Below, in pieces: positions 1 through 32,137 of a stretch of DNA of 32,137 nucleotides. The translations under genes and the position numbers were made by a program. Numbering within the stretch: the first letter of the stretch is position 1; the number at the start of each line of letters is the position of its first letter. Source of the DNA: an uncultured Holophagaceae bacterium (GTDB lineage: Bacteria > Acidobacteriota > Holophagae > Holophagales > Holophagaceae); assembly GCA_903868115.1 (NCBI GenBank), contig CAIPUA010000345.1:1-32137 (forward strand), given 5' to 3'. The notes below the pieces were generated by a model. The model had not been told where the DNA came from. It did no database searches and worked only from the letters and a program-made list of their open reading frames with translations.

Positions 1-26
1 CGCTCTCCTTGTACGCCCGGTTTGGA

Positions 27-2555
27 CTACTCGCTATCCATGAGGCCCGGGGTTTCCTTCTTACTCTGCAGCACGCCCCAGACAATGGCGACAATACAGA
101 CCAGGGCCAAGATGGCGCCGATGGTCTTGTGGCGGGCGTCGCCGGAGCCGTTGAGGGAATACTTCATCATCACGCCGAGAAGCAGCAGGCTGACCATGTT
201 CATCACCTTGATGAGCGGATTGATGGCCGGGCCCGCAGTGTCCTTGAGGGGATCACCCACGGTATCGCCCGTGACGGCTGCCTTGTGGGCTTCGGAGCCC
301 TTGCCACCATGCACGCCGTCCTCGATCATCTTCTTGGCGTTATCCCAGGCACCACCCGCATTGGCCATGAAGACTGCCAGGAGCTGGCCCACGACGATCA
401 TGCCCGCCAGGAAGCCGCCCAGGGCGTAGGGGCCAAGCAGCAGACCCACGGTGATGGGCGCGCAAATGGCCAGGAGGCCGGGTCCGATGAGTTCCTTCTG
501 GGCGGTATTGGTGCAGATATCCACCACGCGACCGTAGTCTGGCTTCTTGGTGCCAGCCCAAATCTCCTTGTCCCGGAACTGGACGCGACATTCTTTGACG
601 ATGAAGTAGGCCGCCCGGCCCACGGCGCGAATGAGGCTGGAACTGAACAGGAAGGGCACGGCCCCGCCCAGCAGCAGACCGATGAAGACCCGGGGATCGG
701 CGATGGTGAGCAGGCTCTGGATGCCGTTGTACTGCGCGGCAGTCATGCTGGCCAATTTGGACTCGTCGCCTACGGCGATGACCGCGATGAAACTGGAGAA
801 GAGGGAGACACCGGCGATGACGGCAGAACCAATGGCGATGCCCTTGGTTTCGGCCTTGGTGGTGTTGCCCACGGCATCGAGATCAGACAGGATCTGGCGG
901 GCCCGCTTGTAGCTGCCGGGCTGCTCCTTCTCCATCTCTTCCTTGTCGTAGCCCATTTCGCCGATGCCGTTGGCGTTATCAGCCACGGGGCCAAAAACAT
1001 CCATGGAGATCGTGTTGCCGGTCAGGGTCAGCATGCCGATGCCGGCCATGGCCACACCGTAGGCGATGAACATGGGGGGCGTGCCTGCGTAGACAATGAC
1101 GGAAAGGAAAATGGCGGTGGCCAGGATGACCAGCGTGACGACGGTGGACTCGTAGCCCACGGCGAAGCCCTCGATGATGTTGGTGGCGTGGCCCGTCGTG
1201 CAGGCCTTGGTGAGACCCTTTACGGGCGCGTGGCTCGTGTGAGTGTAGTAGCTGGTCACCTTGTTGAGGGCCACGGCCAGGAAGACGCCGATGAGGCAGG
1301 TGATGGCCGGACGCAGATCGAGCCCAGCTATCCCAAAGTTGGCCCAGATGGGCAAATTGGCGGGATTGCCGCCAGGGAAACCGGCTGCGGCCATGGGATT
1401 GGCGGCCATGTACGCAGAGTCGAAGTGCAGGTAGAACCAGCCCAGGATGAAGAAGCCCACCACGCTGATGAGGGAGCCGATCCAGAAGCCGCGGTGAACG
1501 CTCTTGAGGGCCGTGTCGGAGGTGTCGTTGGGCCCGGCCTTCACTGTGTAGGTGGAAATGATGGAACCCAGCACGCCGATGCCACGGACCAGCAGCGGGA
1601 ACAGCACGCCCTTGTGGCCGAAGGTGGCCATGCCCAGGATCATGGCGGCCACGATGGTCACTTCGTAAGATTCGAAGATATCGGCGGCCATACCGGCGCA
1701 GTCGCCCACGTTGTCGCCCACGTTATCGGCGATGGTGGCGGCGTTGCGGGGATCGTCTTCCGGAATATCCTTTTCGATCTTGCCGACCAGATCGGCGCCC
1801 ACATCCGCAGCCTTGGTGTAGATGCCGCCGCCCACGCGCATGAAGAGCGCCAACAGGGTGCCACCGAAGCCGAAGCCGAGCAGGGCCTCATAGGCCTGCG
1901 CGCCGTAGAGCAGGAAGATCAATGTTCCGCCCAGGAGACCCAGGCCATCCGTCAACATGCCGGTGATGGTGCCCGTGCGGTAGCCCAACTGCATGGCTTC
2001 ACCATAGGAGCGCTTCGCCGCAGCTGCCACGCGCAGATTGCCGGTGGTAGCCAAACGCATGCCCACGAAGCCCACGGACCAGGAGAAGAGCGCACCAAAG
2101 AGGAAGGAAATGGCGCGACCGTATTTGAAGGCCGGCACATCGCCCTGGGTGGTGAAGTAGAGCACTAGGGTGATGATGATGATGAGAGGGCCAATTTTTT
2201 TGAACTGGGCAGCCAGGTAGGAATTCGCGCCTTCGCGGATCGCGGCGGCGATCTCCTGCATTTTTAGCGTGCCCTTGTCGGCGGCCTTGACCTGCTTGAC
2301 GAGCAGCACGGCGTAGAGCAGTCCTAGGACCGCGATGCCCAGTACCACCAGGAGGCAAACGCGTTCGAAGGTGCCGAACTCGGCGCTGCGGAAGGGGGCG
2401 AAGAACTGGAAGGCGCCTTCGGCATGGCTTGCCACCGTGGCGGTCCCACCGGGCTGCATCGCGTAGGCCGTGGCGAAGAAGAACAGCATCGCCCCCAGGT
2501 AGAGTTTGCGTTTCAAGGGCGTATTTATCAGCCCGTTGAGCCATCTCCGCATCAT
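27..2555 (-). CDS. hppA: Membrane-bound proton-translocating pyrophosphatase (K+-independent type predicted)
   Basis: ORF 27..2594(-); motifs GGIYTKAADVGADLVGKIEKDIPEDDPRNAATIADNVGDNVGDCAGMAADIFESYE and GNTTKAETKG typical of M-PPases; many TM segments. Start placed at internal ATG 2555 (MMRRWLNG..) preceded by caggag SD; upstream extension to 2594 is unlikely. Confidence 0.96.
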   Translation of the reverse strand: MMRRWLNGLINTPLKRKLYLGAMLFFFATAYAMQPGGTATVASHAEGAFQFFAPFRSAEFGTFERVCLLVVLGIAVLGLLYAVLLVKQVKAADKGTLKMQEIAAAIREGANSYLAAQFKKIGPLIIIITLVLYFTTQGDVPAFKYGRAISFLFGALFSWSVGFVGMRLATTGNLRVAAAAKRSYGEAMQLGYRTGTITGMLTDGLGLLGGTLIFLLYGAQAYEALLGFGFGGTLLALFMRVGGGIYTKAADVGADLVGKIEKDIPEDDPRNAATIADNVGDNVGDCAGMAADIFESYEVTIVAAMILGMATFGHKGVLFPLLVRGIGVLGSIISTYTVKAGPNDTSDTALKSVHRGFWIGSLISVVGFFILGWFYLHFDSAYMAANPMAAAGFPGGNPANLPIWANFGIAGLDLRPAITCLIGVFLAVALNKVTSYYTHTSHAPVKGLTKACTTGHATNIIEGFAVGYESTVVTLVILATAIFLSVIVYAGTPPMFIAYGVAMAGIGMLTLTGNTISMDVFGPVADNANGIGEMGYDKEEMEKEQPGSYKRARQILSDLDAVGNTTKAETKGIAIGSAVIAGVSLFSSFIAVIAVGDESKLASMTAAQYNGIQSLLTIADPRVFIGLLLGGAVPFLFSSSLIRAVGRAAYFIVKECRVQFRDKEIWAGTKKPDYGRVVDICTNTAQKELIGPGLLAICAPITVGLLLGPYALGGFLAGMIVVGQLLAVFMANAGGAWDNAKKMIEDGVHGGKGSEAHKAAVTGDTVGDPLKDTAGPAINPLIKVMNMVSLLLLGVMMKYSLNGSGDARHKTIGAILALVCIVAIVWGVLQSKKETPGLMDSE

Positions 2556-2772
2556 GGATGCTCCTGAAAAAAAGGTGAACGGAATGGCCCCCAAATGGTG
2601 CGCGGGGGCCCATGTGGGAAAGAGACTGTCAATGTTCCTGGATGTTCAGCCTCAGCCTAGCAGGAAGCCCATCCCAGTCAATGATTCCGGCCATCTGGGC
2701 CGAATCCAAGATGAAAAGCCTTGAATCAATAGACCTTCGCTGGTGAAATTGCAGCAACCTGGGGGACCGCCA

Positions 2773-4878
2773 ATGACCCGATTCCGAGACATCTCCAGCC
2801 TGATTCTGCCCATTATGGTGACCATGGTCGTATCCGCCCAGACCCCGGTCCCTCCTGTCGCCAAGCGTGTGGACCACGTTCAGGTCTGGCATGAACAGAA
2901 GGTCAACGACCCCTATTTCTGGCTGTGAGAGAAGGGGACACCCAAAGTAGTGGAATACCTGGACGCGGAAAATGCCTATACCGAAGGGATCACCAAGGAT
3001 CTGAAACCCTTCTCTGAATCGCTCTACAAGGAGATGCTGGGCCGGATCAAGCAGACGGATCTGAGCGTGCCGGTGCTGGATCGCGGCTACTACTATTATT
3101 CCCGCACCGTGGAAGGCAAACAATACAGCATCAGCTGCCGCAAGAAGGGCAGCCGGGAAGCCACCGAGGAGATCCTCCTAGACCTCAACGAGATGGGCAA
3201 GGGGCTGAAGTTCATTTCTCTGGGGGATCGGGATCTCAGCGCCAACAACCAACTGTTGGCCTATACCACGGATACCACGGGCTTCCGGCAGTACACCCTC
3301 CGGGTGAAGGACCTCCGGGATGGCCGCGTCTTGGCGGATACGGCAGAACGCGTGACTGCCGTGACCTGGGCCAACGATGACAAGACCCTCTTCTATGTCA
3401 CTGAGGATGCCGTGACCAAGCGCTCCAACCAGGTTTGGCGCCTGGAGCTGGGAGGCAAGCCCGAACTGGTTTACGAGGAGAAGGACGAAGCCTTCCAGGC
3501 CGGACTCGGAAAGACCCGGGACCGAAAATATTTGAGTCTTTCCCTGGGCAGCACAGACACATGGGAAACCCGATTCCTGGCCGCCGACCAGCCCCGGGGA
3601 ATGTTCAAGACTGTTCTGCCCCGGGCCAAGGGCCACAAATACAGCGTGGATCACCGCGAAGGTGTCTTCTACATCCGCACCAACAAGGACGCCAAGAACT
3701 TCCGAGTGGTTACGGCCCCGGTTTCGGATCCATCACCCAAGAACTGGAAGGACTTCGTGCCTGCCAAAGCAGATGTGCTGATCGAAGGAGTAGATCTTTT
3801 CAAAAACCATGTAGTCGTGATCGAGAAGCACCAGGGCCTGAACCACTTCCGCATCCATGATTTCGCTGAGGGCGGCTGGCATGAAGTCGCGTTTCCAGAA
3901 GCTGTCTATTCCGCCTTCCCGGGCGGAACGCCTGAATACGACACCAAGACTTGGCGCTTCAGCTACCAGTCGATGATCACGCCCTCCACGGTCTACGACT
4001 ACGACTTCGCCACCCAGGAGCGGAAGCTCCTTAAACAGCAGGAAGTTCTAGGGGGCTACAACCCCAAGGGATACATCACCGAACGCCTGTGGGTCACAGC
4101 AAGGGACGGGGTCAAGGTTCCCATCTCCATCGTCTATAAGAAGGGCCTGAAGCGGGACGGCAAGGCCCCGCTTTTCCTTTACGCCTACGGCAGTTACGGC
4201 TACGGTGAGTCCGCTACCTTCAGCAGCAGCCGGCTGTCCCTGCTGGAGCGTGGAATGACCTACGCCATCGCCCACATCCGGGGCGGGGACGAGATGGGTG
4301 AGACGTGGCACGACGACGGGATGCTGATGAAGAAGAAGAACACCTTCTTCGACTTCATCGATTGCGCCGAGTTCCTAATCAAGGAGCAGTGGACCGCCAA
4401 GGATCGCCTTGTGGCCGAGGGCGGAAGCGCCGGGGGGCTGCTCATGGGGGCTGTCACCAACTACCGACCTGACCTCTTCAAGGCCGTGCACGCCGCCGTG
4501 CCCTTCGTGGATGTCATGAACACCATGATGGATGCCACCCTGCCGCTGACCGTGGGCGAGTACCTGGAATGGGGCAACCCCAACGAGAAACCCGCCTTCG
4601 ACTACATGATGAGCTACAGCCCCTATGACAACCTGAAGAAGGGGGCCTACCCAGCTATCCTCGTCACCACCAGCTACAACGACAGCCAGGTGATGTACTG
4701 GGAGCCCGCCAAGTACGTGGCGAAACTGCGCACCCTCAAGACGGACACGAACCCTCTGGTGTTCAAGTGCAAGATGGACCCGGCCGGTCATGGCGGGGCG
4801 TCCGGACGATACGATGCACTGAAAGACAAGGCCTTTGAATACGCCTGGATGCTTTCCCAGGTCGATATCCGGAAGTAG
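2773..4878 (+). pseudogene. S9A prolyl oligopeptidase, reading frame interrupted by in-frame TGA at 2926-2928
   Basis: ORFs 2743..2928 and 2950..4878 are in the same frame. Translation from ATG 2773: MTRFRDISS..DPYFWL*EKGTPKVVEYLDAENAYTEG.., continuous with S9A N-terminal propeller and catalytic domain (GGSAGGLLMGAVTNYRPDLF Ser motif, C-terminal MDPAGHGG His motif). Only one stop interrupts the family. Confidence 0.85.
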
Positions 4879-4944
4879 CTTCCCCCGAAGGCAAGAGAGG
4901 GCACGGCCTCCGCTAGACTGGGTGGGCTTCGTTGAAAGGAAACC

Positions 4945-5340
4945 ATGTCCCGCCCTTGCCCCTGCACCTCCAAGCTCACCTTCGATAAGTGCTGCGAGCC
5001 CTTCCTGATGGGGAAGGGCATTCCGGAAAGTGCCGAAAAGCTGATGCGCAGCCGATTCACGGCCTATGCTCTGAATCGGGTTGACTACCTGGTCGATACC
5101 ACGGCCTCCGAGAAACGAGGGGAACTGGATGTGGAGGATCTGAGTCGCTACTGTCGCGCCGTCACCTGCATCTCCCTGAAGATCCTCAGCCGCCAGGCGG
5201 GCGGACCCCAGGATGACGCCGGCGTGGTCATCTTCCACGCCAGCCTCCAGATCAACGGCAAGCGCATGCTGCACCGGGAGCGCAGCACCTTCCGACGCGA
5301 GGACGGTCGCTGGTTCTATGTGGATGGCGAAACGAACTGA
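4945..5340 (+). CDS. YchJ family protein (UPF0225, SEC-C-like Cys motif)
   Basis: CPC..KCCEPFL N-terminal motif, LMRSRFTAYALNRVDYLVDTT and FHRERSTFRREDGRWFYVDG-like C-terminus typical of YchJ; gaaagga SD upstream. Confidence 0.88.
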   Translation: MSRPCPCTSKLTFDKCCEPFLMGKGIPESAEKLMRSRFTAYALNRVDYLVDTTASEKRGELDVEDLSRYCRAVTCISLKILSRQAGGPQDDAGVVIFHASLQINGKRMLHRERSTFRREDGRWFYVDGETN

Positions 5341-6383
5341 GCCAATTCGCGGTTGATCTCTGCGGGGAGCCCGGGACCTTCGAAGATGAGTGCCGAGTAG
5401 ATCTGCAACAGGGCCGCGCCGTCGTCCATCGCGGAGCGGGCATCGGCGCCGCTGCCGATGCCGCCGCAGGCCATGAGCTTCATCTCCCGGGGCAGTCGCT
5501 GGAGGATGCGCCGCTGGATCTCGGTGGCCTTCACCTTCAGCCCCCGCCCGGAGAGGCCGCCATCTCCCCAGGCTTCCACCTTGGCGCGGTTGAACTCGGA
5601 CACGATGCCGCGATCCAGGGTGGTGTTGGTGGCGATGATGCCTTCGAAGCCTGACGCCACGATCACGTCGGTGATGGCATCGAGTTCCTCGAAGGCGAGA
5701 TCCGGCGCCAGTTTCACGAACAGGGGCTGCCTTTCGAGGCTCATCTCCTTGCGGGTTTCCTGCAGGCCTTCCAGCAGGGGTTTCAGGGTTTCGGGAGCTT
5801 GCAGCCTCCGGAGCCCCGGGGTATTGGGTGAACTAATATTGATGGCCATGTAGTCCACCTGGGGCGCGATGAGGCGGTAGGCGATCCGGTAGTCATCCAG
5901 GGCCTGTTCCTCGGGCGTCACCTTGTTCTTGCCGATGTTGCCGCCGACGATGAGCCCATTGGGACGCCGCTTCAGCCGCCGGGCCACGATTTCCGCGCCC
6001 TCGGAATTGAAGCCCATGCGGTTGAGGATCAGGCCCTCCTGAGGAAGGCGGAAAAGCCTGGGCAAAGGGTTCCCCGGCTGCGGACGCGGCGTGACGGTGC
6101 CTATTTCCACGAACCCGAAGCCGAGGGCCTTCCAGATTTGGAGCAGTTCAGCTCCCTTGTCGAGGCCCGCCGCAAGGCCGAGGGGAGAACGGAAATGGAG
6201 GCCGAAAACCTCGCATGCTAAAGCGGACGCGATGCCTCCGGTGATGGGCGCCAGCAGCGATAGGGTTCCGGGAATGGCCTGGGCGATCTTCCCAGCCCGA
6301 AAGGCCAGCCCGTGGGCGGGTTCCGGGTCCATCCGGAAGAGCAGGGGGCGAAACGTGCGATAGGCGCTGAGCAGGAAGGACAT
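5316..6383 (-). CDS. pyrD: Dihydroorotate dehydrogenase (quinone), class 2
   Basis: PLGLAAGLDKGAELLQIWKALGFGFVEIGTVTPRPQPGNPLPRLFRL, NRMGFNSEGAE, INISSPNTPGLRRLQ, GRGLKVKATEIQRR; 25-bp convergent 3' overlap with the ychJ-like gene. Confidence 0.97.
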   Translation of the reverse strand: MSFLLSAYRTFRPLLFRMDPEPAHGLAFRAGKIAQAIPGTLSLLAPITGGIASALACEVFGLHFRSPLGLAAGLDKGAELLQIWKALGFGFVEIGTVTPRPQPGNPLPRLFRLPQEGLILNRMGFNSEGAEIVARRLKRRPNGLIVGGNIGKNKVTPEEQALDDYRIAYRLIAPQVDYMAINISSPNTPGLRRLQAPETLKPLLEGLQETRKEMSLERQPLFVKLAPDLAFEELDAITDVIVASGFEGIIATNTTLDRGIVSEFNRAKVEAWGDGGLSGRGLKVKATEIQRRILQRLPREMKLMACGGIGSGADARSAMDDGAALLQIYSALIFEGPGLPAEINRELAQFVSPST

Positions 6384-6526
6384 GGACGGATCTCCGGAGT
6401 CTTCCCCAAAAAGCGGAAGGCTCCTGATGATTGTGAGGGTTCAGGTGCGGCGGCGTGAAGGGTCCCGTCGATCCGGTATTCTGACCTTGGCATTGATCCA
6501 GGCCGGATCCCCACGCCGAGGCACCC

Positions 6527-8167
6527 ATGAGATTTTTGCTTTCGAACCTGCCCCTGGAACTTGGCCAAGAAGATCGTCCTATTGACCAAGTTCTGGCCCA
6601 GGTCCTGGGCGGGAGCCCTGGGGACTACCAAGCCCCAATCCTGGAGCGGCGCAGCCTGGACGCGCGCCACAAATGCAGCATCCGCTTCCTGGTGAGCCTG
6701 AGTTTCGCAACCGTGAGGACGCTTTCGGGGCTTCCCCTGCCGCCCGGGGTCAGGATGGAACCCGCTCCGGCCGACACTTCTTTTGAGGTCGCCGCAGTGA
6801 CACGAAAACCCCGGGTGGTCGTAGTGGGCTCGGGACCAGCAGGCACCTTTTGTGCTCTGAGGCTCCTCGACTATGGCATCGAGCCAATCCTCCTGGAGCG
6901 TGGGCCAGACATGGCCGAGCGTGTGCGCAAAGTGGACGCCCTCTGGGATGTTGGCGTGCTGGACCCTCAGGCCAACGCGCAGTTTGGGGAGGGTGGGGCA
7001 GGCACCTTCAGCGATGGCAAACTCACGACCCGTATTGGCCATCCGGCAATTCGCCTTGTACTCGAAACATTCGTGCGTTTCGGTGCTGATCCTCGAATTC
7101 TTTACCTAGCCAAACCTCATGTCGGCACGGATGTCATCCGCAGGTGTTCGGTGCGGATCCGGAAGGAAGCCCAGCAGCGTGGGGCCATCTTTCGTTTCAA
7201 GGCGAAATTCACGGATTTCGAGGAAGAACACGGGCAGGTGGTGGCGATCATTCTGGAAAGCGGCGAGACAATCCCCTGTGAGGCCCTGGTCCTGGCGCCG
7301 GGCCACAGCGCCCGGGATACCTTCGAGATGCTTCAGCGGCACGGGGTGGCCATGCGGCAGAAGGCCTTCGCCATGGGCGTCCGCGTGGAACATCCCCGGG
7401 AACTCATCGACAGGGCCCAGTACGGACCATCCTTCGGCCATCCAAGCCTGGCCCCGGCTGATTACAAGCTGGTCTGCAACCTCCCCGACAACCGGGCGGC
7501 CTACAGTTTCTGCATGTGTCCCGGGGGCCAAGTCATCCAGTGCGCCTCCGAACCCGGCGGTATCGTTGTGAACGGCATGAGCAACGCGAAGCGGGACTCC
7601 GGCTTTTCGAATTCGGGCCTTGTGGCCAAAGTGAATACCTCGGATTTCAGTTCCGAGGATCTGCTGGCGGGCATGCACCTCCAGCGCCACTGGGAGCAGG
7701 TCTGCTTCCGGGCCGTGGGCGAGACCTATGGCGCCCCCGCCATGAGCGTCCAGGACTTCCTTAAGGCCAAGGCCTCCGGCCAAATTCCCCGCACAAGCTT
7801 CCGCCCCTTCGCCGTAGCGACCGACCTCGCCACCTGCCTACCGCCTTTTGTTCTAACCCAGCTGAGAGCCGCGCTGCCGGCTTTCGATCGAAAGCTTCAG
7901 GGCTTTGCTAGCCGAGAAGCCATCCTGCTGGCCATCGAAAGCCGCACCAGCAGTCCCATCCAGCTCCTGCGCCACGAGGATGGTCAGTCAGTGTCGCATG
8001 CTGGCCTCTATCCCTGTGGTGAGGGGGCGGGTTTCGCCGGCGGCATCACCAGCGCCGCCGTGGATGGCATCCGCGTGGCCGAATGGATCGCCTCAAAAGC
8101 TGGCGCGCCAGCTTTTGAGCCCTGCCAGAAGCGGATCAAAAGCGGCGATGTGGCGACGGACTATTAG
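6527..8167 (+). CDS. COG2509-type FAD-dependent dehydrogenase (NAD(P)/FAD oxidoreductase)
   Basis: Rossmann motif VVVVGSGPAGTFCALRLLDYGIEPILLERG; FGEGGAGTFSDGKLTTRI; C-terminal GLYPCGEGAGFAGGITSAAVDGIRVAEWI. Confidence 0.9.
   Translation: MRFLLSNLPLELGQEDRPIDQVLAQVLGGSPGDYQAPILERRSLDARHKCSIRFLVSLSFATVRTLSGLPLPPGVRMEPAPADTSFEVAAVTRKPRVVVVGSGPAGTFCALRLLDYGIEPILLERGPDMAERVRKVDALWDVGVLDPQANAQFGEGGAGTFSDGKLTTRIGHPAIRLVLETFVRFGADPRILYLAKPHVGTDVIRRCSVRIRKEAQQRGAIFRFKAKFTDFEEEHGQVVAIILESGETIPCEALVLAPGHSARDTFEMLQRHGVAMRQKAFAMGVRVEHPRELIDRAQYGPSFGHPSLAPADYKLVCNLPDNRAAYSFCMCPGGQVIQCASEPGGIVVNGMSNAKRDSGFSNSGLVAKVNTSDFSSEDLLAGMHLQRHWEQVCFRAVGETYGAPAMSVQDFLKAKASGQIPRTSFRPFAVATDLATCLPPFVLTQLRAALPAFDRKLQGFASREAILLAIESRTSSPIQLLRHEDGQSVSHAGLYPCGEGAGFAGGITSAAVDGIRVAEWIASKAGAPAFEPCQKRIKSGDVATDY
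8092..8119. repeat. 28-bp perfect palindrome CTCAAAAGCTGGCGCGCCAGCTTTTGAG
   Basis: Read directly: 14-nt arms with no spacer, centred at 8105/8106; lies in the last ~25 codons of the COG2509-type CDS. Confidence 0.97.
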
Positions 8168-8303
8168 GCGGCCAGGGGCGTAGGCCGGCAAAGCAGGGCG
8201 CGCCACGAGGTCTGGTGGTGGTGACCCTCACCTTCCATCAGATCTTCTGGGTGGCCCATGACTGATCGTTCCTGATGTTGAAGGCGCTGGTAGCCTGGAT
8301 CCC

Positions 8304-10166
8304 ATGGGTCTTGAGCTGCTCGCCCCCGCGCGGAACGCGGAGCAGGGAATCCTTGCGCTGCGGTGCGGGGCAGACGCGGTGTACATGGGCGGGGCCCGGT
8401 TTGGCGCCCGGCAGGCGGCGGGAAACGGCCTGGAGGACTTCGAGCGGCTCACCTCGGAGGCCCGCCTCTGGAACGCGAAAGTATATGCGACTCTCAACAC
8501 GCTGCTGTTCGACGCCGAGTTGGAGGATGCCCGGCGTCAGGCCTGGGACCTGTGCGAGGCCGGGGTCGACGCCCTCATCATCCAGGACATGGCCTACCTG
8601 GAGCTGGATCTCCCGCCCCTGCCACTGCACGCCAGCACCCAAGCCGCCTGCGATAGCCCGGACAAGGTGGCCTTCCTCGCCAGCGCGGGCTTCAGCCGGG
8701 CCATCCTGGCTCGGGAACTGAGCCTCGGTGACATCCGTGCCATCCACGGCGCCGCCGATATTGAATTGGAAGCCTTCGTCTATGGGGCCCTGTGCGTTGC
8801 CGAAAGCGGGCACTGCTACCTGAGCGGCGCCATCTGCGGTCGCAGCGGCAACCGCGGAGAATGCGCCCAGCCCTGCCGTGCCCTCTGGAACCTTGTGGAC
8901 GGTTCTGGCCGCGTGATCGTACGGGACAAGCACCTCCTGAGCATCCGGGACCTGGACCTTTCCGGCCAGCTGGAAGCGCTCGCTGACGTGGGCATCCTGA
9001 GCTTCAAAATCGAGGGGCGGCTCAAGGACGCGGACTATGTGAAGAATGTGGTCAGCCACTTGCGCCGCAGGCTCGACGACCTCCTGCAGCGGCGGCCGGA
9101 ATTGGGCAGAGCCTCCCTCGGCATGGTCGGTCACGCCTTTACGCCCGATCCCACCCGAACTTTTAACCGGGGGCTTTCCACATACCGCATCCAGGGTGAA
9201 CGCCAGCCCATGGGCACCCCGGATGCGGCGAAGCATCTCGGCGAATTCGTCGGTGAAGTGCGCTCGATCCAGGGGGATCGGCTGGTGCTGGACCCGGTCG
9301 TGGAGCTCCATCCCGGGGACGGCCTCGCCTTTGTGGATGGCGACCAGGTGGCGGGTACAGTGGTCAACGCGGTGGAGAGCCGCCAGGTCTTCGTGCAGGA
9401 TCCCTCATGTATCCGTGCGGGTACCCGGCTGTATCGTAACCTGGATCTCCACTGGCTCAAGGCGTTTCGAGGCGCCAAGGTGGAGCGCCGGATCCCGGTG
9501 AAGGCCCAGTTGGATTTTCCGAAAGGCGCCGTGCGGCTGCGTTTGGAAGACGGAACGGGGTTCGCGACAGAAGCCCAGGCCCCGGGCGACTTCGCCCCTG
9601 CCCGGGAACCCGAGGCCGTTGCCAAGGCGATCCAGGACGCTCTGGCCCGTCTGGGGAACACTCCCTTCGCGCTGCAGGAACTGCAGGTGGCCGAACCGCG
9701 CTTCGTGCCTACAAGTTGCCTAAATGCCCTGCGCCGGGAGGCCTCGGCGGCGCTGGAGGCCCTGCGCCGGGCGCCTGCCGAAGACGATGGGGACCGCCCG
9801 GTCATCGCGTCGCGGTCGCGGGCAATGCGCCGACCGATTGCTCCGAAGCTGTGCCTGCTGCCAACGGTGGACCTGGATTTCACCTGGAACATCGCTAACC
9901 AGGCTTCCCGCACCTTCTATCAGCGGGCGGGCGGAAAGACCCTGGAACCGGCAGCGGAGCTGCAGTCCAACCTCCGGGACAGGGTGGTGATGACCACCCG
10001 GCACTGCCTTCGCTACGAGCTTGGCTGGTGTCCGATGCACCTCAACCCCGAGCCCTGGCAACGCCTCAAGGAACCGCAGGGCCCGCTCTTCTTGGAAAAC
10101 GGCCCCACCCGCCTAGAATGCCGTTTCGATTGCGCTCAGTGCCGGATGGAACTGGTGCTCCGCTGA
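8304..10166 (+). CDS. U32 family peptidase with C-terminal DUF3656-like region (RlhA/YdcP-like)
   Basis: LELLAPARNAEQGILALRCGADAVYMGG, U32 signature EAFVYGALCVAESGHCYLSGAICGRSGNRGECAQPCR, SFKIEGRLKDADYVKNVV; length 620 aa. Confidence 0.92.
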   Translation: MGLELLAPARNAEQGILALRCGADAVYMGGARFGARQAAGNGLEDFERLTSEARLWNAKVYATLNTLLFDAELEDARRQAWDLCEAGVDALIIQDMAYLELDLPPLPLHASTQAACDSPDKVAFLASAGFSRAILARELSLGDIRAIHGAADIELEAFVYGALCVAESGHCYLSGAICGRSGNRGECAQPCRALWNLVDGSGRVIVRDKHLLSIRDLDLSGQLEALADVGILSFKIEGRLKDADYVKNVVSHLRRRLDDLLQRRPELGRASLGMVGHAFTPDPTRTFNRGLSTYRIQGERQPMGTPDAAKHLGEFVGEVRSIQGDRLVLDPVVELHPGDGLAFVDGDQVAGTVVNAVESRQVFVQDPSCIRAGTRLYRNLDLHWLKAFRGAKVERRIPVKAQLDFPKGAVRLRLEDGTGFATEAQAPGDFAPAREPEAVAKAIQDALARLGNTPFALQELQVAEPRFVPTSCLNALRREASAALEALRRAPAEDDGDRPVIASRSRAMRRPIAPKLCLLPTVDLDFTWNIANQASRTFYQRAGGKTLEPAAELQSNLRDRVVMTTRHCLRYELGWCPMHLNPEPWQRLKEPQGPLFLENGPTRLECRFDCAQCRMELVLR

Positions 10167-10230
10167 GGCGCTGTAAAAAAATAACCCATTATGCGTTGCA
10201 ACACATAATGGGTTATTTTTGGACAGCGCC
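10167..10230. repeat. 64-bp near-perfect inverted repeat (minimal MITE-like element and/or bidirectional terminator)
   Basis: Arms 10167-10196 GGCGCTGTAAAAAAATAACCCATTATGCGT and 10201-10230 ACACATAATGGGTTATTTTTGGACAGCGCC pair at 27/30 positions around TGCA; begins directly after the U32 gene stop codon. Confidence 0.93.
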
Positions 10231-10391
10231 TTAGCCATGCGTGATTTATTCACGCCACTCTCCGCGATCCTCCCTTTTTCTCCGATGCCGCGCCCGCGTG
10301 GCATCTTCTCCGCGTCAGACATTTCCCGGTCATGGTCTGTGTGGACATTGCCAACGCGCCCTAGGAGCATGTCCAAGCCGGAGGGGTTGGA

Positions 10392-11717
10392 TTGATGACG
10401 ACGAAATTGAGCGAGGGTGCCAAGACGGTGCCGAACAGCGTCTGCGATGTGGTGGTGATTGGCGCGGGGCCGGCAGGGCTGCTCGCGGCGGGCAGGGCCG
10501 CCATGCTGGGCGCCCGGGTCCTGCTCCTGGAGAAAATGGAAAAGCCGGCCCGCAAGCTGCGCATCACGGGCAAGGGCCGAGCGAATATCACCAACATGAG
10601 GCCACTGGAGGCGCACCTCCAGGAGATCCACCCGGAACCTCGCTTCCTCCGGCAGGCCTTCCAGGCCTTCTTTAACCGCCATTTGATCGCGCTGCTGGAG
10701 AAGTATGGGGTCGAAACCAAGACGGAACGCGGCGACCGGGTGTTTCCCGCCAGCGATCGGGCCTGGGATGTAGCGGAAGCCCTGGTCGACTGGGCCAAGG
10801 CGCATGGCGTCGAGATCGTCCGGCACGCCAAGGTCGAGAGTCTGGTAACCCATGAGGGTGCCTTCACGGGCCTCGTGTTCACACGCACGCACTTGGGCCC
10901 GCAAACGATCGAGGCCCGGTGCGGCATCATTGCCACCGGAGGTCAGTCCTATCCCGCCACGGGTTCCACCGGCGATGGCTTCCGCTTCGCCGAGGCCACC
11001 GGGCATAGAATCGAAGCCCTCCGGCCCTCCCTGGTGGGAATCGAGACACGACCCGTCCATGAAAGTGCCCAGGGACTGACGGTGAAGAATGTTCAACTGA
11101 CCCTCTGGCTCGACGGGAAGAAGCATTGCAGCGAATTCGGAGAAGCCGAATTCACGGCTAAGGGTCTGGGGGGACCCATCGTCCTCCGACTCAGCCGGAA
11201 GATCGTCGACGCTATGGCCGCGGGCCGGAAGGTGGAAGTGACCCTCGACCTGAAACCGGCCCTGGACCCTCCGAAACTAGAGGCAAGGCTGCTCCGGGAG
11301 TTCGACGCCCACACCTGCGACACCTGCAGGAACCTGCTGAGAGCGCTCCTTCCGACCCAACTCGTCGAGGTGTTCAGCGATGCCCTCGGCCTGGACCCGG
11401 CGGGCCCCTCGGAGCAGGTCAAGGGCTTGAAACGGAAGAAGCTGTTGAATCTGCTCAAGGAGCTGCGGTTCGAAGTGACGGGTCACGGGAGCTGGGAGGA
11501 AGCCATCGTCACGGCCGGTGGCGTGTCCCTCAAGGACATCGACCCCAGAACCATGGCCTCGAAAAAAATCGACAACCTGTATTTCGCGGGTGAGGTGATT
11601 GATCTGGACGCAAACACGGGTGGCTACAACCTCCAGATCGCGTTTTCCACTGGCTGGCTGGCAGGGGAATCGGCTGCCCGGAGGGCAGTCGGGCTGACCT
11701 CGGGCGTTCTTTCCTGA
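10392..11717 (+). CDS. BaiN/RdsA (HI0933-like, YhiN) family NAD(P)/FAD-dependent oxidoreductase
   Basis: DVVVIGAGPAGLLAAGRAAMLGARVLLLEKMEKPARKLRITGKGRANITN; ITAGGVSLKDIDPRTMASK; LYFAGEVIDLDANTGGYNLQIAFSTGWLAG. Confidence 0.95.
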   Translation: MMTTKLSEGAKTVPNSVCDVVVIGAGPAGLLAAGRAAMLGARVLLLEKMEKPARKLRITGKGRANITNMRPLEAHLQEIHPEPRFLRQAFQAFFNRHLIALLEKYGVETKTERGDRVFPASDRAWDVAEALVDWAKAHGVEIVRHAKVESLVTHEGAFTGLVFTRTHLGPQTIEARCGIIATGGQSYPATGSTGDGFRFAEATGHRIEALRPSLVGIETRPVHESAQGLTVKNVQLTLWLDGKKHCSEFGEAEFTAKGLGGPIVLRLSRKIVDAMAAGRKVEVTLDLKPALDPPKLEARLLREFDAHTCDTCRNLLRALLPTQLVEVFSDALGLDPAGPSEQVKGLKRKKLLNLLKELRFEVTGHGSWEEAIVTAGGVSLKDIDPRTMASKKIDNLYFAGEVIDLDANTGGYNLQIAFSTGWLAGESAARRAVGLTSGVLS

Positions 11718-11835
11718 AACTTTGAATCACAGGAGGTGGGAAGGGGAGACAGATCGATCGTCACGCAGCACTTGAAGCGGGCGCTGCATGCCGAGCCCTT
11801 GAGATCCGTGGCATCCCAGCGCCATCTGTTAGCAT

Positions 11836-11866
11836 AAAAAGGAGCGGCTTCCGGCCGCTCCTTTTT
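11836..11866 (+). terminator. Rho-independent terminator-like hairpin
   Basis: aaaaaGGAGCGGCttCCGGCCGCTCCtttttA: GC stem, tight loop, T-tract; only ~15 nt before the prfC ATG. Confidence 0.8.
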
Positions 11867-11880
11867 ATTTGTGTGAGCCC

Positions 11881-13449
11881 ATGCCTCTTCTAGACGAGAT
11901 TCAGCGCCGTCGCACCTTCGCCATCATCTCCCACCCCGATGCGGGCAAGACCACGCTGACGGAAAAGCTGCTGCTATATTCCGGCGCCATCGATCGGGCG
12001 GGCTCGGTGAAGGGCCGGGAGCGGGGCGCCATGGCGCAGAGCGACTGGATGACAATCGAGCAGGAACGCGGCATCAGCGTGACTAGTGCCGCCATGCAGT
12101 TCGATTATCGGGGCTACGCCATCAATCTGCTCGACACACCCGGCCATCAGGACTTCAGCGAGGATACCTACCGAGCCCTGACGGCGGCGGATAGCGTGGT
12201 GATGCTCCTGGACTGCGCCAAGGGTGTGGAAGAGCAGACCAAGAAGCTCTTCCGCGTTGCCAAGGAGCGTCGGCTCCCAATCTTCACCTTCGTGAACAAG
12301 CTGGACCGCCCAGGTCGGGAGCCCATCGAACTCATCGACGAGGTGGAGGAACTCTTCGGTCTCCACGCGGTGCCCATGACCTGGCCCATCGGCTCCGGAC
12401 CGGATTTCAAAGGCGTCTATGTGCGCGCTACAGGCCAACTCCAGGTCTTCGAACGCACCAAGGCTGGCCAGAAGGCTCGGGTGGCGGGGAAGGGCGGACT
12501 CGATGACCCGGAGATCGCCGGGCTTCTTACGGCCGCCGAACTCCAACAATTGAAGGACGACATGGAATTGATGGACCATGTGCTTCCCTCCTTCGATAAG
12601 GAGGCCTTCCTGCGCGGCGAGCAATCGCCCATGTTCTTTGGCTCGGCCCTCAATAATTTCGGCATTGCCGAATTTTTGGACGAATTCCTGGACATGGCGC
12701 CCTGTCCCCATGCCCGGCCCCTGGCGGGCGGTGGCGAGATCGAACCGGAGCAACCCTTCACGGCCTTCGTCTTCAAGGTGCAGGCGAACATGAACAAGGC
12801 CCACCGGGACAGGGTGGCCTTCGCCCGCATCGTCTCGGGCCATTTCGAACGGGGCATGGACGCCCTTCATGTGCGGGGTCAGAAGTCCATCAAGCTGAAC
12901 TATCCCCACATGTTCTTCGGCCGGGAGCGGGAGATCGTGGACGAAGCCTTCCCCGGCGATATTCTGGGCCTCATCAACCCCGGCGTGTTCCGCATTGGCG
13001 ATGTGCTTTCGGCCGGCGGTCCCATCGAGTTTCACGCGGTACCGCGCTACTCGCCCGAACAGTTTTCCAGCGTCCGTCTGGCAGATCCCGGCGCCCGGAA
13101 GGGTTTCTTGAAGGGCCTCCAGCAGATCGCCGAAGAGGGTGTGGTCCAGGTCTTCTGGCCCAAGGGAGGCGCGCCCCTGCCCATCCTGGGCGCCGTGGGG
13201 CGCCTGCAGTTCGAGGTGCTCCAGCACCGATTGAAGGACGAATACGCCTGTGCCGTGTTGCTGGAACCGCGGAACTTCCAGATGGCCCGCTGGATTCAGG
13301 GCGGCTGGCCCGAAACAAGCAAATTCTGGGGTGAATTGGTGGAGGACAGCGAGACCAATCCGGCCATTCTCTTCGAAAACGATTGGCAGCGGCGCACGAC
13401 GGCGGAAAAGTGCCCCGGCCTGGAATTTCTACTGCATCCACCCAAATAG
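11881..13449 (+). CDS. prfC: Peptide chain release factor 3
   Basis: RRTFAIISHPDAGKTTLTEKLLLYSGAIDRAGSVKGR, SDWMTIEQERGISVTSAAMQF, LLDTPGHQDFSEDTYRALTAADSVVMLLDCAKGVEEQTKKLF; ORF 11869..13449 with ATG at 11881. Confidence 0.98.
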   Translation: MPLLDEIQRRRTFAIISHPDAGKTTLTEKLLLYSGAIDRAGSVKGRERGAMAQSDWMTIEQERGISVTSAAMQFDYRGYAINLLDTPGHQDFSEDTYRALTAADSVVMLLDCAKGVEEQTKKLFRVAKERRLPIFTFVNKLDRPGREPIELIDEVEELFGLHAVPMTWPIGSGPDFKGVYVRATGQLQVFERTKAGQKARVAGKGGLDDPEIAGLLTAAELQQLKDDMELMDHVLPSFDKEAFLRGEQSPMFFGSALNNFGIAEFLDEFLDMAPCPHARPLAGGGEIEPEQPFTAFVFKVQANMNKAHRDRVAFARIVSGHFERGMDALHVRGQKSIKLNYPHMFFGREREIVDEAFPGDILGLINPGVFRIGDVLSAGGPIEFHAVPRYSPEQFSSVRLADPGARKGFLKGLQQIAEEGVVQVFWPKGGAPLPILGAVGRLQFEVLQHRLKDEYACAVLLEPRNFQMARWIQGGWPETSKFWGELVEDSETNPAILFENDWQRRTTAEKCPGLEFLLHPPK

Positions 13450-13527
13450 ATCATTTGGGCTCCATCCCCGATAGCTTTCTTGATCTCAGCGGGCAGAATG
13501 CCGATAGGATTCCGTCAGGAGCGGATC

Positions 13528-13830
13528 ATGCGCCAGGAAATCAAGCCCGAAGATCTCATCGTCACCGAACAGGACGGCACCCGGCGCATCAACCACGATG
13601 TGTTGGAGTCCTACGGTCTTTTCAACTTGCCCAAGTCCATGATGCGCAGCGCCCTGATGGTCTATTACGATAACGCCGCCCGCCAGGGGCGCGCCGCCGC
13701 TGCCACGGTGAGGACCTTCATCACCCTGGCCAGTTCCATCACCCGTTTTCCCAAGCAGGTGGCCATCAACTTCACTCGCGGTGCCGCCTACCGACGGAAC
13801 ATGAGGATGCTAAGGCGCTACAGTCGCTGA
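13528..13830 (+). CDS. Hypothetical protein (100 aa)
   Basis: ORF 13480..13830; likely ATG 13528 (MRQEIKPEDLIVTEQDGTRRINHDVLESYGLFNLPKSMMRSALMVYYDN..) with gtcaggagc SD; no family recognised. Confidence 0.7.
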   Translation: MRQEIKPEDLIVTEQDGTRRINHDVLESYGLFNLPKSMMRSALMVYYDNAARQGRAAAATVRTFITLASSITRFPKQVAINFTRGAAYRRNMRMLRRYSR

Positions 13831-13900
13831 GCGTGGGTTGCGCCGCAGAGATGGATAAAGCAGAGGCCCGGTTTGCTGGAAATGCGATGCGATTTCCGAG

Positions 13901-14614
13901 CTACTGGTTCTCCGGCCCCCCCATCCGGTAGCCGACCCCTACGATCGTTTCGATCAGGCCGGACTCCTCTCCCAGTTTGGCGCGCACCCTGCGCACATGG
14001 GCATCGATGGTGCGGCTTTCTCCCAGGAATTCGAGCCCCCATACCTGATGCAGAATTTTCTCCCGGCTGTGGACGCGGCGAGGATTTTGCACGAAGTAGG
14101 CCAGGAGTTCGAACTCTCGCCGAGTCAGATCGATAGGGACTCCCCGAAGCTTGGCCAAGTGAGCAGGAAAATCCACCGAGATCGGACCAAAGGCGAAATG
14201 GTTGAGCCTTTGTTCCTTATTAAGGAAGGCAGCCCGGCGGAGGATGGCCCGGATCCGTGCCACCAGTTCCCGACTGGACAGGGGCTTTGAGGCATAGTCG
14301 TCGGCCCAGAGATCCTGGGCGAGTACACGATCGATCTCCTCGTTCTTTCCAGTGATCAGCAGGACCGGCAGGTCTCGGGTCAGGGCGTCCTGACGTATGA
14401 TCCGGAGCACCTCCAGCCCATCCATATCCGGAAGCGTGAGATCCAGAACGGCCGCGTCCATGCGGTCCTGTTGGCCAAGAGACGGATGAACGATGAATTT
14501 AAGCGCCTCGCGTCCAGATGCGAATGCGCGGACCCGGAAGCCCTCGCTCTGGAGGCGTTGTTCCAGAGTCGTCCGTATTTCCGCATCCTCTTCCAGCAGG
14601 AGGAGATAGGGCAT
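13901..14614 (-). CDS. OmpR/PhoB-type winged-helix response regulator
   Basis: Receiver: LLLLEEDAEIRTTLEQRL, VLDLTLPDMDGLEVLRIIR, LLITGK, DDYASKPLSSRELVARIRAILRR; C-terminal DNA-binding domain LTRREFELLAYFVQNPRRVHSREKILHQVWG..RTIDAHVRRVRAKLGE. ATG at 14614. Confidence 0.95.
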   Translation of the reverse strand: MPYLLLLEEDAEIRTTLEQRLQSEGFRVRAFASGREALKFIVHPSLGQQDRMDAAVLDLTLPDMDGLEVLRIIRQDALTRDLPVLLITGKNEEIDRVLAQDLWADDYASKPLSSRELVARIRAILRRAAFLNKEQRLNHFAFGPISVDFPAHLAKLRGVPIDLTRREFELLAYFVQNPRRVHSREKILHQVWGLEFLGESRTIDAHVRRVRAKLGEESGLIETIVGVGYRMGGPENQ

Positions 14615-14915
14615 CGGGGCTCCTAGGGTGAAATGCGAGTGTAGGCCGCAAAATACCGATGAGATGCTATAAGGATACGGGAAGTCCAAGTTTTGAAGGA
14701 CATGGGTCTTGCCCGGGAGCTAATCCCCTGAGAGAATGGCCGGGAAAGCCAGGAATGACCGGAACCCCGCGCCATGCTGGCGAAGTCTCCTTGATGCTAC
14801 AGGGTATTCGTGGAAAATCCTGGCACCACCCTTCCATCTCACATCACAGAAACACCTCATTCCGAAGGTCGCTCCGCGTTGGAGCACGCATGGCGGCCCG
14901 ATTACAGGAGTTCCA

Positions 14916-17126
14916 TTGAACAAAAAAATCATGCTCATCAATGCCACGGATACCGAAGAGATCCGTGTAGCCACCCTTGTGGACGGGGTCCTCTCGGACT
15001 ACGACATCGAGTTCGTCCATAACGAAAAGATCAAGGGCAACATCTATAAGGCCAAGGTCGTCCGGGCGGACACCAGTCTCCAGGCTGCGTTCATCCACTA
15101 CGGTGGGCAGAAGAACGGTTTCCTTCCCATCGGCGAGCTCCCTCGGGATTTGGTCAGTGGCGATGGCCGCCGAGGCCGCATCCAGGATCTGCTCAACAAG
15201 GACCAGGAAATCATGGTCCAGGTCGTGCGCGAGGAACTGGGTTCCAAGGGCGCCATGGTGACCGCCCAGATCAGTCTTCCCGGGCGCTACCTCGTGCTGA
15301 CTCCGGGCAATCCCCTCAATGGGATCAGCCGCAAGATCGAAAGTCGCGAGGAACGCGAGCACTTCAAGCGGCTCATCGACGAACTGGACATCCCCAAGAA
15401 CTTTGGTGTCATTGTCCGCACCGCCTCCCTTGGAGTGACCAAGGACGATTTCCAGCGCGATCTGGAATACCTTCTCGACACCTACAAGGAAGTTCAGACC
15501 CGCTACAAGCACCGCCACGGCCCCGGACTGGTGTGGCAGGAGGACGATGTCGTCACCCGCACCCTGCGCGATGGTTTCACCGCCGACATGGAGGAGGTCA
15601 GCATCGATGACCTTGAGACCTTCCATGCGGCCCAGAGCTTCTTCAAGCGCACCATGCCGCAATACCAGGGGGTCCTCAAGCATTACATCGGCAAGAAGCC
15701 CCTCTTCACGAAATACCAGACGGACGAACAGATCGATCGCATCTATGCGAGGCGCGTGAGCCTGCCCTCCGGTGGCGCCCTGGTTCTTGATCAGACCGAG
15801 GCCCTGGTGGCCGTGGATGTGAACTCCGGCAAGACCAGCGGAGAAGGCGTCGAGGACATGGCCTTCAAAGCCAACATGGAAGCGGCTGAGGAAGCCGCCC
15901 GCCAACTGCGCCTGCGCGACCTGGCGGGCCTCATCGTGATTGATTTCATCGACATGAAGAAGGAGTCCCACAACAAGGCCGTCATGGAGCGTCTGGTGGA
16001 CTGTCTTAAAGAGGACAAGGCCCGCATGGAAGTTGGAAAGATTAACCGCTTTGGCGTGCTGGTCATGACACGCCAGCGACTGCGGCCATCGCTCCAGCAT
16101 GTCACGCACGAGGCCTGTCCAACCTGCCAGGGCACCGGTCAGGTCAAGAGCATCGAAGCTCTCGTACTCAGCGTCGTGCGGCGTCTGAAGTCCATCCTTA
16201 GCCGGGATGGCATCGCCGAGGTGCGGGTCAAGCTGGCCCCGGCCATCGCCATGTCCGTGCTGAATCAGAAGCGGAAGGATCTCGCGGACCTCGAGGAGGC
16301 CCACGACTGTCGCATCCAGATCCTGGCCGATCCCGAGATCGGATACGGCGGGATGGCGGCCGAGATCGAGCAGCGCGAGGAGGAGATCCCGGAGAAGGCG
16401 GTACCGGCTCGTCCGGAGCGCCACCAGGATCCAGAGGAGGAGACCGTCGTGCTGGGGGGCGATACGCCCATTTCCTTCGAGAAGGCGTTAGGACAGGACC
16501 CCAAGCGCATCCAACCTCCTGCGGATGCTGAAATCAAATACGACATCAGGGATGCGCAGCGCGCGGCCCTCGGTGAACGCGAGCGGCTCCGGGCCCTCTT
16601 TGAGAGCGCCAAGCCATTGGATGAGCAGGTGGACGAGGAGGCGAACAGCCCTGAGGGCGGGTCGCCATCTACACCGGCATCCTCGGCGCCCGGCAAGTCT
16701 CGCGGGCGTCGCCGCGGGAAGGGCGGCTCCAACCCCGAGGTTGCCACGATCCCTGAGACCGTATCGACCCCCGAGACTCGTCCCACTGCCCCGCTGCCGG
16801 CAGTCCCCTTGCAACCGGAACCCGCAGCGGTGCATCCTGTCTTCGATCCGTCGCTGGTAGCGGACCTTACGAGGCCGGCCCTCCGTCCCAAACTCCTGGT
16901 GGCTTCCGCGCCGCCTCCCAAACCCCTGGCTACCACCACAACCGAGACTCACCCAGCCAAGCGGGGCTCGGGTAAGACGAATCCCGCCCCCAAGAAACAA
17001 ACTGAAAAGAAGCGGCCCCTCGCTGCAGAACTCCCTGTCCAGGTAGCCAAGCCCGCCGCTAAGCGGAAGGCCGTCGCCCCCTCCAATATCGCGGCCAAGA
17101 CCGTCAAGCCTAAGTCCAAGCCCTGA
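14916..17126 (+). CDS. rng: Ribonuclease E/G family protein
   Basis: MLINATDTEEIRVATLVDG.., FIHYGGQKNGFLPIGELP, VVDVNSGKTSGEGVEDMAFKANMEAAEEAARQLRLRDLAGLIVIDFIDM, ACPTCQGTGQVKS; probable TTG start at 14916 preceded by ACAGGAG; long Pro/Lys-rich C-terminal tail. Confidence 0.93.
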   Translation: MNKKIMLINATDTEEIRVATLVDGVLSDYDIEFVHNEKIKGNIYKAKVVRADTSLQAAFIHYGGQKNGFLPIGELPRDLVSGDGRRGRIQDLLNKDQEIMVQVVREELGSKGAMVTAQISLPGRYLVLTPGNPLNGISRKIESREEREHFKRLIDELDIPKNFGVIVRTASLGVTKDDFQRDLEYLLDTYKEVQTRYKHRHGPGLVWQEDDVVTRTLRDGFTADMEEVSIDDLETFHAAQSFFKRTMPQYQGVLKHYIGKKPLFTKYQTDEQIDRIYARRVSLPSGGALVLDQTEALVAVDVNSGKTSGEGVEDMAFKANMEAAEEAARQLRLRDLAGLIVIDFIDMKKESHNKAVMERLVDCLKEDKARMEVGKINRFGVLVMTRQRLRPSLQHVTHEACPTCQGTGQVKSIEALVLSVVRRLKSILSRDGIAEVRVKLAPAIAMSVLNQKRKDLADLEEAHDCRIQILADPEIGYGGMAAEIEQREEEIPEKAVPARPERHQDPEEETVVLGGDTPISFEKALGQDPKRIQPPADAEIKYDIRDAQRAALGERERLRALFESAKPLDEQVDEEANSPEGGSPSTPASSAPGKSRGRRRGKGGSNPEVATIPETVSTPETRPTAPLPAVPLQPEPAAVHPVFDPSLVADLTRPALRPKLLVASAPPPKPLATTTTETHPAKRGSGKTNPAPKKQTEKKRPLAAELPVQVAKPAAKRKAVAPSNIAAKTVKPKSKP

Positions 17127-17134
17127 GGGAAAGT

Positions 17135-19474
17135 GTGGGATCTCGGCTCCCGGTCACCCTCAAGGCCGCTCCAGGGGCGGCGAGGGCTCTGTTCCTCTCG
17201 GTAGCCACCTGTCTCCTATGCGCCCAGGGGCTCCCCGGGATCCCGGGCAAGTTCCCGTACACTGAGGCCCCATCGGTTCCCGAACTCCTGCCTCTTCGTC
17301 CCTTCCTGTTCGAGGAGGGGGCGGGCGAGGGCCGGACCCTGCGCTGGCGCGGGGAGTTGGTGCAGGAAAGTGACGATGTCTGGATCATCGAGAAGGGTGC
17401 TATCCAGTCCGATGATCTGCTCCTGCTGGCTGACCGCATTACTTACGAACCCAGGACGGGCATGCTGGAGGCCTTGGGAAGAATCCGGCTCGAAGGCCCT
17501 GACCTGAGGCTCCGTTGTGAACGCCTGCGAATGGACTGGAAGAACAGGATTGGCGACGCCTGGGCGCTTGAACTGGAAGTGCCGCCGAGTTGGACACTCC
17601 GCTCCAGCCATGTGGCCTTCACTACACTGAAGTCTTGGGATTTCGAATCGGTCGAAATCAGTCCGTGCCCGCAGGAAGCCCCAGGCTGGTCCGCCAAGCT
17701 CTCCCGAATGAAGCTCGAGTTTGAGGGCTTCGCAACCTTCCGGAATGCCCGGGTGCTGGTGGCAGGTGTGCCGGTCCTCTACCTACCCTGGGCCGCCTAT
17801 CCCGCGAAAGCCCAGCGCAGTTCCGGGCTGCTTCCGTTCCAGATCGGCTTTTCGAGTAGCCTTGGCACGATGATCGGCCTCTCCTATTACCAGGTGCTTG
17901 GGAACACCATGGACGCGACTTTCACTCCGGACTTCTACAGCCGCGAAGGTGTGCTGTGGGGAGGGGAATTTCGATGGAACCCAGAGTTGACGCACAACGG
18001 AAGTTTTCAGGGCCAGTACATCAAGCAGCACACCAATGATGAGACCCGCTACCGTTACAGGGTTCAGGAACTCTGGCAACGGGAGGATGGCTGGCAGTTC
18101 ACAGCGGACCTAAACCAAGCCTCGGATTCGCTCGTGGAATCAGACTACGGACGGGCCGTGGGGGGGCTTGGCACCACCTCCTTCGATAGCGCCGTCTTTC
18201 TTGGAAAAAACTTTCCCTGGGCCTCGGTGAGTCTCTCCTCCGCCGAACAGCGGAGCTTCTTCCTGCCCGAAGATACCTCGTTTTACCGCACGGATTTCCC
18301 GACTTCGCTCCGCCGCCAGTCCTTTCCGCAACTGCAGGCAAGACTGTATCCGATCCCCTTCGGGGACTTCTACCTCGATGGAGGTGCGAAACTCAGTCGC
18401 CTTGCCTATCGCCTGGACCTGGGGGATGCCCAGAGCGACACAGCCTTCTCCTGGCTGCGCAACGACTGGTCCGCAAGGATGCATGGGCGCTTGGGTCAGT
18501 GGGGGCCCTTCCGGGTGGATCTTCAGGTGGCTGCGCGCTACACGCTTTATAGCGCTTCGCTCAAGGAATCCGTTTTCGATGCGACAGGCACAACCAACGA
18601 CGAGGTCCTGGACCCTGCCTCGAATAGTTCCTTTGATCCCTTCCGGGTAGATGGCCAGGCGGTGCAAAGGCTTATGGGCTCGAGCCGGCTCCAGTTCTCT
18701 GGGCCTCAACTCGGGCGCACCTTTGAAAAGATCGCTCTCCTTGGCTATTCCGGGGACATCAAGCATGTGATGGAGCCTTTCGTAGCCTTCACCAAGAACA
18801 GTCGTTCCTCCAAGGCAGGCAACCTGCCACGCTTCGATGAGGTGGATTCCCGACCGGGTGTGGGCGGTAGCGCCGACGGCGAGCAGAGTATCGAGATCGG
18901 CTTGAAGCAGCACTTGCTGGGTCGGCCCGGGCGGGGCAGCGATTTTTCGGATCTCGTGAGGTGGCGCATTTCCACCCGCTACCAATCTAAGCCCATCCTA
19001 CTTTCCGACGGCCGCTTCAAGCGCGGATGGGCCTCGCTGGACAACGATATCGACGTAGAACCCAATGACCGGATCCGCCTGAGTTTCAGGAGATCCTCCG
19101 AGATTGGTTCGGCCAGCGCCGACAACTCGCTTTCGGCCGAATACACATCTCTCCAGGGAAATCGGTTCAACTTCGCCTTCTTCTCCACAGGAATAAATCG
19201 CTTCCTGGTCCGCCAACAGGGCATCCAGACCGGAGGAATACAGCGGTTCTTCGACGACCGCTGGCGCCTGGAGTTCCAGGCCAACTATGACCTCCGGCTC
19301 AAGGGCTTTTCGTTCAGCCAAGTCGCACTTGCCTATCTGACGCCCTGCGTGGCCACGCGCCTGCGCTTCAGCCATGTAGCCATCCCGGTGGCCGGCGCCC
19401 TCAACAGGGAGGATCGTCTGGACCTAGTGTTCAACCTCCGAGGACTTGGGGACCTCCTCAGCCTACGGCAGTGA
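17135..19474 (+). CDS. lptD: LPS-assembly outer-membrane protein LptD
   Basis: N-terminal OstA-like region (DDLLLLADRITYEPRTGMLEALGRIRLEGPDLRLRCERLRMD), VPVLYLPWAAYPAKAQRSSGLLPFQIGFSSSLGTMIGLSYYQVLG, long beta-barrel region. Starts 9 bp after the RNase E/G stop. Confidence 0.93.
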   Translation: MGSRLPVTLKAAPGAARALFLSVATCLLCAQGLPGIPGKFPYTEAPSVPELLPLRPFLFEEGAGEGRTLRWRGELVQESDDVWIIEKGAIQSDDLLLLADRITYEPRTGMLEALGRIRLEGPDLRLRCERLRMDWKNRIGDAWALELEVPPSWTLRSSHVAFTTLKSWDFESVEISPCPQEAPGWSAKLSRMKLEFEGFATFRNARVLVAGVPVLYLPWAAYPAKAQRSSGLLPFQIGFSSSLGTMIGLSYYQVLGNTMDATFTPDFYSREGVLWGGEFRWNPELTHNGSFQGQYIKQHTNDETRYRYRVQELWQREDGWQFTADLNQASDSLVESDYGRAVGGLGTTSFDSAVFLGKNFPWASVSLSSAEQRSFFLPEDTSFYRTDFPTSLRRQSFPQLQARLYPIPFGDFYLDGGAKLSRLAYRLDLGDAQSDTAFSWLRNDWSARMHGRLGQWGPFRVDLQVAARYTLYSASLKESVFDATGTTNDEVLDPASNSSFDPFRVDGQAVQRLMGSSRLQFSGPQLGRTFEKIALLGYSGDIKHVMEPFVAFTKNSRSSKAGNLPRFDEVDSRPGVGGSADGEQSIEIGLKQHLLGRPGRGSDFSDLVRWRISTRYQSKPILLSDGRFKRGWASLDNDIDVEPNDRIRLSFRRSSEIGSASADNSLSAEYTSLQGNRFNFAFFSTGINRFLVRQQGIQTGGIQRFFDDRWRLEFQANYDLRLKGFSFSQVALAYLTPCVATRLRFSHVAIPVAGALNREDRLDLVFNLRGLGDLLSLRQ

Positions 19475-20824
19475 CTGATCGGTGGAATCGGGTAACACTT
19501 CGATCCGGTTGCGCCCCTTGTGCTTGGCCGCATAGAGAGACTGGTCCACGGCGCCAAAAAGAGAAATGGGGCTGTGCCCCTTCGGTCCACCCACGCCGAA
19601 GCTCATCGTTGGGAAGACGGTCTGGCCTGACTCCAGCACGATGGGGTTCTCGTCGATCCTCCGCCTGAGCTTCTCTGCCACATCGGCCCCGGCCTGGAGA
19701 GTGGTCTCCATCAGGAGGATCGCGAATTCCTCACCACCGATGCGGAAGGCCAAATCGGATCTTCGAATTGCGCACCGCATGCTCTCTGCCAGAGATCGGA
19801 GAACCTCGTCGCCCACTAGGTGCCCGAAGCGGTCGTTGATCAGCTTGAAGTAGTCCAGATCTCCTATTACCAGCACGAAGGCGCGCCGATGGCGTTCCCA
19901 TTGGTTGAACGCGTTCTCGAGGTTCTGATCGAAGGCCCGGCGGTTGAGGAGCCCCGTAAGTGGATCTGTCAGAACCTCGTTCCGGAGAGCGGCTGCCTCC
20001 ATCTCAAGCATGAGTCGACGCTCGCGAAGATCACTGATCTGGAACTTGAATTCCTGCTGAATCCGCGTGGCATGCATCCATTCCAAACCCCTACGGCAGG
20101 CGTGGAGCAGACGGGGTGGGGAGAGCGGAAGGGTCAGCCAGTCCATGGCTCCAGCCAGGAGCAGCGTCCGCTGGAGGGCCTGACGCGGGGCTTTGCCGAG
20201 AAGGATGACATAGGGAGCCGACTCGTGCTCCCGCATAGCCTGAAGCGCAGCCAGGGTCCGGCCACCCGTGGCATCCACGCCGAGCAGCAGGACGGGCGCC
20301 TTGAGTTGCCGCTGAACCTCCGGGAGATCCTTGAGGGAAGCCGTGGTCAAGTCATAGCCGAAGTGATCCACAAGGCTCTGGATCCGACGCGCGAGTTCGA
20401 TGCGCAGGCCAACGGCGAGGAACGGAACCATCGGGCAACTTTCACGCATGCCGTCCGCATCCACCGCCGGGCCCAGGCTGTTCAGAAGGCGCTGGAGGCT
20501 ATCGCCCGCCAGGATGTAGCCATCCACGTCGGTGGCGTGGATCCTGGGTAGTTCCTCCTCCATGGGAGGCCCGTCGAAGATGAGGAAGATGGGGAGATTC
20601 TGGAAGAGGGCCCGAGATTCTCTCCGGAGCAGCGTACAGAAGCGGATGCCATCCAGGGGATCCCCGACGGCATCCACCAGAATGAGCTGGGTTTGGCTCC
20701 AGGCCTCGGACGCGAGGGCGTCTAAATGATCCTGGACATGCAGAACCCGGTTGCCCGCCCCCTCAAAGGCAGTTCGCAAACGCTCCACTAAGTCAGCGTG
20801 CTTCGTGATGGCCAGGATATTCAT
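19463..20824 (-). CDS. GGDEF diguanylate cyclase with N-terminal degenerate receiver-like regions
   Basis: LTDPLTGLLNRRAFDQNLENAF, GDLDYFKLINDRFGHLVGDEVL, RRSDLAFRIGGEEF (active site plus RxxD I-site), SLYAAKHKGRN. ATG at 20824 (MNILAITKHADLVERL) preferred; the ORF-track extension to 21154 reads through the repeat element. Confidence 0.92.
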   Translation of the reverse strand: MNILAITKHADLVERLRTAFEGAGNRVLHVQDHLDALASEAWSQTQLILVDAVGDPLDGIRFCTLLRRESRALFQNLPIFLIFDGPPMEEELPRIHATDVDGYILAGDSLQRLLNSLGPAVDADGMRESCPMVPFLAVGLRIELARRIQSLVDHFGYDLTTASLKDLPEVQRQLKAPVLLLGVDATGGRTLAALQAMREHESAPYVILLGKAPRQALQRTLLLAGAMDWLTLPLSPPRLLHACRRGLEWMHATRIQQEFKFQISDLRERRLMLEMEAAALRNEVLTDPLTGLLNRRAFDQNLENAFNQWERHRRAFVLVIGDLDYFKLINDRFGHLVGDEVLRSLAESMRCAIRRSDLAFRIGGEEFAILLMETTLQAGADVAEKLRRRIDENPIVLESGQTVFPTMSFGVGGPKGHSPISLFGAVDQSLYAAKHKGRNRIEVLPDSTDQSLP

Positions 20825-20914
20825 GGGGAATCGAGAATCGAAAAAGCCTAGGGAGGAGCAGGATAACCGGAAGAGGTGGGCATGGAAGGCGTGATCGTTA
20901 GACAGCGCCTTAGT

Positions 20915-21179
20915 GGCTGTCACGAAATAACTATAGTGATTGTGCAGGGCGCCGGGCAAGCCTGGGTAGGAGATGGCCCGCAGGCATGGTGGTTCCCCGT
21001 CAAGGGCCATCGACAACACCAGGCGCCGCCCGCCGCCCAGCACCCGTAGGGCTGGTGGCCATCCGCGCGCCCGACTGCGTCGACCGGCTCGAAGGATGTC
21101 CCGCATCCCCCCTCGCCGCTCTCCTTGTCGGATCACGCGGCTGACTACCAGCAATCATCATAGTTATTCCGTGACAGCC
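20915..21179. mobile_element. ~265-bp MITE-like element with 28-bp imperfect terminal inverted repeats
   Basis: Left TIR 20915-20942 GGCTGTCACGAAATAACTATAGTGATTG; right 21152-21179 CAATCATCATAGTTATTCCGTGACAGCC; 25/28 complementarity. Flanks CCTTA (20908-20912) and CCTTA (21180-21184). No recognisable transposase inside. Confidence 0.75.
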
Positions 21180-21185
21180 CCTTAA

Positions 21186-22160
21186 TTACTCAGTGAACCC
21201 CTGTTCCCCTAGCCAGCGCTCAGCGTCGATAGCGGCCATGCATCCGCTACCGGCGGCCGTGATGGCCTGCCGATAAACATGGTCCTGCACATCACCACAG
21301 GCGAACACCCCGGGGATACCCGTTCGGCTCGATCCCTTTTCGACCGCAAGGTAACCCTTCTCATCCAGGGCGAGTTGTCCCTGGAACAGGTCGGTGTTGG
21401 GTTTATGCCCGATGGCGAGGAAAAGGCCGTCCACGGGCAGTTCTGAAAAATTTCCATCCACGGTGTCTTGCAATCTTAGGGCGCGGATCTTCTCCACTTT
21501 GTCGCCCATGGGCGTCTCGACCGTGGCGGTCAGGATGTCCTCCACCACCTTGTTCCAGCAGAAGGCTATTTTCTCGTTCCTTGTGGCCCGCTCCTGCATC
21601 GCCTTGGAGGCCCGCAGCTTGTCACGGCGATGAATGAGATTCACCTTGGAGGCGAACTTCGTGAGGTAGACAGCCTCTTCCAGAGCCGTGTCGCCTCCTC
21701 CCACCACGGCGATCTCCTTCCCTCGAAAAAAGAATCCATCACAGGTGGCACAGGCGGAAACCCCACCACCGCTGCGCGACAGCGCCTCGTCCTTGCCGAT
21801 ACCCATCCATTTCGCAGAGGCCCCGGTGGCGATGATCACAGAATCGCTGGTGTACTCGCCCTGGTCGGTAGCGATACGAAAGGGGCGCTGTTGAAGGTCC
21901 ACCTGCACCACGGTTTCGCTCTTGATGACCGTGCCGAAGCGGAGTACCTGATGACGCATCTCGTCCATCAATTCGGGCCCAATCACCCCGTCCTTGAAGC
22001 CAGGAAAATTTTCGACCTCGGTGGTCATGGTTAGCTGTCCACCCGGTTGGGCACCCTCGAAGATCACGGGGAAAAGGTTGGCGCGGGACGTGTAGACCGC
22101 AGCCGTGTAGCCCGCAGGTCCGGTCCCGATGATGATGACCTTGTGATGGGAGATAGGCAT
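21186..22160 (-). CDS. trxB: Thioredoxin-disulfide reductase
   Basis: KVIIIGTGPAGYTAAVYTSRANLFPVIFEGAQPGGQLTMTTEVENFPGF, CATCDGFFFRGKEIAVVGGGDTALEEAVYL, GVFACGDVQDHVYRQAITAAGSGCMAAIDAERWL. ATG at 22160. Confidence 0.98.
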   Translation of the reverse strand: MPISHHKVIIIGTGPAGYTAAVYTSRANLFPVIFEGAQPGGQLTMTTEVENFPGFKDGVIGPELMDEMRHQVLRFGTVIKSETVVQVDLQQRPFRIATDQGEYTSDSVIIATGASAKWMGIGKDEALSRSGGGVSACATCDGFFFRGKEIAVVGGGDTALEEAVYLTKFASKVNLIHRRDKLRASKAMQERATRNEKIAFCWNKVVEDILTATVETPMGDKVEKIRALRLQDTVDGNFSELPVDGLFLAIGHKPNTDLFQGQLALDEKGYLAVEKGSSRTGIPGVFACGDVQDHVYRQAITAAGSGCMAAIDAERWLGEQGFTE

Positions 22161-22359
22161 GGAGCAACCTCGGGGTGCGGGTGGATGACGCAGGAAGGCG
22201 AAGCCGGCTCGGAGAGTGGGACGCCCACCTGTGGCCATTCTAGCCGGGGACGAGATCCCACCCCTGTATGAGATATGCGGCAAATTCACCGAGCCAGACA
22301 GGAGCGGGCCTGTTCAGCGGGTGCCTGGGCCAATACACTCGAGGCATGGTCCTTCGCGC

Positions 22360-24036
22360 ATGAATCCCCGCCCCTGGCGCCTTCGACGTGCCATCCCACC
22401 CGGGCAGGAACCCTGGGCGCCCCTCCAGAGTGCCTACGGCCTGTCGCGAGCGGCCGCGCGCCTAGCCTGGCTGCGGGGAGAAGATTCGATCGAGGCATTG
22501 GCCTGGCGCATCACTCCCGACTGGTCCAGGACTCACGACCCATTCCTCCTGACCGGCATGGGCCAGGCCGTGGAGCGAATCCGTCGCGCCCTCCGCACGG
22601 ACGAGCGCGTAGTCGTGTACGGAGACTATGACGTGGATGGTGTCACCGCCACAGCCCTGCTGGTGCGAGTGTTGGAGAAACTGGGCGGGCGCCCGGAATT
22701 CTTCATTCCCAATCGTTTCAACGATGGCTACGGCTTGCATTTGGAGTGCATCCGAGAACTCCGGGAGGCCGGAGGACCCGGGTTATTCATCTCGGTCGAT
22801 TGTGGAATCCGCTCCCTCGAGGAAGTTTCCGCGAGCTCTGATCTGGGCATCGACTGGATTGTCACGGATCACCATTCCATGGGCCCGGCGCTGCCTCCCG
22901 CCATCGCGGTCCTCCATCCCACGATGGGAGATCATCCCAACCGCTCCTTGGCCGGCGTTGGCGTAGCCTTTAAGTTGGGACAAGCCCTTCTCGATGCGGT
23001 GCCTTCCCCTAAAGAAACCGAGATTCCCTTCCTGGATGGGCTGCTCAAACTGGTCGCTCTCGGCAGCATCGCGGACATGGTGCCACTAACTGGCGAAAAC
23101 GCCCTGCTGGTCAAGCGCGGTCTCAGGGCTCTTGGCGGTCCCAACGGTCCCGGGCTCGTGGAACTGTTCAAGGCGGCGCGGATCGAAGGCATCCCAAGGG
23201 CTTCCGAAATCGCCTTCAGTGTGGCGCCGCGTTTGAATGCGGTGGGCCGGATGGGGGGAGCCGAGGATGCCGTGCGGCTCTTGCTGACGCGCGATCCTGT
23301 GGAAGCCCGGCGGCTCGCTGAGCGAGTAGAGTCGCTCAATCGGTCCCGCAAGGCGGTTCAGGATGAACTCCTCGCACACCTGCCGCTTCCGGATGGCGAG
23401 GCCTTCGATCTGGTCGTCTCGGAAGGGGCTCACAAGGGCGTTCTCGGCATCGCGGCAGCTCGGAGAATGAAAGAAAGCGGCCTCCCGACGGGTGTGGGAA
23501 CCGTCATTGAAGGGGTGGCCCACTGTTCCCTCCGGGCCCCGGAAGGCTTTGATCTGAACGAGTTGCTCACGCTTGTTCAGCCCTTCCTGCGCTCGGGCGG
23601 CGGCCATCGCGCGGCCGCCGGCATTACCTTCGAGGTCTCCCGCCTCCCCTTCATCCGGCAGGCGCTGGCTCGGGGGGCCGCCCTCCAGGCCTCGACCCGC
23701 GTGGTCCAGGGACTCGCGGTGGAGGGTCTCGGGATTGAGCAGATACCGATCGCGGAAGAACTGACCGCCCTAGAGCCCTTCGGCCAAGGCTTTCCAGTGC
23801 CGATGGTTCTATTGGAAGGGCGCCTGCTCGAGCCGAGCACTTCCTTCGGGCAGGGTCATGAAAAGTTCCGTCTGGATGGGATCGAGGATGGGTTCACCTG
23901 GTTTTTTGGAGGAGAACAGGCGTCCCGGCTCAAGGTGGGGCAATCTTTTCGCATCGCTGCATCGCCACAGGATCATCCTCGATGGGGTCGCTCCTGGAGG
24001 GTGGACACATTGCTGGACCAAGAGGAAGCTCCATGA
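22360..24036 (+). CDS. recJ: Single-stranded-DNA-specific exonuclease RecJ
   Basis: VVVYGDYDVDGVTATALLVRVLEKLGG, FISVDCGIRSLEE, DWIVTDHHSMGPALPPAIAVLHP, GSIADMVPLTGENALLVKRGL, GGGHRAAAGITF; start ATG 22360. Confidence 0.96.
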   Translation: MNPRPWRLRRAIPPGQEPWAPLQSAYGLSRAAARLAWLRGEDSIEALAWRITPDWSRTHDPFLLTGMGQAVERIRRALRTDERVVVYGDYDVDGVTATALLVRVLEKLGGRPEFFIPNRFNDGYGLHLECIRELREAGGPGLFISVDCGIRSLEEVSASSDLGIDWIVTDHHSMGPALPPAIAVLHPTMGDHPNRSLAGVGVAFKLGQALLDAVPSPKETEIPFLDGLLKLVALGSIADMVPLTGENALLVKRGLRALGGPNGPGLVELFKAARIEGIPRASEIAFSVAPRLNAVGRMGGAEDAVRLLLTRDPVEARRLAERVESLNRSRKAVQDELLAHLPLPDGEAFDLVVSEGAHKGVLGIAAARRMKESGLPTGVGTVIEGVAHCSLRAPEGFDLNELLTLVQPFLRSGGGHRAAAGITFEVSRLPFIRQALARGAALQASTRVVQGLAVEGLGIEQIPIAEELTALEPFGQGFPVPMVLLEGRLLEPSTSFGQGHEKFRLDGIEDGFTWFFGGEQASRLKVGQSFRIAASPQDHPRWGRSWRVDTLLDQEEAP

Positions 24037-25754
24037 GGCTATGGAGCCTGCTGAGTACCCGGAACCCGGTGTGGAAATACGCGGGGTGGGCGATCCTCAT
24101 CGCTGTGGCGGGCCTGAGCGGTCTCTTCCTTGTTCTCGGGCCGCGCCCCCTCTCACCGAAATCGAGGGGCGATATCTTCCACGGCACCGAAGGAAAATTT
24201 GGCACCATCACCGAACAACTTGGAGAGGGCCGGATTTTCATCCTCGACTACGACACGGTCGTGGGTGACCAGGAGAACCTGGAATTGTCGAATGTGAGAG
24301 CCCGGCTCCATGAGCCCGCGACCCTATGGCGCATGAAATCCCCTGCCGGGATTCGATCCACCGGAAGATGGACGCTTCAGGGTCCGATGGAAGTTGAAGC
24401 CAGTGCACCGGTTTCAGAGCTTTTGCAGGGGCGGGGGACCATCCCGGGGCAGGGTCCGGCACTTCTTTGGGAGCACGGCATCTGGAGAGGGCTCGCGCCC
24501 CTGGAGTGGCAGGATCTGGAGGGGCAGGGAAAGGGGCGTTGGCATTTTCCGGCTGGTTGGCGCAGAGATCTCGATGGCCGTTTCGTCGTTGAAAAGGGGA
24601 CGGTGGTCTGGGAGGCCACCGATCCCGGTATGGTTAGGCGCATGCAGGCGGAGCGGCTTTGGCTGACCCTCGGCTTCAGCGAGGGCCATCTTGATCAGGT
24701 GATGGCTCAACTGGAAGGCGGAAGGATATGGGCCGGCAGCGCGGATTTGGATGGGAATGCCATTCGGTGGTCGGCTCCGCTCCGTTTCGAACGGGAGGAC
24801 GGCTGGCACGGGGATGCCGAGGGTGCCCGAGCCCCTCGACCCGAGAAGGGCCAACCCCTTGACAAGGTTGAACTAAAGGCATTTCAAGCCGCCCGCGCGG
24901 TAAAGGGTGGTGCGGAAAACCTTCAGGCCGAGGGCGCCCGGTGGTCCCCTGCGGGCCTGAGGATGGAAGGAAGTGTGCGATGGGAACAACCGCTCGATGG
25001 CGACCGCCTCGTCCTGCGTTCACCCCGCATCTTCATCCGCGAAGGAGTCGGGCCAGATCTTCCGGAGGCCCTGCCTGTTGGGGAGGCCTGGGCGGAAGGT
25101 CACCCGGTCCTGAGTTGGGGCGCGAGGAGCCTGAGCAGCCCGCAGATGCAGGTCCGCCGGATGGAACGGACTTGGCGCATCCAGGCCCCGGTACTCGGTC
25201 GTGGAGAGCAGGGGACCTTCACTGCGGGTGCGGGAAACGGATCCCCGCACCGTTGGGAATTCGAGGGTCCCGTGAAGGCAAGCCTCCTCAATGGGGGCAG
25301 CCTTCGCGGGGACAGATTGCTTTGGGAAGCTGACACCTGGACCTTCACGGGCAACCCGGCGACCTGGAGTCGGGTTCGGGAAAGACTTTCGGGCCCTCGG
25401 ATCGTTCGGAAAGGCCTCGCAGTCGTCTTCCCGGATGGTGTCACCGGCGCACTGGTCTCTCTGGACGGGGATTTCATGGTCCGGGCAGACCGGGCCGACT
25501 ATCAGTCCGGCGAGGTCCAGTTGTCCGGGCGAGTGGAATGCCAAGGTCGCGGCTGGCGCTTGCATGCGGATCGCATCTCGGTAAGGCTGGGCCCTGGGAA
25601 CATGGTGAAACAGGTCGTTGCCAAAGGTTCCGTCGCGTTGAGGGGTCGAATGGGCGAAGGATGGGGCGAGTCATTAGAACTGGATCCCGATCCGAATTCC
25701 CCCAAGGCTCGTTGGCTAGGTCGTGTCAGAGGCTTGGCCGAGGTAAAACCATGA
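24033..25754 (+). CDS. Large LptC-like protein with C-terminal OstA/LptA-like region
   Basis: ATGA overlap with recJ stop; N-terminal single TM (YAGWAILIAVAGLSGLFLVLGP), then LptC-like region; C-terminal DFMVRADRADYQSGEVQLSGRVECQGRGWRLHADRISVRLGPGNMVKQVVAKGSVALRG resembles OstA repeats; directly upstream of lptB. Confidence 0.75.
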   Translation: MRLWSLLSTRNPVWKYAGWAILIAVAGLSGLFLVLGPRPLSPKSRGDIFHGTEGKFGTITEQLGEGRIFILDYDTVVGDQENLELSNVRARLHEPATLWRMKSPAGIRSTGRWTLQGPMEVEASAPVSELLQGRGTIPGQGPALLWEHGIWRGLAPLEWQDLEGQGKGRWHFPAGWRRDLDGRFVVEKGTVVWEATDPGMVRRMQAERLWLTLGFSEGHLDQVMAQLEGGRIWAGSADLDGNAIRWSAPLRFEREDGWHGDAEGARAPRPEKGQPLDKVELKAFQAARAVKGGAENLQAEGARWSPAGLRMEGSVRWEQPLDGDRLVLRSPRIFIREGVGPDLPEALPVGEAWAEGHPVLSWGARSLSSPQMQVRRMERTWRIQAPVLGRGEQGTFTAGAGNGSPHRWEFEGPVKASLLNGGSLRGDRLLWEADTWTFTGNPATWSRVRERLSGPRIVRKGLAVVFPDGVTGALVSLDGDFMVRADRADYQSGEVQLSGRVECQGRGWRLHADRISVRLGPGNMVKQVVAKGSVALRGRMGEGWGESLELDPDPNSPKARWLGRVRGLAEVKP

Positions 25755-26491
25755 CGGAAATGCAAGACTGCCGCCTGGAGGCCCGTAACCTCTTCAAATC
25801 CTATGGCGACCGCACGGTGGTCAGAGGCGTTTCGCTGGAAGTTTCCTCGGGAGAGGTGGTGGGGCTCCTCGGTCCGAATGGGGCGGGGAAGACCACTACC
25901 TTTTATATGGTCGTGGGCGTGGAGGCCCCCGACGATGGCCAAATCTTATGGTGGGGCAGGGACATCACATCCATGCCCATGCACCGGAGGGCCCGCAAAG
26001 GTATCGGTTACCTTCCGCAGGAAGCGAGCGTTTTTCGGGGACTGACGGTGTGGGAAAACCTCATGGCCCTCGGGGAGTTCCAACACATTCCGAAAGCCGA
26101 ACAGCGGGAACGCTGCGAACGCCTTCTGGTGGAGTTTCACTTGCACAAGGTCCGGAACACCCTTGGCATGAGCCTCTCCGGTGGAGAACGACGGCGTTGC
26201 GAGATGGCCAGGGCCCTGGTCACCAGTCCGAAAATCATGCTTCTTGATGAGCCCTTTGCCGGTGTCGACCCGAAATCCGTTATGGAGATCCAGGGCCTCA
26301 TCGATGACCTGAAGAATCGTGGGATCGGCGTACTTATTACCGACCACAATGTTCGAGAGACCTTGCAGATAGCCGACCGAGCCTATATCTTGGCGGATGG
26401 GATGATCATGAAACACGGACTGCCGCAGGAAATCGCAGAGGACCCGGACATTCGCCGGGTCTATCTCGGCGATCGATTCAGGCTGGACTAG
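25751..26491 (+). CDS. lptB: LPS export ABC transporter ATP-binding protein LptB
   Basis: Walker A GLLGPNGAGKTTTFYMVVG, ARKGIGYLPQEASVFRGLTVWENLMA, signature LSGGERRRCEMARAL, Walker B IMLLDEPFAGVDPKSV; ATG 25751 overlaps preceding TGA. Confidence 0.97.
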   Translation: MTEMQDCRLEARNLFKSYGDRTVVRGVSLEVSSGEVVGLLGPNGAGKTTTFYMVVGVEAPDDGQILWWGRDITSMPMHRRARKGIGYLPQEASVFRGLTVWENLMALGEFQHIPKAEQRERCERLLVEFHLHKVRNTLGMSLSGGERRRCEMARALVTSPKIMLLDEPFAGVDPKSVMEIQGLIDDLKNRGIGVLITDHNVRETLQIADRAYILADGMIMKHGLPQEIAEDPDIRRVYLGDRFRLD

Positions 26492-26500
26492 GGGCGATCC

Positions 26501-28072
26501 ATGGCGAACCTGGGTCCGAACCTTTCCCATCGGCTTTTCCAGAGCCAGACCTTGGCCCTGACACCAGCCATGCAGCTCAAGCTGAAGCTCTGGCAGATGA
26601 ATTTGCTGGAACTCAGCCAGACCATTGAGCGGGAGCTTGAGGAAAACCCTCTCCTAGAACTCGTGGAAAACGGGGACGAAACCCCGAGTCTGGAAGCCAT
26701 CGAGGAAGGCCACGATTCCGAGGTGCTGGAAGAATCCGCCCCTGCGGAGGGATCTGAAATGCCGGAAGGGGTCGATTCTGTCGACCTCGGCCCCCTGTTG
26801 GACGCCGCTGCGGAAATGAACCCGGACACCAATCTCGAAGGGTTCACGGAAGAAGGGGTCGCCCAAGTTCAGGAAACCGATATGGGCGCCGAAAATTCTT
26901 GGGACGCGGACATTCCAAGAACGAGTAGCCTTCCTGACGATGAACGCTCCAGTTGGGAGGATCGCCTCACGAACACGGAGACCCTGCAGGAGCACCTTCT
27001 TTCCCAGCTCTACCAAACCATGGAGGTGGAGGATCCCCGGGCACCGATGCTGGAACGCCTCATCGATCGTGTGGACGCAAAGGGATTTTTGAGGCTGGAC
27101 CCTGATCAGGGCCTTGAGACTTCTCCCGCCGAACTGTCCCAGGAACTGGGTATCGAAATTCCGATCCTCCTGGATTTCATTGAGATCCTGCAGGAATTTG
27201 ATCCATCTGGGGTCGGCTGTTTCACGGTAAAGGAAAGCCTCCTTTTGCAACTCCGGCACGCCGGTGCCGAACCCGATGACTTGGCGGTCCAGATCATCGA
27301 GAAACATTCAGAACTGCTTTCTCAGCGAGATAATGTCCGCCTTCGGAAGGCTCTGGGGTGCACAGAAGACGAGTTGAACGAGGCATTGACGATCCTTCGT
27401 CATCTTCACCCTGCGCCGGGCCGGGCTTTTGACCCCGAATCGGAGCGTGTGGTCAAGCCTGATGTCGTGGTGCTCAAGGGTGAGGACGGCAACTGGCGGA
27501 TCTATCTCAACGATGAGGGCATGCCCAGGCTCAAGGTCAATCGGGAGTACAAGTCCTTCTTGGCTTCCGCCGAAGGCAAGGGCGACAAGGATTTCATCCG
27601 CGACAAGTATCGTAGCGCCCGCGACTTCATCCGTGGCGTGGAAGATCGTAATCGAACCGTCCTGCGGGTCGCCAAGTCCATTGTGGAACTTCAGCAGAAA
27701 TTCCTGGAACGGGGCATCGAGGAACTCCGTCCTATGGTGCTCAGGGATGTGGCGGAAGCAACCGGGTTCCACGAGTCCACCATTTCCCGCGTCGTGAAGG
27801 CCAAGACGATTCACACTCCCCAAGGTTTTTTTGATCTGAATTATTTTTTCAGCGCCTCGCTGGGTTCCGCCAATGGGGATGATGTTTCGGCAACCGTAGT
27901 TAAGCACAAGCTCAAGGCTCTGGTGCAGGCTGAAGATCCATCAAAACCCTTGAGCGATGAGACGATCGCCCGCCTGCTGGAGCGAGATGGCATCAAGGTC
28001 GCTCGGCGAACCGTGAACAAATACCGAGAAGAGATGAAGATTCCTCCAGCTTCGCGGAGACGGCGTCGATGA
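26501..28072 (+). CDS. rpoN: RNA polymerase sigma-54 factor
   Basis: N-terminal LALTPAMQLKLKLWQMNLLELSQTIERELEENPLLE; VLRDVAEATGFHESTISRVVKAKTIHTPQGFFDLNYFFS; C-terminal RpoN box IKVARRTVNKYREEMKIPPASRRRR. Confidence 0.98.
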   Translation: MANLGPNLSHRLFQSQTLALTPAMQLKLKLWQMNLLELSQTIERELEENPLLELVENGDETPSLEAIEEGHDSEVLEESAPAEGSEMPEGVDSVDLGPLLDAAAEMNPDTNLEGFTEEGVAQVQETDMGAENSWDADIPRTSSLPDDERSSWEDRLTNTETLQEHLLSQLYQTMEVEDPRAPMLERLIDRVDAKGFLRLDPDQGLETSPAELSQELGIEIPILLDFIEILQEFDPSGVGCFTVKESLLLQLRHAGAEPDDLAVQIIEKHSELLSQRDNVRLRKALGCTEDELNEALTILRHLHPAPGRAFDPESERVVKPDVVVLKGEDGNWRIYLNDEGMPRLKVNREYKSFLASAEGKGDKDFIRDKYRSARDFIRGVEDRNRTVLRVAKSIVELQQKFLERGIEELRPMVLRDVAEATGFHESTISRVVKAKTIHTPQGFFDLNYFFSASLGSANGDDVSATVVKHKLKALVQAEDPSKPLSDETIARLLERDGIKVARRTVNKYREEMKIPPASRRRRR

Positions 28073-28161
28073 GGAGAAGGAACCCGAAACATCCCTGTCA
28101 CGCATGATTGGATTTCTGCGTTTCCCCCGGGCCTTTTGGCCCTTTCCATAAGGAGTCCGCG

Positions 28162-28494
28162 ATGAAGGTCCTCTTCACCGGCCGCCATGTAGAGGTTTCG
28201 GAAGCACTTCGCATTTTCGCGGAAGAACGCTTTCAGAAAATGCTCCCCTACCTGGACGACATCATCGATGTCCACGTCACCCTCAGCGTGGAAAAGCACC
28301 GACACATGGCGGAAGTTTCCGTCAAGACTCGTGGCGGTGATTTCTTTGCGAGCACTGAGACGGATGACATGTATGTGAGCCTCTCCCAGGCCCTTGATAA
28401 GCTTGAGACCCAGGCCCACAAACATGCCGGGAAACAACAGGCCAGTTTGAAGAACGGAGTCAAGGAAAAGGCTCCGGTTGAAGCATCCGAATGA
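28162..28494 (+). CDS. hpf: Ribosome hibernation promoting factor (HPF/RaiA family)
   Basis: MKVLFTGRHVEVSEALRIFAEERFQKMLPYLDDIIDVHVTLSVEKHRHMAEVSVKTRGGDFFASTETDDMYVSLSQALDKLETQAHKHAGK; aaggag SD; canonical position after rpoN. Confidence 0.95.
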   Translation: MKVLFTGRHVEVSEALRIFAEERFQKMLPYLDDIIDVHVTLSVEKHRHMAEVSVKTRGGDFFASTETDDMYVSLSQALDKLETQAHKHAGKQQASLKNGVKEKAPVEASE

Positions 28495-28512
28495 ATGGAT
28501 GAATGAAAAGGG

Positions 28513-28538
28513 CAGGGGCACGGGTTTCCGGGCCCCTG
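28513..28538 (+). terminator. Terminator-like hairpin after hpf
   Basis: CAGGGGC (28513-28519) / GCCCCTG (28532-28538) followed by GTTATTGTTG; weak T-tract. Confidence 0.4.
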
Positions 28539-28578
28539 GTTATTGTTGCGTTGACCCGATTTCACGGTAGAGGTTCCC

Positions 28579-28743
28579 ATGCCCGAATCCACCCCACTCG
28601 CCGCTGATAGTGCATCCTTGGTCAAGCGTGTCTGCGAGAAATGCAGGAACGAATACACGCTTGACCATTTCCAGCACGGCATTCAGGAGCAGGATTGTGT
28701 CTGCAAGCGCTGCCTCAGGGTGATGGGGTACCGGGTCAAGTGA
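28579..28743 (+). CDS. 54-aa CxxC...CxxC zinc-ribbon-like small protein
   Basis: Translated by hand: MPESTPLAADSASLVKRVCEKCRNEYTLDHFQHGIQEQDCVCKRCLRVMGYRVK*; absent from ORF track (below its length cutoff); upstream tagagg SD-like; stop overlaps a GTG start for mqnC (GTGA). Confidence 0.72.
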   Translation: MPESTPLAADSASLVKRVCEKCRNEYTLDHFQHGIQEQDCVCKRCLRVMGYRVK

Positions 28744-29837
28744 GCGGCAGGCTGACAGCGGAGATTCTGCAGAGGAGCATTGCAGGAGAGCGCATCCATG
28801 AGGCGGAGGCCCTGCACCTGTTCGAAATGGCGGCTTTGCCGGATCTGTCCCTGGCAGCCATGGCTTGGCGGAATTGGCACAACGATCCCTCCAAGGTTAG
28901 CTATGTTGTGGACCGGAATGTGAACTACACCGATATCTGCAATGTCTACTGCACCTTTTGCGCCTTCTACCACCGTCCCGGGGATTCCCGGGGCTACGTC
29001 CTGACCCGGGAACAGTTGCAGCAGAAAGCCGAGGAGACCCTGGCCCTTGGGGGTTCGGGTTTCCTGCTCCAGGGAGGTGTTAATCCCGACCTGCCGTGGG
29101 ACTACTATCTGAACCTAATCCGGTTCCTTCACCACGACCTTGGCATCTGGGTCCACGGTTTCTCTCCAGTAGAGATCCAGATGATGGCCAAGCTGAGTGG
29201 TCAGAGCCTTCTGAAGACGCTGGGGGATCTGCGCGACGCCGGCCTTGGGAGCATTCCGGGAGGTGGAGCTGAGATTCTGGTGGAGCGAATCCGAACGCGG
29301 ATCGCCCCCTTGAAGGGGGGACCCGACCGATGGCTGGAGGTCATGGATGCCGCCCACGAGGTAGGTTTCCGAACCACCGGAACCATGATGTACGGCATTG
29401 GTGAGACGCTTGCAGAAAGGGTGGAACACTTCCGGGTTCTCCGGGAACAACAGGACCGGGCCAACGCTCGCAATAACGGAGGCGGCCACACGGCCTTCGC
29501 GGCTTGGCCCTTCCAGAGTGGCAATACGGTCTGGGCTGGGAAGATTCCTAAACCCACTGATGTCGAATACCTTCGAACTATAAGTATCGCCAGAATTTAC
29601 CTAGATAACTTCACTCACATGCAGAGTTCCTGGGTCACCATGGGGAGAAAAATCGGTCAACTCGCGCTCCATTACGGCTGCGATGACATGGGCAGCCTGA
29701 TGCTGGAGGAGAATGTGGTGAGTGCCACGGGAACTTGCTACTCCGTCAACCGCGATGAAATGAACCGCATGATCCGGGGCGCGGGCTTCGAGCCCTGGCA
29801 GCGGGACAATGTATATGGCCTTGCAGAAATGGGCTGA
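28740..29837 (+). CDS. mqnC: Cyclic dehypoxanthinyl futalosine synthase (radical SAM)
   Basis: YVVDRNVNYTDICNVYCTFCAFYHRPGDSRGYVLTREQL (CxxxCxxC), GGVNPDLPWDYYLNL, LGSIPGGGAEIL, AFAAWPFQSGNTVW; proposed GTG start 28740 within ORF 28695..29837. Confidence 0.95.
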   Translation: MSGRLTAEILQRSIAGERIHEAEALHLFEMAALPDLSLAAMAWRNWHNDPSKVSYVVDRNVNYTDICNVYCTFCAFYHRPGDSRGYVLTREQLQQKAEETLALGGSGFLLQGGVNPDLPWDYYLNLIRFLHHDLGIWVHGFSPVEIQMMAKLSGQSLLKTLGDLRDAGLGSIPGGGAEILVERIRTRIAPLKGGPDRWLEVMDAAHEVGFRTTGTMMYGIGETLAERVEHFRVLREQQDRANARNNGGGHTAFAAWPFQSGNTVWAGKIPKPTDVEYLRTISIARIYLDNFTHMQSSWVTMGRKIGQLALHYGCDDMGSLMLEENVVSATGTCYSVNRDEMNRMIRGAGFEPWQRDNVYGLAEMG

Positions 29838-29877
29838 AGCCCCAGGCATCCATATTCTTCACATGTATAGTCTGCGC

Positions 29878-29910
29878 CTTAGATCGGCCCCGTTCTGGGG
29901 CCGATCTAAG
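29878..29910. terminator. Perfect 14-bp-arm hairpin between mqnC and tRNA-Gln (possible bidirectional terminator)
   Basis: CTTAGATCGGCCCC (29878-29891) GTTCT GGGGCCGATCTAAG (29897-29910). Confidence 0.7.
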
Positions 29911-29912
29911 TT

Positions 29913-29987
29913 TGGTTGGGGAGGAAGGATTCGAACCCTCGATAGGCAGGATCAAAACCTGCTGCCTTACCACTTGGCGACTCCCCA
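29913..29987 (-). tRNA. tRNA-Gln (anticodon TTG), CCA encoded
   Basis: Reverse complement TGGGGAGTCGCCAAGTGGTAAGGCAGCAGGTTTTGATCCTGCCTATCGAGGGTTCGAATCCTTCCTCCCCAACCA; 7-bp acceptor stem, anticodon stem GCAGG/CCTGC with loop TTTTGAT, T-loop GGTTCGAATCC. Confidence 0.96.
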
Positions 29988-30028
29988 GCGATTCCAAAAG
30001 TCTAGCGTGGGCGCGGGTTTGAGTCCAG

Positions 30029-30388
30029 TCAGGGATTCGACTTCGGGCTAAAACCGAATTCCTCCACGCCCAGGAGATCCGGCCTGACCGTAGGCGCCTC
30101 ACCCGTTTCGATGCGAGAAATGGCTCGGTTCCCAGTCGTGGACTCAAAGGCCACTAGGACTTTCTGTTCGATGTATTCCCGCGTGTCATTGGACAAGGGA
30201 AAGGCAATGTCCTTGAAGGAACCGTCCCGTTTGCGCTTGCTGGGCATCGCGACGAAGTAGCCATCTTCACCCTCGACCACTCGAAGATCCCCGACCAGGA
30301 AGCAGTCGTCCAGAACAATAGCCGCGAAAGCGCGGAGTTTTTCGTCTCCTTCGATTTTTGTGATCCGGACATCCGTGATGTTCAGCAT
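30029..30388 (-). CDS. spoVG: SpoVG family protein
   Basis: MLNITDVRITKIEGDEKLRAFAAIVLDDCFLVGDLRVVEGEDGYFVAMPSKRKRDGSFKDIAFPLSNDTREYIEQKVL; ATG 30388 with caggagc SD. Confidence 0.96.
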   Translation of the reverse strand: MLNITDVRITKIEGDEKLRAFAAIVLDDCFLVGDLRVVEGEDGYFVAMPSKRKRDGSFKDIAFPLSNDTREYIEQKVLVAFESTTGNRAISRIETGEAPTVRPDLLGVEEFGFSPKSNP

Positions 30389-30489
30389 GAGGCTCCTGGG
30401 AGTCGCCAATGGCGGGTTTCAGCATTCAGTCTAACGCTCCTGGCGAAGGCCCGGTGCTAGCATGGGTGGAAATCCTTTGTGGAGCAGTC

Positions 30490-31488
30490 GTGGCGCAGGA
30501 ACAACTCGAGTCGGAAGCGCGGGATCCTCGGAATGAGGCCGCTTTGACAGTCCTCCGCGCAGCTCGTGCGGCGTTGAATGCCCTGGAAGCGCAATGGGAT
30601 CCCACCGTTGTTGAGTCCTGGACATCCCATGTGGCGAGCAGCAAGGGCAGGGTCATCGTATCTGGAATGGGGAAGTCAGGGCTGGTGGGGCAAAAAATAT
30701 CCGCGACCCTGGCATCTACAGGGTGCCCAAGTTTTTTCTTACACCCAGCGGAGGCCCTTCACGGGGACCTGGGCATGGTTGCGCCCCAAGACACTATCCT
30801 CCTCCTTAGCAACAGCGGAGAGAGCGAGGAAGTCCTGCGCCTGATACCCAGCTTAGTGCGCATTGGGGTGACCATCGGCGCCATCACCGGGCGGGGGGAG
30901 AGTCGGCTTGCGCAGGCGGCCAAGTGGTGCTTTACCTATGCGCTTCCTGAGGGCGAGGGTTGTCCTCTCAATTTCGCTCCCATGGCCAGCACCACGATGC
31001 AACTCGTGTGGGGTGACATCCTCGCGGCCCATCACATGGTGCAGACCGGGTTCACGCTCGAATCCTATGCTCAATTTCATCCCGCTGGAAATATCGGCTC
31101 TAAATTGATGAAAATTAAGGAGTTGATGCACACAGATTTCCCCCAAGTCACTGACAGGACCAATCTAGTGGGCGTTCTGAGCGCCATGACTCAGGGGCGG
31201 CTTGGAATGACGACGGTCATCGAAGGACAGGATCTGGTTGGAGTCGTCAGCGACGGGGATATCCGGCGCGCGTTGGAAGCAGCCCAAGCCTCCGGGGTGA
31301 ACCCACTTCTCCTTGAAGCCAGGGATATCATGACTCCGCACCCGATCAGTGTGTCGGCCGAAACCCTGGCCGTGGAGGCCGCGCAATTTCTGGAAGCCCG
31401 AAAGATCACCTTTCTCGTTGTGCTTGAAGGGGCGAAAGCCGCTGGTGTGCTTCACATTCACGATCTTTTGGCGGCCAAGGTCATCTGA
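30490..31488 (+). CDS. kdsD: KpsF/GutQ family arabinose-5-phosphate isomerase
   Basis: SIS domain GRVIVSGMGKSGLVGQKISATLASTGCPSFFLHPAEALHGDLGMV, LLLSNSGESEEVLRLIP, SYAQFHPAGNIGSKL, followed by CBS pair. Start uncertain (ORF from 30409; GTG 30490 preferred). Confidence 0.92.
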   Translation: MAQEQLESEARDPRNEAALTVLRAARAALNALEAQWDPTVVESWTSHVASSKGRVIVSGMGKSGLVGQKISATLASTGCPSFFLHPAEALHGDLGMVAPQDTILLLSNSGESEEVLRLIPSLVRIGVTIGAITGRGESRLAQAAKWCFTYALPEGEGCPLNFAPMASTTMQLVWGDILAAHHMVQTGFTLESYAQFHPAGNIGSKLMKIKELMHTDFPQVTDRTNLVGVLSAMTQGRLGMTTVIEGQDLVGVVSDGDIRRALEAAQASGVNPLLLEARDIMTPHPISVSAETLAVEAAQFLEARKITFLVVLEGAKAAGVLHIHDLLAAKVI

Positions 31489-31540
31489 GGTCGATTTATT
31501 CTCAAGGTTACATAATATACATTATCGAAAGTCAAATCAG

Positions 31541-32137
31541 GTGCTCCCAACCCTCCCTCGTTATTTCCTGAAACGCTGGTCTTATCCTCTCCTTGGCGCC
31601 CTCTTCTTCTACGGCGGCCTGATCCTCGCTTGGGAATTGATCGACCAGTCCAAGCGAATATTCTCGATGGGAGCTCCCTTTCAGTGGTTGATCCCCGCCC
31701 TGCTTCTGCAGATCCCGGAGACGCTTAGCATCGTCTTTCCGATGGCCGCCGTCCTTGGTGGACTCCTTGGAAGCCAACATCTTTCCGAGGGTTCGGAGAT
31801 GGTCGCTTCCCAGGGACTGGGCGTCGGGATGCGGTCCATCCTGCGTCCCTGGCTTCTCATGTCAGCAGGCCTGTTGACTATAACTGTCCTGAATTCGCAT
31901 TTTCTGGTTCCCAAGGTCAGTGCTATCCAACAGACAATCCAGGCGCGGATGCTCGACGCCGCCCAGACCCGATTCCTGAAGCCTGGGAGCCCGCCTTTTT
32001 TCCCTCCGAACAAACCGAACAATGCGATCTGGATCGATGCTTCCGGTGAGATTCATCTAATGGAGTCCAATCCCCAGGGTGTTCAGCATCTTGTTGCGCG
32101 GTCGATGGATTGGGTTCGCGTTGAGAAGGATGGACAA
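31541..32137 (+). CDS. LptF/LptG (YjgP/YjgQ) family permease, truncated by window end
   Basis: Open frame not in ORF track: VLPTLPRYFLKRWSYPLLGALFFYGGLILAWELIDQSKRIFSMGAPFQWLIPALLLQIPETLSIVFPMAAVLGGLLGSQHLSEGSEMVASQGLGVGMRSILRPWLLMSAGLLTITVLNSHFLVPK..; GTG start 31541. Confidence 0.9.
   Translation, partial: MLPTLPRYFLKRWSYPLLGALFFYGGLILAWELIDQSKRIFSMGAPFQWLIPALLLQIPETLSIVFPMAAVLGGLLGSQHLSEGSEMVASQGLGVGMRSILRPWLLMSAGLLTITVLNSHFLVPKVSAIQQTIQARMLDAAQTRFLKPGSPPFFPPNKPNNAIWIDASGEIHLMESNPQGVQHLVARSMDWVRVEKDGQ

Follow-up and report, generated by a model that had tools for sequence, protein, structure and literature searches.

The window, a 32,137-nucleotide stretch of DNA from an uncultured Holophagaceae bacterium, carries a thioredoxin reductase gene (trxB) and a gene with a GGDEF domain, both on the reverse strand, and between them lies a 269-bp element bounded by terminal inverted repeats (TIRs; Table 1). 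An inverted-repeat search found a single repeat, 20912-20942 with 21152-21182, in which 27 of 31 nt (87%) are complementary and whose arms stand 209 nt apart. The TIRs proposed in the initial annotation are therefore real, at 31 nt and 27/31 rather than the 28 nt and 25/28 given there, and its figure of about 209 bp between the arms is borne out. The element itself, first placed at 20915-21179 with a length of about 265 bp, is present with refined limits, and covariance model R1, run against the window, matches it at 20912-21182 (246 bits, E 1e-71). As had also been proposed, the interior lacks a transposase, the ORF listing holding no credible ORF in the 269 bp; a 563-aa ORF drawn across the element was rejected as a read-through, the GGDEF orthologue in G003 starting with MNLLAITK, similar to MNILAITK here. 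The 5-bp target duplication CCTTA suggested for the two flanks does not hold, because the right-hand CC ends the right arm (CGTGACAGCCCC followed directly by TTA), and the direct repeat is TTA, of 3 bp. A single base pair separates the end of the right-hand TTA from the trxB stop codon. On the other side, the segment adjoining the element reads, on the reverse strand, TAAGGCGCTGTC-TAACGAT and is similar to a sister element's end, CTAAGGCGCTGTCACGGAATAACGAT (G001/G003), minus 6 bases; by this likeness, it is probably the trace of another insertion or excision.

Table 1. Features of the trxB-GGDEF locus (window coordinates).
Feature	Position	Strand	Evidence
GGDEF-domain gene, downstream neighbour	19463..20824	-	ORF; syntenic homologues in G003, G015, G005
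Probable second-TIR remnant adjoining the element	20893..20912	-	suggested by comparison with L047
Left TTA, probable 3-bp target duplication	20910..20912		sequence; same pattern at TIR-only copies C359, C41
Mobile element (probably MITE-type), 269 bp, 65% GC	20913..21181		inverted repeat; model R1 match; absent from the trxB-GGDEF gap of relatives
Left TIR (fast-changing arm = outer ~19 bp)	20913..20942	+	inverted-repeat search
Core branch I (consensus-structure helices 3-9)	20942..21043		covarying pairs; coordinates from alignment A1
Core branch II (helices 11-14)	21051..21152		covarying pairs; coordinates from alignment A1
Right TIR	21152..21181	-	inverted-repeat search
Right TTA, probable 3-bp target duplication	21182..21184		sequence; same pattern at TIR-only copies C359, C41
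trxB (thioredoxin reductase), upstream neighbour	21186..22160	-	ORF; homologues in relatives

The host genome (assembly G000, 419 contigs) holds the ~20-bp TIR at several positions and, for the reversed pattern used as a control, gave 0 matches. On contigs C359 and C41, it forms 42-bp palindromes consisting of the TIRs only, with a common central junction and flanked by TTA/TTA and TAA/TAA, respectively; a degenerate copy with the same TIR lies on C195 and a half-site on C197. The latter, TAAGGGGCTGTCACGAAACAA (L014 1501-1524), is a single TIR-like half-site starting where a polA-like gene has its stop codon. Short versions with different TIR types (L341, L342, L338, and L337) comprise TIR-only ones of 42, 42, and 23 bp and one of 72 bp, and would be minimal units that have transposed or else products of deletion. 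The search for other copies that the initial annotation had called for thus found the same TIR in the host and, as full copies, in two genomes of the same genus (G001 and G003), with relatives of the element across much of the taxonomic family. In more distant genera, the matches are mainly to the interior (query positions 38-232 of 274), and the ends are quite different. Among 80 genomes, the covariance model matched 39, namely 37 of 49 from the same taxonomic family, the host among them, and two, weakly, in f2; E-values reached down to 1e-80, and the relatives are ~270 bp long. By full count, G041 has ~23 loci, G043 has 18, and G006 has 9; as the element is nearly a palindrome, many loci gave a match on each strand. 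In the weak f2 matches (L311 in G061, L312 in G055), the sequence is another long hairpin, ending in GGGTCCAGTCCGGGGACTGAATCCGG, that may belong to an unrelated repeat family; because they look like a different hairpin, they were left out. TIRs are common to copies within subfamilies (e.g., GGGTCTGTTTTCAAA) and not family-wide; it is the core that is family-wide. The element had no match in Rfam at or above any family's gathering score, plasmids and phages held no match to the family, and viral contigs yielded four exact 18-mers with no model match past the 18-mer.

Some copies from different genera carry extra hairpin insertions inside the core at recurring positions (L074, L058, and L081; L057, L096, L097, L111, L112, and L115), with sequences such as CCTCCACCTTACGCC...GGAGGTGGAG, TTCTCGTTATCGCC...GATAACGAG, and CCCTCTGCCCGGCG...CAGGCCCC.... 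The copy at L308 (G024:C1:211720-211989) has flanks that are themselves palindromic, ACAGTAGTGCTA on the left and TAGCACTACTGT on the right, and L324 in the same genome has one of its two flanks in common with it. Several stop codons lie at an insertion edge, and copies often stand beside stop codons.

Empty sites between trxB and the GGDEF gene, a further check named at the outset, exist: the two genes are adjacent, ~90 bp apart, and free of the element in G003, G015, and G005, with synteny kept. For five other copies, the flanks were joined and searched in 25 genomes of genus g4, many of which align right across the junction. The L209 site can be read at the base level, the occupied form being ATTA-element-TAAC and the empty one ATTAGC, so that TA is duplicated relative to the empty site; L216, L237, and L258 give compatible pictures, and L219 is blurred by divergence. 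For four copies outside the window, the orthologous sites of sister species are thus empty, and these sites, together with the element-free trxB-GGDEF gap in relatives, establish that the family is mobile. The counter-case framed in advance, that no other copies exist and that the element is a conserved part of the trxB-GGDEF gap, is untrue in both halves, and the original MITE-like reading holds in kind, given the other copies and the empty sites.

The sites of insertion differ with the type of end. An A stands on the left in 82 of 87 copies and a T on the right in 78 of 87. Copies with GGG or GGAG ends lie between YTA and TAR in 22 of 49 cases, 15 of these being CTA and TAG, an arrangement seen in 0 of 40 GAG-ended copies. 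The GAG-ended copies instead lie between YTNA and TNAR; in 22 of 40, TNA stands on each side, and the window copy uses this TNA form of target. The same N in both TNAs of GAG-ended copies (10 versus 5.9 expected, p 0.044) and identical TNAs over all copies (11 versus 7, p 0.06) are weakly above chance. YTAR has been described as the IS5 target, with 2-bp repeats in the IS427 group (PMC10359306, PMC3281130), and IS5-type ISs (PF13340) that reside within this bacterial family resemble the elements at their ends and show both target patterns. One such IS, 1.5 kb long and lying in CTAG in G017, adjoins an element (CTAG-IS-CTAG-element-CTAG); in G026, a GAG-ended IS lies between TTA and TCA. That two end and target patterns are common to the elements and to resident IS5-type ISs suggests that different IS5-superfamily transposases moved one core. 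The IS in G017 (L157 1395-2920; G017:C1:138959-140464) seemingly has an accessory ORF beside its transposase, and this ORF may be GxxExxY-like. A full-length IS with the same ends, which the initial annotation had proposed to look for, was not found among relatives: an autonomous partner was sought with the TIR pattern in 80 relatives, with GGGNCTGTTTTCAAA in five g4 genomes, and through PF13340 and PF01609 transposases, and no IS with identical ends emerged. The ISs found in this search, in which genomes were incomplete and sampling limited, have similar outer bases and ends that otherwise differ from those of the elements, and seven g4 genomes, several of them copy-rich, gave no DDE_Tnp_1 match.

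The core is strongly folded. The strand of the element folds far better than its shuffles as RNA (z -7.6), and as DNA both strands do so (z -5.2 for one and -9.5 for the other). The consensus from 30 aligned copies consists of a stem at the termini and two large arms, both branched, with 81 pairs, 67 of which show compensatory changes. Over 87 distinct copies, 97.1% of cells pair, versus 71.8% in shuffled and ~40% in slid alignments, values that lean toward the model because the alignment was fitted to it, with both controls far off; 75 of the 81 pairs have double changes, and the covariation score is 0.645 versus 0.175. A functional RNA tolerates G-U pairs but not A-C mismatches. Counts of the two are about equal among the elements, at 121 and 99 (arms, 22 versus 18; core, 99 versus 81), compared with 24 and 0 in 14 tRNAs from the same loci (Fisher p 2.5e-6), a control that is indicative because the set is small and ARAGORN itself picks paired stems. 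As G-U shows no excess over A-C, the pairing looks maintained as DNA and not as RNA, and the simplest reading is that a cruciform or a single-strand hairpin is under selection or that template switching occurs between the arms.

Against this core, the ends change quickly and in concert. Where cores are at least 97% identical, per-base differences are 0.109 in the arms, 0.027 in the unpaired core, and 0.013 in the core stems, a rate of divergence in the outer ~19-bp arms that is 4-8 times that of the core. For this comparison, copies starting with AGAG and GAG were set in the same register. Among the changed pairs in such copies, 36 in the arms are two-sided and 32 one-sided, versus 1 and 35 in the core stems, counts that are descriptive because the copies are related and the pairs not independent; core stems reach 72% two-sided changes only at large divergence, as in normal compensatory evolution. 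L237 and L250, with 98% identical cores, end in AGAGGTCGTAACAAAACCC and AGAACGCCAAGCCAAGCCC, and L213 and L216 (core 98%) provide a further example of end divergence. In G024, copies with GGAGCCTGTCTACGTAAT and GAGGGTGTTTTAGAAATA ends have the same inner stem and belong to one well-supported core clade. Along the core tree, a crude end-class label switches at least 14 times, a count that exceeds the true number of switches because some changes are one-base class ambiguities. We speculate, well short of favoring the idea, that a change in one arm, or its replacement, is rewritten into the partner arm by way of the hairpin that the element forms, or whenever it transposes, and that the element thereby shifts its transposase specificity while a conserved DNA cruciform core persists. 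If so, the ends would be the most variable part of this mobile element, reversing the usual rule. A search of the literature on Geothrix repeats and MITEs found no description of the family. What we describe is a large repeat family, mainly of the Holophaga bacterial family as far as tested and not found in the literature, which is unusual in its conserved folded core and its quickly and jointly changing ends.

We therefore interpret the element, with a probability of roughly 0.84, as a non-autonomous MITE-type transposable element, one copy of this large family. IS5-superfamily transposases, working in trans on its outer ~17-20 bp, would place the element in YTAR-type targets (GGG/GGAG ends) or YTNAR-type targets (GAG ends). 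The core lineage would have switched ends repeatedly, one non-autonomous family having ridden several transposases. Pairing would matter, or be kept, at the level of DNA, as a cruciform, as a single-strand hairpin, or through arm-to-arm template-switch copying in the palindrome, a process by which the two ends might change jointly. The explanation requires no host function. Several points weigh against it: the search yielded no autonomous IS with identical ends, several copy-rich g4 genomes gave no DDE_Tnp_1 match, the TNA identity is only weakly above chance, and the GC content is 65-72%, whereas typical MITEs are AT-rich.

Pairing kept over the whole length of the DNA, with arms free in sequence and not in pairing, might also be expected of structure-specific recombination of a folded single strand, by analogy with integron attC sites or HUH/RAYT palindromes, the arms drifting and the pairing alone being read. 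The fixed outer G[AG]G, the recurring arm families, the targets tied to end type, and the IS5-like ends point instead to a DDE transposase that reads sequence, and we regard such recombination as improbable. Still less credible is a dispersed structured noncoding RNA, or an RNA regulator or terminator, whose transcript is under selection and whose TIR-like flanking stems arose by chance. Such an RNA would account for the strong fold and covariation and for the frequent position beside stop codons, but G-U pairs show no excess over A-C mismatches, unlike in the tRNAs, the model matches both strands of one locus, Rfam offers no counterpart, and the empty sites are clean, with target-type flanks. 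That the core is a separate unit inserting at the tip of short palindromes already in place, the 42-bp ones of the host for example, so that arms vary between copies because they are target sequence, would suit the existence of TIR-only palindromes and the agreement of cores whose arms differ, but it is mostly refuted, since arm types recur at many sites in several genomes and the empty orthologous sites lack any palindrome, which indicates that arms and core arrive together.

A conserved core with ends that change fast and jointly opens to testing the old question of how non-autonomous elements outlive their transposases, and the numerous copies in each genome, which diverge by degrees, form a data set to separate selection on DNA structure from arm-to-arm copying in a palindrome. 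A practical use is the annotation of a large repeat family, so far unnamed, in genomes of the Holophaga family. Among known systems, ERIC (enterobacterial repetitive intergenic consensus) is an imperfect palindrome with TA duplication, and we know of no end switching with a conserved core in it. Compared by architecture, it resembles the present element in being dispersed, intergenic, and noncoding, and one review terms it a MITE, but at 127 bp, it is shorter and belongs to other bacteria. REP and REPIN sequences, the RAYT-associated palindromes, are likewise dispersed non-autonomous hairpin DNA, although REPs are 20-40 bp long according to one account (PMC3733652), as opposed to the 270 bp, TIRs, and probable target duplications found here. 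Chunjie of Geobacter uraniireducens, as described in a review, is a MITE of 178-235 bp with tens of copies, mostly intergenic; compared by description, its TIRs are conserved, whereas those of the present family differ between copies. The IS5-superfamily MITEs of the IS5 and IS427 groups share the IS5-like outer bases, the YTAR TA-type target, and the lack of a transposase, and the present family departs from them in its conserved and folded core, variable ends, high GC content, and the failure to find an identically ended IS. MITEs are normally defined by conserved ends around a disposable middle. Here, the relation is reversed: the middle is conserved and folded, with compensatory change of the DNA type, and the ends change fast and jointly, with different target preferences.
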